Source: Helicobacteraceae bacterium | GTDB lineage: Bacteria; Campylobacterota; Campylobacteria; Campylobacterales; Sulfurimonadaceae | Length of the DNA stretch: 64,000 nt | Reading direction: 5' to 3' | Assembly (NCBI GenBank): GCA_027038835.1 | Contig: JALWGC010000018.1 | Coordinates: 1-64,000, forward strand | Shown: piece after piece, positions 1 to 64,000 of the stretch | How the letters are laid out: the number at the start of each line of letters is the position of its first letter | Numbering within the stretch: position 1 is the first letter of the stretch | Position numbers and translations under genes: made by a program | Notes under the pieces: generated by a model | Databases searched by the model: none | Told to the model about the DNA's origin: nothing | What the model saw: only the letters and a program-made list of their open reading frames with translations

Positions 1-1
1 T

Positions 2-217
2 TGGTTTAATGTGTGGAAACACTTTCCAAAAACTTGGGAATATATGAAAAATATCGAGCAAAGATTGCTTGAGATTGGAAACGTAAAAAATCCATATTGG
101 TTTAATAATCATCGAACTTGCGCTGATATGGAAAAAGAGTTTGAAAAAGCGGATAGACAAGGAACGCTATTTGATTTTTCCGATGAACCTCTTAAAGACT
201 GCTTTTGTAGGATATGA
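2..217 (+). CDS. Small Cys-containing phage protein, 5' partial
   Basis: The reading frame is open to the left edge, so the true start is probably outside the window; GTG at 11 is the first possible start seen. The C-terminal half carries a TC-x-DME pattern and ends in a DCFC motif. It is clearly related to the product of 63751-63978 (minus), which sits beside the integrase of the second element; the shared segments include WKHFP, EKxD, and FDFSD. I do not recognise the family. Its stop codon lies two bases before the start of the VRR-NUC gene, so the two are probably co-transcribed. Confidence 0.65.
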   Translation, partial: WFNVWKHFPKTWEYMKNIEQRLLEIGNVKNPYWFNNHRTCADMEKEFEKADRQGTLFDFSDEPLKDCFCRI

Positions 218-218
218 A

Positions 219-629
219 ATGACCCTAAAAGAATTCCAGTCCTTAGCTAAAGAAAACCGTAGTGAACACGAAGAACAGGTCGAGGTGGTGAAGTATCTGC
301 GCAAGAACAAGATACTCCACTTCGCTATCCCTAACGGCGGGCAAAGACATAAAAAGACTGCAAGAGACCTTAAAGCTGAAGGTGTAGTGCCTGGAGTGCC
401 AGACTTGATGATCGCCGTGCCAAACAGACACTACCACGCACTTTTTATCGAAATGAAACGACGCCCGAAGACTCTCAAAAGCGGCAAGAAGAGCTACAGC
501 GGCATCACTGTAAGCGACAATCAAAAAGTATGGCTGCAGTATCTCAATCACAACAACTACAAAGCCGTCGTCTGCTATGGAGCCGATGAAGCCATCGACG
601 TTATCGAAGAGTACATGGAGGATGTTTGA
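219..629 (+). CDS. VRR-NUC domain nuclease
   Basis: A 136-residue protein with the VRR-NUC fold of the PD-(D/E)xK superfamily. The hallmark blocks are visible: PNGGQR, then GVPDLMI holding the catalytic Asp, then FIEMKR with the Glu-x-Lys pair. Stand-alone VRR-NUC proteins are common in phage early or packaging regions, where they are thought to cut branched DNA such as Holliday junctions; the substrate here is inferred. I chose ATG 219 over an in-frame upstream start at 141 because 141 overlaps the preceding gene deeply and homologous sequence begins near 219. The next gene overlaps its stop by one base. Confidence 0.85.
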   Translation: MTLKEFQSLAKENRSEHEEQVEVVKYLRKNKILHFAIPNGGQRHKKTARDLKAEGVVPGVPDLMIAVPNRHYHALFIEMKRRPKTLKSGKKSYSGITVSDNQKVWLQYLNHNNYKAVVCYGADEAIDVIEEYMEDV

Positions 630-766
630 TGAGCCCAAAAGAGAAGATAGAGTTTATCCGCGAGCGTTTGAGAAACGCAAAGGAGATAGTCTTGGAGCTG
701 CTTAGCGAAGATATGAGCGAGAGGCAGAAAAAGAAAATTTTAGAACTGTATAGGATTTTGAAATGA
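629..766 (+). CDS. Small charged phage protein, 45 aa
   Basis: A 45-residue, highly charged, probably all-helical protein (rich in Glu, Lys and Arg) encoded between the VRR-NUC gene and the next small gene. Its ATG overlaps the TGA of the upstream gene by one base, and its own TGA overlaps the following ATG (ATGA), so it is part of a tightly coupled operon. No family is recognised. Support comes from the coupling and position, not from homology. Confidence 0.55.
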   Translation: MSPKEKIEFIRERLRNAKEIVLELLSEDMSERQKKKILELYRILK

Positions 767-969
767 TAAAAACGGGACACAAGGCGATAAAGAGTGGCAA
801 CAGCTACAGGGTAGAACTCGATGGCAAGACGATAGGACACGCGCATGATATACGAGGCTGCAAAGAGATCGTGTGGGTGTATGCGACGGGGCGAGACCTT
901 GGCAAGTGGATAGTGGAGAGAGACGGAGAGTTTTATATAACCGAGAGAATGGAGCTTGAAGATGAGTAA
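763..969 (+). CDS. Phage protein of unknown function, 68 aa
   Basis: A 68-residue protein starting with an ATG that overlaps the upstream stop. The sequence looks like a small beta-rich fold (alternating hydrophobic stretches such as YRVELDG and EFYITERM) but I do not recognise a family. It overlaps the DUF3310 gene by eight bases. Position in the early phage operon between the nuclease and terminase genes suggests a DNA-metabolism or regulatory accessory, which is only inference from context. Confidence 0.5.
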   Translation: MIKTGHKAIKSGNSYRVELDGKTIGHAHDIRGCKEIVWVYATGRDLGKWIVERDGEFYITERMELEDE

Positions 970-1411
970 GACGATGAGAGAGATGAAACGAGAGTGGGAA
1001 GAGGATGAGTTGCGATACGGTGAAGTAGCAGCTATTCGGAAAAACCGAACAGCTGAAAAAGCGAGAAGTGGTAAATGTGACTACTTCGAGTATCTCGAAA
1101 AACAAGGAATGCACGATCTTGCGGATAAGCTTGAAGAAAAAGCGAAGTCAAATAATAGCGCGGATATTGACACTCCAAAGCCACGACCTCAAGATGATCC
1201 GAACAACAGACAAATTGATGGCACGCATTACAAAAAGCACGCAATCCAACCATGGGACTTCATTCATCGTAACGGCATAGGGTATCTCGAAGGATGCGCG
1301 ATCAAATATCTTGTCAGATGGAGAGACAAAGGCGGCATAGCTGATCTGCAAAAGGCGCAGCACTACATAGAGAAGCTGATAGAGGAAGAGAAAAGTGGCA
1401 CGGCTGACTAA
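962..1411 (+). CDS. DUF3310 family protein (T7 gp1.7-like)
   Basis: A 149-residue protein whose C-terminal half (about residues 85-142) carries the DUF3310 signature: HYKKHAIQPWDF, then a GYLEGCAIKYLVRW block, then KGGIADLQKAQHYIEKLI split over the end. DUF3310 includes phage T7 gp1.7, described as a nucleotide kinase, so a role in nucleotide metabolism during phage replication is possible. The N-terminal 80 residues are charged and probably helical. ATG 962 is preferred over TTG 956 because a GGAG-type ribosome site lies just upstream. It overlaps the terminase small subunit gene by 17 bases. Confidence 0.8.
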   Translation: MSKTMREMKREWEEDELRYGEVAAIRKNRTAEKARSGKCDYFEYLEKQGMHDLADKLEEKAKSNNSADIDTPKPRPQDDPNNRQIDGTHYKKHAIQPWDFIHRNGIGYLEGCAIKYLVRWRDKGGIADLQKAQHYIEKLIEEEKSGTAD

Positions 1412-1880
1412 AGAGCAGTGGGAGAGTCTCAAGGCTGATTATGTTACCGGGGTGTATAGCGTTCGAGAGCTTGCAAAGAAGTACGATGTAAGTCACTCCG
1501 CCATAAACAAGAAGATACGCAATGAGGGTTGGAAGAGTGTCGAGCAAGACGAGTTGAGGGAGCTTGTTGAACAAAAGAAGGTTTCCAAAAGTTTCCAAAA
1601 TAAAGTTTCCAATGTTTCCAAAGAGCATAAAGTAAACAAGGATGCTTTTGAAAAAAAGATAGATGAGATAGCGGATATAACGACAATGCTCGAGAGCAAT
1701 ACGAAAAAACTGCTCTCAAAACAGACGGCGATGATGGACGAGATGGCGGACAGCAACGAGCTGCTGACGCACTCAAGAGTGATAAAAAATCTTGCGGACG
1801 CTTTCAAAACAGCCGATGCGAAAGTGGAGATAAACAATGCCAACATCCAACAAAACGCATTGGAGGTAAAATGGGAGTAG
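1395..1880 (+). CDS. Terminase small subunit-like DNA-binding protein
   Basis: A 161-residue protein with a GTG start. Residues 1-45 form a helix-turn-helix: the VRELAKKYDVSHSAINKKI stretch has the spacing of a DNA recognition helix. The rest is helical and charged, with a long Asn/Gln-rich tail. Small terminase subunits bind phage DNA at pac or cos and hand it to the large subunit; the gene directly precedes and overlaps the large terminase gene by ten bases, which is the usual place. The assignment rests on the HTH and on this position. Confidence 0.75.
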   Translation: MARLTKEQWESLKADYVTGVYSVRELAKKYDVSHSAINKKIRNEGWKSVEQDELRELVEQKKVSKSFQNKVSNVSKEHKVNKDAFEKKIDEIADITTMLESNTKKLLSKQTAMMDEMADSNELLTHSRVIKNLADAFKTADAKVEINNANIQQNALEVKWE

Positions 1881-3064
1881 TGCTTGTAAAGGCGTTCAAG
1901 GAGCTGACGAAGCCATCGAGGTACAAAGTTTACTACGGAGGCAGAGGAGGAGCCAAGAGCTACAACTTCGCGCGAATACTGCTTCTTATGGCTGCTGAAA
2001 AAAAGCTGCGAATACTTTGTGCAAGAGAGATACAAAAGAGCATCAGCGACAGCGTTCACAGGATACTCTCGGATCAGATTCACTCTATGGGCTTGGAACA
2101 TCTCTACACCATCACGCAAAAGGAGATCCGCTCAAAGGTGGGCAGCGAGTTTATCTTCAAGGGATTGAAACACAATGTTTTGGAGATAAAATCAACAGAG
2201 GGTGTCGATATCTGCTGGGTAGAAGAGGCGGAGAAGGTAAGTGATGAGAGCTGGGATGTGCTTATACCTACCATACGGAAGCCAAACAGTGAGATATGGA
2301 TAAGCTTCAACCCTCACAGCGCGGATGATGCGACATACAGGCGTTTTATACTCAACACACCGGATAATGCGATCGTCAAGAAGGTGAATTATTGGGACAA
2401 TCCATTTTTTCCAGATGTGCTTCGTGAAGAGATGGAGTATATGCGTCGCGTCGATTATGAGCGCTATAGGCATATTTGGGAGGGGGAGTGCATAACCTTT
2501 TCCGATGCGCAGGTGTTTAAGAACAAGTTTGAAACGGATATACTCGATACACAAGGGTGTGACGAGGTTTATTATGGGTGTGACTGGGGATTTAGCGTCG
2601 ATCCGACAACACTTGTGCGTGTGTGGGTTGTAGGAAATGTACTCTACATAGACCAAGAGGCGTACAAGGTTGGATGCTCTCTTGACGATACGCCGTCGCT
2701 CTTTGAAAAGGTGGATGGAGCCAAAGAACACAAGATAAGAGCCGACAGCGCGAGACCTGAAAGTATCAACTTTATGCAGTTGAGGGGATGGGATATCGTT
2801 CCGGCGGTCAAATGGAGCGGAAGCGTAGAGGATGGGATCGAGTTTATAAGGAGCTTTGAGCGCATTATCATCCATCCTGATTGTATTCACGCGCATGAGG
2901 AGTTTAGAATGTATAGCTACAAGACAAATTCGGCTGGAGACATACTTCCAAAAGTTGAAGATAAACACAACCACATCATCGATGCGATCCGCTATGCGCT
3001 CGAGCCACTTATAAGAAAGCGTTTCGGATTGCCAAGCAAAGCAAGTTTTCGCATAGGGATTTAG
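1871..3064 (+). CDS. Terminase large subunit (PBSX-type)
   Basis: A 397-residue packaging motor. The N-terminal ATPase shows a Walker A loop near residues 23-31 (GGRGGAKSY) and a Walker B strand near 112-119 (ICWVEEAE) followed by SFNP as coupling motif. The C-terminal RNase H-like nuclease domain shows the first Asp in CDWGFSVDPT (about residue 238) and the last in HIIDAIRYAL (about 370). This is the PBSX/terminase_3 arrangement. It cuts concatemeric phage DNA and pumps it into the prohead through the portal, which here is encoded in the opposite orientation at 7205-8497. Confidence 0.93.
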   Translation: MGVVLVKAFKELTKPSRYKVYYGGRGGAKSYNFARILLLMAAEKKLRILCAREIQKSISDSVHRILSDQIHSMGLEHLYTITQKEIRSKVGSEFIFKGLKHNVLEIKSTEGVDICWVEEAEKVSDESWDVLIPTIRKPNSEIWISFNPHSADDATYRRFILNTPDNAIVKKVNYWDNPFFPDVLREEMEYMRRVDYERYRHIWEGECITFSDAQVFKNKFETDILDTQGCDEVYYGCDWGFSVDPTTLVRVWVVGNVLYIDQEAYKVGCSLDDTPSLFEKVDGAKEHKIRADSARPESINFMQLRGWDIVPAVKWSGSVEDGIEFIRSFERIIIHPDCIHAHEEFRMYSYKTNSAGDILPKVEDKHNHIIDAIRYALEPLIRKRFGLPSKASFRIGI

Positions 3065-3065
3065 T

Positions 3066-3347
3066 ATGTTCGAGCGCGTCATAAACCTCATACCAAAACC
3101 GATGCGACAAAGAGCGATGCGAGAGCTCTACTGCGAGCTTGAGAGTGTGACTGTGATGAGCAGAAGAGAGATACTCAGCCATATACGCAAAGAGTATATC
3201 AAAGAGCGCATAACACACCTCTTTTCGATAGGATACTCGAAAAAGCAAGTAGTTGCAGCACTCTCAAACGAGTTCAACATCTCCAGAAGCAGGAGTTACA
3301 GATACATAAAGGATGCTGGATATGGCAAAGATAGACGATCTGCTTGA
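3066..3347 (+). CDS. Small HTH-like phage protein, 93 aa
   Basis: A 93-residue basic protein beginning two bases after the large terminase stop. The C-terminal half contains a probable helix-turn-helix (GYSKKQVVAALSNEF followed by SRSRSYRYIKDAGY). It might be a second small packaging or regulatory DNA-binding protein. No specific family is recognised. Its end overlaps the start of the head morphogenesis gene, consistent with one packaging operon. Confidence 0.6.
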   Translation: MFERVINLIPKPMRQRAMRELYCELESVTVMSRREILSHIRKEYIKERITHLFSIGYSKKQVVAALSNEFNISRSRSYRYIKDAGYGKDRRSA

Positions 3348-4797
3348 TGCAAACGCAAAAAAGATACAAAGCGGGATCAAAAAAGAGTTCGATACGCTTG
3401 TAGCGAAACTCCAAAACGATGGTATGAGCTACAATGACGCCAAAATCGAAGCAAAAAGGCGGTTAAAAGCGGTTTATAGACACACGGTCGATACAATAGC
3501 CGTCGGGATGAAAAAAGCGCTTAAAGAGGAGATATCGCCCCGTTATGTCGAGGAGATGGAAGTTGAAGGCGTGAAGCTCTCTCGCAGACTTTATGCAAAC
3601 CTCAAAGATGTCGAAGCGATGACGCTCAAAACGATCAAACAAGCTATAAAAGACAAAAAAAGCATCAAAGAACTTGCAACGATGCTTTATGAGGGGTACA
3701 ACTTCAAAGACGATCCGCTAAAAGTCAAAAAAGCACTCCCGAAGTATCTGATGGAAGATATAAACAAGATGAGCGATGCGCGCATACGCAAGATAAAAAC
3801 GCCTTCGCTCAAAGCTGCGTACTATGAAGCGCTCAAAGCAAAGAGCGATGAAGAACTCTACAAGAAGCTCAAGAACGCCTTTTACGAGCGTAACCGCTAC
3901 TATGCCAACCGAATAGCCCAAACGGAGATATTCAAGGCGTATAGCAAGAAAGAGGCGCAGCGGTTTATGGAGGATGGTAGTTTGGAGGTGGTCAAGGTGC
4001 GACTCAGTAGAACGCATCCCGTTACGGATATTTGCGACTATCATACGGGAGTGAACAAGTACGGGCTTGGGAAAGGGGTGTATCCGAAAGAGAAGGCACC
4101 ATTGCCGCCGTACCATCCGCATTGCCGTTGTAAGATGCTGCCTTCGTATGTGCATAAAGCCAAAAATGCCAAAGAGAGAAAAGAGGCGGATCGGGAGTTT
4201 ATGAGTGGTCTGAGCGAGCATCAAAAGGCGAGAGTGCTTGGAAGCAAGTTGAAGGTGCAGCGGTTCGAGCGAGACGGGAATGTGTTGAAAAATAGTTACT
4301 ATCCGAATCCTGCTACTGTTGGGGATGTTGGGTATAATTCTAAAATGGATTTGAAACAACTACTCAATGAGGTAAAATCTCGTAAGAAACATACGAAAAA
4401 TAAAATTATTGTCGGCGTGCTGAGTGAGCAAATCGTCGAGTTTTTATTGCAACGGGATATACAGATACATACAAGAGATATTTATATCACAGATAGAGGC
4501 GTTTCGCATATTTCAAGAGAAAGCAAAAAGAACAGAGGTGCGGGATTAAGCGATGAAGATATTTTGACGATACCTGAAATACTGAAAAACTATTCTGCGA
4601 TCTATTTCGATAAAGGAAAAAACAGATTTAATATTTTGTATTGTAGTGTATCTGACAATAAGTGCATAAAGATAGCAGTAGATACAAAAGGTTATGCAAA
4701 TAGAGGAGAAAAATTAACAATTATCAAAACGGCAGGATATGTAAGCAAGGATGATATGAAAGATACAATTTTTGAATTGATTGAAGGAAAATTGTAA
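3322..4797 (+). CDS. Head morphogenesis protein with C-terminal toxin-like (PBECR-type) domain
   Basis: A 491-residue protein. Residues about 180-280 are the SPP1 gp7/Mu gpF-like minor head domain: RIAQTEIFKAYSKKEA, then a C-D-Y-H-T-G block, then PPYHPHCRCKML with the conserved Pro-His-Cys-x-Cys. After about residue 345 a separate domain follows (HTRDIYITDRGVSHIS, later NRFNILYCSV), which resembles the phage-encoded barnase/EndoU/colicin/RelE-like nuclease domains often fused to gpF-like proteins. The tail domain region (from about 4300) is visibly more AT-rich than the rest, suggesting a swapped module. ATG 3322 is chosen because AAAGGA precedes it at good spacing. Confidence 0.8.
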   Translation: MAKIDDLLDANAKKIQSGIKKEFDTLVAKLQNDGMSYNDAKIEAKRRLKAVYRHTVDTIAVGMKKALKEEISPRYVEEMEVEGVKLSRRLYANLKDVEAMTLKTIKQAIKDKKSIKELATMLYEGYNFKDDPLKVKKALPKYLMEDINKMSDARIRKIKTPSLKAAYYEALKAKSDEELYKKLKNAFYERNRYYANRIAQTEIFKAYSKKEAQRFMEDGSLEVVKVRLSRTHPVTDICDYHTGVNKYGLGKGVYPKEKAPLPPYHPHCRCKMLPSYVHKAKNAKERKEADREFMSGLSEHQKARVLGSKLKVQRFERDGNVLKNSYYPNPATVGDVGYNSKMDLKQLLNEVKSRKKHTKNKIIVGVLSEQIVEFLLQRDIQIHTRDIYITDRGVSHISRESKKNRGAGLSDEDILTIPEILKNYSAIYFDKGKNRFNILYCSVSDNKCIKIAVDTKGYANRGEKLTIIKTAGYVSKDDMKDTIFELIEGKL

Positions 4798-4891
4798 CAG
4801 TCAAGGGGAGACCGTCACCCTCCCATACCAGCGACCGAAGTCCCCGCTGTTGGCACGACGGATTATTTCCAACCATCTTGACTGTTCCAAT
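4796..4891 (-). ncRNA. Candidate structured small RNA
   Basis: Read on the minus strand, a predicted transcript starting near 4891 folds into a closed multi-branch structure. A 10-bp terminal stem joins 4886-4877 (AACAGTCAAG) with 4805-4796. Inside are a stem of GTTGG (4873-4869) with CCAAC (4853-4849), a hairpin CAGC...GCTG (4849-4846 with 4832-4829) capped by GAC-UUCG-GUC (4842-4833), and GGGAG (4824-4820) with CTCCC (4810-4806). The stable C(UUCG)G tetraloop exists only on the minus strand. A near-consensus sigma-70 promoter lies directly upstream. No Rfam family is recognised; an alternative is a 3'-UTR structure of the plus-strand head gene. Confidence 0.5.
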
Positions 4892-4897
4892 GTAAAA

Positions 4898-4925
4898 ATT
4901 ATACCACAACAAAACCAATTTTCAA
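4898..4925 (-). promoter_or_regulatory. Sigma-70 promoter for the candidate small RNA
   Basis: On the minus strand, TTGAAA (4925-4920) and TATAAT (4903-4898, preceded by TGG as an extended -10) are separated by 16 bases. The start of transcription would fall near 4891, five bases before the terminal stem of the candidate RNA. Confidence 0.6.
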
Positions 4926-4930
4926 AAATC

Positions 4931-5149
4931 TCACTCGTCACAATCGATATAAGGCTTGATAGTCTGCGCTACTTTGTCAATATCTTTAGCTTTGATGTAG
5001 TTTTCGAGCCACGATTTTACCCATCGGGGGAACTGTTGAGAACTTCCCCAGTTGTTTACAGATGAGTATCGCATATCTATAATTTCTGCAAATTCTTTTT
5101 TTGTCAATCCTGCTTTTTTTAATAATTCATTAAATTCTTCTCTATCCAT
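4931..5149 (-). CDS. Small HTH repressor-like protein
   Basis: A 72-residue protein with an N-terminal helix-turn-helix of phage repressor type (LTKKEFAEIIDMRYSSVNNW). It is transcribed divergently from the BRO-type gene at 5292, and the intergenic region holds two identical-core 16-bp palindromes, the pattern expected for a repressor and its operators. The gene is AT-rich relative to the surrounding head genes. It probably represses the rightward promoter and perhaps its own. The main phage repressor may be elsewhere, so this could be a regulator for a moron cassette only. Confidence 0.7.
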   Translation of the reverse strand: MDREEFNELLKKAGLTKKEFAEIIDMRYSSVNNWGSSQQFPRWVKSWLENYIKAKDIDKVAQTIKPYIDCDE

Positions 5150-5196
5150 TTTAGAAGCCTTACAATACTAAATCAATTACAAAATTATAGCATATT

Positions 5197-5276
5197 ATAC
5201 TTATAAAAGTATCTTTTTTCTTGACAATATAATTAAAATAGTATATTATTCCAATTGAAGATACTTTTTTAAGTAT
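5197..5276. promoter_or_regulatory. Paired operators flanking the rightward promoter
   Basis: Two perfect 16-bp palindromes share the form ATACTT-N4-AAGTAT: 5197-5212 (spacer ATAA), lying 8 bases upstream of the -35 box, and 5261-5276 (spacer TTTT), just after the expected transcription start. Their placement on both sides of the promoter would allow repression by steric block or looping. The left copy also lies upstream of the leftward HTH gene. The likely ligand is the HTH protein at 4931-5149. Confidence 0.75.
5221..5249 (+). promoter_or_regulatory. Sigma-70 promoter of the BRO-type gene
   Basis: A consensus TTGACA (5221-5226) and TATTAT (5244-5249) are 17 bases apart. An AAAAGGAG ribosome site follows before ATG 5292. 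This is one of the strongest promoters in the window. Confidence 0.8.
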
Positions 5277-5291
5277 TAAAAGGAGAAAGTT

Positions 5292-6035
5292 ATGGGAAAT
5301 TTGGCACTATTCAATTTTAGTGGGAACAAGGTTAGAGTTGCGATCGATGAACGGAATGGAGAGCCGTTTTGGGTCGCTAAAGATGTTTGCGATGTTCTTG
5401 GGTATAAAAATTCAAGAGATGCAATATCAAAGTTAGATGCAGATGAAAAGGGGGTGTCGGAAATCGCTACACCCTCTGGAAATCAAAAAATGAGCGTCAT
5501 CAACGAAAGCGGTCTCTACACCCTCATCCTTCGCTCAAACAAACCCGAAGCCAAACGCTTCAAAAAGTGGGTAACTTCCGAAGTGCTTCCAAGCATACGA
5601 AAAACGGGTGCGTACGCTTTGAAAAAAGAGATGCGTTTCAAAATGATGGGGTATAAGTCGCAGTTGGCGCAGAAAAACAAGAAGATCGCTTTGCTTGAGG
5701 CGAAGGTGGCACTCTTTGGAGAGTGTGAGAGGGTCAAGGAGACAGCGCGACATCTTTTGGACGAGGTGCGAAAACTTGAAAATGAAAATCTCGCTCTTAG
5801 AGAGGAGAACGCGAATGTAAAACGCACGCTTATACACATCAAAGACCGCTATCATGAGATCGTGCAAAAAGCGGACAATCAGATAGAGGCATTGCGAAAA
5901 GAGCTTGAAGTAATGACAAGTCATTTTCAAAGCATCAAAAACCTTGCATGTAACGGCAAAAATCTCAATACCGACACGAAGTCGAAGCATCTATACTGGG
6001 AGACGAAGAAGAGAAGCACACCGGCTTTGCTTTAG
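5292..6035 (+). CDS. BRO-N family antirepressor-like protein
   Basis: A 247-residue protein. Residues about 5-105 form a BRO-N domain: FWVAKDVCDVLGYKNSRDAI, then SVINESGLYTLILRS, then FKKWVTSEVLPSIRKTGAY. Residues 110-215 are a long coiled coil and replace the usual C-terminal KilA or antirepressor domain. BRO-N proteins bind DNA or phage repressors and often act as antirepressors. It has its own strong promoter and two operators, opposite a small HTH gene, and sits between head genes, which is an odd place for a lysogeny switch. Confidence 0.82.
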   Translation: MGNLALFNFSGNKVRVAIDERNGEPFWVAKDVCDVLGYKNSRDAISKLDADEKGVSEIATPSGNQKMSVINESGLYTLILRSNKPEAKRFKKWVTSEVLPSIRKTGAYALKKEMRFKMMGYKSQLAQKNKKIALLEAKVALFGECERVKETARHLLDEVRKLENENLALREENANVKRTLIHIKDRYHEIVQKADNQIEALRKELEVMTSHFQSIKNLACNGKNLNTDTKSKHLYWETKKRSTPALL

Positions 6036-6048
6036 GAGGATCACTCCT
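6034..6048. terminator. Short hairpin between convergent phage genes
   Basis: AGGAG (6034-6038) and CTCCT (6044-6048) form a 5-bp stem over the two converging stop codons (6033-6035 plus, 6041-6043 minus). There is no T-tract, so it is at best a weak bidirectional transcription block. Confidence 0.25.
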
Positions 6049-6427
6049 CCGCCTCGAAACTCATCACCATCACTTTGAAGCCCTTGAGCTTGTCTTCGTC
6101 GTTGATGCTCTCTTTGAAGCGTACAAGGTACTGATGCGATGAAGCGTCGATCACTTCGGGAACGAGCAGTTCTTTTACCTGCTTTTCGACATCATATAAG
6201 GTTTGGTATATCGTATCGATCCCTTGGCTCTCTTGAAGCTTGAAGCCGATGTAAACAAAGAAGCTGTGCTTTTGGCGCATATACTCCTGCCCCGTCGTTC
6301 TTTGGGGTACGATACGGATGATGGGGTAGGACTTCGGGCTGATGTTTGGCTCGAGTCCCACTTTTATAGTCGTGATCCCTTGGATGGTTGCGAGTTTTGT
6401 TTTTACTGCGTTGAGTAGGTTTATCAT
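6041..6427 (-). CDS. Probable tail terminator / tail completion protein
   Basis: A 128-residue protein encoded last in the leftward portal operon. It starts INLLNAVKTKLATI and has alternating beta-strands (PIIRIVPQRT, HSFFVYIGFKL, GFKVMVMSFEAEE), a pattern seen in gpU-like or neck tail-terminator proteins of siphoviruses. ATG 6427 is chosen because AAGGGG lies directly upstream. Function is inferred from size, predicted fold and position after an HK97 gp10-like gene. Confidence 0.55.
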   Translation of the reverse strand: MINLLNAVKTKLATIQGITTIKVGLEPNISPKSYPIIRIVPQRTTGQEYMRQKHSFFVYIGFKLQESQGIDTIYQTLYDVEKQVKELLVPEVIDASSHQYLVRFKESINDEDKLKGFKVMVMSFEAEE

Positions 6428-6428
6428 G

Positions 6429-6728
6429 TCATCCCCTTTGAAGTCCGAGTGTGAAGAGCGACTTGCCCTGCGCGGCTGCCTCTTTTTCACGATAAGTGAG
6501 TAGGAGTGCGTCGAACTCTTTTTGATAGAGGTCGGCTTTGAGCTTGAAGATATCCGCGTCGTTTACCATCGCCTCTTTTGCGGTGATGATGTAGGTTTTT
6601 AGCACCACAAGCCGCTCGTAGGTTTGTGTGTCGCTCACTCCAAGCGTATCGACATGCGCTATAGCTCTTTGCTCTCTCTCGTCGGTGATGTAGTCCGTTA
6701 TGTAGTCGTCGTAGTAGTTATAAATCAT
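6429..6728 (-). CDS. Probable head-tail connector protein
   Basis: A 99-residue, mostly helical acidic protein between the HK97 gp10-like gene and the putative tail terminator gene. In many phages this slot holds a head completion or connector protein. The start ATG overlaps the end of the upstream gene by eleven bases, and its TGA abuts the next start. No family motif is recognised, so the role is contextual. Confidence 0.55.
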   Translation of the reverse strand: MIYNYYDDYITDYITDEREQRAIAHVDTLGVSDTQTYERLVVLKTYIITAKEAMVNDADIFKLKADLYQKEFDALLLTYREKEAAAQGKSLFTLGLQRG

Positions 6729-7227
6729 CTATAAACCTTTCAAAATATCTGTTGAGTTTGGGTACATTCTCTTCGAGTGCGTCGTAGAAGAATGGATCGC
6801 CTTTGTAGCCGGGGTGATGCGGCCATTTGAAAAAGAACCTGTCGTGGATGTAGTTTTTCTTTTTCCACGCCATAATCTTCGCTTTTTCCTGCGGTGTTTT
6901 TTCGCCCCAAAACCATACATTTGAGCCATTCCAAACAAATTTAAGTGCCTGTTTGTTTTTGGCTTTGATTTCGTGCGGTGGTGAGCCATCATGTACAAGC
7001 TTTGCATAAGGAGCTTTTTTTGGATCAGCACCCATTACATACCCATCTTTGACTTTTTCAAAATAGAGCGACATGCGAAGCGCACCAGTTTTCATATGCG
7101 CATCAGATTTATAGACCGCATCTTCGTAAACCGCCTGAGCAAAGAGCGCTATAGCCTCTTCGATGTTCTCAAGTCTATCGAGTGTGGCTAATACTTGCTC
7201 TTTATCACTCTTGTTCAGTTCTATCAT
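6718..7227 (-). CDS. HK97 gp10-like tail/neck protein
   Basis: A 169-residue protein with the pattern of HK97 gp10-family neck proteins: TGALRMSL near residue 47, the VHDGSPPHEI block near residue 80, LKFVW, and WPHHPGYKGDPFFYDAL near residue 135. These proteins help join capsid and tail. The start overlaps the end of the portal gene by 23 bases, so they form one leftward operon. The Gly-Ser-Pro-Pro-His and His-Pro-Gly motifs support the family call. Confidence 0.75.
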   Translation of the reverse strand: MIELNKSDKEQVLATLDRLENIEEAIALFAQAVYEDAVYKSDAHMKTGALRMSLYFEKVKDGYVMGADPKKAPYAKLVHDGSPPHEIKAKNKQALKFVWNGSNVWFWGEKTPQEKAKIMAWKKKNYIHDRFFFKWPHHPGYKGDPFFYDALEENVPKLNRYFERFIDDL

Positions 7228-8497
7228 GTGGTAATGTCTCCAGCTCTTTGTAGATTTCGTTCAGGTTCTCCTCATCGAGGCTCTCCATATCGGCAGATAC
7301 CAGCTCTTTGAGTTTGACCGTTTTGTAACTCTGTGGCATCCCAAGCTCGAACATCGATGAAGCGATCTCGATCTCCTCTTTCATGTCTTTGATGTTGAAC
7401 TCGGCTGGGTAGTTTACGGTAAATTCCGCTTTTATCCCAAGCCAAAGTGAAGCGACCTCGAAGATGCTGCGCTCTACATTTTCCAAGCGTTGTGAGAAGT
7501 TTACGAGTGAAGCATTGAGCATCTGAAATTTGTAACGCTTTGCTATACCACTCTCATTAGTTCCATCGAGCACATCGGTATAACCTATCGTATCTATCAC
7601 CTCTTCAAGCCTCTTGATCTCATCTTGGTAAACCCGTGCCGGTGCTTCGCTTGGGCTGATAAACTCCGGTTTGCTTCCTTTATAAAGCAGCAGGTTGTCG
7701 GTTGATAGCTTGATAGGTGTTTCATCTTTGTCGGGTTTGTAGTTTTCGGGTATCTCGTAGGTAAGTACGCTGAAAGTTTGGCTTCTAAGTATCTCGTCAA
7801 GCTCACTGCGTAGGTTTAAGATGCGCTTGGAGATGTCGGCGATCTGAACAAACTCACCCACATAAGGAAACTCGTTGGACTCGCTGATGTAAAGCACTGG
7901 ACATACACCTAGATTGTGATCCCCTTGGCTTACGAGCTTTTTATCTTCATTGTAGATCGCCCATGATGTTTTGTCGTAGTAGCGGTATATCGTCTCTTGT
8001 TGTAAGTCGCCGAAGGGTTCCGTGTTATCGACGATCTCCTCGAAGATGACAAACTCAAACTTCCCGAACTTATCAAGCTTGTACTGGACGATGCTCTCTG
8101 GAGGTATCTCCACAAGGTAGGGAACACCTCTCTCCTTTAGCTGATCCGCCAAAGTATCTCCTAGATGCTCTGGCATATCGACAAGCACGATATTCGTGCC
8201 TCTTAGTTTCGCATTGACTGCAAAGGTTTTCATAAAGGTATCGATATCGTTGCCTTTGTTGTCGGCGTCTTTTAGCATAAGTTGGAGTTGTGGCGATTTG
8301 ATGTCGCGCATCGTCTTTTTTTGGAAGATGTAGCTGATAAACTGCTTCGTTTTTGGTGCGATGTAGTTCACATAGTATGCGATCTTCTTGCGGTTGTCAA
8401 ATTTGTCGTCTATCTCGCGCGGGAATTGAACGAGATCTTCACCACCTAACCCGTCATACGCTTTTTTGGCAAATCTCCATCTCTCTATAGGGTCCAT
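7205..8497 (-). CDS. Portal protein (SPP1 gp6 / DUF4055-like)
   Basis: A 430-residue portal-like protein. It shows an N-terminal region with YVNYIAPKTKQFISYIFQ, a beta-rich wing (IPPESIVQYKLDKFGKFEFV), a long helical stem region (LDEILRSQTFSVLTYEIPE), the GIAKRYKFQMLN crown segment and an acidic tail. Portals form the dodecameric DNA gate at one capsid vertex and dock the terminase. I chose ATG 8497 (AAAAAAGG upstream) over TTG 8524. The unusual point is its strand: terminase, scaffold and capsid are rightward while this gene and its three followers are leftward. Confidence 0.8.
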   Translation of the reverse strand: MDPIERWRFAKKAYDGLGGEDLVQFPREIDDKFDNRKKIAYYVNYIAPKTKQFISYIFQKKTMRDIKSPQLQLMLKDADNKGNDIDTFMKTFAVNAKLRGTNIVLVDMPEHLGDTLADQLKERGVPYLVEIPPESIVQYKLDKFGKFEFVIFEEIVDNTEPFGDLQQETIYRYYDKTSWAIYNEDKKLVSQGDHNLGVCPVLYISESNEFPYVGEFVQIADISKRILNLRSELDEILRSQTFSVLTYEIPENYKPDKDETPIKLSTDNLLLYKGSKPEFISPSEAPARVYQDEIKRLEEVIDTIGYTDVLDGTNESGIAKRYKFQMLNASLVNFSQRLENVERSIFEVASLWLGIKAEFTVNYPAEFNIKDMKEEIEIASSMFELGMPQSYKTVKLKELVSADMESLDEENLNEIYKELETLPHDRTEQE

Positions 8498-8536
8498 AAC
8501 AAGCCTTTTTTGTTGGATTTTCAAAGTGTAACTTGA

Positions 8537-8572
8537 ATTTGGTGCGCGAAGTCTGGGGTAAACGCACCAAAT
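8537..8572. repeat. 10-bp inverted repeat between portal and scaffold
   Basis: ATTTGGTGCG (8537-8546) and CGCACCAAAT (8563-8572) are perfect inverted copies with a 16-base gap, lying in the 117-base divergent region between portal and scaffold genes. It could be an operator, a hairpin leader or a recombination remnant. Confidence 0.6.
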
Positions 8573-8614
8573 CTGTTTTAAAGTCGGTTGTAAATAAAGC
8601 TTGGAGGGCTAAAA

Positions 8615-9289
8615 ATGTTTAAAAAACTGCAAGAACTGCTTGAGGCAGGAAAAATCGAAGCTGGTGTCGCTGAGGCGTTGGACGCTGAAATATCGACTGT
8701 ACTGAAAGAGAAAAACGACGAAGCGGCGAAATGGAGGGTGAAGTATCAAGACCTGAACAAGAGCTACGAAGAGGTGCTCAGCTCCAAAGGTGAGCTTGAG
8801 AGCCAAATCCAAGGGATAGACGAGAAGATCGCAAAAGCGAAAGAGGAAGGTAAAGGTGAGCTTGTCAAAGAGCTTGAAGCAGAGAGAGGACAAAAAGAGG
8901 AGTTGGCTAAGAAGTTGGGAGAGCTTGAAGCGACTACAAAAAACCTCAAGATAGAGAACGAGCTTTCAAAGGCATTAAGCGGGTTTGAGTATGAGCCGGT
9001 GGATAGTGAGATAGTGAGTGAATATCTTAAAAACCGTTTTGTGGAGCTTGATGGGGATAGTGTCAAGTTTAAAAACGGCGATACGCTTGTTGATCTGACA
9101 GATGGACTCAAAACACTAGTAGAGCAAAGACCAAACCTCTTCAAAGCAAAAGGTGTTGGCGGAAGCGGTGCAGGAAACAGCGGTACAAGTGGTGGCGGAG
9201 CGAAAAAACGCTCAGATATGAGTGATGAAGAGGCGGATGCGTTCATCCAAGAACATGGGCAGGAAGCCTACATGAAACTACCAAGTTAA
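8615..9289 (+). CDS. Phage scaffolding protein
   Basis: A 224-residue acidic protein. Residues 25-120 are an extended coiled coil rich in Glu and Lys, followed by a short globular segment (EYEPVDSEIVSEYLKNRF), a Gly/Ser linker (GVGGSGAGNSGTSGGG) and a charged C-terminal tail that would bind capsid subunits. This plan is typical of assembly scaffolds that guide prohead assembly and then leave. The gene directly precedes the capsid gene. GGAGGG gives a good ribosome site. Confidence 0.85.
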   Translation: MFKKLQELLEAGKIEAGVAEALDAEISTVLKEKNDEAAKWRVKYQDLNKSYEEVLSSKGELESQIQGIDEKIAKAKEEGKGELVKELEAERGQKEELAKKLGELEATTKNLKIENELSKALSGFEYEPVDSEIVSEYLKNRFVELDGDSVKFKNGDTLVDLTDGLKTLVEQRPNLFKAKGVGGSGAGNSGTSGGGAKKRSDMSDEEADAFIQEHGQEAYMKLPS

Positions 9290-9301
9290 AGGATATGAAA
9301 A

Positions 9302-10243
9302 ATGGCAATAGCGATTAAAGATACGGTTATCCAAACAGAGGCGATTATCGGAGTGAAAGATAATCTTGAAAACGCAAGAAGTGCAACGGGTGGAGCGATC
9401 CAAGTGGGTAGAAACATCCATAAGGGCGATTTTGTCGATGAGTTTATGTTTGACGAGTTTGGTCAAATCACACGAAGAGATCCAAACTCTACCGCTGCGG
9501 TAACACCGGAGAGACTCTCAAGCCTTGAAGATGTAGCGGTCAAACTCTACTTCAAAGGGGATCTTTTCGTTACAAACACAGAGCTTGAGCGATACGGAAG
9601 CTCTGTTAAGTCTATGAACAAGGGGATCGGTTCTACTATCGGTAGAAACATATCAAGATGGGCGTTAAATAAAGCGCTTATTTCTGTTGTCGGGGCGATC
9701 ACTTCACAATCGACGCTTATAGCAGGTGATGGCACTGCAGATGCGGATGTAAGCATCCTCAACGATGCGGTTTTCAAGCTTGGAGACCAAAACGGTGATG
9801 TTGTGGCGTTTGCTACGCCTTCGCTTGTAACTCATAAACTCATTGGCAATGCCATCGCTTCGACTGCGGATCAGATCGCTTACGGTGCGGTGTATAACGC
9901 GCAAGTTGGAACGCTTGGACGCAAACTATGGACAGTCGATAACGCCGCACTTGGATGGAGTGATGGAACCAACAGTGGAAACTACACGCTTGGACTTGTC
10001 AAAGGGGCGGTTACGATCGATGAGAGTGAGGTTATCAAAATCCTAAGCGATCTCGACATAGCGCAAGAAAATAGCGGGTATCGCTTCAAGGCTGAGGGTG
10101 CATACACGGTAAAAGTCAAAGGGTTTGCATACAACACCGCTCAGGGGATCAACCCGAGTGATTCTGTATTGGCTGATAGTGCAAGTTGGAGTCTTATAAA
10201 AGATATCAAACACGGTGCCGGTGTGGTAGCGAAAACGAAATAG
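9302..10243 (+). CDS. Major capsid protein
   Basis: A 313-residue protein right after the scaffold gene. Features fit an HK97-fold capsid: an early FVDEFMFDEFGQITRRDP extended segment, a long spine helix region (SIGRNISRWALNKALISVVG), a beta-rich P domain including LIAGDGTADADVSILNDAV, and a C-terminal strand block (IDESEVIKILSD). The order scaffold-capsid-small head proteins-tail tube is standard, and no other candidate in the window has suitable size and place. Confidence 0.82.
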   Translation: MAIAIKDTVIQTEAIIGVKDNLENARSATGGAIQVGRNIHKGDFVDEFMFDEFGQITRRDPNSTAAVTPERLSSLEDVAVKLYFKGDLFVTNTELERYGSSVKSMNKGIGSTIGRNISRWALNKALISVVGAITSQSTLIAGDGTADADVSILNDAVFKLGDQNGDVVAFATPSLVTHKLIGNAIASTADQIAYGAVYNAQVGTLGRKLWTVDNAALGWSDGTNSGNYTLGLVKGAVTIDESEVIKILSDLDIAQENSGYRFKAEGAYTVKVKGFAYNTAQGINPSDSVLADSASWSLIKDIKHGAGVVAKTK

Positions 10244-10252
10244 GAGTGAGAG

Positions 10253-10441
10253 ATGAAAAAGATTATCGACTATACGGGAAAATACAAAGCCGGTGAGGGG
10301 GAACAAGTCGTTAGAGCGAACATTCGCTTTTTCGACAAGGATGACCTAAGAGGTTTTGATGGGGTTGTTTTGCTTGAGAAGGATAAAAAGCTCGTTGATG
10401 GGATCGAAGGGATCGAAACGAAGTTTGTAAAGGCTAAGTGA
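10253..10441 (+). CDS. Small phage structural-region protein, 62 aa
   Basis: A 62-residue basic protein between the capsid and tail tube genes. It has alternating beta stretches (VVRANIRFFDK, GVVLLEKDKKLV) and may be a head decoration or completion protein, but no family is recognised. Its TGA overlaps the ATG of the next gene, showing translational coupling. Confidence 0.55.
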   Translation: MKKIIDYTGKYKAGEGEQVVRANIRFFDKDDLRGFDGVVLLEKDKKLVDGIEGIETKFVKAK

Positions 10442-10599
10442 TGCGCTATGAAGTCACACGCCCAAACACAACGCTTAAAGTGGGCAAAAAGCTCTACAAA
10501 AGCGGTGATGTGTTTGAAGCGAAAAAAGAGGAGATACAACTGCTCCTCGATGCGAAATACATAAAAGAGGTGAAAGATGGCAAAGCAGCTAACAAGTAA
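10441..10599 (+). CDS. Small phage protein, 52 aa
   Basis: A 52-residue basic protein starting in the TGATG junction with the previous gene. The sequence MRYEVTRPNTTLKVGKKLY followed by SGDVFEAKKEEIQLLL looks like a small SH3-like or DUF7210-type barrel often found between head and tail genes. It overlaps the tail tube gene by 23 bases. Identification is by size, coupling and place only. Confidence 0.6.
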   Translation: MRYEVTRPNTTLKVGKKLYKSGDVFEAKKEEIQLLLDAKYIKEVKDGKAANK

Positions 10600-11485
10600 G
10601 AACACGTTTCTTATCAACTCAGCGGCAGTACCGGCAGCGGAGGATGTGATAACGACAAATGAGTTTGTTTTTGTCAATCCGCAGGCTAAGAGCGTTGAAA
10701 CAAAAGACATCGGCAACGGTCAGCTTGGAAACTCCAAGACTATAACGATAGCGGACTGGACGACGGCACAGTTCGATGTCGGAGTGAATGCAAGAACGAG
10801 TGGTGCGGCTGGAACTGCACCGTCGTACGCTGCACTTTTTAAGGCGTGCGGGCTTGTCGAGGTTGTCGATAGTACGAACAACACTGTTACATACGCACCG
10901 GGCGGCTCTCCAAGTGGCACGGCGAAGAACTACACAGATGGAGCGGTAAGACAGATCGACGGAATCGCCGGAGATATGAAGTTTGGCGGAAGTGTCGGGG
11001 ATATTGCAAAGTTCACTTTTAGCCTGCAAGGTTTTACGGACTTGAGTGAAACGGCTGAGGCTAATCCTGCGGTAACGCTCGATGCAAATCAAAATCTTAT
11101 CGTCACATCTGCAACGGCGATCACAATCGGAGGAGGCTCCATTGCACTACAAGAGTTCGAGTTTACACTTGGAAACGAGATACAAGAGTCCTACGGGATC
11201 GGTGTTAAAGAGTTTTACATATCTGACTTCAAGCCCACCGTAAATGTCAAAGCGATCAAGACAAAAGGCAATGCAGCGCATTGGGATGACCTCAAAAACA
11301 ACACCATCAAGGAGGTTGTAGTCACTCTTGGCGGCACGGCTGGAAATACTATCACATTCACAGCTTCTTACTGCAATCCTAAAGAAGTGAGCGAAAGTGA
11401 CGACAACGGCGAAGTGGTCTATAACCAGACGTGGGAGTGCCAGTCAAACGCAGGAAACGACAACTTCAGCATAGTTTACAGCTGA
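10577..11485 (+). CDS. Major tail tube protein
   Basis: A 302-residue protein with the beta-rich layout of siphovirus tail tube subunits: SVETKDIGNGQLGNSKTITI near residue 40, QFDVGVNART, AALFKACGLVEV (typical for the phage tail tube family), SVGDIAKFTFSLQGF, and VNVKAIKTKGNAAHWDDLKN followed by an Ig-like end. It precedes the tail chaperone and tape measure genes as expected. It polymerises into the hollow tail tube for DNA passage. Confidence 0.85.
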   Translation: MAKQLTSKNTFLINSAAVPAAEDVITTNEFVFVNPQAKSVETKDIGNGQLGNSKTITIADWTTAQFDVGVNARTSGAAGTAPSYAALFKACGLVEVVDSTNNTVTYAPGGSPSGTAKNYTDGAVRQIDGIAGDMKFGGSVGDIAKFTFSLQGFTDLSETAEANPAVTLDANQNLIVTSATAITIGGGSIALQEFEFTLGNEIQESYGIGVKEFYISDFKPTVNVKAIKTKGNAAHWDDLKNNTIKEVVVTLGGTAGNTITFTASYCNPKEVSESDDNGEVVYNQTWECQSNAGNDNFSIVYS

Positions 11486-11495
11486 TTCGGCAGGT

Positions 11496-11540
11496 TTTTG
11501 TAGTTTCCCGCCATCAAAAAACTACGAAAAAACTACAAAA
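11496..11540. repeat. Inverted repeat before the tail chaperone gene
   Basis: TTTTGTAGTTT (11496-11506) pairs with AAACTACAAAA (11530-11540); a second partner AAACTAC at 11518-11524 gives an alternative shorter hairpin. The outer stem ends one base before the ribosome site of the chaperone gene, so alternative folding could set its translation rate. Confidence 0.5.
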
Positions 11541-11545
11541 GGAAG

Positions 11546-11845
11546 ATGATGAAAAAGTTTAAAATCGATAGAAAAAAGATCAAGTTCGAGTATGAGTTTT
11601 TAGATGGTACAAGTGTGAAGTTTGAGTATCTTGAGCCAACTACAGAGATGATCGACAAAGCGGTGGAGATCGATACGCCATCAGGTAGAATGGAGTTTAG
11701 CAAAGAATCACTCTATGAGTTGCTACAAAGCGACGTGGATGGAGCGGTAGAAAAACTCATAGAGGAGCAGATGAGAAACGGAAACATTTACGAGTTCAAA
11801 GCGAAGTTAGATGAAGAGTTGGGAAAGCTCAAAAAGAGCGTATAA
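11546..11845 (+). CDS. Tail assembly chaperone, short form (G-like)
   Basis: A 99-residue acidic helical protein between tail tube and tape measure genes, the position of lambda gpG. It ends in a Lys-rich tail after a GGGAAAG heptamer at 11821-11827 that is in the correct frame (G GGA AAG) for -1 slippage. The short form would be made by most ribosomes. Tail assembly chaperones coat the tape measure protein and recruit tube subunits; they are absent from the virion. ATG 11549 is an equally possible start. Confidence 0.78.
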   Translation: MMKKFKIDRKKIKFEYEFLDGTSVKFEYLEPTTEMIDKAVEIDTPSGRMEFSKESLYELLQSDVDGAVEKLIEEQMRNGNIYEFKAKLDEELGKLKKSV

Positions 11846-12147
11846 AACGGCTCTTTAGATGGTGTGAGCAAAACGCGAAAGGGCAAGGGTCGCTAGATGA
11901 AGCTATACAGAAAAACAGATACGATCTCGCAGATGATACGATCGAGTTTCTCGATGATGATCTCGAGCTTTCGATCGTTGCTAGTGTCTTTTTGCAAGTT
12001 CCGTTTGAGTATAGCGAGATGGGGAGTATTGTCGGGAAGCAGTATCAACCTATTGGAGATTTTCTTTCGTGGAACGGCTTGGATGTCAAAAAATGGACAC
12101 CTATCGTTTTACAGATGGGAAGAGTTTGGGCGAATGCTACAAAATAG
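11546..12147 (+). CDS. Tail assembly chaperone, -1 frameshift fusion (GT-like)
   Basis: After slippage at 11821-11827 the -1 frame is open from 11827 to the TAG at 12145-12147, adding about 106 residues (AQKERIKRLFRWCEQN onward, later VASVFLQVPFEYSEMGS). This extension has no usable start codon of its own near its 5' end, so it can hardly be expressed without frameshifting. The full product is about 200 residues. This matches the lambda G/GT arrangement, and the tape measure gene follows 14 bases later. The function of a T-like part is to bind the tail tube protein. Confidence 0.8.
11821..11827 (+). other. Programmed -1 frameshift site GGGAAAG
   Basis: GGGAAAG occurs with codon phase G GGA AAG in the chaperone frame, which is exactly the lambda G/GT slippery heptamer. 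A second, poorer site (C AAA AAG) follows at 11830-11836. Confidence 0.78.
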
Positions 12148-12161
12148 TTATAAAAGAGCGG

Positions 12162-15083
12162 ATGATGAATAAAGATTTAAAGATAAAGATCAAAATCGAT
12201 AGCGATACTGGCGAACTGATAGTAACAAAAAGAGAGTTTGACAAGCTTGGAAAAAGCGTGCAAACTACAGAGCGCTATACCGATAAATTCGCTAAACGCC
12301 TCACCACCATGGCTTATGCCGCCTCCGGTTTGTACGCTATAAACAAAGCGTTCGATGCTATTGTATCTACAACAAAAGAGTTTGTAAACACAGCAGCACA
12401 GTTTGAACAGTTCAACACGGTTTTAAAAACACTCGAAGGAAACGCTACAAAAGCGGCATCTTCGATGGCGTGGATCACTGAGTTTTCCAAAACGACTCCT
12501 TATGAACTCTCACAAGTAACGGAGTCTTTTGTAAAGCTTAGAGCATACGGGATCGATCCGACCGATGGGTCGCTTCGTACACTTGGCGATACCGCTTCAG
12601 CAATGGGGAAAACGATTGATCAGGCAGTAGAAGCGATGGCGGATGCGGTTGTCGGAGAGAACGAGCGGTTAAAAGAGTTTGGGATTCGCGCTTCGAAAAT
12701 AGGTGATCAGATCAAGTACACATGGACGAATGCCAGTGGAGAGATGCGACAAACTGTCATCCAAAACAACAGCGAGATTATCCAAAGCACATTAGAAGCT
12801 ATCTTTAATTCCAAATATGCCGGCGCTATGGAACAGCAAAGCCGCACTTGGAATGGGCTTATCTCCAATATGAAAGATAATTGGACAATCTTTCAGAACA
12901 ATATAATGGATAGCGGTGTATTTGACTACTTAAAAGCAATTGTAGCTGTTGTCGGCGATTATATGCACGATGCGTTTGATAGTGCTACAAGCAAAAGTGG
13001 GGAGTTTGCAACCTATGTTATAGATGGGATTAGAGCTGTAATAAAAGGGTTTGGGTCGCTTTATGACTCTTTAGAAACATTTGGGGATTATTTTTCCGTT
13101 GTAGGTGATTTGGCAGAGCTTGGTTTTTGGGGGTTTCAAAAAGCTACTTCAAGAGCCGCTTTGTTTTTAGTTCAGTCGTTTGAGGGTGCATTTAACTTTG
13201 TTATAGATGGCATAAATTCGATATTAGAAACGATAGAAGCGGTAAGTTTAGGAACGATAACATTTGGAAGAGTTGATCACGTTTCGTGGAGTAGCGACGA
13301 GCTTAGTCGCGCACAGTATGTCGATGCAAAGGTGGAAGCGGCAAAAGTACAGTTGCAAAAAGATTGGAATGATCTTATGGGCACTGGTCACGGCGCTTCA
13401 TTTGCAAATAAATTTTTAGAACAAGTTGAAAAAGCGTATGAGAAATTAAAAAACAGTGTTGATAACCAAAGTGAAAAAACAGATTTTGGCGAAGCGGTAG
13501 AAAAAATAAAACCTCCAGTCTCTACTGAAGAAGCTACGCAAAAACTGCAAGATTATGCAGTGGCACAAGAGGAGGTGCAAAAAACAATCGAAGATGTTAG
13601 CAAAGGCTTCGAAGAACTCAACGACACCCTTCAAAGCGACACTGGAGATAGCAACACGTACACAGCTGTAAACAATGTAACGGATGGTTTTGATAGGCTA
13701 AATGATGTTACACAAAATACACAAAAAACTATCATAGATGCAACAAAGTCGATCGAGCGTTTTAGCTTCGCGTTTTCGAGTAAACTTATCGATAGCTTTC
13801 GAAGCAATATCGATGCTCTAAGTCAAGTCACACAAACATCTATGCAAACAGCGAACATCTCTTATAAAGATGCGTTGTCCTATGCAAATGAGGTAAAATC
13901 GGAACTGATAAAAAACCCACTTGATGTAACAATAGGTAAACGATATCAAGAAGCATACAACACACTTTTAAGCTCTGTCGATGGGTATCTGAAACCGACA
14001 AATTTTCAAACTCAAAGCGAATATGCATTTGCTCAAGCAACAGTTGGAATGCAAGTAGCGGATTTTCAAGATACCGCTATCAAAGCAATTGATGTGTTCG
14101 ACTCTATGAATGCTCTTTTAGAAAGTATCAATCAGGCTTTTGAAGATGGCATATTGACAGATGAAGAAAAAGCTACAATATCCGGTGTAGCTACAAGTGT
14201 AAATAAAAAAAATGAAGTGTTACTTGGCAGCCAAGGGGTTGTCGGCGCAATAGAAACACAGGAATATTACAACAACAATGGACTTGCAAAAGATGCTTCG
14301 CTTCAACCATTGTACAAAGGTGAAGATATTACAACAACTGTTGCAAACCAAATTAGCGGTTATGCAAAAGATGCTTCGCTAATTGGAAGCAACTCTGTTT
14401 CTACATTTATCAAAAAACTTATGGGAGATGGTGAAAAAGGGATCTCTCTTGCAAGGATCGAAAGCACTTTACCGGAGCTACAAGTTGCAACTGGACTCGA
14501 TGGAGATTTAAGCAATATAAAAATATACACACATGATACAAAAACGGCAGTCGATAATGCGAACATCAAGGGAAAAACTGTTGAGACATTGGATAATTTG
14601 CGTGTTAAATCTGTTACAACAGACATTAAAAATCTTTATGAATATTTTGTTCCAAATTCTTATGGAGATGGTGGTCATTGGGAGACCGGCAGTTATCCAC
14701 CTTCAAACGCGACAAATGTAACATTAAAAGCTAATGAAGGTTCGACGACAAGATACGAATATTATGCAAAAGGTGGATTTACCGGCATAGGTTTTGGCAA
14801 ACGCGATGAGACCGGGGAGGTTCCGGCTGGGATCGTTCACGCCGGTGAATGGGTGGCACCACATTGGATGATACGAGAAAATCCAGCGCTTTTTGGTGCG
14901 CTTGAGATGCATCGACTTGGAAAAAAGATACCATCAAAAAGAATCGACACAACAAATACAGACTCAAATACAAAAATAGAGAAATATCTGTTTGTTCTCG
15001 CAGATGAGATGAAGCAAATGAACAGATTGCTTCGTCGTGTTACCGATGGTGGTGAAGCTATGAAAACTGAGGTGGTATCATGA
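12162..15083 (+). CDS. Tape measure protein
   Basis: A protein of about 973 residues that sets tail length and helps DNA entry. Residues about 70-230 hold the tape measure domain: NTVLKTLEGNATKAASSMAW, TTPYELSQVTESFVKLRAYG, the GDTASAMGKTIDQAVEAMAD block and NERLKEFGI. A hydrophobic segment around residues 300-380 and several helical stretches follow. ATG 12162/12165 (MMNKDLK) is chosen over TTG-like upstream starts at 12069 because those would overlap the chaperone frameshift product. The C-terminus ends with GEWVAPHWMI, common in such proteins. The next gene overlaps by four bases. Confidence 0.9.
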   Translation: MMNKDLKIKIKIDSDTGELIVTKREFDKLGKSVQTTERYTDKFAKRLTTMAYAASGLYAINKAFDAIVSTTKEFVNTAAQFEQFNTVLKTLEGNATKAASSMAWITEFSKTTPYELSQVTESFVKLRAYGIDPTDGSLRTLGDTASAMGKTIDQAVEAMADAVVGENERLKEFGIRASKIGDQIKYTWTNASGEMRQTVIQNNSEIIQSTLEAIFNSKYAGAMEQQSRTWNGLISNMKDNWTIFQNNIMDSGVFDYLKAIVAVVGDYMHDAFDSATSKSGEFATYVIDGIRAVIKGFGSLYDSLETFGDYFSVVGDLAELGFWGFQKATSRAALFLVQSFEGAFNFVIDGINSILETIEAVSLGTITFGRVDHVSWSSDELSRAQYVDAKVEAAKVQLQKDWNDLMGTGHGASFANKFLEQVEKAYEKLKNSVDNQSEKTDFGEAVEKIKPPVSTEEATQKLQDYAVAQEEVQKTIEDVSKGFEELNDTLQSDTGDSNTYTAVNNVTDGFDRLNDVTQNTQKTIIDATKSIERFSFAFSSKLIDSFRSNIDALSQVTQTSMQTANISYKDALSYANEVKSELIKNPLDVTIGKRYQEAYNTLLSSVDGYLKPTNFQTQSEYAFAQATVGMQVADFQDTAIKAIDVFDSMNALLESINQAFEDGILTDEEKATISGVATSVNKKNEVLLGSQGVVGAIETQEYYNNNGLAKDASLQPLYKGEDITTTVANQISGYAKDASLIGSNSVSTFIKKLMGDGEKGISLARIESTLPELQVATGLDGDLSNIKIYTHDTKTAVDNANIKGKTVETLDNLRVKSVTTDIKNLYEYFVPNSYGDGGHWETGSYPPSNATNVTLKANEGSTTRYEYYAKGGFTGIGFGKRDETGEVPAGIVHAGEWVAPHWMIRENPALFGALEMHRLGKKIPSKRIDTTNTDSNTKIEKYLFVLADEMKQMNRLLRRVTDGGEAMKTEVVS

Positions 15084-15991
15084 AGCTGCTTCAAAATAAA
15101 ATAACAGACTATCTTAGTGCGAACTTCAACGAAGATGAAATACAATGGGAGAGTTCAGCTACATACAACTACGCAGATGAAGTTCGTGATGGACACTTTA
15201 TATACAAGTATGCCGGTGAAGATGGAACCAACACGGACGAGATGCCAAATAAAGACTATCAAAAACTCCCAACTGAGAGAAAATGGGTAAAGATCAGACC
15301 TACAAACTACTATGCCATGCTCGATGGTGAAACACAAACACAGACACAAAACCAAAACACTATAGAAATAACCTTAGCAACAAATAACTACGATGCATTA
15401 TGCTTACTTGGCATAGATGCTAAGAGTGTTACAGTCAAATTACGCGATACCGATAGCGGTGAAACTGTTTATACGCGAACTATTGATCTTTCTGATATTA
15501 CAAGAATAGTAGATTTTTATAGCTATTGTTTCGAAGAGATAATATTTAAAAGCTCCATCTATATAGACGACATCCCACTTTACACCAATGCAACGATGCA
15601 AATTGTAATCGACAACGATGGCGGGGTGGCATCGTGTGGTAGATTGGTTTGTGGTAGAACTTACTATATAGGTGAAACCGGGTATGGCATAAATCTATCG
15701 CAAGAGTCGTACTCAACCAAAGAAACAGATGTGTTTGGAAACACAACCCTTGTTCATAAAAATAGTCTAAATATCGATAGTTATGAAGTTTTTGTCCCAA
15801 CACCTTCGATCCCGAACATAAGAAGAAAATTCAAAGAACTCGATGCCGTTGCACTTCTTTTTATAATGGATGAGAGTGAAAATTCTATAATGGAAAATCT
15901 ACTGAATTTTGGGTACTACGAAAACTTTTCCATAGTGATACCAGATCCAAAAATCAGCACCGTTTCACTTCAAATTAAAGGAATACTCTAA
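15080..15991 (+). CDS. Probable tail tip / baseplate protein
   Basis: A 303-residue protein between the tape measure gene and the DGR target gene, the place of distal tail and hub proteins. It is beta-rich with one Thr/Gln-rich low-complexity stretch (QTQTQNQNTIEI, about residue 85) and shows no clear family motif. An ATGA overlap couples it to the tape measure gene and its stop is shared with the next start. A structural role linking the tail tube to the receptor-binding protein is inferred from position. Confidence 0.55.
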   Translation: MKLLQNKITDYLSANFNEDEIQWESSATYNYADEVRDGHFIYKYAGEDGTNTDEMPNKDYQKLPTERKWVKIRPTNYYAMLDGETQTQTQNQNTIEITLATNNYDALCLLGIDAKSVTVKLRDTDSGETVYTRTIDLSDITRIVDFYSYCFEEIIFKSSIYIDDIPLYTNATMQIVIDNDGGVASCGRLVCGRTYYIGETGYGINLSQESYSTKETDVFGNTTLVHKNSLNIDSYEVFVPTPSIPNIRRKFKELDAVALLFIMDESENSIMENLLNFGYYENFSIVIPDPKISTVSLQIKGIL

Positions 15992-16350
15992 TGGCTACAC
16001 AAATTCAACCATTTACACGGACACCAAGCAGAAAAAAACCAGCGACTTTCTCTGAAGATATGGACATAAGGCTCCAAGAAGAAAACAGTCGCATAGAGCA
16101 GATGAATGCTATGAGTGGTGAATTAAATACGCTTGCACAACAAGTCGATCAAAACGCATACCAAGTATCTATAAACAAAGCACAGACGATTGACGCTAAA
16201 AATGAAGCTATAAGCGCAAAAAACGATGCTGTAGCTGCGAAAGAGTACATAGAAAGCTACACAATCCCAAACGACGCGACATACAATCCGGCAACGATAG
16301 ACGCAAAAACGCGCAGAAGCCGTGTGTTGTCGCTGACTAAATCAATCTAA
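15991..16350 (+). CDS. Small coiled-coil tail protein, 119 aa
   Basis: A 119-residue protein, largely a coiled coil (residues 25-90, with the repeat-like AKNEAISAKNDAVAAKEYI), ending in a basic tail. It directly precedes the DGR target gene. Such short coiled coils often trimerise or tether tail fibres, so it may connect the variable adhesin to the tail tip. No family is recognised. Confidence 0.55.
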   Translation: MATQIQPFTRTPSRKKPATFSEDMDIRLQEENSRIEQMNAMSGELNTLAQQVDQNAYQVSINKAQTIDAKNEAISAKNDAVAAKEYIESYTIPNDATYNPATIDAKTRRSRVLSLTKSI

Positions 16351-16361
16351 AAGGAGTAAAA

Positions 16362-17690
16362 ATGAGTTTAAAAAGTAAAACTTTTGAGAAACTGGCAAAT
16401 GCAGTGGATCAGGCTGATGAAACGACTGTTGACGGAGTTGAGATACTCGCACTTGCTGCAAGTGCCGTAAAAAACCTAAATGAAGGAACGGACACGGAGG
16501 AGGACATCTATCAGATAGGTACACCGGGTGAGATTGGTTTTGGTGTAGCAACTTGCCCTGCGCATTTGATACCGAGTGGGTGGCGTGGGCTTGAGGGACA
16601 CGACAACATTATGAGCCCGAACTACGGGAACTATGTTGATGCAAACGGCTCTATCCTTGTTTATGTTCCAAAGCATTATTACAGATGGAGTGGAAACACG
16701 CTTGAGATATCGCACAGACCACTAAGCGGCTTTGTGATCGATAGAGCGTTTATAAATGGTGGTAAAGAGGTAAACGGTGTTTTTGTCTATAAGTATGGCG
16801 GTGGTAATATAAATGGAATCCTTGTAAGTAAAAAAGGGCTTGACCCAGTAAGCTCGTACAGTGGACATAATCCGGTCGCAAACATAAACGGTGCAAGCGA
16901 AAACAATCATGGAGAGTTCTATCAAGCTGTTAAAAGCGCCGGTAACGGATACTTCCTTACATCTGTATTTATCTACAGTATGTTGGCACGACTCTCGTTT
17001 GCACATGGTAAAGCGGCTACAAATCAAGTCGCATGTGCGTACAGCGATGTCGCTCCATATATGCCAAAGGGCTGCAACAATAATGCACTTGCCGACACGA
17101 ACGACAGTGGCGTAACATTTAGCCCAAGCGGCTATAGTAACTGTGCGCTGACAGGAAGCGGAGAACCGTTCGCAAAAACGACGCATAATGGACAGGACTG
17201 CGGTATAGCCGACTTGAATGGGAACATGTGGGAAGTTGCAAGCGGATTTATAAGAACTGATACAGATGGCTTTTTGTTACTAAAAGAGAGTGTAGATATA
17301 ACGGCTATTCAAGACGATGGCACAAGTGGAGGTGCTTATGACACCTCTTTGTACGATGCTCTTGATATCAGCGATGTCGTTAGCGGCAACGATGGATGGA
17401 TCAGAATAGGCAACGGTGCAAATGCAGTATTTGCTATGAATACAGACAGAACTACGGCTGACTACAAAAGAACAGCCATCGGCATACCGACTCAAAACGG
17501 TGTTAGCAGCGGGGGAACGACAGAGTTTGGTAACGACGGAGTGTATCGCTACCTGCGTGACCAAATGGCTTGTCTTGCCGGTGCGGCTTGGAGCGCCTCG
17601 TCGATTGCCGGTGTTTTCGCGCTCCATTTGTACGATGCTCGCTCCTACTCGTACTACGGTGTCGGTGCCCGTGCCTCGTACCTTGTGTGA
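16362..17690 (+). CDS. DGR target: variable C-type-lectin-like tail adhesin
   Basis: A 442-residue probable receptor-binding protein. Residues 1-60 are helical; the rest has the formylglycine-generating-enzyme/C-type lectin layout seen in DGR targets, with the marker block CGIADLNGNMWEVASGF near residue 286 and the variable strand-loop at the very C-terminus. Its last 112 coding bases are the VR, matched by the TR at 18140-18251 except at adenines, so about 15 surface residues (ending in Tyr, Ser, His, Asp, Gly) differ from the template. AAAAGGAG precedes ATG 16362. It should let the phage sample new host receptors. Confidence 0.92.
   Translation: MSLKSKTFEKLANAVDQADETTVDGVEILALAASAVKNLNEGTDTEEDIYQIGTPGEIGFGVATCPAHLIPSGWRGLEGHDNIMSPNYGNYVDANGSILVYVPKHYYRWSGNTLEISHRPLSGFVIDRAFINGGKEVNGVFVYKYGGGNINGILVSKKGLDPVSSYSGHNPVANINGASENNHGEFYQAVKSAGNGYFLTSVFIYSMLARLSFAHGKAATNQVACAYSDVAPYMPKGCNNNALADTNDSGVTFSPSGYSNCALTGSGEPFAKTTHNGQDCGIADLNGNMWEVASGFIRTDTDGFLLLKESVDITAIQDDGTSGGAYDTSLYDALDISDVVSGNDGWIRIGNGANAVFAMNTDRTTADYKRTAIGIPTQNGVSSGGTTEFGNDGVYRYLRDQMACLAGAAWSASSIAGVFALHLYDARSYSYYGVGARASYLV
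17565..17676 (+). repeat. DGR variable repeat (VR)
   Basis: A 112-base segment at the 3' end of the target gene, offset 575 bases from the TR. The two are identical at all 84 positions where the TR is not A. At 19 of 28 TR adenines the VR differs (9 to G, 5 to T, 5 to C). A GC-rich stretch GTCGGTGCCCGTG at its 3' end may be part of the initiation site for mutagenic homing. Confidence 0.95.
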
Positions 17691-17717
17691 GCGAACGGTA
17701 GTGAGCGGGAGTAAGTA

Positions 17718-18110
17718 ATGGGTGTGCATAGTGAAGCGATCCTCAATAGGAAGTATATGGAGATGATTAAGTTGTTAAATATCTATCTCAATCATTTCCC
17801 GCGCTATGAAAAATACGCGCTTGCAAACAACATAAGAAGTACGGCATATGAAGTGTACGACCTTATCAGCGAGTGCCAAAAACGGTATCATAAAAAAACT
17901 TCTATCACGCAGCTGGACATTACACACCAGAAACTTCGTATGCAGCTCTATCTTGCAAACGAACTGAACTATTTTGCGTTTAAAGACGGCAAAAAAGACG
18001 AAAAAGTAAACGCTTCAAAGCGTTATATGGCTATCTCCAAGCTTATTGATGAGCTTGGGAAGATTATCGGTGCTTGGATAAACAAGCTAAAAGAATTAGG
18101 ACATTTCTAA
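17718..18110 (+). CDS. avd: Avd, DGR accessory variability determinant
   Basis: A 130-residue basic four-helix-bundle protein between VR and TR, exactly where Bordetella phage BPP-1 carries avd. Recognisable blocks are YEKYALANNIRSTAYEVYDLI and KKTSITQLDITHQKLRMQLY (each split here), followed by KRYMAISKLIDELGKIIGAW. Avd forms a barrel-shaped pentamer that binds the DGR reverse transcriptase and template RNA and is needed for mutagenic homing. GGGAGTAAGTA precedes its ATG. Its TAA overlaps the ATG at 18110. Confidence 0.92.
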   Translation: MGVHSEAILNRKYMEMIKLLNIYLNHFPRYEKYALANNIRSTAYEVYDLISECQKRYHKKTSITQLDITHQKLRMQLYLANELNYFAFKDGKKDEKVNASKRYMAISKLIDELGKIIGAWINKLKELGHF

Positions 18111-19372
18111 TGCAAAACTTAGGGCAGCACACCAACATGAAAGCTTGTCTTGCCGGTGCAAATTGGAACAACTCGTCGATTGCCGGTGTTTTCACGCTCA
18201 ATTTGAACAATGCTCGATCCAACTCGAACAACAATGTCGGTGCCCGTGACTGTTTTTCCAAGCCTGAAACTGCAATGGCAGATACTGGAAGAAGAGGGAT
18301 GTGCTATCCTGCTAAAAGCGAAATCAATAAAGATGGTGGTTTTTTGAGTAGCAAAGTCGAAAATCAAACTCTATCGAAACGAATAGGATATCTGTTTGAA
18401 TTAACTTTTACAAAAGAGAATCTTTACGAAGCGTTTTTGATAGCGCGAAAAGGAAAAAGAAAAAAAAGAGCTACGCTGAACTTTGAAAAACATTTAGGAA
18501 GCGAAATAGATGCTTTATATGATGAATTGCACAATGGTACTTACAAACCAAAGCCATACAAGCAATTTGTAGTACATGAACCTAAAAAGAGAATTATCAA
18601 TGCTCCAGCATTTCGCGACCTTGTTGTGCAACACGCTATCTATAAAACTATCTACCCAATCTTCGATGCAACTTTTATAGATACATCGTACGGTTGCAGA
18701 AAAGGCGGTGGTACGCATAAAGCGAGTGAATACACACAAAAAGAGATGAAAAAATACAGTGGAGAGCTTTACTATGCCAAACTCGATATAAGAAAGTTTT
18801 TTTATTCGATAGATAGGGATATCTTGAGAAAACTGTTCGAAAAAAAGATAAAGGATAAAAAGTTTGTTGATTTGATGTGTGAGTTTGCGAAAATGGACAG
18901 CGAAAGAGGCGTACCAATCGGCAATCTTTTAAGTCAGATTTACGCGCTCATCTATCTCAATCCGCTCGATCATTTCATTAAGCGTGAGTTAAAGGTCAAA
19001 AGCTATGTACGCTATGTGGATGATTTCGTCCTTATCGGCTTAACAATAGATGAGGCAAAGCGCTATAAAGAGCTATGTGAAGAGTTTGTTCAAAGAGAGC
19101 TTGCGCTTGAGTTGTCGCACTACCAGATACAGAAGATAAAAAAAGGGATCAATTTTGTCGGATATCGCACATGGAAGAGCGTGAAATTTGTGCGCAAACA
19201 CAGTATGTACAAGTTTAAAAAATCGGCAAAAAAATCGAAAATTGAGTCAGTCGTCTCTTTAGTAGGACATGCAAAGAACACAGCAACACTTCCTTACTAT
19301 AAAAGGCTGCTGATTGAATTTCAGATTTTTAATCTATTACCAAAAAGGAGTCAAGCATGTTTAAATATGTAA
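18110..19372 (+). CDS. DGR reverse transcriptase, reading frame includes the TR
   Basis: A retron/group II-like reverse transcriptase. Visible blocks are HEPKKRIINAPAFRDLVVQHA, the first catalytic Asp in YYAKLDIRKFFYSID, the DGR-type VPIGNLLSQ (in place of the usual QGxxxSP), YVRYVDDFVLIG with the catalytic YVDD (codons 19013-19024) and NFVGYRTW. It copies TR RNA into cDNA with errors at adenines. The frame is open back to ATG 18110, which overlaps the avd stop and has AGGA upstream, so the protein may start with about 50 TR-derived residues. ATG 18275 and 18299 are alternative starts giving a usual-length enzyme. Confidence 0.92.
   Translation: MQNLGQHTNMKACLAGANWNNSSIAGVFTLNLNNARSNSNNNVGARDCFSKPETAMADTGRRGMCYPAKSEINKDGGFLSSKVENQTLSKRIGYLFELTFTKENLYEAFLIARKGKRKKRATLNFEKHLGSEIDALYDELHNGTYKPKPYKQFVVHEPKKRIINAPAFRDLVVQHAIYKTIYPIFDATFIDTSYGCRKGGGTHKASEYTQKEMKKYSGELYYAKLDIRKFFYSIDRDILRKLFEKKIKDKKFVDLMCEFAKMDSERGVPIGNLLSQIYALIYLNPLDHFIKRELKVKSYVRYVDDFVLIGLTIDEAKRYKELCEEFVQRELALELSHYQIQKIKKGINFVGYRTWKSVKFVRKHSMYKFKKSAKKSKIESVVSLVGHAKNTATLPYYKRLLIEFQIFNLLPKRSQACLNM
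18140..18251 (+). repeat. DGR template repeat (TR)
   Basis: A 112-base copy of the VR that serves as RNA template. It contains 28 adenines, mostly in AAC/AAT codons (ten in the VR reading frame), the codon type whose mutation gives the widest amino-acid range without stop codons. It lies between avd and the conserved part of the RT gene and is in frame with both the target's VR frame and the RT frame. Confidence 0.95.
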
Positions 19373-19896
19373 AATTCGAAAAAGTACCGACAGAGTACAC
19401 GGTGTTGGAGTTTTTACCCGGCGATGACAAAACAAATGTGAACTTTTTTACAGGTGTCGATGTCGTAAGCATAGAGGCAGACAACGAAGCTGAGATCGAT
19501 GCTCTTATAGCAAAACAGCCAGTAGAGATCAACTGTGTCGAGATTACGCAAGATGAGTTCAAATCGCTTGTTGATAGCACGGCGCAAGTGTTGCGCATAC
19601 GGGAAGTTGTAAAAGAAAGCTACGATAGAGACCTGGCAGTGATAACACACAAATATCCGCTTCCTGAGAGAGAAACTTGGAAGATTCAGAAAGAGGAAGC
19701 AGAAAAATTTTTAGAAAGTAAAAACGAGGATGACTCTCCATTTTTGAAAATACTTGCTGAAGCTGAGGGAAGTACAGTAGAAGAGTTTGCAAATGCCGTC
19801 ATGGCAAAAAATGACGCATTCGTAACATACTCAGCTCAAGCGCTTGCAAAGAAAAGAACGCTTGAGAGAGAGTTGTTTGCAAAAATAGGTTTGTAA
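19357..19896 (+). CDS. Tail fibre assembly-like protein (DUF4376-like)
   Basis: A 179-residue acidic protein starting inside the last codons of the RT gene with an AAAAAGGAG ribosome site. Its second half has the pattern YPLPERETWKIQKEEAEKFL and SPFLKILAEAEG, followed by a long helix ending KKRTLERELFAKIGL, which resembles DUF4376 and tail-fibre assembly chaperones found next to phage fibres. It may help fold or mount the variable adhesin. Similar genes often follow adhesins, so position agrees. Confidence 0.65.
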   Translation: MFKYVKFEKVPTEYTVLEFLPGDDKTNVNFFTGVDVVSIEADNEAEIDALIAKQPVEINCVEITQDEFKSLVDSTAQVLRIREVVKESYDRDLAVITHKYPLPERETWKIQKEEAEKFLESKNEDDSPFLKILAEAEGSTVEEFANAVMAKNDAFVTYSAQALAKKRTLERELFAKIGL

Positions 19897-19897
19897 C

Positions 19898-20146
19898 ATG
19901 ACAAAACGAGAATATGCGCAGAAGTTTGAAAACGATGTGAAGAAGCGAAGCCGTCTTATGCGGTTTTTGCTTGTGCTTGATCAGATGTTTAATGTGCTGC
20001 TATGGAACGGATCGCAGGATGAGACGGTAAGCTCCCATATCGGTCGTAAGATCGAAAATGGTGAAGCGAACGGATTTGAAAAACTGCTTTGCCAAGCGCT
20101 ACGGAAACTACAGAACAGACACTGCTTGCGGAGTATAGGAGAATGA
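19898..20146 (+). CDS. Phage protein next to holin, unknown, 82 aa
   Basis: An 82-residue basic protein starting one base after the previous stop. It contains LLWNGSQDETVSSHIGRKI and a Cys-containing C-terminal part (LCQALRKLQNRHCLRSIGE), a pattern I associate with small proteins beside phage lysis genes, but no function is known to me. Two bases separate it from the holin gene, suggesting a shared late transcript. Confidence 0.6.
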   Translation: MTKREYAQKFENDVKKRSRLMRFLLVLDQMFNVLLWNGSQDETVSSHIGRKIENGEANGFEKLLCQALRKLQNRHCLRSIGE

Positions 20147-20147
20147 T

Positions 20148-20492
20148 ATGCCAAACAACTTTAACGACATAAGCGCTACTTCGACGATTATCGCATTTCT
20201 TGCGGGTGCGTGGGGAGCGCTGTTGAACTTTATAAAAAGAGATACAAAAACAATGTCTATCACGAAAAAAATATCATTTTTTCTAATGGATATGGCTGTT
20301 AGCATGGGGTTTACGCTGTTGTCGTATCTCGGACTTGTCGGGTATGGACTAAACGATCTTGTCGCTGTCGCGCTAAGCGGCTTCATCGGGCATCTTGGAA
20401 CTCGAAGTACATACCTAATAGAGTTGCTCATAGCCGAAAAACTCGGCGCTAAAGCGACATTCGAAGAGATAAAAAAACAGCGGGGTGAGTGA
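20148..20492 (+). CDS. Phage holin
   Basis: A 114-residue membrane protein with about three transmembrane segments (TIIAFLAGAWGALLNFI, ISFFLMDMAVSMGFTLLSYL, and VAVALSGFIGHLG). A charged C-terminal tail follows (EEIKKQRGE). Size, topology and its place before spanin and peptidase genes fit a class I holin that opens the inner membrane at lysis time. Its TGA overlaps the next ATG (TGATG). Confidence 0.78.
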   Translation: MPNNFNDISATSTIIAFLAGAWGALLNFIKRDTKTMSITKKISFFLMDMAVSMGFTLLSYLGLVGYGLNDLVAVALSGFIGHLGTRSTYLIELLIAEKLGAKATFEEIKKQRGE

Positions 20493-20869
20493 TGCAGATA
20501 GATAGAATCGTCACGGCAGTTTTGCTTGTTGTCATAATCGTCGCACTCGGTTACATCGCCGTATTAAAAAGCGACATTCGCGCACTGTACGCAAGCATAG
20601 ACAAAGCAAAAAGCGCAAAGATCATCGAGAGCCAAAATCTTCAACAATGTTCACGCGAACTCGAAGCACTAAACGAGCGCATCGAGGAGCAACGAAGCAG
20701 CTACGAAGACAAGATAAAGAACTATGAAACAACGCTGAAGCAAAAGCCGAAAATCCGTTACAGAACTATCTACAAAACAATCATAAAGGAGCAAAAAAGC
20801 GATGAGTGCGAAGATATCAAAAGCGTTCTTGATAGCGTGCGCAACACTCCTTTTAGCCGCCTGCGCTGA
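20492..20869 (+). CDS. Inner-membrane spanin (Rz-like)
   Basis: A 125-residue protein: one N-terminal transmembrane segment (AVLLVVIIVALGYIAVL) then a periplasmic coiled coil with Cys at the QQCSRELE block and a basic region. This is the Rz (i-spanin) layout. The outer-membrane spanin gene starts inside its 3' end in another frame, the classic embedded Rz/Rz1 arrangement. ATG 20492 is preferred over the GTG three bases upstream since it is coupled to the holin stop. The pair fuses inner and outer membranes to finish lysis. Confidence 0.75.
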   Translation: MQIDRIVTAVLLVVIIVALGYIAVLKSDIRALYASIDKAKSAKIIESQNLQQCSRELEALNERIEEQRSSYEDKIKNYETTLKQKPKIRYRTIYKTIIKEQKSDECEDIKSVLDSVRNTPFSRLR

Positions 20870-21038
20870 CAAGCAGGAGGTTGTCTATGTCGATCGATAC
20901 AAAACGGTCAAAGTGCCGGTTAGATGCAAGACTCCCGATGTGTCATGTGACTTCAATCGAACAACTTACACGGAGGTTATCGGCTCGATGCTTGAGTGTA
21001 TAGTCGATCTAAGGAGAGCGAATGAAGTTTGCAAATAA
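20802..21038 (+). CDS. Outer-membrane spanin lipoprotein (Rz1-like)
   Basis: A 78-residue lipoprotein with a signal peptide and lipobox LLAAC (Cys at about residue 21), followed by a short Pro- and Cys-containing mature part. It overlaps the i-spanin gene by 68 bases in a different frame, as Rz1 does. AAAGGAG lies upstream of the ATG. Together with the i-spanin it would bridge the periplasm. Confidence 0.75.
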   Translation: MSAKISKAFLIACATLLLAACADKQEVVYVDRYKTVKVPVRCKTPDVSCDFNRTTYTEVIGSMLECIVDLRRANEVCK

Positions 21039-21105
21039 GTGTGAAGATTGCGGTGCAGATAGCGACGAGATGATCTGCGACGACTGCATGGAGAGAAGAA
21101 GATGA
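21022..21105 (+). CDS. Tiny zinc-ribbon-like phage protein, 27 aa
   Basis: A 27-residue peptide with two CxxC pairs (CEDCG and CDDC, nine residues apart), the spacing of a miniature zinc ribbon. AAGGAG is upstream; its start overlaps the o-spanin end and its TGA overlaps the next ATG. The length is small, but the coupling and the Cys pairs support a real gene. Function unknown. Confidence 0.5.
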   Translation: MKFANKCEDCGADSDEMICDDCMERRR

Positions 21106-21521
21106 AAAGCAAATATTTCAAAATCCACGAACTCGTCCCACCACACATCTACGAAAAATATGGCGAAAAGGCGTGGAAGTTTATAGATAGCCGGCTGATA
21201 GAGAGCATAGACGCGCTCAAAGAGCACTTCAACCTCGGCACGATGACGATCAACAACTATGCATGGGGCGGCGATAGAGAGTGGAGCGGACTACGCACGC
21301 CAAAGAGCCATTACTACAGCGAAACAAGCCAGCACAGCTTGGGAAACGCCATCGATGCGGTCTTTAGCCACTACAGCGCAACAGAAGTGCGAAACTACAT
21401 CATCGATAACACGCATAAATTTCCGCACATAAAAGGGATGGAGTTGGAAGTAAGCTGGCTGCATATCGATACGCGGAACGAGGATCGATTAGTTCTTTTT
21501 AGAAAAAGGAAGGATAAATAA
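21102..21521 (+). CDS. Peptidase M15-like phage endolysin
   Basis: A 139-residue protein with the M15 (D-Ala-D-Ala carboxypeptidase/L-Ala-D-Glu endopeptidase) zinc pattern: SQHSLGNAIDAVF supplies His and Asp ligands near residues 80-87, and SWLHIDTRN supplies the last His near 127. The N-terminal EYF-like KYFKIHELVPP and GGDREWSGLR are typical of small phage M15 proteins. It is the last gene of the holin-spanin cassette and should cut peptidoglycan cross-links during lysis. No signal peptide is seen, so export would rely on the holin. Confidence 0.8.
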   Translation: MKSKYFKIHELVPPHIYEKYGEKAWKFIDSRLIESIDALKEHFNLGTMTINNYAWGGDREWSGLRTPKSHYYSETSQHSLGNAIDAVFSHYSATEVRNYIIDNTHKFPHIKGMELEVSWLHIDTRNEDRLVLFRKRKDK

Positions 21522-21796
21522 CAGAAGAAAAAAAGACGCCAACCGGCATTTAAACACAAAGTTTCCTAAGCATTTAAATACATTCGGAGAGCTTTCAAGC
21601 CCGGGAACTCTCACTATGTATCGGTTGAACAAATAGCGCGCGCTTTTTTGCCGGATTATAGCATATTGCGGATTGTTCGTGCAAGTCTTTGTTTCTACAA
21701 ATTTGGTAGGGCAAAAAAATAGAACCAAAATAAGTACCAGTTTGTATATTTAATCTTTTAGAAAACAAGGAAATAGCGAATAAAAACAGCAATTTT
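21522..21796. other. Gene-poor stretch at the prophage right end
   Basis: No convincing gene is seen in these 275 bases; short open frames lack ribosome sites. There is a GCGCGCGC followed by six T at about 21639-21652 that might serve as a weak terminator for the lysis operon. Confidence 0.4.
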
Positions 21797-21820
21797 TCGA
21801 GTCCTCCTGGGGAGGCCATT
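21797..21820 (+). other. tRNA 3'-end-like sequence, candidate prophage att site
   Basis: TTCGAGT (T-loop), CCTCC (T-stem 3' side), TGGGGAG (acceptor 3' side), G (discriminator) and CCA follow in correct order, but the 5' half of a tRNA and the matching GGAGG are missing. This is what remains at the far end of an element integrated into a tRNA gene. The intact tRNA would lie left of the window. Confidence 0.4.
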
Positions 21821-22161
21821 TAGTTTACAAACAAATACACTTCACTAAAGAGTAAAACGGCGACGATGATAGAGAGACTTTTGTGTAGATGGGAAAGCTT
21901 GACAAACGGTTTGCCGTCTATGAAAACACCCACTTGAACGGCCGAAACGATCAAAGCCGCAAATATGAAAAACAGATATCCGAACCCGACAACTTCGTAC
22001 CAAACATAGTGGCTAAAACCGTATAGGAGCAAAACAGCTATAGCTATGGCGGCAAAGGCGTTTCTAATGAATTTTTTTGTTGTGTGTTTTTCTTCTTTGT
22101 ATTCTACGCGGGCTATTTTGAAGTACAAAAACGCCAAAAAAAGATCGAGGTAAAAAATCAT
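21820..22161 (-). CDS. Small membrane protein, unknown
   Basis: A 113-residue protein with about four transmembrane segments (DLFLAFLYFKIA, NAFAAIAIAVLLLYGF, FGYLFFIFAALIVSAVQVGV and IIVAVLLFSEVYLFV). No family motif is recognised. It is transcribed away from mutS2 from a shared 105-base intergenic region and its stop codon touches the presumed prophage border, so it is the first chromosomal gene on this side. Confidence 0.65.
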   Translation of the reverse strand: MIFYLDLFLAFLYFKIARVEYKEEKHTTKKFIRNAFAAIAIAVLLLYGFSHYVWYEVVGFGYLFFIFAALIVSAVQVGVFIDGKPFVKLSHLHKSLSIIVAVLLFSEVYLFVN

Positions 22162-22239
22162 TATCCAGCCTTATGAAAAAGTTTTGCGAATTTTATCTTT
22201 TGAAAATTAAACTATGTTGAATCTCTTCTTTGGTTTAGG

Positions 22240-22245
22240 TATAAT
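22240..22245 (+). promoter_or_regulatory. -10 box upstream of mutS2
   Basis: GGTTTAGGTATAATTGC is the usual Campylobacterota housekeeping promoter form: a -10 TATAAT with a preceding T/G-rich stretch and no clear -35. It lies 21 bases before the ATG. Confidence 0.65.
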
Positions 22246-22266
22246 TGCAGGAAAAAAAAGAGTTTC

Positions 22267-24468
22267 ATGTCGATAGAAAAACTGGTAAACAAACTCGATA
22301 TCGCCGAGCATATAGAAAAATTCAAACACTTTTTCTCTCGGGAACACTCCCTTTACATTCAAGGGGATCAAGAGCTGCATTTTCGTTATATAAGCGCGCT
22401 TGAAAAGCTGGAATTCAACTCCCCGCCAAAAACCGCTTCACTGCAAAATGTTTTTATGCATCTGAAAAAACATGGTGTTTTACATTTTGACCAGATTTTC
22501 GAACTAGTCAAGATAGTTCGCTATTTGCGCTATTTCAAAAATTTGAAATTAGAGGGGATTTTGCTTGAGTGGATGAGTAAAATCGTCATCGACGAGCGGT
22601 TCGATGAAGTGGAGAAGTATTTCGACGCCAAAGGAAACTTCAACGAAGAGCTTGACGAAGAGCTCTACAGGTACAAAAATATCCTCTCTCAGCACAAACA
22701 AACCATTGGTGATTCGCTCAAACGGCTTGTGCATTCGTCGAAAATCACCCCCTATCTTATCGATACGCAAATCCACTACATCAACAATGAAGAAGCGCTA
22801 CTTGTTCGTGGCGGGTTCAATCATGTACTCAAAGGCTCGGTTATCGCTCGAAGCAGTAGCGGCGGTTTTTATGTCGTACCCGATGCGGTACTCAAAACCA
22901 AAGAGAAAATCCGCACCATCAACCAAGAACGTGAAGCGATCCTCTACCGCTACGCGAAAGAGTTTTCCACCAAACTCGAATCGATGCTGCCGTTTTTGAA
23001 GTTCATCGACAAAGAGTTCGAAAAGCTCGACAACTACCAAGCGCGGGTGAAGTTCGCAAAAAGCGAAAATCTCTCTATCCTCAAAGCGCAAAAAGACGAC
23101 AAGATCGTACTTGTCGATTTCATCCATCCCGCTTTGTCGCACCCAAAACCGACAAACGTCGATTTTGGCAAGAACGTTTTGATGATAACGGGGGTGAATG
23201 CGGGAGGGAAGACGATGTTGCTCAAGTCGATCCTCGCATCGGCATTCATGGCGAAATATATCATCCCCATGAAAATAAACGCACACAAATCGCATATAGG
23301 TAGTTTCAAAAAAATCGAAGCGATTATCGACGACCCTCAAAACGTCAAAAACGACATCTCCACTTTCGCCGGAAGGATGAAACAATTTAGCGAGATTTTC
23401 AAACTCCAAAACGCACTCATCGGAGTCGATGAGATAGAACTAGGAACCGATAGCGACGAAGCGGCGGCGCTTTTTAAGGTGATTTTGGACAACCTGATAA
23501 AAAAGCACCAAAAAATCGTCATCACCACCCACCACAAGCGTCTTGCTTCCCTTATGGCCGATCGCGACGATGTGGAGCTAATGGCGGCTATCTACGATGA
23601 AAAAGCGCGTGTACCGACGTATGAGTTCATGCAGGGAATCATAGGAAAAAGTTATGCTTTCGAGACCGCTTTGCGTTACGGCATAGGGGTCGATGTCGTT
23701 AATGAAGCGAGAAAGGTTTACGGGGATAACAGCGAAAAACTAAGCCTTCTTATAGAGCGTGGAAGCGAACTCGAGCGTCAGTTGAAGAAAAAGCACGCCG
23801 AACTCGATAAACGTTTAGAGGGGGTGAAAAAACAAGAAGAGCTTCTCAAAGAGGAGCGTTTCAAACTCGAAGAGGAGTTGCAAAAACAAAAACATCTTCT
23901 TCAAAAAGAGTTCGACGAGGCGATAAACGCAGCAAAAAGAGCCGCAAAAGGGGAAAACCCTCGAGAAATTCACCGCGCACTCAATGAAGCGCACAAGAAA
24001 AAGCCGAAACAAAAACCGCAAAAAGAGCGAAACAAACACTATACGTTCAAAGTAGGCGATGGAGTGAAGTACCATAACTCTACCGGAACTATCGTCGAGC
24101 TTAAAGGGGAGAACGCCACCATAGAGGTGAACGGTTTGAAAGTGCGGGTCAGTACCAAACAGCTCCGCCCGGCACAAATAGCAAAACCAAAAATCAAAGC
24201 CAACGTCAAAGTCAACGTAGAGAAAAAATCGGGTCTTAAATGCGATTTGCATGGCCTAAGAAGTGAAGAAGCGATAGAGGTGTTGGATAAATTTCTCAGT
24301 GATGCTTTACTTGATGGATGGGATGAAGTGATCGTCTATCACGGTATAGGAACGGGGAAACTCGCTTATGCGGTCAAAGAGTACTTAAAACGCCATCCAA
24401 AAGTGAAGTCGTTCAAAGACGCTCCGCCGAGTATGGGAGGCTATGGAGCGAAGTTGGTTACGTTATAG
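22267..24468 (+). CDS. mutS2: MutS2 family DNA-binding ATPase with Smr nuclease domain
   Basis: A 733-residue MutS2. The ATPase core has Walker A GVNAGGKT near residue 308, the IGVDEIELGTD Walker B region and the THHKRL switch; a long coiled coil follows (about 500-590), then a KOW-like segment (FKVGDGVKYHNSTGTIVEL) and a C-terminal Smr domain (CDLHGLRSEEAIEVLDKF, YHGIGTGKLAYAVKEYL, about 658-733). MutS2 lacks mismatch-recognition domains; it suppresses recombination in Helicobacter and rescues stalled ribosomes in Bacillus. It likely shares a transcript with the downstream flavoprotein gene. Confidence 0.95.
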   Translation: MSIEKLVNKLDIAEHIEKFKHFFSREHSLYIQGDQELHFRYISALEKLEFNSPPKTASLQNVFMHLKKHGVLHFDQIFELVKIVRYLRYFKNLKLEGILLEWMSKIVIDERFDEVEKYFDAKGNFNEELDEELYRYKNILSQHKQTIGDSLKRLVHSSKITPYLIDTQIHYINNEEALLVRGGFNHVLKGSVIARSSSGGFYVVPDAVLKTKEKIRTINQEREAILYRYAKEFSTKLESMLPFLKFIDKEFEKLDNYQARVKFAKSENLSILKAQKDDKIVLVDFIHPALSHPKPTNVDFGKNVLMITGVNAGGKTMLLKSILASAFMAKYIIPMKINAHKSHIGSFKKIEAIIDDPQNVKNDISTFAGRMKQFSEIFKLQNALIGVDEIELGTDSDEAAALFKVILDNLIKKHQKIVITTHHKRLASLMADRDDVELMAAIYDEKARVPTYEFMQGIIGKSYAFETALRYGIGVDVVNEARKVYGDNSEKLSLLIERGSELERQLKKKHAELDKRLEGVKKQEELLKEERFKLEEELQKQKHLLQKEFDEAINAAKRAAKGENPREIHRALNEAHKKKPKQKPQKERNKHYTFKVGDGVKYHNSTGTIVELKGENATIEVNGLKVRVSTKQLRPAQIAKPKIKANVKVNVEKKSGLKCDLHGLRSEEAIEVLDKFLSDALLDGWDEVIVYHGIGTGKLAYAVKEYLKRHPKVKSFKDAPPSMGGYGAKLVTL

Positions 24469-24484
24469 ACTAGAAAGGAAACGG

Positions 24485-25696
24485 ATGCGAGTAGCGATTG
24501 TCGGTGGAGGTGCGAGCGGACTCGTTTGTGCCATCGAGTGTGCCAAAGCGGGGCTTGAGGTAGAGCTGTTCGAGCAGAACAAAACATGCGGGAAAAAGAT
24601 ACTGGTCTCGGGAAACGGCAAGTGCAATATCACAAACAAGTTCCTACACACGAGCGATTTCGTAACCTCCAACACCGCCTTGGTCGATGAGGTGCTCAAG
24701 CGATTTGGATTCGAAGAACAAAAGCGTTATTTCGCTTCACTTGGACTGTTGCTACACGTCAAGGAAGACGGGCGGGCGTATCCGTACTCTTACGAAGCCA
24801 AAAGCGTGCTCGATGTGCTTTTGAGTGCCGCAAAACAGTTTGGAGTGCGTATAACGACCGAAGCGAAAGTGACAAAGATAGAAAAAGATTTCACACTCTC
24901 CATCGCGCAACGCAAAGAGCGTTTCGATCGAGTCGTCATAGCCGCCGGTTCGGCAGCGGCGAGCCATCTTGGAGGAAATCGAAGCGGGTATGAGTTGGCG
25001 GAGGGTTTTGGGCATACGGTTGTAGCGCCGTATCCTTCTTTGGTACAGCTCGTTTCCTCGTCGAAATACCCCAAAATGATGAGCGGAGTGAAAATAGAAG
25101 CCGAAGCGACACTCTTTGTAAACGGAATGAAAGAGCGAACACAAAGAGGGGATGTGCTCTTTACCGATTACGGATTGAGCGGGTTGGCTGTTTTGGATAT
25201 CTCCCAAAAAGCGAGCTTGGCATTGAAGCAGTATAGTGCCGTCGATGTCGCGCTCGATCTCATCCCCGGATGGGACAAGAACGCTTTAGCGAAACACCTT
25301 GTCGATGTAGCGAAAAACAACCCTTCGTTTACTATCGAGACGATTCTTCATACCTTTCTACCGGCAAAAATCGTCAAAGCGCTCCTTTTGTTTTTGGATA
25401 TAGACAAGAGCATGACCCAAATCGGCATGAAACTTGCGAAAAAGATCGTTTTTAGGTTGCAGCGATGGAGTTTCGCCATAAGCGAGACAAAAGGGTTTCG
25501 TTACGCCGAAGTGAGCGGCGGGGGTGTGCATGCAAACGAGATCGATCCAAAAACGTTCGAGTCGAAAAAACAAAAAGGGCTTTATATAACCGGCGAAGTG
25601 CTCGATGTTGTCGGTAAAAGAGGCGGATACAACTTCGCTTTTGCTTGGGGGAGCGGGTTCTTGAGTGCTTTAGGAATAATACGAAGTAGCCGATAG
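24485..25696 (+). CDS. HI0933/BaiN-like NAD(P)/FAD-dependent oxidoreductase
   Basis: A 403-residue flavoprotein. It starts with a dinucleotide-binding GGGASGL loop (residues 5-14), then the family block GKKILVSGNGKCNITN near residue 36, RVVIAAGSAAASHLGG near residue 150, FTDYGLSG near residue 225 and a closing KGLYITGEVLDVVGKRGGYN. This is the HI0933/YhiN (aminoacetone oxidase) family, whose substrate is not settled. AAAGGAAAC precedes ATG 24485, chosen over an upstream in-frame start overlapping mutS2. Confidence 0.88.
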   Translation: MRVAIVGGGASGLVCAIECAKAGLEVELFEQNKTCGKKILVSGNGKCNITNKFLHTSDFVTSNTALVDEVLKRFGFEEQKRYFASLGLLLHVKEDGRAYPYSYEAKSVLDVLLSAAKQFGVRITTEAKVTKIEKDFTLSIAQRKERFDRVVIAAGSAAASHLGGNRSGYELAEGFGHTVVAPYPSLVQLVSSSKYPKMMSGVKIEAEATLFVNGMKERTQRGDVLFTDYGLSGLAVLDISQKASLALKQYSAVDVALDLIPGWDKNALAKHLVDVAKNNPSFTIETILHTFLPAKIVKALLLFLDIDKSMTQIGMKLAKKIVFRLQRWSFAISETKGFRYAEVSGGGVHANEIDPKTFESKKQKGLYITGEVLDVVGKRGGYNFAFAWGSGFLSALGIIRSSR

Positions 25697-25726
25697 TCCT
25701 TTTAGATACTTATTATGACGACATGT

Positions 25727-25732
25727 TATAAT
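25727..25732 (+). promoter_or_regulatory. -10 box of the lemA operon
   Basis: TGTTATAATTG 33 bases before the lemA ATG matches the local -10 form. No strong -35 is visible. Confidence 0.55.
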
Positions 25733-25764
25733 TGTATAGAATGAATCGATGAAAAAGGAAATAT

Positions 25765-26322
25765 ATGAATACCGTACTGATTGTCATAGGGGTTGTTATA
25801 GTCGTACTTGTTTTGATGTACAACTCGTTGGTTGCGAAAAAGAACGAGGTGGAGAACGTATTTGCCAGTATCGACACGCTACTGAAAAAACGCTACGACC
25901 TCATACCCAATCTCGTCGCGACGGTCAAAGAGTACATGAAATACGAAAGCGGCTTGTTGGAAAAAGTGACCGAGTTAAGAACCAAAGCGCTGAGTTCGAA
26001 CATCTCGGATGAAGAGAAGATGGCTATCGACAAACAGATGAGCCAGGCGCTCGGCTCTATCATGGTGGCGGTGGAGAACTATCCCGAGCTCAAAGCAAAT
26101 GAAAACGTTTTGCACCTTCAGCACACGTTGGCGGAGATAGAAGCACAGATTTCGGCTGCGAGACGTGCTTACAACCAAGCCGTAACCGACTACAACAACG
26201 CCATCGAAATGATTCCGACAAATATCATGGCGAATTTCATGGGGTATAGACGAAAACAGGTGTTCGAAATCGATGAGAGTGAGCGAAAGAACGTCGATAT
26301 GAAAAAACTTTTTAGCGAGTGA
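25765..26322 (+). CDS. lemA: LemA family membrane protein
   Basis: A 185-residue LemA protein: a single N-terminal transmembrane helix (VIGVVIVVLVLMYNSLV), then the family hallmark FASIDTLLKKRYDLIPNLV and a long helical domain including AEIEAQISAARRAYNQAV and FEIDESERKNVDM at the end. LemA proteins expose their C-terminal domain on one side of the inner membrane and are of uncertain role. The next gene starts 11 bases later and encodes a DUF3137 protein, a frequent partner. Confidence 0.92.
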   Translation: MNTVLIVIGVVIVVLVLMYNSLVAKKNEVENVFASIDTLLKKRYDLIPNLVATVKEYMKYESGLLEKVTELRTKALSSNISDEEKMAIDKQMSQALGSIMVAVENYPELKANENVLHLQHTLAEIEAQISAARRAYNQAVTDYNNAIEMIPTNIMANFMGYRRKQVFEIDESERKNVDMKKLFSE

Positions 26323-26333
26323 AGCGGCAGTAG

Positions 26334-27302
26334 ATGAAAAAGCTTTCGGAGATAGTCGATTACTATTACGGCGAACTGGCACCGACTATAAAAGAGCTGG
26401 ATAAAAAGCGCGACGAAGTGAAGCGAAAAACGTTGTCGTATTTTCTCGTTGTGGCGTTTTTCATAACGCTTGGGACGTTGTTCGTTCTTAAAAGTTCAAC
26501 GAACCCCCAGTACGGCATGACCGCTATGGTGTATGGGATGTTGCTTGTCGGAGCGTATGGGGTTATCATGGGGTTTCTCTCCAAAGATTACGTCAAAGAG
26601 TTCAAAAACAAGGTCATAGCCCCTTTGATACGCTACATAGACCCCAATCTTCAGTACGACCCCAACCGCTACATCCCAAAAGCGCTTTTTGAGCGTTCGG
26701 GAATCGTTCGGGAGCGCATAGACTATTATAGCGGTAACGATTATGTCCACGGTGCGATCGAGGGTGTGGAGATCGTCTTTAGCGACATTGTCGCAGAACG
26801 ACGTACACAAGATAGCGAAGGGAACGAAGAGAGGGAGACAGTTTTCGAGGGGGTTTTGTTAAGAGCGGAGTTTCCAAAACGGTTTTTACATACGACGTTC
26901 GTTTTACCAGATAGTGCGGAGAAACATTTCGGCTCCTATCTTGGAAACATCCTTCAGTCCCACAACTCTTACGGAAAGCTTATCAAAATGGACAACCCAA
27001 AGTTCGAAAAAGAGTTCGTCGTTTACGGGCAAGACAGTGTGGAGACCCATTATATTTTGACACAGTCGATGATGGAGCGGATATTGGAATTTAGAAAAAA
27101 AGTGGGACATTCGGTCGCGCTTTCGTTCGTTGGAGGGGAGATGTTCTTGGCGGTACATTACAACAAGGACACTTTGGAGCCAAGTATCTTCGGTTCACTT
27201 TTAGATTATAAAATAGCAAAAGAGTATATCGAAACGCTTTACTATGCTTTGGGGATAGTGGAGGAGCTCAAACTCAATCAAAAACTATGGAGTAAACGAT
27301 GA
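26334..27302 (+). CDS. DUF3137 domain membrane protein
   Basis: A 322-residue protein. A short cytoplasmic helix is followed by two transmembrane segments (SYFLVVAFFITLGTLFVL and TAMVYGMLLVGAYGVIMGF) and a large soluble domain typical of DUF3137 (YDPNRYIPKALFERSGIV, VEIVFSDIVAERR, FVVYGQDSVETHYILTQSM). Function is unknown; it is often encoded beside lemA, as here, suggesting a membrane complex. It overlaps the following gene by four bases. Confidence 0.82.
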   Translation: MKKLSEIVDYYYGELAPTIKELDKKRDEVKRKTLSYFLVVAFFITLGTLFVLKSSTNPQYGMTAMVYGMLLVGAYGVIMGFLSKDYVKEFKNKVIAPLIRYIDPNLQYDPNRYIPKALFERSGIVRERIDYYSGNDYVHGAIEGVEIVFSDIVAERRTQDSEGNEERETVFEGVLLRAEFPKRFLHTTFVLPDSAEKHFGSYLGNILQSHNSYGKLIKMDNPKFEKEFVVYGQDSVETHYILTQSMMERILEFRKKVGHSVALSFVGGEMFLAVHYNKDTLEPSIFGSLLDYKIAKEYIETLYYALGIVEELKLNQKLWSKR

Positions 27303-27823
27303 AAAAAATCTTGATTTTACTTTTGGTCTCGCTATCGTTGTTTGGCATCGAGATAGGGAAAAAACCAAAGAGGGTCGTCATCGAGCACAACAACGGCGGT
27401 TACGTCAAGGACGGTTTAGCTTGGAGTAGCGATACCGTTAGAGGAAAAGTGTATGTGATGTTCTATGTCGATCCGGACGAAAAGGACAAGAACGAGCATT
27501 TCGCCGACGCACTCAAAGCGAAGAAATACGACCGCGCTCAGTATGGAAGTATAGCGATAGTCAACAGTGCTGCTACTTGGAAGCCCGATTTCGTCATCGA
27601 GCAGATACTCAAAAGCAAGCAGAAAAAATTTCCCGATACCATCTACGTGATGGACAAAGCGGGTGTTTTGGTCAAAGAATGGGGGCTTAAAGACGACGAT
27701 TCGGATATTTTGGTTTTCGACAAAGACGGTAGATTGCTTTTCTACAAAGCAGGTAAGATGGATGAAGCCGATATGCAAAAAGTGTTCAAACTCATAGAGG
27801 AGCGTATAACGTGGAGCTTGTAA
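27299..27823 (+). CDS. YtfJ family periplasmic thioredoxin-fold protein
   Basis: A 174-residue protein with a signal peptide (ILILLLVSLSLFGIEIG) and a thioredoxin-like domain of the YtfJ type: RGKVYVMFYVDPDEKDKNE, SIAIVNSAATWKP and DILVFDKDGRLLFYKAGKM. The usual CxxC is absent, so it is not a disulfide oxidoreductase. It is coupled to the DUF3137 gene (ATGA) and overlaps the next gene by 13 bases. Confidence 0.78.
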   Translation: MKKILILLLVSLSLFGIEIGKKPKRVVIEHNNGGYVKDGLAWSSDTVRGKVYVMFYVDPDEKDKNEHFADALKAKKYDRAQYGSIAIVNSAATWKPDFVIEQILKSKQKKFPDTIYVMDKAGVLVKEWGLKDDDSDILVFDKDGRLLFYKAGKMDEADMQKVFKLIEERITWSL

Positions 27824-28635
27824 TCCAGAGTTTCAAAGACCTTTTCCGTGCAAAGATGCTCAAGTTCGCCATCATTCCCTTCATAGTGATAGCGGCTGTG
27901 AGTTATGTAGTGTTTTTCGCAGTTGCCGGAGCGGGGCTGGATCATCTAACCCATCTGGAGATGCACAAAAGCGAGACGGTCGTTATCGACGGTGTGCCGC
28001 ATACGCAACAAAAAGATATCGTTTTGGAGGATGACGCGAACGCCGGATTGGTGCAAAAACTGCTCACATGGGCTGCAACTTCGTGGATACTAAGTAGTAT
28101 GCTCTACCTAATAGGTGGATTTATAGTGTTGTATTTCAGCCTTTTTTTCTCCATTTTCATCATCGGTTTTCTTACCCCTTACATCGTCAAGGAGTTGCAT
28201 GTCATGCACTATCCAAACGTGGAGCTTGTCGGTTTTGGGAGTATCGCGGAGTCGGTGTTCTTGACGATGAAGTGGGCGGTTGTCATGGTAGGGCTTTTCG
28301 TGCTGTTCGTTCCTTTGTACTTCATCCCCGTTGTCAATATCATAGCGCTTAATTTTCCGCTGTATTATTTTTTCCACAAGATGATCAATTACGATGTCGC
28401 TTCATCGATCGTTTCCAAAGAGGAGTTTTTCATCATTCAAGGTACGAAAGCGAACGAGCTGCGCTTAAAGACACTTTTTTTGTATCTGCTTTCGCTTATC
28501 CCTTATGCGGTGCTTTTTATAACCGTTTATTATGTCATCTACTACGGACACAGCTATTTTCGCTACGCTTTGGAGCTTCGCAAAACACCCAACGAAGTTG
28601 TCGCTAACGGGGAGATGACACGTCTAAAGCGTTGA
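27811..28635 (+). CDS. EI24/CysZ-like membrane protein
   Basis: A 274-residue integral membrane protein with a GTG start. The EI24 (CysZ-like) pattern is seen: LVIQSFKDLFRAKMLKFAI at the start, several transmembrane helices, FLTPYIVKELHVMHYPNVEL, FVPLYFIPVVNIIALNFPLY and an HKMINYDVASSIVS block. Family members include sulfate permease CysZ, but many Campylobacterota homologues are unassigned. The 3' end overlaps the convergent tolC-like gene by 32 bases. Confidence 0.75.
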   Translation: MELVIQSFKDLFRAKMLKFAIIPFIVIAAVSYVVFFAVAGAGLDHLTHLEMHKSETVVIDGVPHTQQKDIVLEDDANAGLVQKLLTWAATSWILSSMLYLIGGFIVLYFSLFFSIFIIGFLTPYIVKELHVMHYPNVELVGFGSIAESVFLTMKWAVVMVGLFVLFVPLYFIPVVNIIALNFPLYYFFHKMINYDVASSIVSKEEFFIIQGTKANELRLKTLFLYLLSLIPYAVLFITVYYVIYYGHSYFRYALELRKTPNEVVANGEMTRLKR

Positions 28636-29914
28636 TTTTTGCAAAAAGTTCACTATCGCCAAGAAGCAAAATCGTTTGGTACTGGTTGAAGATTTGCGCT
28701 TTGAGTGTCGCGGTTTTCGCTTTTGTGCTTGCAAGATCGGCGATGCTTCTGCTGAGTTCGTCCGCACTTGCAAGCTGGTTTTTAAAACGCCCAAAAGTCA
28801 GTTTGTAGTACTCCTCTTTCGCTTTTGTCTCCATTTGCGCACTTTTTAGTTTCGCTTGGAGGGTGTGCAGTTGTAAAAAAGCGTTTTCTATCTCTTGACG
28901 AACTTTCTCTTTGTAGTCGTTGAGCTGCGTTTGTAGTGAGAGCTCTTTGAGTTTGGATGCCTCTATGCGATTTTTGTCGCTAAATCCGTTGAAAAGATTC
29001 CACCGAACTTGCGCTCCGACGTAACTTTGGTCGGCATTTGTGTAACCGTTGCCATCGAGTGCGAGAGTGTCCCCTTGGCGTTTGAGTTCTGCAGCAAGTG
29101 CGAGGGTAGGGTAGAGGCTGCTTTTTGCGAGTTGTGTATGGGTTCGTTCTATACCAAGGGTTTTTTGTAAAGCCAAAATGTCGGCTCTTTGGTTTAGAGC
29201 TTTTTTTAGCAGCGCTTCTTTGTCCAGTTTCATTGTCGGCAATGCAGGGAGCTCTACAGAATCGATGGGTGAACTAAGCAGATATGAAAGGGTGTTTAGC
29301 AGTTGTTGTTTTCGTGCGCGCAACTCACTGATGCCGGCGTCTATCTGGTACGACTTGGCTTGTATGTTGTAAAGTTCCGAAGGGGGGATAAGTCCGTTTT
29401 GGAAAAAGCCTTGCGCTTTTTGCAGCGCTTTTGTCGTAGCCGTTTTCGCTTTTTGCAACGCTTTAAGACTCTCTTTCGTCGCGGCAACGGAGGTTGCAAG
29501 ACGAGTGATGTTTAGGTAAAGGTTGCGCCGCAAATCGAGCACTTGGAGTTTGGCTTTTTCATTTTTGAGTTTCGCTTCGTCGATGGAAGCACTTAGAGCG
29601 AATCCGGTAAAAAGGGGGTATTGCAAACTCAAAGCGCCTCGGTAGTTCTCTTTCGTTCCCATGATAACGGTTTGTGGAGGAACGCCCGGCGGATAGAACG
29701 TGAGGGTTGGAGTTTGGCGGAGTTTGAACGCACTAAGACTCGCTTCGAGAGTAGGGTAGTTTTTCCCTTGTGCACTTTGGTAGAGCTTGTAAGCGGCTTG
29801 TTGCATCTCTTTGGCGCTTTTTAGCTTGAGGGAGGTATCGACTTTTTGTAAAATCGTCCGATAGCTCGCTGCGAAAAGGAAAACCGGAATCGCTAAAAAA
29901 ATGAAATATCTCAT
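28604..29914 (-). CDS. TolC family outer-membrane efflux protein
   Basis: A 436-residue outer-membrane channel with a signal peptide (FIFLAIPVFLFAASY). Two repeated helical hairpins of TolC type follow: YPTLEASLSAFKLRQTP and LSLQYPLFTGFALSASIDEA in the first half, then RADILALQKTLGIERTHTQL, GAQVRWNLFNGFSDKNRIEA in the second. It forms a trimeric trans-periplasmic duct. Its start overlaps the MFS gene end by four bases, and the membrane fusion gene lies upstream, so the three make one EmrAB-TolC type exporter operon. Confidence 0.9.
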   Translation of the reverse strand: MRYFIFLAIPVFLFAASYRTILQKVDTSLKLKSAKEMQQAAYKLYQSAQGKNYPTLEASLSAFKLRQTPTLTFYPPGVPPQTVIMGTKENYRGALSLQYPLFTGFALSASIDEAKLKNEKAKLQVLDLRRNLYLNITRLATSVAATKESLKALQKAKTATTKALQKAQGFFQNGLIPPSELYNIQAKSYQIDAGISELRARKQQLLNTLSYLLSSPIDSVELPALPTMKLDKEALLKKALNQRADILALQKTLGIERTHTQLAKSSLYPTLALAAELKRQGDTLALDGNGYTNADQSYVGAQVRWNLFNGFSDKNRIEASKLKELSLQTQLNDYKEKVRQEIENAFLQLHTLQAKLKSAQMETKAKEEYYKLTFGRFKNQLASADELSRSIADLASTKAKTATLKAQIFNQYQTILLLGDSELFAKINALDVSSPR

Positions 29915-31458
29915 ATACCCAACCTTTCTTTTGGTTTGAAAACGAACAATAAAACGACGAAAAATGAACCCAAAATTCCCCAGTAACTTGCGTGCATGAA
30001 TGTGTTGTAAAAGCCGTAATTGAAACTCATAAACATTTCATAATTGCCAAATATCGCTTTTATCTGCTCTATCGAGATGCCCAAGTTTTCTTTGAGGCGC
30101 TCGAGATAGAGCGAGACGTACTCGAAGTTTTGCAACTCCTGCATATTTTGAAAATGGAGATTTTTGAAGTATTCCATGTTGTTCGTAGCCAATGCCGTAC
30201 CGAAACTCCCCCCTACAAAACGGAAATAATCCATCAGCACGATAGCCAGCTCCCCTTTGTTTTGAGGTGCGTTTTGTAGGAGCAAAACCGTAACGGGAGC
30301 GAAAAACAGCCCCATACCTATCCCAAAAGGAATAGTTAGAAGCATCGCTTGGGTAAGGGGTGTGTAGTAGTTTAGTGTCGGTAGGAGTAAAAGAGATGCC
30401 CCGACATACACCACCGCGGCTATCGCGACCGTTTTTCGTGCGCCGATTTTGTCCGAGAGGATGCCCGCAAAAGGGGAGAACAGCCCAATGAACACCGCAA
30501 AAGCGAACACTGCGATACCCGCTTCGAACGTCGGCAGCATTTTGATATGCTCGTAATATACCGGCAGAAGGTAGAAGTACTGGTACATGCTAAAACCGAG
30601 AATGAAAAAATAGATCATAATCCCATTGGCGAAAAACGGATTTTTAAACAGCGAAAAGTCTATAAGGGTGTAGCGGCTGTTGAGTTCGCTCAAAGCGTAG
30701 AGTACAAAAGCGACTAAAGCGCTGATGAACAGTACCCCTACTTCTATGGAGTGGAACCATCCAAGTTGCTGTCCGCGACTTAACATCACAAGGAGAAAAA
30801 CGGTAGCCAGACCAAGGAGGAAAAAGCTGATGAAATTGAAGTTGAGTTTTTCGAAGTTTTTTTCCTTGGGTAGATAGAGCCAACCTGAGAGTACCAAAAG
30901 CATACCCACAGGGACGTTTATGAAAAACACCATCCGCCAATTGTAGTACTCCGTCAGATATCCGCCGATGGTAGGACCAAGTGCTGGAGCGAAACTCACT
31001 CCAAGACCGAATATCCCCATCGCAAGCCCTTGTTGATGGGGTGGAAAGTAGCTAAATATCATAATATGGCTCGTAACCATAATCAGCGCTTCTCCAAACC
31101 CTTGGATTATGCGAAAAAGGATGATCTCCTCCAGCGTATCGGAAGTACCGCAAAAGAGCGATGCGATACTAAAGAGCAAAACCCCGAGTAAGAACACTCC
31201 CTTGGAACCAAAACGTTTGATGAGGTACTCCGTTACCAAAAGGGCGATTGCGGCTGAGACCATGTAGCTTGTTATGATCCATTGTACTCCGTACATATCA
31301 CTTGAGAGCGGACCTGTAAGTTTGGGGACTATCACGTCCACTACCGTGGTATCGAGGATCGCCATAAACGCTCCGGTCATCACGATTACGGAAAAGAGGG
31401 TTCGCTCTTTTGTCGTGATATCCCAAGGTTTTTTGGCTTGTTCGTTCATCCCCTCCAT
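29911..31458 (-). CDS. EmrB/QacA (DHA2) family MFS drug transporter
   Basis: A 515-residue major facilitator of the 14-helix DHA2 family. Motif A-like and C-like blocks are visible: LDTTVVDVIVPKLTG after helix 1, RFGSKGVFLLGVLLFSIASL after helix 2, RIIQGFGEALIMVTSHI, and LGVSFAPALGPTIGGYL (motif C of drug antiporters). It exports hydrophobic compounds using the proton gradient, working with the fusion protein and TolC-like channel encoded on each side. An in-frame ATG at 31449, right after GGAGGGG, is another possible start. Confidence 0.9.
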   Translation of the reverse strand: MEGMNEQAKKPWDITTKERTLFSVIVMTGAFMAILDTTVVDVIVPKLTGPLSSDMYGVQWIITSYMVSAAIALLVTEYLIKRFGSKGVFLLGVLLFSIASLFCGTSDTLEEIILFRIIQGFGEALIMVTSHIMIFSYFPPHQQGLAMGIFGLGVSFAPALGPTIGGYLTEYYNWRMVFFINVPVGMLLVLSGWLYLPKEKNFEKLNFNFISFFLLGLATVFLLVMLSRGQQLGWFHSIEVGVLFISALVAFVLYALSELNSRYTLIDFSLFKNPFFANGIMIYFFILGFSMYQYFYLLPVYYEHIKMLPTFEAGIAVFAFAVFIGLFSPFAGILSDKIGARKTVAIAAVVYVGASLLLLPTLNYYTPLTQAMLLTIPFGIGMGLFFAPVTVLLLQNAPQNKGELAIVLMDYFRFVGGSFGTALATNNMEYFKNLHFQNMQELQNFEYVSLYLERLKENLGISIEQIKAIFGNYEMFMSFNYGFYNTFMHASYWGILGSFFVVLLFVFKPKERLGI

Positions 31459-31480
31459 CCCCGCAACGAAAATTTCAAAC

Positions 31481-32596
31481 CTATTTTCTCTCTATCGCCA
31501 CGCTTGCACCCATCCCCGCACGCAGCCCTTTGGTATCTTCAAGGCGTATGCGTACCGCGAATCGTTGATCGAGTTTGGTGAACTCGCCACTTGCGATGTC
31601 TCGCGGAACGAGACTGAAGGTCGAAGCGGATGTAGGAGCGATCGATTCGACTTTGGCATCGATTTTTTTCCCATTTAGCGCATCGACGCTGACTGTAACG
31701 TCGTTACCGACTCGCACCCCTTTTAGTTTTTTTTCCGACAAAAGTACTTCACAATACAGTTTGCTATCATCGACCAAAGCGACAACCGGTGTGCCGGCTT
31801 TGAGCACTTTTGGCGCATCGAAGAATTTTTTGGCTATCACGCCGCTAAAAGGGGCGTAGAGTTTGGTGTATGAGAGTTGTCTGTCGGCTTTTTCCACCAA
31901 GCTTTTGAGCGACTCGAGTTCTTGCAAGTTGGCGTCTATTTGTTTTTGGAGCTCTTTTACCTCGACGAGTTGCGCTTTTGCGAGTTTTAGCGCAAGGGTG
32001 GCTTTGGTTTGCCGAGTTTGAAGCAACGGAAGCTTCTCTTTGAGCGCGAGTAGCGTTTTTTGCAAGCTTTTTACTTGGGTTTGGATGTTCTCAAGGTCCG
32101 ATTTGGAGATGAGATTTTGTTTATACATTTTCTCGAAACGTTTTTGGTCGTTTTGGAGTTTGGCAAGTTTGGCTTGCATCGACTCGACTTCGTAAGCGGT
32201 CGCTTTTTTTTGTTCTTGAATCTGTTCGATGGATGTTTTGGCTATTTGGGTTTTGAGTTCGAGTGAAGTTTGGAGGCGTTTTTTTCGTGTTTTGAGCGCT
32301 GCTATCTTTTGGGTGAGCGCTTTTTGTTTGTGCTGGAGCTCTTTTTTCGTCAGTTCGATGTCGCTTGGGTCGATTTGTGCTATGAGTTGCCCTTTTTGCA
32401 CTTTTTGGTTTTGTTCGACAAAAAGTTTTTCCACTTTTCCACCCACTTGGAAGGACAAAATCGAAAGCGAATCGCTTTTGATGAAAGCCGCATCGCTAAC
32501 GGCGTTGGTCGTTCTGTAACTGATGTAGCGATACCCCGTAACGACCAAAACGGCAACGATGGCGACCAAGATGAACGAACCGATTTTTTTTGACAT
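31481..32596 (-). CDS. EmrA/HlyD family membrane fusion protein
   Basis: A 371-residue periplasmic adaptor: one N-terminal transmembrane helix (FILVAIVAVLVVTGYRYI), a lipoyl half-motif (VGGKVEKLFVEQNQKVQKGQLI), a very long coiled-coil hairpin (about residues 80-230), the second lipoyl half (LYAPFSGVIAKKFFDAPKVLKAG) and a beta-barrel domain ending GLRAGMGASVAIERK. It links the MFS pump to the outer-membrane channel. ATG 32596 is chosen for its AAAGGG ribosome site over an upstream in-frame start. Confidence 0.9.
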   Translation of the reverse strand: MSKKIGSFILVAIVAVLVVTGYRYISYRTTNAVSDAAFIKSDSLSILSFQVGGKVEKLFVEQNQKVQKGQLIAQIDPSDIELTKKELQHKQKALTQKIAALKTRKKRLQTSLELKTQIAKTSIEQIQEQKKATAYEVESMQAKLAKLQNDQKRFEKMYKQNLISKSDLENIQTQVKSLQKTLLALKEKLPLLQTRQTKATLALKLAKAQLVEVKELQKQIDANLQELESLKSLVEKADRQLSYTKLYAPFSGVIAKKFFDAPKVLKAGTPVVALVDDSKLYCEVLLSEKKLKGVRVGNDVTVSVDALNGKKIDAKVESIAPTSASTFSLVPRDIASGEFTKLDQRFAVRIRLEDTKGLRAGMGASVAIERK

Positions 32597-32664
32597 TGAC
32601 AACCCTTTCACTTTTATAATCATATCATCATCGAAAACGATTTTGTAAACGGTTACATAATATT

Positions 32665-34749
32665 TCAGTCTTTTTCTTCGTTTTTCTCCTGCATCATCAC
32701 CATTTTTCTGTAATGCTCGTCTTTTGGTAGGAGGCTCGCTTCGTAGAGAAACTGCGATGGGACGAACTCGGTTTTTTTGATTTTGTCGTATTTGGCGAAG
32801 CTTAGGTAGAGAATGTCTTTCGCGCGGGTTACGGCGACGTAGAAAAGTCGTCTTTCTTCATCCAAGCTGCCCCCTCTTGCCATCAGTTTACGGTTTGGGA
32901 AACGCCCGTCCATCAGGTCTATGACATATACCTCTTTAAATTCCAGCCCTTTGCTTGCGTGGATGCTCAGTAGGTTGACCCCTTCCCCTTGGGTGAGGTC
33001 GTTGCTACCGAGAATCATGGCGTTCAAAAACCGTTCATGGTCGCTGTATGGTTTGGAAAGCTCTTCTAAGAGTACCATTTTTCTTTGTATTTTCAAAAGT
33101 GCTTCCGATTTGAGGTTTTCGTCTATGCTTCCGTCTTTGAGTTGCGCTCTTTTGCTCGCCAAAGTGGAGGCGATATGCTCGAAAAGTCTCGAAGCGGCGA
33201 TTTTTCTGACAATGGTTCGGGGTTGTTTCATCCCCTTGAGCTCTTTGTAAAGCAGATAAAACTCGTACAAGAACATAGCGCCGTCTTTGGTGAGTTTTGG
33301 GTGTTTAAGCACGGCGTTTTTCATAAAACGGTTATCGAAGCCGAGCTTGGCGAACTTCCCAACCGCGCCCAGCTCCAAAAAGTCATCGAAAAGTCCAAGT
33401 TGATGGTTGACGTTGCGTTTTTCGAACGGATTTCTGATTTTTTCATCGGGTGCGTACAAACCGTAGAACATACTGCCGCTTCCAAGGGTTTTGAGCGCCA
33501 TATAGAGCTCTTTTGCCATGGCGCTTCCTATCCCTTTGGCGTATTCGAAAAGGTGGATGAACGCCATCATGTCGCTTTCGTTGACAAGGAGGGTGTATAA
33601 ATCAAGCACCGCTTTGACCTCTTTGGCGTCGAAAAAACTGCTGCCCCCTTTGCGTTTACATGCGATTCCAAGTTCTCTTAAGGCAACTTCGACGCCGTCT
33701 GCGGTTGCGTTGTTGCGAAAGATGACGGCGATATCTTCATGGGGAGTGTCGGTTTTCGAGATAAGGTGCGCTATACCGTGGTACTGGTCGAAAAGCTCGT
33801 CGTATGCCAAGAGTTTCGGCGGTATCGAAACGTCGGTGCGGGTCACTTCGAGTTTTTTTGGATATATCCGCTCGTTATGCTCTATGACTCGGTTCGCCAA
33901 AGAGAGTATGGGGAGGGTGGAGCGGTAGTTCTTGCTTAGGTTGAACACTTTGGCGTTTGGGTACTTTTTGGTGAAAGAGCCGATGATGTTGATATCGGCT
34001 CCATTAAAAGCGTAGATGCTTTGGTCGTAATCTCCGACACAAAACAGTGATGGTGGGTTGATAGCGTCGATGATGGTGCCTTGGAGCGCGTTGGTGTCTT
34101 GGTATTCATCGACGAGTACTTCTTTGTAGCCGAGTTTTTCTTTTTTTGCAAGTTCTCGAAATTCGATAAGCAAGTCGTTGAAGTTCAAAAAACCGAACTC
34201 TTTTTTCAGCCCCTCGAATTCTTCGACCACGTCGGCGTAGATAAGTGCGTAGAGTTCGTGTTCTGGGTAGTTGTGTTTGATCCAGCTCTCGAAATCGCGA
34301 CTAAGCTCGGTATTTTGGTAAAGCGAATAGAGGTCGTAGAGGTAGTTGCCGCCGTATTGGGGGACTTCCGCCGCGATATTTTGGAAATTTCGTTTTTCAT
34401 AGACGCTGCGAAAGAGGGTTTTTAGTTCACGCTGTTGCTTGAGAACGACTTTGGAGTCGAATTTTTTGAGCCATCTGTAGCTTACCGCATGAAACGTTCC
34501 CGCGTCTATTTTCGAAGCGGTTTTGGAGCCGAAAAACGAAGCGACGCGCTCGACCATCTCCGCTGCGGCTTTGTTCGTGAAAGTCAGCAGCAATATTTCG
34601 CTCGGTTCTACGCCGTTTTGGAGCAGATGCGCTATGCGTCCCACTATTGTGGATGTCTTTCCCGTCCCCGCCGAGGCGATGATAAGGTTCCTGCTATGGG
34701 GCGAAGTCGCGGCTTCGTACTGTTCTTTGTTGAGTCGGCTAAGTGGCAA
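32665..34749 (-). CDS. UvrD/Rep family DNA helicase
   Basis: A 694-residue superfamily 1A helicase. Motifs in order: RLNKEQYEAATSP (Q motif), ASAGTGKTSTIVGRI (Walker A), LTFTNKAAAEMVER (Ia), FNDLL, VDEYQDTNALQ (II), GDYDQSIYAFNGAD (III), NYRSTLPIL (IV), LLSIHASKGLEF (V) and RRLFYVAVTRAKD (VI). It unwinds DNA 3'-5' in repair or replication restart. I chose the TTG at 34749, with AAGG upstream, because the longer open frame to 35085 runs into the opposite GGDEF gene and has no homologous sequence. Confidence 0.9.
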   Translation of the reverse strand: MPLSRLNKEQYEAATSPHSRNLIIASAGTGKTSTIVGRIAHLLQNGVEPSEILLLTFTNKAAAEMVERVASFFGSKTASKIDAGTFHAVSYRWLKKFDSKVVLKQQRELKTLFRSVYEKRNFQNIAAEVPQYGGNYLYDLYSLYQNTELSRDFESWIKHNYPEHELYALIYADVVEEFEGLKKEFGFLNFNDLLIEFRELAKKEKLGYKEVLVDEYQDTNALQGTIIDAINPPSLFCVGDYDQSIYAFNGADINIIGSFTKKYPNAKVFNLSKNYRSTLPILSLANRVIEHNERIYPKKLEVTRTDVSIPPKLLAYDELFDQYHGIAHLISKTDTPHEDIAVIFRNNATADGVEVALRELGIACKRKGGSSFFDAKEVKAVLDLYTLLVNESDMMAFIHLFEYAKGIGSAMAKELYMALKTLGSGSMFYGLYAPDEKIRNPFEKRNVNHQLGLFDDFLELGAVGKFAKLGFDNRFMKNAVLKHPKLTKDGAMFLYEFYLLYKELKGMKQPRTIVRKIAASRLFEHIASTLASKRAQLKDGSIDENLKSEALLKIQRKMVLLEELSKPYSDHERFLNAMILGSNDLTQGEGVNLLSIHASKGLEFKEVYVIDLMDGRFPNRKLMARGGSLDEERRLFYVAVTRAKDILYLSFAKYDKIKKTEFVPSQFLYEASLLPKDEHYRKMVMMQEKNEEKD

Positions 34750-34857
34750 ACTGTACCTTGTATGGAGAAATTTTTTTGTGATTATAGCTTTTAAAGCTTT
34801 TTTTTCGATTATTGTGTTAAAATGACCGGTAAGATTATGAAAAATGGTGAACGAAAA

Positions 34858-35679
34858 ATGAGTAAAAACGAACGGATGCTGACAATTATCACAAGTGATG
34901 TAAAAGAGGATATCTGTCAAAGAGATGTAATAACACCGGAAATATTCGCAAACGTATTTTTGCATGTCGCCAAGGAACACGACGTCGAATATGAAGAGAT
35001 GGCGAGAAAATATATCAGCGGTGAGGTGGAGAAGTTTTTGAAACTCCAAACCGAAACTACCGATACGGTCAATAAGCTCAGTCAAAACACCACTGATGCG
35101 ATAAACGCCATAGAGAGCAAAGACGAAAACACTCTGAAATCGGTGTTGAGCGAGACGAAAAGTTTGAAAAAAGAGCTCGAGCGTCTAAAAGAGTCTTTGC
35201 ACACCGACGAATTGACAAACGTGTACAATAGAAAATGGCTTTTTGAATATATCGTCACTAAAGAAAAACATACGTTCAAAACAGACGGGGTGGTGGCCTT
35301 GGTGGACTTGAACTACTTCAAGCAAGTAAACGACACGTACGGGCATATAGTCGGAGACAAGGTGCTCGTATTCATCGCTTCGCAGCTAAAACGTTCCAAA
35401 GGGAGCGTCGTGCGGTATGGCGGGGACGAGTTTTTGATTTTCTTCGAAGGTGGGTACGACTCGCAAGAGATACGGAAAATCCTTTCGCAGCTTCGCGAAG
35501 ATATCGTTAAAAAACATCTCAAAGCCAGAAACGCGGAGTTTCGTGTCAGTTTTTCGATAGGGGTTGCGAAGTATTTTGCGGGTGAAGTGCTCGAAGAGGT
35601 CATAGAAAGAGCCGATACGGATATGTACGAAGATAAAAAAGAGATCAAAAAACGGATTACCGGCATAGAGATAGATTGA
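34858..35679 (+). CDS. Diguanylate cyclase (GGDEF)
   Basis: A 273-residue protein. The N-terminal half is helical with a coiled coil (about residues 60-115) and no membrane segment. The GGDEF domain starts at TDELTNVYNRKWLFEY, includes LVDLNYFKQVNDTYGH, the active site RYGGDEFLIFF near residue 185 and SFSIGVAKY. The Gly-Gly-Asp-Glu-Phe site is intact, so it should make cyclic di-GMP from GTP. No clear RxxD inhibitory site is seen. Starts at 34822 and 34837 are possible; 34858 is a conservative choice. Confidence 0.88.
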   Translation: MSKNERMLTIITSDVKEDICQRDVITPEIFANVFLHVAKEHDVEYEEMARKYISGEVEKFLKLQTETTDTVNKLSQNTTDAINAIESKDENTLKSVLSETKSLKKELERLKESLHTDELTNVYNRKWLFEYIVTKEKHTFKTDGVVALVDLNYFKQVNDTYGHIVGDKVLVFIASQLKRSKGSVVRYGGDEFLIFFEGGYDSQEIRKILSQLREDIVKKHLKARNAEFRVSFSIGVAKYFAGEVLEEVIERADTDMYEDKKEIKKRITGIEID

Positions 35680-35745
35680 AAACGGTATTGGGAAGTGGTT
35701 GTTTGTCGTTGTGATTTATTTAAATGAGAGTGGAAAGGATGTGCT

Positions 35746-37671
35746 ATAAAACTTTACGATACCATTACGGAACTGAAAATTTTGACCTTTATACCGGTGG
35801 GTATTATCGGTATCGTTTTTCTTTTTCTGATTTATGATTCCATCAAGCAGGTAGAGGCGCTACGCTCGTTGGAGAAAAATAGTGCCGAGATAATTTCGAT
35901 ATCGAATCTTATAACATATTTGCAACAAGAAAGAGGTCTAAGTAGCGGCTATCTCAGTAGTCATGGAGCGAAGTTTTCGGAAGAATTGAGCAAAGTAAGA
36001 GACAAAGTTGACTATGACTACAAGAAGCTCGATCTCAATGTGACGGTGATAGAATTACGAAAGAGAATCGATGCGATGCGTATTTCGACGGTGGAGGCAT
36101 TTGCTATCTATACGGGTATTATAAAAAATTTTCAAATGCAATATCTCAGCACGGTGGAAAAGATAAACGACCCCAGTCTTGTCAAAGAGTTACATACCTA
36201 TATCAATCTTTCTTTTATGAAAGAAGCTCTTGGAGAGATTAGAGGAACGCTTAACGGTGTTTTTGCGGCGAAAAATGTTCCAGACAGAAAGCTTTTGTAC
36301 AATATGGCTCGTGCAAGAGGGATGTACGAGGTTTCTTTCGAGCAGTTCCATGCAACGGCACCGAAGAGATTTTTGAATTGGATACATACTGTTATATCGA
36401 GTGAGAAATATAAAACGATAGAACACACGGTGGAGAAATATGCATTTTTTCATATAGATGAACCGAACGAAGATCCCAAAAGGTGGTTCCGGATTTGTAC
36501 CGATGTGATCGACGAGATAGCACAGATGGAGAAAGCTTTTATCTTGATGGTCGGCAAGTCGATACAGCATAAAGTGGAGTCGATAGAGTCTAAAATCGTT
36601 TCGCAACTTCTCTTTTTGTTCGTGATAGCGCTGTTTATTTTGTGGCTCGGCTATCAGTTGAAACATGGCGTGCTGCGAAATATCACACTTTTACAACAGT
36701 ACAAAAATGCCGTGGATAGAAGCAGCATCGTCTCTAAAACCGACAAAGGCGGCAGAATCACTTACGCCAACGACAAATTTTGCGAAATATCGGGATACGC
36801 GAAAGAAGAGCTTGTCGGAAAACCGCACAATATCGTTCGTCATCCTGATGTGCCAAAGGCGGTGTTCAAAGAGATGTGGGAGACGATACTTGCTAAAAAA
36901 GCGTGGAACGGCATCGTTAAAAACAGGAAAAAGAATGGAGATTATTATATCGTCGAGGCGACGATAAATCCGATACTTGATCAAAATGGAAAGATCGAAG
37001 AGTTCATCGCGATACGAAACGATATCACCGAAGTCGTCAAACTACATGAGGAACTTGAACACACCCAAGAAGAGTTGATCTTCCGTATGGGAGAGATTGG
37101 GGAAAGAAGAAGCGAAGAAACGGGTTGTCATGTGAAAAGGGTCGCTAAATATTCGGAGCTTTTGGCAAAATACTACGGTCTTGACGAAGAGGAAATCAGG
37201 CATCTTTTTTTCGCTTCTCCTATGCATGATATAGGTAAGGTCGCTATTCCCGATACGATCTTGAAAAAACCGGGTAAGCTCACGAACGAAGAGTGGAAAA
37301 TTATGAAAACGCATACCGAGATAGGATATGCACTCTTTAAAAATTCTCAAAGACCGCTTTTACAAACAGCTGCGATTATCGCTTATGAGCATCACGAAAA
37401 ATGGGATGGAAGTGGTTACCCAAGGGGCCTTAAAGGGGAACAAATACATATATTCGGTCGTATTACAGCTTTGGCGGATGTCTTCGATGCACTTGGAAGT
37501 GACAGATATTATAAAAAGGCGTGGAGCGATGAAAAAATTTTCGCATTGATAAAAGAGGAGCGGGGCAGACACTTCGATCCTGTGCTTGTCGATATTTTCT
37601 TCGAACATCTCGATGAGTTTCTTTACATCCGAAAAGCGTTTAGTACACAAAGCGACTTTATGAGAGAATAA
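35746..37671 (+). CDS. NIT-PAS-HD-GYP signalling protein, apparent ATA start
   Basis: About 641 residues: a transmembrane helix (FIPVGIIGIVFLFLIYDSI), a periplasmic NIT (nitrate/nitrite sensor-like) domain with LITYLQQERGLSSGYLS, a second transmembrane helix near residue 290, a PAS domain (GRITYANDKFCEISGYAKEE, about 325-425) and an HD-GYP domain with MHDIGK (about 494), HHEKWDGSGYPRGL and RITALADVFDALGSDR. HD-GYP enzymes hydrolyse cyclic di-GMP. No ATG/GTG opens the frame before TTG 35782, which lacks a ribosome site; GAAAGGA followed by ATA at 35746 gives a natural KLYDTITELK start. Confidence 0.88.
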   Translation: MKLYDTITELKILTFIPVGIIGIVFLFLIYDSIKQVEALRSLEKNSAEIISISNLITYLQQERGLSSGYLSSHGAKFSEELSKVRDKVDYDYKKLDLNVTVIELRKRIDAMRISTVEAFAIYTGIIKNFQMQYLSTVEKINDPSLVKELHTYINLSFMKEALGEIRGTLNGVFAAKNVPDRKLLYNMARARGMYEVSFEQFHATAPKRFLNWIHTVISSEKYKTIEHTVEKYAFFHIDEPNEDPKRWFRICTDVIDEIAQMEKAFILMVGKSIQHKVESIESKIVSQLLFLFVIALFILWLGYQLKHGVLRNITLLQQYKNAVDRSSIVSKTDKGGRITYANDKFCEISGYAKEELVGKPHNIVRHPDVPKAVFKEMWETILAKKAWNGIVKNRKKNGDYYIVEATINPILDQNGKIEEFIAIRNDITEVVKLHEELEHTQEELIFRMGEIGERRSEETGCHVKRVAKYSELLAKYYGLDEEEIRHLFFASPMHDIGKVAIPDTILKKPGKLTNEEWKIMKTHTEIGYALFKNSQRPLLQTAAIIAYEHHEKWDGSGYPRGLKGEQIHIFGRITALADVFDALGSDRYYKKAWSDEKIFALIKEERGRHFDPVLVDIFFEHLDEFLYIRKAFSTQSDFMRE

Positions 37672-37694
37672 GCCAAATTTCACTCACCTTTGGG

Positions 37695-37700
37695 TATAAT
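37695..37700 (+). promoter_or_regulatory. -10 box of valS
   Basis: CCTTTGGGTATAATTGCGC is the local consensus promoter, 47 bases before the valS ATG and nearly identical to the one before mutS2. Confidence 0.65.
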
Positions 37701-37747
37701 TGCGCAATTTCAAAGCCCTTTGGGCTTGGTAGAAAAGGCGCACATAT

Positions 37748-40369
37748 ATGGCACAAAAGTACAATCCGCAAGAGACGGAAAACAAATTTTACAAAATTTG
37801 GGAAGAGCGAGGCTATTTCGAAGTAGAGGGAAATAGCGCTATACAGGAAGAGGGGAAAAACTTCTGTATTATGATGCCCCCTCCAAACGTTACCGGAAGA
37901 CTCCACATCGGTCATGCACTCACGTTTACCCTACAAGATATCATCACCCGTTACAAGCGAATGGACGGTTACAAGACCCTTTGGCAACCCGGAACCGATC
38001 ATGCGGGGATTGCGACGCAAAACGTGGTCGAGAAGCAGATTTTGGCTGAGGGGAAAACCAAAGAGGAGATAGGGCGCGAAGCGTTTTTGGAGCGCGCTTG
38101 GAAATGGAAAGAGGAATCTGCGGGGATTATGACCACGCAGCTGCGAAAGATGGGGGTGAGTCCTGCGTGGAAGCGTGAGCGTTTCACGATGGATGCAGGG
38201 CTGCAAAAAGCGGTCAAAGAGGCGTTTGTGCATCTCTACAATGAGGGGCTTATCGTTCGTGGAAACTATATGGTCAACTGGTGTACCCATGACGGGGCAC
38301 TAAGTGATATCGAAGTGGAGTACGAAGAGGAGCGAGGAGCGCTTTATCACATCCGCTATCCGTTTGTCGATGGCAGCGGTGAAGTGGTTGTCGCAACGAC
38401 AAGACCCGAGACCTATTTTGGCGATACCGCGGTTATGGTCCATCCAGACGACGCACGCTACAAAGCACTTATAGGAAAAAAAGTTCGCCTCCCGCTAATA
38501 GATAGAGAGATAGAAATAATAGCCGACACCCATGTCGATATGGAGTTTGGAACGGGTGTGGTCAAAGTTACTCCGGCACACGACCCAAACGACTACGAAG
38601 TAGGGAAACGGCATGATTTGGAGTTTATCACCGTATTTGACGAAAAAGGGGTGCTTAACGATTATGCAGGCGAGTTCAAAGGTTTAGAGCGCCTTGAAGC
38701 ACGACCGAAGATAGTGCAAAAACTCAAAGATGAGGGGTTCTTGGTCGAGGTTGAAGAGCATGTCCATCAAGTGGGGCATTGTTATAGATGTAAAAATGTC
38801 GTAGAGCCTTACATCTCCAAGCAATGGTTCGTTCGAAGCGAAGTCGCCAAAGAATCGATAGCAAAAACCAACAACGGCGAAGCGAAGTTTTTCCCAGCCC
38901 ACTGGATCAACTCCTACAACGCATGGATGGGGGAACTGCGAGATTGGTGTATATCGCGTCAGCTATGGTGGGGACACCAGATTCCCGTTTTTTATTGCGA
39001 TGATTGTGGACATGAATGGGCGAGCAAAGAGGATGAGGAAAAAGCGTGTCCAAAATGTGCCTCTGCGAACTTCCACCAAGACCCCGATGTGCTCGATACT
39101 TGGTTCAGCTCAGCCCTCTGGCCGTTTTCTACTCTTGGCTGGGGGAACGGCGATGTGGAGATGGACAAACTTTTCAAAAGCGACGATTTGCAAGAGTTCT
39201 ATCCCAATTCGCTGCTTATTACCGGTTTTGACATCCTCTTTTTCTGGGTTGCCCGTATGATGATGATGGGTGAGCATTTCATGGGTGAGTTGCCGTTTAA
39301 GGACATCTATTTGCATGCACTTGTGCGCGATGAGCACGGGCAAAAGATGAGTAAATCCAAAGGCAATGTGATAGACCCGCTCGATATGGTCAACGAATTC
39401 AGTGCCGACATCCTTCGCTTCACCCTTGCCATCTCCGCCGCGCAAGGGCGTGATATACGCATGAGTACCAAAAAGCTCGAGCTAAACCGTAACTTCACCA
39501 ACAAGCTTTACAATGCGGCGAAATTTTTGCAGATGAACGTAGAAACGTTCCCTGACCTCGAGGGCTTTTGTCTTGAAACACCGCTTGGTCGCTATATGGT
39601 CTCACGCCTCAACCAAGCTACGAAAGAGGTTAGAGAGTATCTTGACGAGTACCGCTTCAACGATGCCGCAACGGTACTGTACCGCTTCATTTGGAACGAG
39701 TTCTGCGACTGGGGGATAGAGCTGAGCAAAGCGGACAAAGCAAGTATCGTCGAGCTTGGCGCTATTTTCAAAGAGGCGATGAAACTGCTGCACCCTTTCA
39801 TGCCGTTTATCACCGAGTATTTGTGGCATCAATTAAGCGGTACAAGTTTGGAAGATAGCGATTCGATTATGATAAAACGCTATCCGACAAAGACGAAAAA
39901 ACGTAAAGAAGAGGAACTCTTTGGGGTTATCATGGATGCCATCGTCGCGATACGTCGTGCCAAAACGCTTGTCGATATGGCAAACCGTCAAATAGAGACG
40001 GCGTATGTCAAAACCGATGCTTTGAGCGAGAAACAAAAAGAACTGGCAATACCGTTTATCGCCAAACTCGCCAAAGTGGAAAAAGTGGCGTTTGTCGATA
40101 CAAAAGTAGATGAAGCCGTCAGTGATATCGGTGAGAAATGTGAAGTGTTCATTCCGACCGATTCGATAGACCTCTCCCCAATTATCGCAAGGTTGCAAAA
40201 ACAAGAGGAAAAACTCCAAAAAGAGATCGACAAACTTGATAAAATGCTCTCAAACGAGCGTTTCGTAGCTAACGCACCAAAAGAGGTGCTTGAGAAAAAC
40301 AAACAAGCTCTTGCCGAGGCGCAAGAAAAACAAGACAAAATCAAAGAGCAGCTCGCTTCCCTTTTATAA
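37748..40369 (+). CDS. valS: Valyl-tRNA synthetase
   Basis: An 873-residue class I aminoacyl-tRNA synthetase. It has the HIGH box in PPPNVTGRLHIGHAL (about residue 52), an editing domain with VATTRPETYFGDTAVMVHP, zinc-binding Cys pairs (CDDCGHEW and CPKCA), the KMSKS loop in GQKMSKSKGNVIDP (about residue 532) and the C-terminal coiled coil typical of ValRS (IARLQKQEEKLQKEIDKLDK). It charges tRNA-Val. A strong terminator follows. Confidence 0.97.
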   Translation: MAQKYNPQETENKFYKIWEERGYFEVEGNSAIQEEGKNFCIMMPPPNVTGRLHIGHALTFTLQDIITRYKRMDGYKTLWQPGTDHAGIATQNVVEKQILAEGKTKEEIGREAFLERAWKWKEESAGIMTTQLRKMGVSPAWKRERFTMDAGLQKAVKEAFVHLYNEGLIVRGNYMVNWCTHDGALSDIEVEYEEERGALYHIRYPFVDGSGEVVVATTRPETYFGDTAVMVHPDDARYKALIGKKVRLPLIDREIEIIADTHVDMEFGTGVVKVTPAHDPNDYEVGKRHDLEFITVFDEKGVLNDYAGEFKGLERLEARPKIVQKLKDEGFLVEVEEHVHQVGHCYRCKNVVEPYISKQWFVRSEVAKESIAKTNNGEAKFFPAHWINSYNAWMGELRDWCISRQLWWGHQIPVFYCDDCGHEWASKEDEEKACPKCASANFHQDPDVLDTWFSSALWPFSTLGWGNGDVEMDKLFKSDDLQEFYPNSLLITGFDILFFWVARMMMMGEHFMGELPFKDIYLHALVRDEHGQKMSKSKGNVIDPLDMVNEFSADILRFTLAISAAQGRDIRMSTKKLELNRNFTNKLYNAAKFLQMNVETFPDLEGFCLETPLGRYMVSRLNQATKEVREYLDEYRFNDAATVLYRFIWNEFCDWGIELSKADKASIVELGAIFKEAMKLLHPFMPFITEYLWHQLSGTSLEDSDSIMIKRYPTKTKKRKEEELFGVIMDAIVAIRRAKTLVDMANRQIETAYVKTDALSEKQKELAIPFIAKLAKVEKVAFVDTKVDEAVSDIGEKCEVFIPTDSIDLSPIIARLQKQEEKLQKEIDKLDKMLSNERFVANAPKEVLEKNKQALAEAQEKQDKIKEQLASLL

Positions 40370-40400
40370 GATTACGCGTATGCGTAATCTTCCCCTTTTT
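40368..40400 (+). terminator. Intrinsic terminator after valS
   Basis: AAGATTACGC (40368-40377) and GCGTAATCTT (40382-40391) form a perfect 10-bp stem with a GTAT loop, followed by CCCC and five T. Confidence 0.88.
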
Positions 40401-40477
40401 GAAACATTTTTATAAATTTTTTCCATTTAATAGAGATAATTGGTCGATTTTTTCGTCAATTTGCTATAATGGAGTCT

Positions 40478-40915
40478 ATGAAAACCAAACTTATCAACCA
40501 AATAAACGAAAATTTCGGCAAATACCAAGAGGAGATTCTCAAACATCTTGAAGAGTACAGCTATAGAAAACAACGTTACGGTATTGACTATACCATAGCG
40601 CTTTATATCTCTTCCAAAGAGATTCCAAAAGATATAATCAAAAGCTACATTCGCTGTACCGATAGATTGATTCCACTCGATGCCAACTTTGTAGCGGTGA
40701 TTTTCGATTTTGCCGACGAAGAAAAGGGGCTCAAAGCGAGTGAAAATCTTTTGTCTTTGATAGAACCCGAGCTGTTCGAAGAAGAAATTTATCTCGGTGT
40801 CGTCAGCTCTCATGGTGATTTTGACGAGAAAGGGAGCGTCAGACACGCTTTGGACCTCTTGATAGAGAGTATCCAAAGTGGTTGCAACGATGTGCCTAAA
40901 CTTCCGACGGCTTAG
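40478..40915 (+). CDS. Conserved protein with degenerate GGDEF-like pattern
   Basis: A 145-residue acidic protein. A segment RCTDRLIPLDANFVAVIFDF, followed by a helix with KASENLLSLI and a strand LGVVSS, follows the strand-helix order of a GGDEF domain, but the GGDEF signature is replaced by LDANF, so no cyclase activity is expected. I do not recognise a named family. ATG 40478 with GGAG upstream is preferred over ATG 40469. It converges on kdsB with a four-base overlap. Confidence 0.65.
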   Translation: MKTKLINQINENFGKYQEEILKHLEEYSYRKQRYGIDYTIALYISSKEIPKDIIKSYIRCTDRLIPLDANFVAVIFDFADEEKGLKASENLLSLIEPELFEEEIYLGVVSSHGDFDEKGSVRHALDLLIESIQSGCNDVPKLPTA

Positions 40916-41628
40916 AGAAATATTTCGATAGCTCGTTGTAAATCTTGGGGAGTGTCTATGCCAAATCCAGTCGATGCGGCTTTTACCATGCTTATTGGTT
41001 TATTGTGGTAGATGGCGCGTAATTGCTCCAGTTTTTCGATATCTTCGATAGGGGCGTCGTCGAGATTGCAAAAGGTGTTGAGCGATTTTTTATCAAACCC
41101 GTAAATCCCTATATGCCCAAAGTAGGTCGCGCCACCGCTTCTGTTGTAAGGGATGGGCGAGCGGGAGAAGTAGATGGCGTTGTTGGCTTCATCGAGTACC
41201 ACTTTGACAAGGTTAGGGTCTTGGGCCGCCTCTTCGTTGACGGCATTGTAGCAGCTTGCCATGATGAATTCCCGTTTGTCTTTTTGGAGTTGTTTTAGTC
41301 TTTGAAAAAGTTTCTTTACAACTTCGGTTTCTATGAACGGTTCGTCGGCTTGGACGTTGACTATGAGCTCGTTTTCTTCAAGTTCTAAAATATTGGCACA
41401 TTCGTTGATGCGATCTGTCCCGCTTTTATGTGTCGTGGAGGTGAGCATCGCTTCGATACCGTGTTCTTTGCACACGCGTATAATCTCTTCGTCGTCCGCC
41501 GCGACGACCACTTTGTCGATTTGTGCGACCCGTTTGGCGGTTCTTACCACCATCGGAAGTCCACCGATGTCGGCAAGCACTTTTTTTGGAAATCTGCTTG
41601 AAGCAAGACGCGCGGGAATGATAATCAT
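40912..41628 (-). CDS. kdsB: 3-deoxy-manno-octulosonate cytidylyltransferase
   Basis: A 238-residue CMP-KDO synthetase. The nucleotide-binding start IIPARLASSRFPKKVLADIG, then VVVAADDEEI, the HKSGTDRINE block, VNVQADEPFIE and VLDEANNAIYFSRSPIPY are all canonical. It activates KDO for addition to lipid A in lipopolysaccharide synthesis. The gene is monocistronic here and lies back to back with the trmN6-like gene. Confidence 0.95.
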   Translation of the reverse strand: MIIIPARLASSRFPKKVLADIGGLPMVVRTAKRVAQIDKVVVAADDEEIIRVCKEHGIEAMLTSTTHKSGTDRINECANILELEENELIVNVQADEPFIETEVVKKLFQRLKQLQKDKREFIMASCYNAVNEEAAQDPNLVKVVLDEANNAIYFSRSPIPYNRSGGATYFGHIGIYGFDKKSLNTFCNLDDAPIEDIEKLEQLRAIYHNKPISMVKAASTGFGIDTPQDLQRAIEIFL

Positions 41629-41643
41629 TTAATACCCTTTCGA

Positions 41644-41649
41644 TATAAT
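41644..41649 (+). promoter_or_regulatory. -10 box of the trmN6-trpC operon
   Basis: TTTCGATATAATTGCG matches the local promoter form, 59 bases before the GTG start of the methyltransferase. A small hairpin CTTGCA-AAA-TGCAAG lies in the leader at 41665-41679. Confidence 0.55.
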
Positions 41650-41707
41650 TGCGTTATTAGACTTCTTGCAAAATGCAAGAGACCTATTATAACAAAAAAG
41701 GTTTTTC

Positions 41708-42403
41708 GTGACGCTTTATCAACCCCAGAGTGGATATTGTTTCAATAGCGATTCGATATTTCTTTACGATTTCATCACCTCTTTGCAACCCCGAGGAGAG
41801 ATGCTCGATGTGGGTGCCGGATGTGGCATAGTGGGGCTGTTGGTTGCGAAAGATTTTCCGCAAATCAAGCTCGAAGCGGTAGAGAAACAGGAGCTTTTCG
41901 TGCGTTATGCCCAAAAAAACGCTCAAGCAAACGGCATAGACTACAAACTTCATTTCGGGGATTTTTTGGAACTCGATTTTGAAAAACGTTACGACTATGT
42001 CGTATCAAACCCTCCGTTTTACCACGACGGTGTGCAAAAAAGCGGTAACGAAATGTTGTTCAATGCACGCTATAATATCAATCTACCCATAGAGGGTTTT
42101 TTTCAAAAAGTGCATAAGATTTTAAAACCAAGAGGGCACTTCGTTTTTTGTTACGATGCGACACAGTTTTCTTTGGTGTGTGCGGCGTTGGAAAAAGCGA
42201 AGATGCGCGTGGTCAAAACACGCTTTGTCCATCCGAAAAAAGGGAAAAACGCTTCGCTGGTGCTTGTTTACGCACGAAGAGACAGCAAGTCGATGATGGA
42301 GGTTTTGCCGCCTCTGTTTTCTTTCGAAGGGGAAGAGTTCAGCGATGAAGCGAAAGAAATTTATAAAAAAGCGGGAACGAACAGTATAAAATGCAAAATA
42401 TAG
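41708..42403 (+). CDS. tRNA1(Val) (adenine-N6)-methyltransferase-like protein
   Basis: A 231-residue SAM-dependent methyltransferase with a GTG start. Motif I LDVGAGCGIVGLL (about residue 35) and motif IV VVSNPPFYHDGVQKS (about residue 98, NPPF for N6-adenine methylation), plus the opening YQPQSGYCFNSDSIFL, match the TrmN6/YfiC family that modifies A37 of tRNA-Val1. It is first in a four-gene operon with overlapping ends. Confidence 0.85.
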   Translation: MTLYQPQSGYCFNSDSIFLYDFITSLQPRGEMLDVGAGCGIVGLLVAKDFPQIKLEAVEKQELFVRYAQKNAQANGIDYKLHFGDFLELDFEKRYDYVVSNPPFYHDGVQKSGNEMLFNARYNINLPIEGFFQKVHKILKPRGHFVFCYDATQFSLVCAALEKAKMRVVKTRFVHPKKGKNASLVLVYARRDSKSMMEVLPPLFSFEGEEFSDEAKEIYKKAGTNSIKCKI

Positions 42404-42771
42404 TCACAAAAGAAGGATTTCCATACGGTTTTATGCCAAGTGCGTGTGCTACGTGCGGCGGAAAGTGCTGCACGGGAGAGAGCGGATACATACACGTCAA
42501 CAAAACCGAGATGGAACGCATAGCCGCTTTTTTGAACATCGACATTGAAACGCTCAAGAGTGATTATCTTTATAAACACGGTTATAAATATTCTATAAAA
42601 GAAAGGGAAGTGGAGGGGAGCTTCGAGTGTGTGTTCTACGATGCCAAGCAAGACGGCTGCATGATTTACGCCGCTCGCCCCGTACAATGCAGAACGTTTC
42701 CTTTTTGGGAGTATTACAAAAACAGAGTCGATGAGCTCAAGAACGAATGTCCGGGGATTGTAGATGTATAA
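42391..42771 (+). CDS. YkgJ family cysteine-rich metal-binding protein
   Basis: A 126-residue protein with the YkgJ (zinc/iron-chelating) Cys pattern: CATCGGKCC near residue 20, then C in ECVFYD, C in DGCMIY, and the family end RPVQCRTFPFWEYY with a last Cys in NECPGI. These proteins likely bind zinc or an iron-sulfur cluster; role unclear. It overlaps its neighbours by 13 and 8 bases. Confidence 0.85.
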   Translation: MQNIVTKEGFPYGFMPSACATCGGKCCTGESGYIHVNKTEMERIAAFLNIDIETLKSDYLYKHGYKYSIKEREVEGSFECVFYDAKQDGCMIYAARPVQCRTFPFWEYYKNRVDELKNECPGIVDV

Positions 42772-44050
42772 AAAAGTGTTGCAATCGCTGCTTTTTGTTT
42801 TCGTTTTAAGTTTTTTCACATCGTGTTCGAAAGTAACACCCCCTTCGCCGAGTCAAAAAGTTTTCGAGAAAGAGGACCTCTACATTATGTACGCGTTGCG
42901 CTCCGAGGAGGTGGGACGCTACGATATAGCTGCGAAACTGTATGAAGATTTGTACGAAAAAGCGCACAAAAAAGAGTATTTTTACCGAGAATTGCAAAAC
43001 CTTCTGGCTGCAAGAAAGTTCGATGAGGTGGTAGAAAAATGCGATGCCGTCATAGGCGAATCGCAAAGTGTCGATGCACAGTTGCTACGTTTGAAAATCA
43101 TCGCTTTGGTGCACAAAAAAGAGTACTTAAAAGCCAAAGAGGAAGCTTTGCAACTTATCGAGCTGACGAAAAAAGATGAAGACTACCTTTTGTTAGCGGA
43201 TATCTATGTCAAACTTAAAAAATACGAAATGGCCGTGAAGTACCTCGAAGGCGCGTACAGTAAAAACTACGACCCGAAAATTTTGGATAGAATCTCCATC
43301 ATTTTGTTTGTCAATCTCGGACGGCAAAAAGACGCTATCGCGCAACTCGAGACCCATTCGAGAATGTTTGGATGTAACGAATATATCTGCAACAGACTGT
43401 TGTCGTTTTACAGCAAGCTTGGGGATGTGGAGGGGATGCTCTCTGTCTATAAACGGATATACAAACAAGACCCAAGAGAAGAGATTCTTGAGAAAATCAT
43501 ACAACTGTATGTTTACAAGAAAGATTATTACGGTCTTGAGAAGTTTTTAGAATCAAACGATATCGAAAACGACATCTTGCTTCAAATCTATTCGACGACG
43601 AAAAAGTACGAAAAAGCTTCCAAACTCGCATATGAACTTTACAAAAGAACTGCCAACATAGAGTATCTCGCTCAAGGTGCGCTTTTTAAGTACGAATCGT
43701 ACAAAAAACCCCCTAAAAAAGTGGTTTTAAGCGTAGTGGAAGATTTGAAAAAGGTAGTCGAGGAAGAACCGAGTGCGCTATATTTGAACTATCTTGGGTA
43801 TTTGCTTATCGACCATGAAATCGATGTGAAAAAAGGGATGGAGTACGTCAAAGAAGCTTTGAAACAAAAGCCCGATTCCGCTTTTTATCTCGACTCGCTT
43901 GCATGGGGGTATTATAAACTCGGTAAGTGCAAAGAAGCGAAGAAGATTTTCAATCGAGTCGTCAAACTCGAAGGGGGTGACGATTTGGAAGTGATACGCC
44001 ATATCAAAAAAGTCAACAGATGTCTAAAAAACGAAAAAGGGAGAAAATGA
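42764..44050 (+). CDS. TPR repeat lipoprotein
   Basis: A 428-residue exported protein with a lipoprotein signal ([13 protein letters not shown], Cys at about residue 22) followed by tetratricopeptide-like helical repeats through the whole length, for example [20 protein letters not shown] and [20 protein letters not shown]. It probably acts as an assembly or scaffolding protein at the periplasmic face of a membrane. The trpC ATG overlaps its stop codon. Confidence 0.82.
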
Positions 44051-44835
44051 TACTTGACGAAATAATCAAAAAAACCAAAGAAGATGTCGCAAAAAGGGAA
44101 AAAGAGTACAGCATCGACTGGCTTGGACGAAGTTTGGCTTTTAATGCGCGTGCTCCAAGAGATGTCATACCACACCTAAAAGCGACCGAAGCAGACCCCT
44201 ATAGGATCATAGCCGAGGTGAAAAAAGCAAGCCCCTCAAAAGGGGTGATTCGGGAAGATTTCGACCCGCTTGCCATCGCGCAAGCGTACGAGCGGGGAGG
44301 TGCAAGCGCGATATCGGTTTTGACCGAGCCCCATTTTTTCCAAGGCGATTTGGAGTATTTGGCGGGGATTCGCCGTTATGTCGGGATACCGCTTCTTAGA
44401 AAAGATTTTATCGTTACGAAGTATCAGCTTGTCGAAGCGCTCGTTTACGGGGCGGATTTCGTCTTGCTTATCGCTGCGGCGCTTTCGAAAAAAGAGCTCA
44501 AGGAACTACTGAACTACACACGCCATCTCGGTATGGAAGCGCTTGTGGAAGTGCATGACAAAGCCGACCTTCTCAAGGCTATTTATGCGGGTGCGGATAT
44601 CATCGGGATCAACCATCGAAACTTACAAACGTTCAAGATGGATATGAACCTATGCCACAAACTCGTTCCGCTTATACCTAATGGAAAGATAATCGTTGCC
44701 GAGAGCGGTATTTACGAGCATGAGCAGCTGCAAGAACTGTCAAAAATTGGGGTAGATGCGTTTTTGGTCGGTGAATCGCTTATGCGTCAAGAGGATGAAG
44801 AAGCGGCGCTTAAAAAACTCAAATTCGGAGCCTAA
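44047..44835 (+). CDS. trpC: Indole-3-glycerol phosphate synthase
   Basis: A 262-residue TIM-barrel enzyme of tryptophan synthesis. Canonical blocks are [80 protein letters not shown] and [12 protein letters not shown]. It converts carboxyphenylamino-deoxyribulose phosphate to indole-glycerol phosphate. It sits away from other trp genes, which is common in Campylobacterota. ATG 44047 is chosen because of coupling and GGGAGAAA upstream. Confidence 0.95.
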
Positions 44836-44862
44836 GAGAGCGAATTTTCGCTTTGGCTCTTA
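44833..44862. terminator. Bidirectional hairpin between trpC and the convergent gene
   Basis: TAAGAG (44833-44838) pairs with CTCTTA (44857-44862) and AGCGA (44839-44843) with TCGCT (44848-44852). Both convergent stop codons lie in the outer stem; GTTTT follows on the plus strand. Confidence 0.5.
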
Positions 44863-46041
44863 GTTTTGCACCATATGAGCGACAAACTCCGTATCGTCGT
44901 CTAAAATCTCTTTGCCTCTTCTAAATCCGATGCCACACGCTTCATAAGCGAAAAAGACTCCCGCTTGGTAAGTTTTGCCATGAGTATCTTTTGGAAGCTC
45001 TACATACTCTTGGTAGAGCTTTTTGTAGTTGCCGTATTCCCCGTTTGTTTGCGCAAGGACTCGAGCGTTTTGATCGAGTATCTTGATGTTCGCGCCCTCA
45101 CGCCCGAAAAACGGTTTTTCCACCTGTTTGATCCCCTCAAGCGGCTCGAAAGAGGAGCGAAGGAGGTAGGGGGAGTCGGGGAAGAGGTCGTAAAGAATTT
45201 TCATAATCCCTTTGGATTGGAACAAAAGGGTATAAGGCGGGTTGAGGATGATCGCTTCTTGGTTTTTGACTATTTCGGTCAGAGTTGTTGCGAGCTCGCT
45301 CTCTTCTATGGCTATATCTTCCCATGGGAAAAGTTTGAACCAGTATTCGAACTTGTTGTCGTTTGCATCGTAGATGCCGTGGGAGTCGAACTTTACGTTG
45401 TGTAAAAACTCGAATTGCGTCGCGAATCCGGCATCGCTTGCCATTTGTTGCAAAAGCCTCGTTGTCGCTTCCTCTTCGTCGATCCCTTCGTACGCACTAA
45501 AGAGGATTTTCCACCCTTCGTAGTACTTTTCGAAAAGATTCGGGTCGTCAAAGAGGGTGATAAGGCGTTTGAAGTTCTCGGTGATAGCTTCGTACACTTC
45601 GTTGTACTGCGCGTTTTCGTCAAGACCGTTATGTTTTAGAAGCGCCCACTGAACGATAGCCGTTTCGAAAAGCAAAGTAGGGGTGTCGGCGTTGAACTCG
45701 AGCAGTTTTATCGGTTCGCCGTCAATCCCTCCGGCAAAATCGAATCGCCCGTAGATGTGCCAGTGCACATCGTTTTCCCAACTTTTTTTGATGATTTCGA
45801 CAAGGTTGAAAGGGATGTCGAGCTCGAAAAAAAGTTCGTTTTCTATGACATATTCCGCCGCTTCGACGAACATATCGTAAAGGGTGTTCGCCGCTTCGTA
45901 AAAAGCGTCCGCCTCTGCTTTGGACAAAACCACAAGCTCGTCGGCGATAGAGCGAAAACCGTCTTCTTTGTCGGTGTGCCAGCTAAAGCCTATCTCGTCG
46001 TAAACGGCGTCGTTTAGCGGGGTTATGGGTTTGAGTGTCAC
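44860..46041 (-). CDS. Glutathionylspermidine synthase-like ATP-grasp protein
   Basis: A 393-residue protein of the glutathionylspermidine synthase C-terminal (YgiC/YjfC) family: GRFDFAGGIDGEPIKLLEFN, ADTPTLLFETAIVQW, a central EEEATTRLLQQMA region, and the nucleotide-binding end with KPFFGREGANIKIL and YQAGVFFAYEACGIGFRRGK. ATP-grasp peptide ligase activity is expected but the natural substrate is unknown. It follows the UPF0323 lipoprotein gene by one base, the same pairing seen for ygiC-type genes with ygiB-type lipoproteins. Confidence 0.82.
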   Translation of the reverse strand: MTLKPITPLNDAVYDEIGFSWHTDKEDGFRSIADELVVLSKAEADAFYEAANTLYDMFVEAAEYVIENELFFELDIPFNLVEIIKKSWENDVHWHIYGRFDFAGGIDGEPIKLLEFNADTPTLLFETAIVQWALLKHNGLDENAQYNEVYEAITENFKRLITLFDDPNLFEKYYEGWKILFSAYEGIDEEEATTRLLQQMASDAGFATQFEFLHNVKFDSHGIYDANDNKFEYWFKLFPWEDIAIEESELATTLTEIVKNQEAIILNPPYTLLFQSKGIMKILYDLFPDSPYLLRSSFEPLEGIKQVEKPFFGREGANIKILDQNARVLAQTNGEYGNYKKLYQEYVELPKDTHGKTYQAGVFFAYEACGIGFRRGKEILDDDTEFVAHMVQN

Positions 46042-46042
46042 A

Positions 46043-46618
46043 TTAGCCTCCGTAGTAGCTCTTCGAGCCGTAGCTTGAGGATTTCGAGCTGCCGAAGAAA
46101 CTTTTTTTCGTCGAAGTTTTTTTCGTGCTTTTCATCCCCGAAGCGCTTCTGGAGTAGGCACTTCTATTGACCGTCGAGGCACGCTGGCGAAAGTTGGCGT
46201 TGTTCATAAGGGAGTTGGCTATCATGTTTCCAAGCAAACTTCCAGCAGCGACGGCGAGGATGGTACCGGCAAGCCCCATCCCCTCGCCGCTTCCGGGTTG
46301 AACGGTTTCACTTGTACCGTTTTGCACCTTTTGGTACTCTTGTTCGGCGAGTTTTTTCATCTCCTCTTCGGTCATTACCCGTTCATGCACTTGCCCGTCG
46401 GGTCCTTTTTCGCGAATGATGGCTCTGCTTGGACCGCTTGTCGGTATCTCCTCGACTACGACATACTTGCCGTTTGTGAGTTGTTCGATAACCAAAAATT
46501 TGTTCTGTGCTTGTTGCTGTTCGCTTCCGCCGCCGCTACATCCGCTCATAGCCGAGACCACTATGGCGCTCATACTTCCAAGCATTATGGCGTTTGCCGC
46601 TTTTTTAACGTAACTCAT
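46043..46618 (-). CDS. UPF0323 family lipoprotein
   Basis: A 191-residue lipoprotein: signal peptide with lipobox MSGCS (Cys at about residue 27), a conserved middle (LTNGKYVVVEEIPTSGPSRA, RVMTEEEMKKLAEQEYQK), a Gly/Ala hydrophobic stretch (GLAGTILAVAAGSLLGNMI) and a Ser/Tyr/Gly/Lys-rich tail ending in YYGG. UPF0323 is typical of Campylobacterota. The gene overlaps the upstream membrane protein gene by 14 bases. Function is unknown. Confidence 0.82.
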   Translation of the reverse strand: MSYVKKAANAIMLGSMSAIVVSAMSGCSGGGSEQQQAQNKFLVIEQLTNGKYVVVEEIPTSGPSRAIIREKGPDGQVHERVMTEEEMKKLAEQEYQKVQNGTSETVQPGSGEGMGLAGTILAVAAGSLLGNMIANSLMNNANFRQRASTVNRSAYSRSASGMKSTKKTSTKKSFFGSSKSSSYGSKSYYGG

Positions 46619-47063
46619 CGATATTCTCCTTTATTTCGTTTTTTTTCAGTTGAATCGTTTTTTGCAGTTCGTCGTCGAAAAAGTAGATATATTTTCTCCC
46701 GATATAGAGGATGTCCCCTTTGAAAGTGAATTTTTCGTTATGCAGACTCACCCCCTTTTTCATAAAAAGCATCTCCCCCGTTTTTTCGCCTATTGGCGGG
46801 TAGAGGGTCGATAAAGCCGCCACATACATAGCCGCTACGACGGGGAGGTAGATTTTTTTGTCGGTAAAGACGATAAGTGTGCCGACAACGAGGCTTGTGA
46901 GGATGAAAAGGAAAAAGTTTTGATTGTCGGCAAAAAGGACGTTGTAATACACCTCGATACCAAGCGGGTCGATATAGTGGAGTTTGACTCCTAAAAAAAG
47001 GAAATAATCGGCGATGAAAGTGAAAAATACACCGCTTAGTATCGATAGGAGGATTTTATTCAT
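46605..47063 (-). CDS. Membrane protein of unknown function, 152 aa
   Basis: A 152-residue protein with about three transmembrane segments (LLSILSGVFFTFIADYFLFLG, FFLFILTSLVVGTLIVF and PVVAAMYVAALSTLYP) and a soluble C-terminal beta domain (NEKFTFKGDILYIGRKYIYFF). No family is recognised. It overlaps its neighbours by four and 14 bases in the leftward operon. Confidence 0.65.
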   Translation of the reverse strand: MNKILLSILSGVFFTFIADYFLFLGVKLHYIDPLGIEVYYNVLFADNQNFFLFILTSLVVGTLIVFTDKKIYLPVVAAMYVAALSTLYPPIGEKTGEMLFMKKGVSLHNEKFTFKGDILYIGRKYIYFFDDELQKTIQLKKNEIKENIDELR

Positions 47064-47530
47064 CGCAGTCTTACCTTTTTCACGTCGTTTATCTTGACTA
47101 TCTTCGAAGGCTTCCCCTCATAAAGTCCAAGAGCGTTTTTGATTATTATATCCGCTTTTTCGTTTGCATATTTGGGGTCGTAGCTTTCGTTAGAGCGGTT
47201 GGCGGAGGTGGAGTAGCACCATTTTAGCGAGCGAAAAACGGCTGAGGAAACAGGAAACGAAGCGACGCGAAAGGCTTGGTTTTTCACTACGAAAGTGGTC
47301 TTTTTGGCTCTTCGAACCTCTTTTTTCCGTTTTTGCGGGATGCGTATGTTTTTTTTCAGCTCATGTAAGGAGAAGAAATTTTTCAAAAAAGGTTTTGTCG
47401 GCTCTCGTTGTTTTATAGACGCGAGTTTTGCACCGTCTTGTGAGAGGAAACCGACGGTGGTGTCGGTTTGTGCAAGGATGACCGACTCGCTTAAGCGAGG
47501 ATATCCTGCAAGGCTCTTGGGTTTGTCCAA
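47060..47530 (-). CDS. Short Sua5/YciO/YrdC-like protein
   Basis: A 156-residue protein related to threonylcarbamoyl-AMP synthases: [19 protein letters not shown], then [11 protein letters not shown] with the Lys-x-x-Arg-like nucleotide motif, and [11 protein letters not shown] with the Ser-x-x-Asn-type motif. It is about 40-50 residues shorter than TsaC in the middle, so activity is uncertain. The TTG start at 47530 lies inside the carB 3' end (40-base overlap), with GGAG upstream; no ATG is available. Confidence 0.7.
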
Positions 47531-50500
47531 GGCTCTTTCTCCATCGTTTTTAGTGCTTCTATGGCGGCTCTTGCGGCACTGAGCGTCGTAAAGTACGGAA
47601 TGTTCCGTTTGAGCACTTCGTGGCGAATGACGATAGCGTCTTTTTTGCTCGTGTTGTTGTCGGAGGTGTTGATGGCCATCGCGATTTCGTCATTTTTCAT
47701 CATATCTTCGATGTTTGGGCGACCTTCGCTGATTTTAAGAACCAATTCACATTCGATTCCCGCTTGGGCAATCACTTTTTGGGTTCCGCGTGTCGCTACG
47801 AGTTTGAAACCAAGCTCGCTCAGTCCTCTGGCTATCTCTACACCCGCTTGTTTATCCATGTCGATAAAGCTCAAAAAGCATGTCCCATTTGTTGCGATGG
47901 TGTTGCCGGCGGCCACTTGGGCTTTTGCGAAGCTGATACCGAAGTTGTCACTCACTCCCATAACTTCGCCGGTAGATTTCATCTCGGGTGAGAGAACGAG
48001 GTCGGCTCCGTAGAGTTTGTGGAACGGGAAAACTGCTTCTTTGACCGAGACATGGTCTTTAAGACGCGGTTTTAAAACGCCGTTTGCTTCCATCACGACA
48101 CCGAATTTGTCGTAGTACTCAAGAGAAGAGCGCAGGTCTTTGCCCATCATTACGCGTGTGGCAACTTTTGCAAGCGGTACACCCGTAGCTTTGGAGACAA
48201 AAGGTACGGTTCTCGAAGCTCTTGGATTGACCTCGATAAGGTAGATTTCATTTTCATAGATAGCGTACTGAACGTTCATAAGTCCTTGCACGCCAAGTCC
48301 GAGCGCTATCTCTTTGGTATGGCGTTCCACCTCTTCTATGAGCTCTTGGGAGAGGTTGACCGGTGGAAGACTACAAGCACTATCTCCAGAGTGGATACCC
48401 GCTTCTTCGATGTGTTGCATGACCGAACCGATGTACACTTCCTTGGTGTCGCTGATGGCATCGACATCGAGTTCTATCGCTTGGTCGAGAAACTTGTCTA
48501 TGAGCACTGGAGCGTCGTTGCTTACAGAAACCGCCAAGTCCATATACTCGCGTAACTCCTCTTCGCTGTAAACGATGCGCATACCCCGACCGCCAAGTAC
48601 GTAAGAAGGGCGCACAAGTACGGGATACCCTAGCTCTTTTGCGATGTCGTACGACTCCTCTTTGGTTCTTGCCATACCGTTTGCAGGCTGTTTGAGTCCT
48701 ATGGAGTTGATGAAGTCGCTGAATTTTTCTCTATCTTCCGCAAGGTCGATCACACTTGCCGGTGTTCCGATGATTTTGCCACCCATTTCGTCGATGGCAT
48801 TAGCGAGTTTGAGCGGTGTCTGCCCGCCAAAATGTACGATGATACCGTCAGGGTTTTCGTTTTCGATCACTTCGCGGACATGTTCGAAATCGATCGGCTC
48901 GAAGTAAAGCACATCGGAGGTGTCGTAGTCGGTCGAGACGGTTTCTGGGTTACAGTTGTACATGATGGTCTCGACATCCATGTCTTTGAGTGCGAACGAT
49001 GCGTGCACACAGCAGTAGTCGAACTCGATCCCTTGACCGATTCTATTTGGTCCGCCGCCGAGGATGAGCACTTTTTGTTTGTCGCTTTTGCGGGTTTGTT
49101 TAGGCAGTTTGGTGATGTTGGTTGTAGAGTAGAGGTACGGTGTGAGCGCTTTGAATTCCGCCGCACAAGTATCGACCTCGTTGTACTCGAGCTCTATACC
49201 AAGCTCTTTGCGTGCGTTGTAAACGTAGTTTTCGGTAATGGTGATACCGGAGTTCTCATTGACGATTTCTGCGATTTTCTTGTCGCTAAAACCGTCTGTT
49301 TTGAGCGCTCTGAAAGCTTCTTCATCGCTTAGAATCTCTTTGGTGATCGTTTTTTCTTTCTCTACAATCTCTTGGAGTTGGTACAAGAACCAAGGGTCAA
49401 CCTTGCTCATCTCGAAAATCTCTTCCAAGCTAAATCCTCTTCTAAACCCTTCGGCAAGGTAAAGGATACGCTCGGCATTCGGGCGGCGGATTTCATGGCG
49501 GATAAACTCGTCATCACCGCTCATTCTATCGAAACCGCTAAGTCCCGTTTCCAAAGAACACAGCGCTTTTTGTACCGACTCTTTGAACGTTCTGCCTATC
49601 GCCATCACTTCACCGACCGATTTCATACTTGTCGAGAGGGTGCTTTCGGCTTCTGGGAATTTCTCGAACGTAAATCGCGGGATTTTGGTAACGATGTAGT
49701 CGATAACCGGCTCGAAGCTCGCCGGAGTTCCGGTGATGTCGTTGGTGATCTCATCGAGAGTGAAACCGACAGCAAGCAGCGTCGCCACTTTGGCTATGGG
49801 GTAACCCGTCGCTTTGGAAGCGAGAGCGGAGGAGCGAGAAACACGCGGGTTCATCTCTATGACTATCATGCGGCCCGTTTTTGGATTGATGGAGAACTGA
49901 ACGTTACTTCCTCCCGTATCGACGCCGATTTCACGAAGTATCGCAAACGAGGCGTCTCGCATTCGTTGGTACTCTTTGTCGGTAAGGGTAAGAGCGGGTG
50001 CAACGGTGATGCTATCGCCTGTATGGACACCCATCGGGTCGAAGTTTTCGATGGAACACACGATGATACAGTTGTCTTTTTTGTCCCGTATCACCTCCAT
50101 TTCGTACTCTTTCCATCCAAGGAGCGATTCTTCGATGAGGATTTCACTCACCGGTGATTCGTCAAGCCCGCGTTTTGCCAGTTCTTTGAACTCGTCCATG
50201 TTGTAAGCAACTCCGCTTCCGCCACCCGCCAAGGTGTACGATGCACGGATGATAAGCGGAAAACCGATCTCTTCGGCGGCGGCAAGCGCTTCGTCCATGT
50301 TGTATGCGTATTTGGAAAAAGGCAGATCCATCCCGATCTTGATCATGGCCTCTTTAAATGCACTCCTGTCTTCCCCTTTTTTGATAGCTGCAGGGTTGGC
50401 ACCCAAGAACTCCACCCCTTCGAGCATCCCTTTTTCGTACATGCTCGTTGCGACATTAAGAGCGGTTTGTCCCCCCATCGTCGGCAAGATAGCATCGACT

Positions 50501-50745
50501 TTCTCTTTTTCGATGATTTTTTTGATAACCTCTTCGTTGATGGGCTCTATGTAGGTTCGATCGGCAAATTCCGGATCGGTCATGATGGTTGCGGGATTGG
50601 AGTTGATAAGCACGACTCTGTACCCGAGTTCTTTCAGCGTTTTGACCGCTTGTGTTCCAGAGTAGTCGAACTCACACGCCTGACCTATGACGATAGGACC
50701 CGAGCCAATGAGTAAAATGGTTTGAATATCGGTTCTTTTTGGCAT
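47491..50745 (-). CDS. carB: Carbamoyl-phosphate synthase large subunit
   Basis: A 1084-residue enzyme with two homologous ATP-grasp halves. Signatures: [19 protein letters not shown] at the start, [53 protein letters not shown], then a second copy with [35 protein letters not shown] and [21 protein letters not shown], and a C-terminal allosteric MGS-like domain. It makes carbamoyl phosphate for pyrimidine and arginine synthesis. carA is not in the window. A -10 box lies upstream. Confidence 0.97.
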
Positions 50746-50781
50746 CTTTTACCTTTTTTTGCAGTACTTAAAAATCCTACA

Positions 50782-50787
50782 ATTATA
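50782..50787 (-). promoter_or_regulatory. -10 box of carB
   Basis: On the minus strand ACTATAATTGTAGG lies 37 bases before the carB ATG, matching the local -10 form. An AAAAAGGT ribosome site follows. Confidence 0.6.
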
Positions 50788-50807
50788 GTAAAAAAGTGCT
50801 TAATATT

Positions 50808-51563
50808 TCATTTGAAAGTATATAAAATCGACGCCAATCCGGAGTAAACGTAGTCCTCTTCGACGATTGGGGAGGCAGCGGCGTTGTTTGTCAAACGATC
50901 GATGCGGAGATTGAAAAACGCCGACAAAGTGTCGGTGAAGCTGTAAGTGGCGTAGGTTTGTGCGGCTATACGCAAACCGCCGCTTGGCTGATAGAGCGGA
51001 TAGCTCGTGCGGCTTGCTTCATCTTGGTCGATGCCGTAGTAGTAACGGGTGAATTTTTGGCTTTCATAAACCAAAACGAGGTTTGGAGTGAACGACCAGT
51101 CGCCGGTTTTGTACTGCATACCGGTTTCGACTTTGGCGATGTAGGAGTCGTATCTGCCAAGCAAGTCGGTTACAAGCATCGCTTCGAGGTATTTTCCATT
51201 GCCAAAAACGCTAAACGCCAATCCCCCCTCGAACGATGTCTTTTTCTCATCAAGCCCGTTTAATGCGTCGGAGTCTGAGGGTTTGTAGCCGTTAGGGCGG
51301 GGTTGCGCCGTTAAGGAAAATCCCCATGAATAACGCTCTCCCGCTTCCTTGTTCGCTTTGTGGCCGTAAAAGTACACTCCAAAACGTGTCCATCTGGCAT
51401 ACATTATGCCGTTGTCGTAAAAAACGACGGGGGAGGGGACATAGAGTGGTTTGGCTCCTTTGTAGGGTTGTGTTTGAAAGTACGGACCGATGCCTATGGA
51501 GAGGTCTTGAGAGAACAAAAAAGTGGAGCAAGCCAGTGTGGCAAGGAGTGCTTTTCTACCCAT
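50808..51563 (-). CDS. MipA/OmpV family outer-membrane protein
   Basis: A 251-residue beta-barrel protein with a signal peptide (ALLATLACSTFLFSQDLSIG) and the MipA/OmpV pattern: PYFQTQPYKGAKPLYVPSPV, YARWTRFGVYFYG, SWGFSLTAQPRP and the C-terminal YSGLASILYTFK ending in an aromatic-x pattern. It starts 10 bases after mreC, so it joins the cell-shape operon. MipA was linked to murein-synthesising complexes in E. coli, which fits this context; the link here is inference. Confidence 0.82.
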   Translation of the reverse strand: MGRKALLATLACSTFLFSQDLSIGIGPYFQTQPYKGAKPLYVPSPVVFYDNGIMYARWTRFGVYFYGHKANKEAGERYSWGFSLTAQPRPNGYKPSDSDALNGLDEKKTSFEGGLAFSVFGNGKYLEAMLVTDLLGRYDSYIAKVETGMQYKTGDWSFTPNLVLVYESQKFTRYYYGIDQDEASRTSYPLYQPSGGLRIAAQTYATYSFTDTLSAFFNLRIDRLTNNAAASPIVEEDYVYSGLASILYTFK

Positions 51564-51573
51564 TGGTACAACC

Positions 51574-52335
51574 TTATTTCGTAGAGAGAATCATGTAAAA
51601 ATAGTTCAAATCGTTTTGCTTGTAGTAGGGTTTGACCAGAGCCTTTTTATACCCTTGCGAGGTGGAAATGGCATATACTTTCCCTACTTTGATACCTTGA
51701 AAGAAAAGATTGTCCAAACCGCTTGTAACAACCTCTTCTCCTACTTTGATATTATACCATGTCGGTATGAAAGTGACGATGAGGTCTTCGTCGTTGTTCC
51801 CATGAACGATACCGGGTGCTTTGGTTTTACCGATGTAAACCGCAAACGAGCTTTTTGGGTCTCGAAGAAGTAAAGCCAGCGGCATACCGTTTTTTGGGAT
51901 AACGATGCCGGCTACCATGTTTTGAAAAACGAGTCCGTACACTTTGGAAGGGTCGTATTTTTTCGCTTCTATCCATAGACGGTTCGTGTCGCCGAATTTG
52001 GCATACGACGAAGCTCTTACCAGTTCCACTTTCGGATTGAACGAGAGGTTGGTGTCGGTAAGTTTGTAAAGGTCGTTTAGCTCATGTTCGTATTGTGTAA
52101 GAAGCAGGGTGTTTTTTTTGCATTTTTGGAGTTTTTGTTTCAAAGTTTCGATTGTTTGTGCTTGGGAAAAGTGCTTCTCTATAGAAGCATCGATCGTTTC
52201 GAGTGTATCGTGATAGGTAGATTTGATAAGATTGAAAAATCTATTGAGCGGTTCTTGGAGTGGGTTGGAGTAGTGCACGCCTCCCCAAAAAAGGAGGATG
52301 AGCATAAAGAGAAATCCAAGAATCTTTTTATTCAT
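51574..52335 (-). CDS. mreC: Rod shape-determining protein MreC
   Basis: A 253-residue protein: N-terminal transmembrane helix (ILGFLFMLILLFWGGVHYS), a coiled coil (about residues 40-90), then a beta-rich periplasmic domain with GLVFQNMVAGIVIPKNGMPL, LVHGNNDEDLIVTFIP-like and VVTSGLDNLFFQGIKVGKVY. It links cytoplasmic MreB filaments to wall synthesis enzymes. It begins six bases after mreB. Confidence 0.88.
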   Translation of the reverse strand: MNKKILGFLFMLILLFWGGVHYSNPLQEPLNRFFNLIKSTYHDTLETIDASIEKHFSQAQTIETLKQKLQKCKKNTLLLTQYEHELNDLYKLTDTNLSFNPKVELVRASSYAKFGDTNRLWIEAKKYDPSKVYGLVFQNMVAGIVIPKNGMPLALLLRDPKSSFAVYIGKTKAPGIVHGNNDEDLIVTFIPTWYNIKVGEEVVTSGLDNLFFQGIKVGKVYAISTSQGYKKALVKPYYKQNDLNYFYMILSTK

Positions 52336-52341
52336 AAAACG

Positions 52342-53379
52342 TTATTCGTTGTCCGAAAGGTCTTGAAGAAGGTCGATCTCTTCAAGCGCGCGTCCTGTTC
52401 CTCTGGCAACTGCCAAAAGCGGTTCGTCCGCTATGAAAGTCGGGATTTTCACGATATCGGAGATGTACTTGTCAAGCTGGCGTATAAGCGCTCCACCTCC
52501 GGTGAGGATAATCCCGTGGTTGACGATGTCGCCTGAGAGGTCGGGCGGCATATCTTCAAGCACTTCTTTGAGCGCTTCGGCGATCTCTTTGAGCGGTTCT
52601 TTCATCGCTTCTCTTGCGTCTTCGCTGGTGAGCTCGATGGAACTGAGAAGCCCTTCGACGTTGTCGCGTCCGGTGATGGTCATTCTAAGGTTCTCTTCAA
52701 GCGGTACGGCGGTACCGATGTTGATTTTGATCTCTTCGGCGGTTCGCTCGCCGATTAGAAGGTTGTAGTTTTTCTTGACATAATCGACGATCGCTTTGTC
52801 GAGTTTGTCTCCAGCGGTTCGAATACTTTTTGAAAGAACGAGTCCACCGAGTGAAACGACACCTATTTCGGTCGTACCGCCGCCGATGTCAACGACAAGG
52901 TTCCCTTGGGGCTCTCGTATCTCGATTCCGGCCCCGATCGCTGCCGCCATCGGTTCTTCGATGAGGTAAACCTCTCTTGCTCCGGCACTTAGAGCCGACT
53001 CGCGTACCGCTTTTCGCTCAACTTGTGTCAGACCGTAAGGAACACAGATGATGATGCGAGGGCTGATGAGCGATGTTCTCCCATGCGCTTTTTCGATGAA
53101 TTTGCGGATCATCTTTTCAGTCATGTCGAAATCTGCGATAACGCCGTCTTTCATGGGGCGGATAGCTTTGATGTTTCCGGGCGTTTTCCCTACCATCTCT
53201 TTTGCCTCGTGTCCAACTGCCAGAACCTTTTGTTGACCGTATTTTTCGGTTTTTACCGCAACGACGGAGGGCTCGTTTATGATGATCCCTTTCCCTTTTG
53301 CTATAACGATGGTGTTTGCCGTTCCAAGGTCGATCGAGAGGTCGTTGGAAAACAGTCCTATAAATTTGTTGAGTATCAT
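52342..53379 (-). CDS. mreB: Rod shape-determining protein MreB
   Basis: A 345-residue actin homologue. Marker blocks: SIDLGTANTIVIAKGKGI (phosphate 1), KTPGNIKAIRPMKDGVIADF, IICVPYGLTQVERKAVRESA, NLVVDIGGGTTEIGVVSLGG (phosphate 2) and GIILTGGGALIRQLDKYI (adenosine motif). It polymerises under the membrane to guide elongation of the cell wall. It is 10 bases downstream of clpX. Confidence 0.96.
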   Translation of the reverse strand: MILNKFIGLFSNDLSIDLGTANTIVIAKGKGIIINEPSVVAVKTEKYGQQKVLAVGHEAKEMVGKTPGNIKAIRPMKDGVIADFDMTEKMIRKFIEKAHGRTSLISPRIIICVPYGLTQVERKAVRESALSAGAREVYLIEEPMAAAIGAGIEIREPQGNLVVDIGGGTTEIGVVSLGGLVLSKSIRTAGDKLDKAIVDYVKKNYNLLIGERTAEEIKINIGTAVPLEENLRMTITGRDNVEGLLSSIELTSEDAREAMKEPLKEIAEALKEVLEDMPPDLSGDIVNHGIILTGGGALIRQLDKYISDIVKIPTFIADEPLLAVARGTGRALEEIDLLQDLSDNE

Positions 53380-53389
53380 CTGTCTAACC

Positions 53390-54625
53390 TTATGATGCGA
53401 TTTTTTGTTTTTTGATATAAAGCGGTTTTTCGCCGTTTTCTATCACCTCTTTGGTGATGACTATCTCGTATCCTGCGTATTCGGGGAGTTCGTACATGAT
53501 GTCTATCATGGTCTCTTCCATGATGGCTCTAAGCCCACGTGCTCCCGTTTTTCGCTCTATCGCTTTTTTCGCGATGGCATAGAGCGCTTCTTCTTCGAAC
53601 GTCAATTCCACATCGTCGATGGAGAAAAGTTTTTGGTACTGCTTCACAAGGGAGTTTTTCGGTTCACGAAGTATGCGAACCATTGCGTCTTCGTCTATCT
53701 CTTCGAGTGTAGCGATGATAGGCAGACGACCGACAAGTTCGGGGATGAGCCCGTATGAGACGAGGTCGTCCGGTTCGACGAGAGAGAAATCGACCTCTTT
53801 TTCTTTTTTGGTCTTCTTTTCATGCCCGAAACCAAGAATGTTGTTACCTTGTTTTCGTTGGATTATCTCTTCAAGCCCATCGAATGCACCGCCGCAAATG
53901 AAGAGGATATTTGTCGTGTCGATTGTTGTGAACTCTTGGTTTGGATGTTTTCTTCCCCCTTTTGGAGGGATGTTGACTTTCGAGCCTTCGACGATTTTTA
54001 GAAGTGCTTGTTGCACACCTTCACCGCTGACGTCGCGTGTGATGCTTCGGTTTTCACCCATACGGGAAATCTTGTCCACTTCGTCTATGAAAACGATACC
54101 TTGTTCCGCTTTTTTGACGTCTCCATCGGCGGCTTGAAGCAGCTTTGTAAGGATGTTTTCCACATCTTCACCGACATAGCCAGCTTCGGTAAGGCTTGTT
54201 GCATCGGCGATGGCTATGGGAACGTTGAGGATACGTGCTATGGTTTGGGCGATGAGCGTTTTACCGCTTCCCGTCGGTCCTATAAGAAGGACGTTTGATT
54301 TTTGGATTTCCGTATCGTCATCGACGGTGTCGTTGCGAAAAATCCGTTTGTAGTGGTTGTAAACGGCGACACTTACAAGTTTGCGTGCCCTTTCTTGACC
54401 GATGATGTACTGACCCAAAAATTTGTCAAGCTCTTTTGGCGTGAGTAGCTCTGCCGTTTTTTCGAGTAGTTCGCGGTTTTCCTGTTTCGCATTTTTGTCG
54501 TCTCCGAACATGATTTTGTAAGCGGAGTAAACGCAGTTTTTACAGATGTAAACCCCTTGTCCCGCTATGAGAGGGTTGCTTTCACTCTCTGCGGCTTTAC
54601 AGAAGCTACAGTGTCTATTTATCAT
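53390..54625 (-). CDS. clpX: ATP-dependent Clp protease ATP-binding subunit ClpX
   Basis: A 411-residue AAA+ unfoldase. The N-terminal zinc finger has Cys 6, 9, 28 and 31 ([18 protein letters not shown]). Walker A is [18 protein letters not shown], Walker [11 protein letters not shown]; the pore loop [12 protein letters not shown], the sensor [11 protein letters not shown] and the ClpP-contact region NNILGFGHE (IGF-loop variant) are visible, as is a C-terminal [19 protein letters not shown]. It feeds unfolded proteins to ClpP. Coupled to lpxA by a four-base overlap. Confidence 0.97.
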
Positions 54626-55407
54626 TTAAGTTTCCTTTCAAAAGGTATTCCTCTTTTTGTGTTTATGATGAAGTTGCAAAAGTTCTGCACATGAGGATTG
54701 TCCGTCGTTTCCAAAAGCTGCGTCGCGCTTTCTTTGATGGGGTTGCCCGATTCGAAAATCTCCTTGTAAGCGTTTTTGAGCGCATCGATATCGCTTCGCT
54801 CGATATTGCGTCTAAGACCCGTGAGGTTGAGTCCGCGAATGACGGCTCTGTTCCCTTCGGCCATACAATACGGCGGTACATCTTGTGCAAGTGCCGAAGC
54901 GCCCGCGATCATGGCGTAATCGCCCACATGAACGAACTGGTGAACCGGAGTCATACCGCCTATGACGACATGGTCGCCAAGCTCCACATGACCTGCAAGC
55001 GTTGCGGCATTTGCCAAGATACACCCGTTACCGATAATAACGTCGTGCCCCAAATGCACATACCCCATAAAAAGGTTTCCGTTGCCGACGACGGTTTTGC
55101 CGCCGCCCCCTTTCGTACCCGGATTGAAGAGGGTGAACTCGCGGATTTTGTTGTTCTCACCTATGATGAGTTCTACCTCTTCTCCGGCATACTTGAGGTC
55201 TTGCGGAATGGAGCCAAGTACGGCATGGGAGAAGATGTGGTTGTTTTTTCCAATGGTGGTCTTGCCGTAGATGCAAGTGTGCGCATCTACAATCGTTCCC
55301 TCGGCGATACTCGCTTGGGAAGAGACGAAACAGTACGGCCCGATTTGCACGTTTTTGGCTATTTGCGCACCGTCTTCGACGATGGCTGTTGGGTGGATAG
55401 TGCTCAA
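54622..55407 (-). CDS. lpxA: UDP-N-acetylglucosamine acyltransferase LpxA
   Basis: A 261-residue left-handed beta-helix enzyme with hexapeptide repeats ([27 protein letters not shown]) and the catalytic region [20 protein letters not shown] with conserved His, followed by [20 protein letters not shown] and a helical C-terminus. It catalyses the first acylation in lipid A synthesis. It uses a TTG start with AGGAAA upstream and lies eight bases after fabZ, its common partner. Confidence 0.95.
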
Positions 55408-55415
55408 AATATTTC

Positions 55416-55862
55416 CTATTTATCGACAATCATCGCTTTGAGTTCCGCTTCGCTAGCGAGAACGTCATCGACATACGCTTTACCGTCAAGTACCCATATG
55501 TTACCTTTGTGCTTGATCACACTAACACGGTATTCGAGCTTATCGCCCGGTCTTACCGGATTTCGAAATTTCGCTTTGTCGATACTCATAAAATAGACAA
55601 CCTTGTTTTTGACTTCCTCTTCGCTCAAATCACCCATCGATTTGAACGCCAAAATACCGCCGGCTTGCGCCATACCTTCAAGAATCATAACACCGGGATA
55701 AATCGGGTGTCCCGGAAAATGCCCTTCGAAAACCGGTTCGCTGATAGAGACGTTTTTGTACCCTATGAGCGATTCTCCCGGAGTGAGGTCGGTTACCCTG
55801 TCCACAAGCAAAAACGGATAACGGTGGGGGAGGATTTTTTGTATTTCTACTACATCGATCAT
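55416..55862 (-). CDS. fabZ: 3-hydroxyacyl-ACP dehydratase FabZ
   Basis: A 148-residue hot-dog-fold enzyme. [34 protein letters not shown] (with catalytic His) and [19 protein letters not shown] (with catalytic Glu) are canonical. It dehydrates hydroxyacyl-ACP in fatty acid synthesis and competes with LpxA for the same intermediate, which explains their adjacency. Confidence 0.96.
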
Positions 55863-55906
55863 TATGCAACCTTTTGAAAAATTGGCTTATTTTACCAAAA
55901 ATATGG

Positions 55907-56995
55907 TTAAAGTTCGATTAGTTTTTCTTTTGTGTCCTCGTATGTTTTCGCATCGAGTTCCACGGTTAGCTTCGCATCGACTATGCGCGATAGATCGGTC
56001 ACGATGATGGGGGTGAGGTCGTAAGGCTCCTGTGTTATGGCGTAACGAACGTGTTGTTCCGTTTTGTAAGAAGGGGGATTGTAAAGCAGTTCGTAAATGT
56101 TTGCATAGGAGGTATTTGCAAGGAGATTGTACTTTTGCAGGTCTATAAAACGCACTTCGTCGCGGTTGAGATGGTAGATTCCCTCTTTTTCGTACTCGAT
56201 TCTCCCTTGTGTTTTCTTTCGCGGGAGTGTGGAGTAGAAAAGCGCGTATGCGACAAGAGGCTCTTGTTTCCCTTTTAGAAGTCGAAACGAAAACTGTCTG
56301 TAGTTCAAAAATTTGTGTTTGACGATTTTGTATGGGATGTTTCTTTCTTCAAGTTCCATCCGTTTGGTGTACAGCTCCAGACGCTCCTCGATGGATGCCG
56401 GCAGGGTGGCGCCGCTTATGGGGGAGAAAAGTTCGTCAAGAAGTTTGTCTTGTTGCTCTCTTTGCATCGTCAGTCCGTAGATACATCCACAATAATCTTG
56501 ACGGTAGAGTTGCTCTTCTTTGGTGACACGGCTTTGGTCTTGCGTGCCGCCACCGCTTCTGTAATCGACGGCGATAAACTCGATGCCGCTTTCTTTTTCG
56601 AACGCTTCACCTAGACGTTTTAGCTGCTGTTGCGATTTTAGCGGGCTGACGAGTAAAGTGGTGGTGAAGCTTTTTTCACCGAGTTCTTTCGCTTTTTGTG
56701 CGCTTACGGTAAAACGTTTATCGAAGCATACTTCGCACCGTTTCCCTTTTTCGGGTTCTTTTTCAAGCCCTCTTACCGCTTCTATCCAGTTTTCGAAGTC
56801 GTATTCCCCTTCTATGAGTTCGACTCCGAGTTTGTCGCAACTGCGCTTGACATCGAGGTAGCGCAGGCGGTATTCGGCATAAGGGTGGATGTTGGGGTCG
56901 TAGAAAAACCCGACAAGTTTTTCGTTTGGAAAATCTTGTTTGAGTTTTTCTAAAAAGAAGTGGCTATCGACGCTACAGCAGATATGGACTAAAAT
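55907..56995 (-). CDS. queH: Epoxyqueuosine reductase QueH, apparent ATT start
   Basis: A 362-residue protein. The N-terminal 190 residues are QueH: LVHICCSVDSHFFL with the Cys-Cys pair, GFFYDPNIHPYAEYRLR, RCEVCFDKRF, YRSGGGTQDQSRVTKEEQ and YCGCIYGL. All four metal-binding Cys motifs are intact. The C-terminal 170 residues form an extension common in Campylobacterota. It reduces epoxyqueuosine in tRNA wobble modification. The frame has no ATG, GTG or TTG before ATG 56467, far inside the domain; AAAGGAG is followed after five bases by ATT at 56995, exactly where homologues start (Met-Leu-Val-His). Confidence 0.9.
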   Translation of the reverse strand: MLVHICCSVDSHFFLEKLKQDFPNEKLVGFFYDPNIHPYAEYRLRYLDVKRSCDKLGVELIEGEYDFENWIEAVRGLEKEPEKGKRCEVCFDKRFTVSAQKAKELGEKSFTTTLLVSPLKSQQQLKRLGEAFEKESGIEFIAVDYRSGGGTQDQSRVTKEEQLYRQDYCGCIYGLTMQREQQDKLLDELFSPISGATLPASIEERLELYTKRMELEERNIPYKIVKHKFLNYRQFSFRLLKGKQEPLVAYALFYSTLPRKKTQGRIEYEKEGIYHLNRDEVRFIDLQKYNLLANTSYANIYELLYNPPSYKTEQHVRYAITQEPYDLTPIIVTDLSRIVDAKLTVELDAKTYEDTKEKLIEL

Positions 56996-57005
56996 AACCG
57001 CTCCT

Positions 57006-57446
57006 TTAGAAAAGGGAACTCAAAATCCCCATAGCGTCGAAAGAGCCGTTAGATTTGAAGTAGTTGAGCATAATGGGAACGAACTTGGCTATCATCCCTT
57101 GGTCGAGACCAAGAGAGGAGAACTGAGAAACGAGCGCACCCATTCCGGACGCACCGCCGGTTACGGCAGGAGCGAGTTTGAGCAAAGAATCCGCACCCGG
57201 TACGGCGTTTTGCAAAACGGAGTATTTGTTTGCCGGAAGGGTATTTCTGGCATAACTTAAAATACTTCCAATACCGCCTTGGGCTTGTTGGTCCGAGACG
57301 CCCAGTTGCGAGCTTATCTGTTGCGCTAAGGAGACCTGTTTGGTCGTTTTTGCCGTAGGGGCTGTTGGAAGCATACTCGAGACCGAATCGAGACTGAACC
57401 CAAAAAGTGAAGCTCCAAAAAGCAGTGTTATGACAATCTTTTTCAA
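57006..57446 (-). CDS. DUF2780-like exported protein
   Basis: A 146-residue exported protein: signal peptide (VITLLFGASLFGFSLDSV), then a helical domain with VSLAQQISSQLGVSDQQAQG, GIGSILSYARNTL and IAKFVPIMLNYF, the pattern of DUF2780 (VcgC/VcgE) proteins of unknown role. It begins two bases after the ppiB stop and is followed within 10 bases by queH. Confidence 0.75.
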   Translation of the reverse strand: MKKIVITLLFGASLFGFSLDSVSSMLPTAPTAKTTKQVSLAQQISSQLGVSDQQAQGGIGSILSYARNTLPANKYSVLQNAVPGADSLLKLAPAVTGGASGMGALVSQFSSLGLDQGMIAKFVPIMLNYFKSNGSFDAMGILSSLF

Positions 57447-57448
57447 AA

Positions 57449-57967
57449 TCAGCTCCTTTGCTCTAAAATTTCGATAGATTCGATATCGTCATTTTGACGG
57501 ATGGAGTCAAGAACTTTGAAAGATTCTTTATCCTCTTCTTCGATGCCTCCAAAAACGGTGTGGACACCGTCAAGGTGTGGACAATCGACGAAACAGATGA
57601 AAAACTGGCTGCCGCCGGTGTCTTTGCCGGCATGTGCCATAGAGAGCGTTCCGCGTCTGTGGATGTGGGTGTTTTTTTTCGTTTCACACGCTATCGCCCA
57701 GTCCGGTCCGCCTGTTCCGGGCATACCGCTTGCGCCTTCACGTGTGTTCGGGCATCCGCCTTGTGCCATGAAACCGGGAATCACGCGGTGAAATTTCAGT
57801 CCGTCGTAAAATCCGCTTGTTGCTAAGTGAGCGAAGTTCGCTACCGTGTTAGGCACTTCTTCGGGGTAGAGTTTTACCCAGATAGCGCCTTTGTTGGTGT
57901 TGATTTTCGCCCATTGGTATTTGTTCACTTCGCTTAGATCGTACTCTTTTAGTTTTCTTCCAAACAT
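57449..57967 (-). CDS. ppiB: Peptidyl-prolyl cis-trans isomerase, cyclophilin type
   Basis: A 172-residue cyclophilin: VANFAHLATSGFYDGLKFHR, VIPGFMAQGGCP, RRGTLSMAHAGKDTGGSQFF and VHTVFGGI carry the active-site Arg, Phe, Met, Gln and His residues. No signal peptide is seen, so it is probably cytoplasmic. ATG 57967 follows AGAGGACGAA and is preferred to an upstream in-frame start. It heads a long leftward run of genes. Confidence 0.92.
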   Translation of the reverse strand: MFGRKLKEYDLSEVNKYQWAKINTNKGAIWVKLYPEEVPNTVANFAHLATSGFYDGLKFHRVIPGFMAQGGCPNTREGASGMPGTGGPDWAIACETKKNTHIHRRGTLSMAHAGKDTGGSQFFICFVDCPHLDGVHTVFGGIEEEDKESFKVLDSIRQNDDIESIEILEQRS

Positions 57968-58000
57968 TTCGTCCTCTTTTCTTTGTTTTTGATTTTTGAA

Positions 58001-58013
58001 ATTATAGTATGAT
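58001..58013. promoter_or_regulatory. Divergent -10 boxes of ppiB and lgt
   Basis: TATAAT on the minus strand (58006-58001) faces ppiB; TATGAT on the plus strand (58008-58013) faces lgt. The two start regions are almost back to back. Confidence 0.5.
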
Positions 58014-58041
58014 TTCATTAACTTTAATTGAGGTTTTTTAC

Positions 58042-58878
58042 GTGGAATATTGGAATCACATTTACGAACATTTCAATCCCGTGGCGTTTCACCTTTTTGG
58101 GATAGGGGTGCATTGGTACGGTATTATGTATGTTTTGGCACTCGCTACGGCATTGGCGGCGGGAAAATACTTTTTGAAAAAAGACAATTACGGTTTTAGC
58201 TCCGAGGAGCTCGATAAGTTTTTCATCTACATAGAAATAGGGGTGATTTTGGGTGCGAGGCTTGGCTACATCCTTTTTTACGATCCCCATACGTTGTACT
58301 ACCTTGCACATCCGTGGCAGATCTTCAACCCTTTTGGGCGAGACGGCGAATTTGTCGGTATTCGGGGGATGAGCTATCATGGGGCGCTTATCGGATTTTT
58401 GATAGGTGCTTGGCTTTTTTGTAAAAAGCACAACGTCTCTTTTGGGAAAATCATGGACCTTGTTGCCATTTCCGTTCCGCTTGGATATGTTTTCGGGCGT
58501 ATCGGCAACTTTCTCAACCAAGAGCTTGTCGGGCGTGCGACGGATGTGCCTTGGGGGATTTACGTCGATGGTGTGCTTCGACACCCCTCGCAACTCTATG
58601 AAGCGTTTTTGGAGGGGATAGTCGTTTTTTTCATCGTTTACGCTTGGCGCTCACATAAACGCTTCGATGGAGAACTTTTGCTTGTGTATGGGGGAGCGTA
58701 TGGGCTGATGCGGGGGATTGCGGAGATGTTTCGCGCACCCGATCCGCAAATCGGGTATATCTGTTGCAACTTCGTCACTTTGGGAATGGCGCTTAGTTTG
58801 TCGATGACCCTTTTGTCGCTTCTTTTGTGGGGGTATTATTACAAAAAATTCAAAAAAGAGGGAAAACTTATAAGATAG
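58042..58878 (+). CDS. lgt: Prolipoprotein diacylglyceryl transferase
   Basis: A 278-residue polytopic membrane enzyme. VEYWNHIYEHFNPVAFHLFG, VHWYGIMYVLAL, the REGION-like GVILGARLGYILFYDP, GRDGEFVGIRGMSYHGAL (catalytic His) and the signature GRIGNFLNQELVGRATDVPW are present. It attaches diacylglycerol to the lipobox Cys of prolipoproteins, of which this window encodes several. GTG 58042 is chosen because homologues start there and GAGG lies upstream. Confidence 0.95.
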   Translation: MEYWNHIYEHFNPVAFHLFGIGVHWYGIMYVLALATALAAGKYFLKKDNYGFSSEELDKFFIYIEIGVILGARLGYILFYDPHTLYYLAHPWQIFNPFGRDGEFVGIRGMSYHGALIGFLIGAWLFCKKHNVSFGKIMDLVAISVPLGYVFGRIGNFLNQELVGRATDVPWGIYVDGVLRHPSQLYEAFLEGIVVFFIVYAWRSHKRFDGELLLVYGGAYGLMRGIAEMFRAPDPQIGYICCNFVTLGMALSLSMTLLSLLLWGYYYKKFKKEGKLIR

Positions 58879-58913
58879 TATTATCATATATATTTGTTTT
58901 TGAAATCTTATAG

Positions 58914-58919
58914 TATAAT
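58914..58919 (+). promoter_or_regulatory. -10 box of the outer-membrane protein gene
   Basis: CTTATAGTATAATTGC, 30 bases before ATG 58949, follows the local promoter form with a T-rich upstream region. Confidence 0.55.
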
Positions 58920-58948
58920 TGCTATGAAAAAACTTCTAAGGATAGAAA

Positions 58949-59842
58949 ATGTTACATAAGATTTCCAAGCTTTCTTTCACTCTGGCGACTTTATTTGCAA
59001 GCGCTTCCCTTTTTGCCACGGAGTATCAATACTCACACGGTACATTGAAAATGGAAGGTGGTTTCATAGGTTTAAATAGCGAACTCAGTACCGATATATC
59101 GACCCATACGATAACTGAAAAACATAAAAATATTTTTTCTTCGACTTGGTATTATCATTACGATTTGACGTGGTACGATTCTGATAAAATGCTCAACGCT
59201 CAGCAGGACTTCAACTCCATTACCACTCTTCCTCTTGGATACAATCCGGCAAAAGCGATACCCGCTATCAATTACAGATACGAAGGGCTCGATGCGAACG
59301 TCGTTTTAGGAAAAGACCTGTATCATAAAGATAAACGAACGTTTTTTGGATTGGGTTTGGCGCTTGGTATCTCTTTGCCTTGGGTGGAAACGGGAAAAGA
59401 CTCTTCCAACGACGACACTACATCTGATGATACGATGGACTTGATGAAAAAAAGCAAAACGAAAATGCTCACCTACAAAGTCGGTTTGAGCGTCAACACC
59501 AGTTACGCTTTTAGTAAATACGTCATGGCGTATTTCAACGGAATGTACGCATACCAAACCGGAACGATGAAAAACGACTATGTAGATAGCGAACTCGATG
59601 TTGATGGTGTATTTCAGCAGTATGACGCGGGGATAAAACTCCAACCTTTCGCCGAAGATTTCAAAACGAAATATCTGACGCTTTCACCCAGATTGTACGC
59701 TTCGCTTGGGTATAGATACGTTTCATGGGAATTAAAAGACGTGACATTCGATGTTACGGGTGCTGGTGTGAAGCTTCCTAAAGGCGATTTCGATTCTAAA
59801 ACTTCCTCGTTCTACTTCGGTATAGGGTACGACTTTTTCTAA
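58949..59842 (+). CDS. Outer-membrane beta-barrel protein (TIGR04219-like)
   Basis: A 297-residue exported protein: signal peptide (LSFTLATLFASASLFA), then repeated amphipathic strands with aromatic girdles (NIFSSTWYYHYDLTWYDS, FFGLGLALGISLPW, YLTLSPRLYASLGYRY) and a C-terminal FYFGIGYDFF that ends in Phe as needed for barrel insertion. It fits the TIGR04219 outer-membrane family common in Campylobacterota; ligand unknown. Confidence 0.75.
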   Translation: MLHKISKLSFTLATLFASASLFATEYQYSHGTLKMEGGFIGLNSELSTDISTHTITEKHKNIFSSTWYYHYDLTWYDSDKMLNAQQDFNSITTLPLGYNPAKAIPAINYRYEGLDANVVLGKDLYHKDKRTFFGLGLALGISLPWVETGKDSSNDDTTSDDTMDLMKKSKTKMLTYKVGLSVNTSYAFSKYVMAYFNGMYAYQTGTMKNDYVDSELDVDGVFQQYDAGIKLQPFAEDFKTKYLTLSPRLYASLGYRYVSWELKDVTFDVTGAGVKLPKGDFDSKTSSFYFGIGYDFF

Positions 59843-60330
59843 AGCGTACCTTCTTTTTTCATTCTCTTCTCTTTGTGAACCGAGAGTTTCCAAAGCCAGT
59901 TTACCAAAAAATACCCGGCTATACTTCCAAAAATGGAGTAAAAAGCGGTTCCGACATACAGCGGAACGAAGATTTTCGAGAGGTTGTTGGAGAACCAGTC
60001 GAGTGTAAGCTGTACGGGTTCGGGCTGTATGCCTAAAAAATAACTTCCTGTAAGATACTCCATGTAGTACATCGGCGGCATCGTAACGGGGTTGCTCAGC
60101 CAGCACATGGCTATGGCGATGGGAACGTTGAAGCGCACAAACGGTGTTACGGCAACTACCGCCGCCATCTGCATAGGCATCGGTATGAACGCTATGAACA
60201 ACCCTATAAGCACGCCGCGAGAAATCATCTTTCTGTTTGCTGCGAAATACTCGGGCGGAATTTTGTATTTTTTCAAAAAGTCGGTGATTTTTTTATGTTG
60301 TGTCGTTTTTTTGAGTGTCTTTCGAACCAT
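59839..60330 (-). CDS. DUF2062 membrane protein
   Basis: A 163-residue protein with DUF2062 features: FAANRKMISRGVLIGLFIAF, IPMPMQMAAVVAVTPFVRFN, AIAMCWLSNPVTMPPMYY and FVPLYVGTAFYSIFGSIAGY, giving about three to four membrane segments. The family is fused to glycosyltransferases in some bacteria but its role is not known. It converges on the preceding gene with a four-base overlap. ATG 60330 is chosen; an upstream in-frame start also exists. Confidence 0.8.
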   Translation of the reverse strand: MVRKTLKKTTQHKKITDFLKKYKIPPEYFAANRKMISRGVLIGLFIAFIPMPMQMAAVVAVTPFVRFNVPIAIAMCWLSNPVTMPPMYYMEYLTGSYFLGIQPEPVQLTLDWFSNNLSKIFVPLYVGTAFYSIFGSIAGYFLVNWLWKLSVHKEKRMKKEGTL

Positions 60331-60404
60331 TTTCAGAAAACTTTTTTTATTGGAATTATACCCAGAAAGTTTTAAAAGGATTTGATATTTCCATTGCACT
60401 TTAA

Positions 60405-60575
60405 GAGCGCAAATCGCGTATTTTGCTCGATTCTATTATATCGGTCGCTAAAGAGCTTGGAGCGAAAATCATAGTCGAATATGTCAGTTCCAAAGAGATA
60501 TTCGACTATGTTTCCAAACTCGATATAGATATGTTGCAGGGATATTACATCGCAAAACCGTCACCAAAACTGTAA
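60405..60575 (+). pseudogene. EAL-domain gene remnant (C-terminal end only)
   Basis: The frame from 60405 to the TAA at 60573-60575 encodes 56 residues that match the C-terminal end of EAL phosphodiesterases: LLDSIISVAKELGAKIIVEY, then LDIDMLQGYYIAKPSP. No start codon or catalytic EAL motif remains upstream (a stop precedes at 60402). It is the tail of a lost cyclic di-GMP phosphodiesterase gene. Confidence 0.75.
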
Positions 60576-60617
60576 TTTGGTATAATATCGTCCAATAAGT
60601 AACGAGGCATAAAATAG

Positions 60618-61865
60618 ATGCGATTTGAAGATTTTGGACTGAACGAAAAACTGTTGCGTAGCGTAAAAGAACTTGGGTTTGAAAAACCGACATATATCCA
60701 AGAGCGAACTATTCCGGTGGTAATGGAGAGAAAAGATCTTTTCGCCACCGCACAAACAGGGACGGGAAAAACGGCCGCTTTTGGACTACCTTTGCTGAGT
60801 CGCTTGAAAAGCCATTTTTCAAAACATCCTCGCGCGCTCATTCTCGCTCCGACAAAAGAGCTTGTTTTGCAAATCAGCGAAGATTTGAAAACGTACGGAA
60901 AATACCTTGATTTGCGTGTTTCGATGATTGTCGGTGGGAAAGATTTCGCTTCACAAAAAAGGGAGTTAAAAAGAGGGGTCGATATCGTCGTGGCGACTCC
61001 ATCGAAGATTTTAGAACATATCCAAAGCGGTTTTCATATGAGCGAGATAGAATTTTTCGTTCTCGATGAGGCAGATAGAATGCTCGATATGGGGTTTGTC
61101 AAAGATATCCGAAAAATTGATGAGCATTTGCATAAAAAGCACCAAACGCTCCTTTTTAGCGCGACCATTACCGACAAGGTGAGAAAACTCTCAAAACTGC
61201 TTTTGAGAAAGCCCGTTTTCATAGAAACAGCGAAGAAAAACACAACGGTAGAGAACGTTCGGCAAATCGCTTACAAAGTCGATACCGCGCAAAAAGCCGA
61301 AGCGTGTGCGTACCTCATAGGGAGAGGCAACTACGACCAAACGCTTGTCTTTACCAAAACGAAAAAAAGTGCCGACGAACTGGTCGAAGAACTAAAGGCG
61401 TTTGGGCTCAAAGCGGAGTCGATTCATGGGGATATACAGCGCAGCACGAGACTTAGACGCATAAAGGAGTTCAAAGCGAAGAAGTTCAACGTCCTTGTAG
61501 CGACCGACATCGCTTCAAGGGGACTAGATATCGCCGAACTAGCTTGTGTGATAAACTATGAGCTTCCAGCAAGCTTGAGCGACTACATCCATAGAGTAGG
61601 GCGAACCGGACGTGCCGGGCGAGACGGTGTGGCTATAAGTTTGCTTGATATCTACGAACGATTCGACATACGTCAAATAGAGAAGATAATAGAGCAGAAA
61701 ATTCCCCAAGAAATCCTCGAAGGGTTCGAGCCTGATCCGAATCTAAAACGGGAAGACAGGGAAGAGCTAAAACTTAAAAGCGAATATAAAAATCAGTACC
61801 AAAAAAGAAAGCCGAAGAAAAAGCCTGCAAAAACGAAAAAAAGAAAAACGACAAAAAGGGGTTGA
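60618..61865 (+). CDS. DEAD-box RNA helicase (RhlE-like)
   Basis: A 415-residue helicase. Motifs: [20 protein letters not shown] and YIQERTIP (Q motif), [13 protein letters not shown] (I), APTKELVLQ (Ia), VATPSKIL (Ib), [13 protein letters not shown] (II), LFSATIT (III), [11 protein letters not shown] (V) and [13 protein letters not shown] (VI), followed by a Lys-rich basic tail that should bind RNA. It remodels RNA, for example in ribosome assembly or decay. Its stop overlaps the pyrF start region. Confidence 0.93.
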
Positions 61866-61867
61866 TT

Positions 61868-62551
61868 GTGGAACTATGTGTAGCACTCGATTTGCCGAGC
61901 AAAAAAGAGAATTTGGAACTTGTTGAAAAAATAAAAAACTACGACGTATGGCTCAAAGTCGGTTTGAGAAGCTACATACGCGATGGGGAAACGTTTTTGA
62001 AAGAGCTCAAAAAAATCAACCCCGATTTCAAGATATTTTTAGACTTGAAACTTTACGATATACCAAACACTATGGCGGATGCCGCCGAGTCTATCATGGG
62101 ACTTGGCGTAGATATGTTCAACGTTCACGCAAGTGCCGGTAAGCGTGCGATGAGAACGGTTATGCAAAGACTGGAAAAATACAAAAACCGCCCAATCGTT
62201 CTTGCGGTAACGGCACTGACCTCTTTTAGCGAAGAGGAGTTCGAAGAGGTGTATAACGAAAAAATAGCTGAAATGGCGGATAGATTTGCCAAAGACGCTT
62301 ACGAAAGCGGACTTGACGGTGTCGTGTGTAGTGCTTTTGAAAGTCGTTCCATCAAGCAAAAAACGGCAAATTCGTTTTTGACGCTCACTCCGGGTATTAG
62401 ACCTTTTGGTGAAGACGCGGGTGATCAAAAAAGGGTTGCGGACGTAGCGTTTGCCGCACAGGAATCGGTCGATTTTATCGTTGTTGGACGACCTATCTAC
62501 CAAGCGGAAAATCCATCTGAAGTTGTAGAGAAGATTATTAGTTTGCTTTAG
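61868..62551 (+). CDS. pyrF: Orotidine 5'-phosphate decarboxylase
   Basis: A 227-residue TIM-barrel enzyme: [40 protein letters not shown] (catalytic Lys and Asp network), [45 protein letters not shown] and [14 protein letters not shown]. It makes UMP, the end product of the pathway fed by CarB. GTG 61868 is chosen with AAGGGG upstream; TTG 61862 is an alternative. Confidence 0.95.
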
Positions 62552-62664
62552 CATAGAGGCATACTTGCTTGGATAGACCAAGGATATTTAATAAAAAACT
62601 ATTTAGGAGAGTTCAAAGTGGTTTAAATATTGGAAATTTAAGCTAAATATTATCTAATACTAAC

Positions 62665-62670
62665 TATAAT
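62665..62670 (+). promoter_or_regulatory. -10 box of the tRNA-Ser gene
   Basis: TAACTATAATTC lies 14 bases before the tRNA 5' end, the spacing usual for a short-leader tRNA transcript. Confidence 0.6.
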
Positions 62671-62684
62671 TCTGACCTGCAAAC

Positions 62685-62774
62685 GGAGAAGTGGGTGAGT
62701 GGCTGAAACCACACCCCTGCTAAGGGTGCGAGGGGGCAACTCCTCCGAGGGTTCGAATCCCTCCTTCTCCACCA
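62685..62774 (+). tRNA. tRNA-Ser (GCT)
   Basis: Acceptor GGAGAAG (62685-62691) pairs with CTTCTCC (62764-62770), followed by A and an encoded CCA. The anticodon loop CTGCTAA gives anticodon GCT at 62719-62721; a long variable arm (GAGGGGGCAACTCCTC-like) and T-loop TTCGAAT complete a type II tRNA. It reads AGC/AGU serine codons and is the apparent integration target of the following element. Confidence 0.95.
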
Positions 62775-62862
62775 GCTAACACACTCAAAACCCCCTAAAA
62801 TAGGTACTTTCAGAAGATTTAAAAACTAAAAAAAAGCGATAAAAAAATCCCTTATCTTACCC

Positions 62863-63741
62863 CTATTTATAAATATTCATAGCTCTATCAAAATTTTTGT
62901 AATTTGTTTCAACATATTTCACATAAACATCATAAACCATTTGTGTGGAAGAGTGCCCCAAGAGTTGGGCAAGTTGCACAGGGGAAACAAGGTTTTGATA
63001 AAGCATATTTGTAGCGTAAGTGTGGCGAGTGTTATAAGGTCGGCGATACTCGATCCCAAGTTTTTTTAAAAGTGGTCGCCAATGGCACATAGTAAAAATA
63101 TGGGTATCTTGATACGGTTCGTTATATTGTGTAACGAAAATGTATTCGTGATCATGATAATTCAAAATATTAATAAGATACGGTTTTAACACTTCTATAA
63201 TCGGTACTTCTCTTATACTATATCTTGTTTTTGGAGTAGTTTCGCCAAAACGAGATCGAGAACGGGCAACACGAATCAAACCTTTTTCTAAATTTATATC
63301 CTCTTTTTTAAGTGCAATTATTTCACCCGAACGCATACCCGTATAAAACGCTATCGCTAAATAAACTTTAAAATTGAAGTTATCAACATTATCAAGAATC
63401 TTTTTTACTTCATCAGCGGTAAAAGGCTTTATAATCGGGGAGTGATATTTCGGTAATCGAACAAATTTAACAGGATTTTTTTCGATCACTTCATCAAAAA
63501 GTGCCTCTTGAAATATACCGCTTAAAACACCAAGATAATGACGTTTCGATTTTGAGCCGACATCATCGATACTATAAAGCCATCTTTTAATATCCGACGG
63601 TTTTATATCTTTTATATCCCTATCGCCAAAATAAGGAAGTAATCGAGCAAAAACAATATTTTCATACTTATAATAAGTAGAATATTTCAACTCGTGCTTT
63701 TTAAATTCAAGATATAAATTAGCATATTTTGAGAAGCTCAT
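62863..63741 (-). CDS. Tyrosine recombinase / integrase
   Basis: A 292-residue phage-type integrase. The N-terminal SAM-like core-binding domain covers about residues 1-100. The catalytic domain has Arg in YTGMRSGEIIALKKEDI (about residue 140), the His-x-x-Arg box RRPYNTRHTYATNMLYQ (about residue 240), LLGHSSTQMVYDVY and the nucleophile Tyr in KYVETNY or nearby DVYVKY. It should integrate the element into the tRNA-Ser 3' end 88 bases away. It is AT-rich compared with host genes. Confidence 0.93.
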   Translation of the reverse strand: MSFSKYANLYLEFKKHELKYSTYYKYENIVFARLLPYFGDRDIKDIKPSDIKRWLYSIDDVGSKSKRHYLGVLSGIFQEALFDEVIEKNPVKFVRLPKYHSPIIKPFTADEVKKILDNVDNFNFKVYLAIAFYTGMRSGEIIALKKEDINLEKGLIRVARSRSRFGETTPKTRYSIREVPIIEVLKPYLINILNYHDHEYIFVTQYNEPYQDTHIFTMCHWRPLLKKLGIEYRRPYNTRHTYATNMLYQNLVSPVQLAQLLGHSSTQMVYDVYVKYVETNYKNFDRAMNIYK

Positions 63742-63750
63742 ACAAAACCT

Positions 63751-63978
63751 TTAAATCTTACAAAAACAATCTCTGAAAGGCATATCAGAAAAATCAAAAA
63801 TAGAACCTTGCTTATCAGTTTTTTCAAAAAATTTTTCCATATCTTCACAAGTGCGTTGACCAGTAAACCAAAACTTGTTAAGAACATTAAAGCCCATATC
63901 CTCATATTTGTATAAAATTTCTTCAATGACTTTCATACGCTTCCAAGTTTCAGGAAAATGCTTCCAAATCTGAAACAT
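63751..63978 (-). CDS. Small Cys-containing protein next to integrase
   Basis: A 75-residue protein directly upstream of the integrase. It shares WKHFP-TW at the N-terminus, RTCEDMEKFFEKTDKQG in the middle and a FDFSD...DCFCKI end with the partial gene at 2-217 of the left prophage. The three Cys and the strict C-terminus suggest a metal or nucleic-acid binding role, which is inference. No named family is recognised. It may be an integration accessory or a control protein. Confidence 0.65.
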   Translation of the reverse strand: MFQIWKHFPETWKRMKVIEEILYKYEDMGFNVLNKFWFTGQRTCEDMEKFFEKTDKQGSIFDFSDMPFRDCFCKI

Positions 63979-64000
63979 CGATCTTTCACTTTGAAAAGGA

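Follow-up and report, generated by a model that had tools for sequence, protein, structure and literature searches.

An apparently complete diversity-generating retroelement in a Campylobacterales prophage, with its template repeat inside the reverse transcriptase frame

The diversity-generating retroelement (DGR) of Bordetella phage BPP-1 has the order mtd-avd-TR-brt. Its template repeat (TR) is not part of the brt frame; the start of brt is 144 nt downstream of TR. In BPP-1, the folded spacer recruits bRT-Avd (PMC12875486). VHML/VP58.5 and Pseudoalteromonas phages ACA1/ACA2 encode a SUMF1-like target, avd, and a reverse transcriptase (RT) CDS that runs from the end of avd through TR. According to PMC10612066, the RT of the ACA phages has the translated TR as an N-terminal extension. 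The DiGReF group 3 elements have a TR that overlaps the annotated RT ORF at its 5' end (PMC3521204).

The window analyzed here is a 64,000-nt stretch of a contig from a Helicobacteraceae bacterium. Judged by its genes and repeats, it almost certainly contains a complete DGR. The cassette lies on the plus strand in the order target (16362-17690), VR (the diversified repeat), avd (17718-18110), TR, and RT (to 19372). These gene coordinates agree with the BPP-1-like order target/VR/avd/TR/RT proposed in a first-pass annotation. The proposed identity as a DGR is borne out by the RT family and tree, Avd, the adenine-only change between TR and VR, the target fold, and the RNA elements. The locus resembles BPP-1 in its gene order, avd, adenine-specific change, IMH-type end, and GRNA-loop hairpin after VR. 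The two RTs share 35% identity over 66% of the query. Unlike that of BPP-1, the TR of the window lies inside the RT frame, which the first-pass annotation had not noted.

The window shares with the VHML/ACA-type phages a TR in frame inside the RT ORF and a start at the avd stop. It differs from VHML/VP58.5 and ACA1/ACA2 in its RT (~37% identical), and their hairpin stem is long and perfect. Uncultivated phages from IMG/VR (L023-L029, L040-L059) and a Sulfurovaceae MAG (L022) belong to the same family as the window phage, with 63-75% RT identity. They have the same frame and the same RNA elements, but several carry other receptor bodies. The DGR of this Campylobacterales prophage is a good example of a system already known, and its arrangement is not new.

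The cassette is surrounded by phage structural and lysis genes, which encode terminase, portal, major capsid protein, tape measure, holin, and endolysin. Chromosomal mutS2 follows the phage genes at 22267. The element is therefore an integrated prophage, as had been proposed; its left end is not on the contig. The setting is best explained by a Campylobacterales prophage with the DGR in its tail module. A Campylobacterota host had also been proposed, and the relatives agree with it. The window genome is of the same order as genome G232, whose DGR matches the Sulfurovaceae record L022. The G232 locus has the same leader and TR/VR as L022, and the Sulfurovaceae are Campylobacterales of the phylum Campylobacterota.

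The head module of the prophage has an unusual inversion. The portal gene (7205-8524) and the neck genes (6041-8524 in all) are on the minus strand, opposite to the plus-strand terminase, capsid, and tail genes. An anti-repressor gene (5292-6035) lies beside the minus-strand block. Two overlapping ORFs after the holin gene (20489-21038) look like an inner and an outer spanin (coiled N-terminal anchor; lipoprotein-like start).

The target gene (16362-17690, plus strand) encodes 442 aa with a SUMF1/FGE-like body and the VR at the C terminus. It is a probable tail-tip receptor-binding protein, with profile matches to phrog_2889, phrog_20912, and phrog_5302 (tail). Its AlphaFold2 model had a pTM of 0.70. 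The best PDB match was TaqVP (5vf4; E 1.3e-7), which was the sole significant structural match of the model and was also found by phmmer. TaqVP is a known DGR variable protein, from Thermus aquaticus. The first-pass annotation gave the target a C-type-lectin-like end. The predicted structure upholds this in outline through the TaqVP match; the VR part of the model is of low confidence, with pLDDT below 50 at residues 406-433. PDB matches to the designed propellers Cake and Scone aligned over one short stretch and were set aside.

A 119-aa ORF just upstream of the target gene (15991-16350) is without a family match and may be a shortened tail-fiber-like gene. The target body also has relatives in the large Campylobacter phages CP220, CPt10, CP21, F379, and others (H42-H52), where they are annotated as hypothetical. 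These share ~28% identity over residues 56-376, and the VR-bearing end is not aligned.

The RT reading frame (18110-19372, plus strand; 420 aa) starts on the avd stop (TAATG) and continues across TR and a spacer into RT. The RT domain proper (18377-19372, plus strand) begins where BPP-1 Brt begins, and the spacer between TR and this Brt-homologous part is ~125 nt. We compared the window with 22 relatives (n = 23), all of which keep the RT frame open. The spacers of these 23 sequences contain 0 stops in the RT frame, against 9.8 expected with independent alignment columns (P about 4e-5; because the sequences are related, this overstates the significance). Both other spacer frames contain stops in 23/23. 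The spacers fall into six length classes, all multiples of three. An ATG, GTG, or TTG was found on or within 3 nt of the avd stop in 21/21 open-frame relatives examined. The nine closed-frame relatives examined have no start at the avd stop that leads into the RT frame, and in those with TR located, an ATG lies 36-45 nt ahead of the RT domain. The open frame was gained or lost 16 times on the RT tree. It comes and goes and is therefore not essential to DGRs.

The spacer inside the RT frame is also a structured RNA (18250-18370, plus strand). Its predicted helices are at 18250-18296, 18270-18281, 18310-18320, and 18338-18370. In these helices, 97.6% of alignment cells are paired, and there are 54 two-sided changes versus 5-10 with the partner slid. 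A predicted clamp helix of ten pairs spans TR. Its 5' arm, GGGCAGCACA (18122-18131, plus strand), lies just upstream of TR and pairs with the 3' arm, TGTGCTATCC (18300-18309, plus strand), on the spacer side downstream of TR. The clamp helix has 98.1% of cells paired and 21 two-sided changes, compared with 0-6 when slid. RNAalifold gave a competing hairpin (18297-18301/18305-18309), which we rejected; it has no two-sided changes and no gain over shuffles. A search of Rfam gave no match except a tRNA.

BPP-1 allows a matching 8-bp clamp helix (AGGGCAGG/TCTGTCCT), and Pseudomonas phage Bise and others allow clamp-like ones, all drawn as single best matches without a shuffled control. RNA on both sides of the BPP-1 TR reportedly wraps the RT-Avd complex in cryo-EM work. 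Covariation supports structured RNA flanking TR in the window clade, and this RNA may recruit RT-Avd.

The spacer shows weak constraint as a peptide. Its pN/pS is 0.75-0.83, compared with 0.2 in the RT core and 0.22-0.29 in TR, which codes for the end of the target. The spacer pS is less than half that of the RT core. RT leader residues 1-89 had pLDDT below 50, in a poor model. With a spacer pN/pS of ~0.8 and a leader modeled as disordered, we rejected peptide function as the main constraint.

In the clade of the window, RT is likely translated through TR. One RNA is probably both the RT message and the template, because the spacer is stop-free and in frame, is weakly constrained as a peptide, and carries conserved covarying helices. 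Such a dual-use transcript is the most economical account of the comparison. The frame would be selected to stay open so that ribosomes from the avd stop reach RT, and the sequence would be selected as RNA. The DiGReF survey inferred separate RT and TR RNAs (PMC3521204), whereas the comparison here favors one shared RNA.

It is possible, if rather unlikely, that TR and the spacer act only as RNA. RT would then start within the spacer, at ATG 18275, ATG 18299, or TTG 18344, and the open frame would be a by-product of RNA conservation. The missing peptide constraint fits such an account, as do the in-frame ATG and TTG codons of the window spacer and the starts close to the RT domain in closed-frame relatives. 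Against it are the stop-free spacers, their length changes in threes, and the start codon at the avd stop in all open-frame relatives examined. L052, VP58.5, and ACA1 also have no ATG, GTG, or TTG between TR and RT that could serve as an alternative start. We rejected TTG 18344 as a conserved RT start; the codon is TTT, TTA, or TCN in several relatives.

The first-pass annotation aligned VR (17565-17676) with TR (18140-18251) over 112 bases without gaps. It counted differences at 0/84 non-adenine and 19/28 adenine template positions (9 G, 5 T, 5 C), and we obtained the same counts. The probability that 19 randomly placed changes all land on adenines is 5e-15. The 112-base extent holds for the alignment and not for the diversified stretch, which is 106 nt after trimming at both ends. 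A repeat search gave 109 nt, with the VR copy starting at 17568. The codon before this is AAA in TR and ATG in VR. This first codon of the 112-nt alignment probably lies outside the repeat, because VR reads Met in many relatives while TR does not. At the other end, the last A>C (17674/18249) recurs in 23/23 relatives: TR has A and VR has C. It is therefore a fixed IMH/IMH*-type difference and no random edit.

The diversified stretch covers 17568-17673 in VR and 18143-18248 in TR (both plus strand), and the TR copy is in frame with both the target and RT. It contains changes at 16/24 template adenines (8 G, 4 C, 4 T) and 0/82 other positions (chance 2e-13). VR ends in an IMH-like element (17660-17674, plus strand), a 14-nt A-free G+C-rich tract common to TR and then the fixed C (A in TR), so that the window has an IMH with a fixed IMH* difference at its 3' end. 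We searched the host genome for further VRs and found none, with a single match to the TR/VR region. The 14-mer TTTGTACGATGCTC has a third copy in the target body (17348-17361), which matches VR 17627-17640 exactly and spans two diversified positions. This copy is probably due to chance and was not taken as a meaningful repeat.

The adenine-only pattern supports the view that the VR of the window phage records past homing. Among 86 distinct TR/VR pairs from relatives, 1319/2332 adenines were changed (57%) versus 113/7303 other positions (1.5%). We also asked, as the first-pass annotation suggested, whether VR variation in relatives leaves the TR adenines. Near-identical phages vary at template adenines only, with ratios of template-A to non-A differences of 6:0 (L074/L075), 20:0 (L076/L078), 11:0 (L099/L100), 16:0 (L106/L108), and 3:0 (L093/L094). 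More diverged pairs have some non-A VR differences too, as expected from ordinary divergence. The claim that the system has been active is thus supported by the change within the window and by the variation in its relatives.

It is improbable that the DGR no longer works and that VR only preserves earlier homing in frozen form. One C-A mismatch in the clamp helix (18125/18306) sets the window apart from all other rows of the alignment, and collapsed DGRs exist in the relative G355. Live VR variation is not visible because only one genome carries this copy, which also counts toward a defunct element. On the other side, the frame and the genes for RT, Avd, and the target are intact, RT retains its catalytic motif, and 97.6% of spacer pairs form across the alignment, in which the window is included.

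The avd gene (17718-18110, plus strand) encodes 130 aa and matches Pfam bAvd with 58.3 bits (cutoff 40) and phrog_3206. Its score against NCBIfam NF033474 was 69.7 bits, under the cutoff of 80. The RT frame matches phrog_1423 (E 5.7e-115) and contains the motifs IGNLLSQ, which fits the DGR pattern [IVL]GxxxSQ, and YVDD. The closest solved structure is the BPP-1 DGR RT (8ub7_A), to which the RT profile aligns at residues 89-398 to 2-317 (E 6.9e-67). The first-pass annotation called for a phylogeny of the RT against known DGR clades. In our maximum-likelihood tree, the window RT groups with the DGR RTs, which split from seven non-DGR RTs with support of 89. The search was short and some branches are long, and the seven non-DGR RTs are from the same order as the window genome. 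There is next to no chance that this is a retron or group II intron RT adjoining an unrelated duplicated receptor end: NCBIfam group II and retron models match it weakly, below their cutoffs, but it has SQ where the others have SP, falls in a separate clade, matches phrog_1423, has the BPP-1 RT as its best PDB match, and accompanies adenine-only TR/VR change, and as far as sequence allows that reading is already refuted.

A compact hairpin (17691-17706, plus strand; core GAACGGTAGTGA, 17693-17704) lies directly after the target stop. It consists of two outer pairs, a tandem G.A mismatch, two inner pairs, and a GGTA loop. The motif GARCGRTAGYGA (GARC-GRTA-GYGA) occurs within 70 nt after VR in 38/76 loci and 0 times in 834 kb elsewhere, and it has a single match in the window. 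The inner pair across loci is G-C in 23, A-T in 16, G-T in 1, and A-C in 0. The two inner pairs covary and the outer pairs vary. The loop of the target-site hairpin has the consensus GRNA (PMC3240598), which the GRTA loop of the window clade fits. Compared with the canonical form, an 8-bp-class stem with a GRNA loop, the window has a fitting GGTA loop and a short stem that contains a tandem G.A mismatch. We did not find a perfect GC-rich BPP-1-like hairpin after VR in the window clade. In BPP-1 (8-bp stem, GAAA loop) and in VP58.5/ACA1/phiARM81mr, the stems after VR are perfect over 7-8 bp and carry GRNA loops. The motif GARCGRTAGYGA is most likely a compact version of the hairpin already known from DGR target sites.

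The anatomy, the adenine-only change, the RNA covariation, and the open frame are plain in these sequences. The overall reading, which we hold to be very probable, is that of a complete and recently active DGR with a clamp-folded template, an RT translated through TR, and a VR replaced at IMH. The avd-TR-RT transcript would fold around TR, with the clamp helix joining the RNA before TR to the spacer after TR. The spacer helices would dock the RT-Avd complex. RT is most likely translated by coupling from the avd stop, straight through TR and the spacer. It would copy TR and place random bases opposite adenines. The cDNA would replace VR at IMH beside the compact hairpin and give new versions of the tail-tip receptor protein. 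We infer BPP-1-like homing and coupled translation, and the phage may switch receptors by means of its diversified tail-tip protein.

The Campylobacterales genome G355 contains two single ORFs with the target, one TR-like repeat, and RT. They encode 795 aa (L118, 379-2763; C1:83446) and 874 aa (L123, 109-2730; C5:748122), and the VR-avd-TR interval is missing. No avd match was found in G355, in a search without a positive control. The repeat of L123 resembles VR at first and TR thereafter, the pattern expected from VR x TR recombination. A Helicobacter ganmani prophage (BK070120.1; L038) contains a DGR with TR, VR, and RT; every protein of this DGR is annotated as hypothetical. It has changes at 10/21 adenines and 0/92 other positions, and a 9-bp stem with a GRNA loop after VR.

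New here are the distinction between constraint on the frame and constraint on the peptide, and the covariation of helices inside the frame. The novelty is modest, since TR as an RT extension had already been reported in the ACA phages. The analysis records an intact DGR of a Campylobacterales prophage, together with a related phage family rich enough for comparative tests. The covariation-supported helices and the compact hairpin could help to find DGRs whose canonical hairpins are weak. The family also lets one ask whether a single RNA serves as message and mutagenic template and whether translation interferes with mutagenesis. A more tentative and doubtful proposal is that selection has made message and template one RNA in this clade, with the frame kept open without selection on the peptide. 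Ribosome transit and RT-Avd binding would then compete on the folded template. If this is true, the competition could render mutagenesis self-limiting or tie it to the end of translation.

Follow-up and report, generated by a model that had tools for sequence, protein, structure and literature searches.

Probable translation of the template repeat as part of the reverse transcriptase frame in a phage diversity-generating retroelement

The template repeat (TR) of diversity-generating retroelements (DGRs) has been called mostly intergenic by Roux et al. (PMC8144416) and non-coding by Paul et al. (PMC4372165). The locus described here has a reverse transcriptase (RT) frame that is open through the TR, which raises the question of whether the template RNA is also a coding message and, if so, whether the TR-encoded peptide or the passage of ribosomes across the template is selected. 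The locus lies in the window, i.e., the whole 64,000-nucleotide stretch of DNA that was analysed, and is ordered as target gene with variable repeat (VR), avd, TR and RT (to 19372). Its features are as follows.

16362..17690, + strand: DGR target gene (tail-type protein with the VR at its C-terminus); open reading frame (ORF) matching PHROG tail and unknown families
17568..17676, + strand: VR, a 109-nt repeat
17718..18110, + strand: avd, ending in TAATG; ORF matching Pfam bAvd (PF22296, E=1.2e-15) and phrog_3206
18098..18101, + strand: AGGA, Shine-Dalgarno-like, 8 nt upstream of ATG 18110
18110..19372, + strand: RT ORF, with the TR and spacer within its first ~96 codons; open frame, RVT_1
18140..18251, + strand: TR, in the frame of both VR and RT; mismatches to the VR at A only
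18344..18346, + strand: in-frame TTG, a possible internal RT restart that is not conserved (found in about two thirds of fused relatives)

The VR (17568-17676) and the TR (18143-18251) show 17 differences over 109 nt, of which 17/17 fall on TR adenines (A>G 8, A>C 5, A>T 4), and all 19 mismatches (19/19) do so when the comparison is widened to 112 nt. The RT matches RVT_1 (Pfam) and the bRT of Bordetella phage BPP-1 (PDB 8ub7, E=3.8e-53), and the motifs IGNLLSQ and YVDD are present in its sequence. With an A-specific TR/VR pair, a bRT-related RT, Avd and a structured spacer RNA adjoining the TR, the window element is a phage DGR. The genome contains one RT of this kind, and the VR differs from the TR in the single genome copy seen. 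A Pfam search with the target gene (16362..17690) gave no match. The locus is assigned to a phage or prophage because the DGR is preceded by a tape-measure gene and followed by an endolysin-like gene (Pfam, PHROG). A long ORF at 22267-24468 resembles by eye MutS2, a host-type gene, and the interval from the endolysin-like gene (21521) to this ORF may contain the edge of the prophage.

The stop codon of avd (TAA, 18108-18110) overlaps ATG 18110, forming TAATG. The RT frame that begins there is free of stops across the TR and a 159-nt linker, ends at 19370-19372 and encodes 420 aa. Residue 3 of bRT (PDB 8ub7) aligns with residue 90 of the window RT, so that the latter would carry ~88 extra N-terminal residues; residues 47-61 of the putative long RT read DCFSKPETAMADTGR. 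An earlier note on this DNA had described the overlap with an AGGA upstream, the frame without a stop from 18110 through the TR into the RT and the frame shared by TR and VR, and each of these is borne out by the sequence. The codon frame of the VR in the target gene is indeed that of the TR in the RT ORF, but this is expected and provides no independent evidence, because VR coding leaves only the VR frame of the TR stop-free; the other two TR frames contain stops in 25 and 24 of 26 relatives. An alternative start at ATG 18137, likewise upstream of the TR, is possible.

BPP-1 shares with the window the order target-VR, avd, TR, spacer and RT, A-specific mutagenesis and a structured spacer, but its brt starts 144 nt after the TR, and its TR frame has no ATG, GTG or TTG start. 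The contrast with BPP-1 drawn in the earlier note was thus correct, although BPP-1 is not the general rule. The brt frame of BPP-1 is also open back across the TR into avd, though it is not the VR frame and lacks a start codon where avd stops, so that an open RT frame carries little weight by itself. The window element does not belong to the BPP-1 type, in which the TR lies outside any ORF and the RT starts 3' of it, as its RT frame is open from the avd stop and conserved. By its reading frame it belongs with the TR-RT fused DGRs of the ACA1/VP58.5 type, in which the RT ORF runs from the avd stop and contains the TR in the VR frame. For Pseudoalteromonas phages ACA1/ACA2, a single sentence has already stated that the TR is in the RT frame (PMC10612066, 2023). 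In these phages and in Vibrio phage VP58.5 (gp19-gp20), the avd stop overlaps the RT ATG and the TR lies in the RT N-terminus in the VR frame, as in the window, whereas their RT belongs to a distant clade. A 2012 survey listed TRs overlapping RT ORFs, which is the same geometric arrangement, but from annotated coordinates only and without analysis of reading frame, start codon or selection. The "core creep" of mitochondrial intron ORFs (PMC8393795), where the reading frame of an intron or retroelement grows in the 5' direction across structured RNA until it joins, in frame, the coding sequence ahead of it and acquires the translation signals of the latter, resembles the window element as an analogy of working and not by membership, as it concerns organellar (fungal mitochondrial) introns with splicing.

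The open frame through the TR is conserved and not due to chance. Relatives were taken from IMG/VR, species genomes and phage records, and the TR, VR frame, avd stop and RT frame were located by script. Close relatives comprise 26 distinct lineages with an RT-core identity of at least 68%, and a further lineage, L013, was considered in addition. The survey of related DGRs proposed in the earlier note found the frame open through the TR in 26/26 close lineages and in L013. An ATG or GTG is present at the avd stop in 25/26 in the forms TAATG, ATGA, GTGA, TAGTG, TGATG, TAAATG, TAGTATG and TAAAGATG. Alignment gaps 3' of the start are multiples of 3, and the distance from the avd stop to the start varies by 1-3 bases. 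No frame-0 stop occurs in the 26 sequences, compared with 8.1 expected in the linker and 2.0 in the pre-TR region if columns varied independently, and the remaining two frames contain stops in 22-26 of the 26 relatives. The open-frame state is clustered on the RT tree, with at least 5 changes.

The exception at the avd stop is L050 (4351-4400), the sole member of the window clade without a start codon there; its frame through the TR is still open. Four lineages (L064, L062, L078 and L065) are nested among the fused lineages and contain stops between TR and RT, with a strong Shine-Dalgarno sequence (AGAGGGG) ahead of a downstream RT ATG. They represent an apparent loss of TR translation and a natural control, and the nesting of L064, L062 and L078 indicates that a DGR of this type can do without translation of the TR. 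The earlier note had held that such stops in related DGRs would count against it; they do occur in sister lineages, but these have an RT start of their own downstream, and the claim for the window clade is therefore not refuted by them. Most lineages retain an AUG just 5' of the TR (position 18137, AACATG/AATATG), whether or not it is in frame, and this AUG may also be an RNA element.

A second fused clade contains Vibrio phage VP58.5 and Pseudoalteromonas ACA1; in both of these, and in Aeromonas phiARM81mr, TR and RT are fused as in the window. All 16 distinct lineages of the VP58.5/ACA1 clade (16/16) are fused, and each has ATGA where avd stops. Twelve of them have no start codon between the TR and the RT core, so that a normal RT start must lie within the TR or ahead of it. 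The linker shows a pN/pS of 0.43 in frame and of 1.24 and 1.08 out of frame, and on these values it is clearly a coding sequence. The clade is an independent replicate of the TR-RT fusion. Among 31 more distant lineages, one fused DGR was found.

A different architecture appears in a large clade from phages of Pseudomonadota (L019 and L118-L196). The TR of this clade is out of the RT frame, yet the TR frame is itself an ORF, which begins at an ATG 4 nt past the first base of the avd stop (TAACATG), runs through the TR and the linker and ends on the RT start (ATGA). The AUG conserved at position 18137 is the start of the TR ORF in this clade and is internal in the fused clade. The linker is stop-free in the TR frame in 49/55 lineages versus 9.1 expected by shuffling, whereas the other frames contain stops in 34 and 49; GC-rich composition was rejected as the cause of the open linkers on the same comparison (9.1/55 against 49 observed). 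The tree of this clade requires at least 32 changes of linker length compared with 7 changes of length modulo 3, some of which are noise in calling the TR end. Two exceptions (L018 and L123) retain the coupling via TGACATG. The peptide encoded after the TR has a pN/pS of 0.93 and no third-position excess; since the frame is kept nonetheless, the unbroken path for ribosomes would be what is maintained and not the peptide. The overlap of the TR-ORF stop with the RT ATG was set aside as evidence, as it is partly automatic (ATG AAR always contains TGA), and the frame and the stop-free linker were used instead. The absence of stops between TR and RT does not suffice as a criterion either, as many relatives that appear closed by it in fact carry a TR ORF of their own, which terminates at the start of RT.

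A census of 156 distinct lineages gave 48 fused, 55 with a separate coupled ORF and 53 with neither (BPP-1 included); because sampling concentrated on relatives of the window, the counts are not frequencies among all DGRs. Judged from these frames, TR translation appears to be recurrent and not universal.

The bases of the open frame also carry a strongly covarying RNA fold, which consists of the following elements.

18121..18133, + strand: helix 1, 5' arm; the helix encloses the TR (covariation)
18298..18310, + strand: helix 1, 3' arm, containing ATG 18299; 98.8% of cells paired, compensatory change in 6/12 pairs
18250..18296, + strand: helices 2-4, located at the 3' junction of the TR and within the spacer, with ATG 18275 in a hairpin loop (covariation)
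18311..18319, + strand: helix 5, a small hairpin (covariation)
18338..18370, + strand: helix 6; compensatory change in 5/5 pairs

The fold comprises 34 pairs, with 97.7% of cells paired versus 33-44% when partners are slid, compensatory change in 21 pairs and a covariation score of 0.381 versus at most 0.079. Helix 1 starts 11 nt past the start codon at 18110, helix 2 begins at the 3' end of the TR, and four further helices follow it. Lineages that lack the fused frame likewise conserve the pre-TR and spacer motifs. The window RNA folded alone is not more stable than shuffles (z +1.29), and the fold is therefore supported by covariation alone; an Rfam search of 17600-19500 returned no match, even at E=1. 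The fold is most likely the DGR spacer RNA, which in BPP-1 recruits bRT-Avd and primes cDNA (PMC12875486).

These observations are probably best explained if the template RNA is also a coding mRNA in which an unbroken ribosome path from avd to RT is selected, with RT synthesis coupled to avd and the TR peptide as a by-product. Ribosomes finishing avd would start or restart at ATG 18110 and move across the 5' arm of the RNA, then the TR and spacer, to yield a 420-aa RT with a disordered N-terminal tail of ~88 residues. Selection would maintain the uninterrupted passage from avd over the structured template into RT, so that RT synthesis depends on avd, and the peptide encoded by the TR would come as a side effect. 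The TR and spacer (~270 nt of structured RNA) must adjoin avd and RT, and ribosomes therefore have to traverse the template if RT is to be coupled to avd, a need that could be answered either by fusion or by a TR cistron of its own. The sequences themselves show the A-only TR/VR pair, the open frame, the conserved start at the avd stop, the retention of frame in two independent fused clades, a second architecture with the same path and the covarying fold in the same bases. Stop-start pairs of the ATGA/TGATG kind were strictly coupled in 13/14 tested cases (PMC6728339). That ribosomes initiate at 18110, that coupling is the advantage gained and that the enzyme tolerates the tail is inferred. 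As far as the comparative data go, ribosome transit (coupling of avd and RT) and not a lectin copy seems to be selected.

As the distance from the start codon to helix 1 is 11 nt, ribosomes and the template fold should interfere, and a conflict between the two is plausible. The earlier note had raised a possible control of the supply of template RNA by translation. Translation of the TR might accordingly be a regulatory switch, in which ribosomes unfold helix 1 and keep the RNA in its mRNA form, whereas Avd-RT bound to the folded spacer blocks RT translation, so that each RNA serves as either message or template. The position of helix 1 (18121-18133 with 18298-18310), enclosing the TR so close to the start, and the published recruitment of bRT-Avd by the BPP-1 spacer RNA (PMC12875486) fit this possibility, but many related DGRs (53/156 lineages) manage without TR translation, and we regard the switch as tentative. 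A broader proposal is somewhat more speculative, namely that translation of the template RNA is obligatory in a large share of phage DGRs, either fused to the RT or as a coupled cistron of its own, and that ribosome transit across the fold decides between message and template and sets a built-in limit on diversification.

The preferred reading, passage of ribosomes from avd through the TR into RT, requires an RT start before the TR. Three start candidates lie after the TR in the window (ATG 18275, ATG 18299 and TTG 18344), and none is conserved among the fused relatives; L033 and L048 have no ATG, GTG or TTG between the TR and the RT core. ATG 18275 sits in the variable loop of a small hairpin. 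ATG 18299 is confined to the window, L049, L012 and L013, which are exactly the four sequences with a C-G instead of a U-A pair at 18130-18301, and is a by-product of a compensatory RNA change. Production of two RT forms, the longer initiated at 18110 and the shorter at an internal UUG or AUG, would fit the Shine-Dalgarno-like GAGGA and TTG at codon -22 in several relatives. It is unlikely, as one third of the fused lineages in the window clade, and the majority of the VP58.5 clade, lack the internal start.

A start exclusively after the TR is slightly less likely still. The upstream open frame would then be incidental, with the TR stop-free through VR coding and the linker conserved as RNA. 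The three candidates in the window, the TTG at -22 in about two thirds of fused relatives (in some with GAGGA upstream), the strong RNA constraint on the linker bases and the beginning of BPP-1 bRT near the same point (8ub7 residue 3 aligned with window residue 90) are compatible with it. It is opposed by the lack of any conserved candidate and by the 2 window-clade and 12 VP58.5-clade lineages that have none, and constraint on RNA explains neither the gaps in multiples of 3 nor the missing stops, nor why a start codon has repeatedly been formed anew where avd ends. The RT thus very probably starts before the TR and carries a TR-encoded N-terminus, as judged from comparison of sequences.

The TR peptide itself is not usable for a test of selection, as VR coding constrains the same codons. 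The window-clade linker shows a pN/pS of 0.63 in frame versus 1.07 and 0.95 out of frame, with a third-position excess (p=0.002) that falls mostly in the last 33 linker codons (p=0.0016) and that alone would be compatible with a start after the TR. Directly after the TR the signal is not significant (pN/pS 0.77, third-position p=0.15); it is weak at the protein level there because the same bases are also constrained as RNA. The N-terminus is predicted to be disordered: AlphaFold2 run with 26 aligned fused RTs gave a pLDDT of 23-37 for residues 1-89, with a folded core. The earlier note had suggested that the enzyme may carry a copy of the lectin end; its TR-encoded N-terminus is very probable, whereas a meaningful or functional lectin copy is not supported (~36 residues, pLDDT 23-37, and pN/pS 0.93 in the separate-ORF clade). 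A protein function of the TR-encoded N-terminus, such as binding of TR RNA or of a lectin partner, is accordingly the least probable alternative, since against a linker pN/pS below 1 in both fused clades stand the predicted disorder and the lack of protein-level constraint in the separate-ORF clade.

No earlier report of frame selection, a separate TR cistron or an overlaid covarying fold was found in the open-access literature; the evidence for selection, the second architecture and the overlaid RNA fold would be new here. Should translation of the template occur in many lineages, one stretch of bases would have to satisfy three constraints at once, i.e., a protein frame shared with the VR, RNA structure and the placement of adenines. 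RT dosage would then depend on avd translation, and RT expression would be broken if "the TR RNA" were excised in order to transplant or engineer a DGR. TR translation would also provide a concrete handle on how an RNA comes to serve as message or as template.

The PHROG family phrog_32112 (43 aa, unknown function) and the N-terminus of the RT profile phrog_1423 match the TR-encoded stretch of the window (18110-18250). An in-frame TR accounts for such odd entries, an RT profile with a TR-coded N-terminus and a 43-aa family of the TR peptide, and the databases already contain translated TRs, unremarked.
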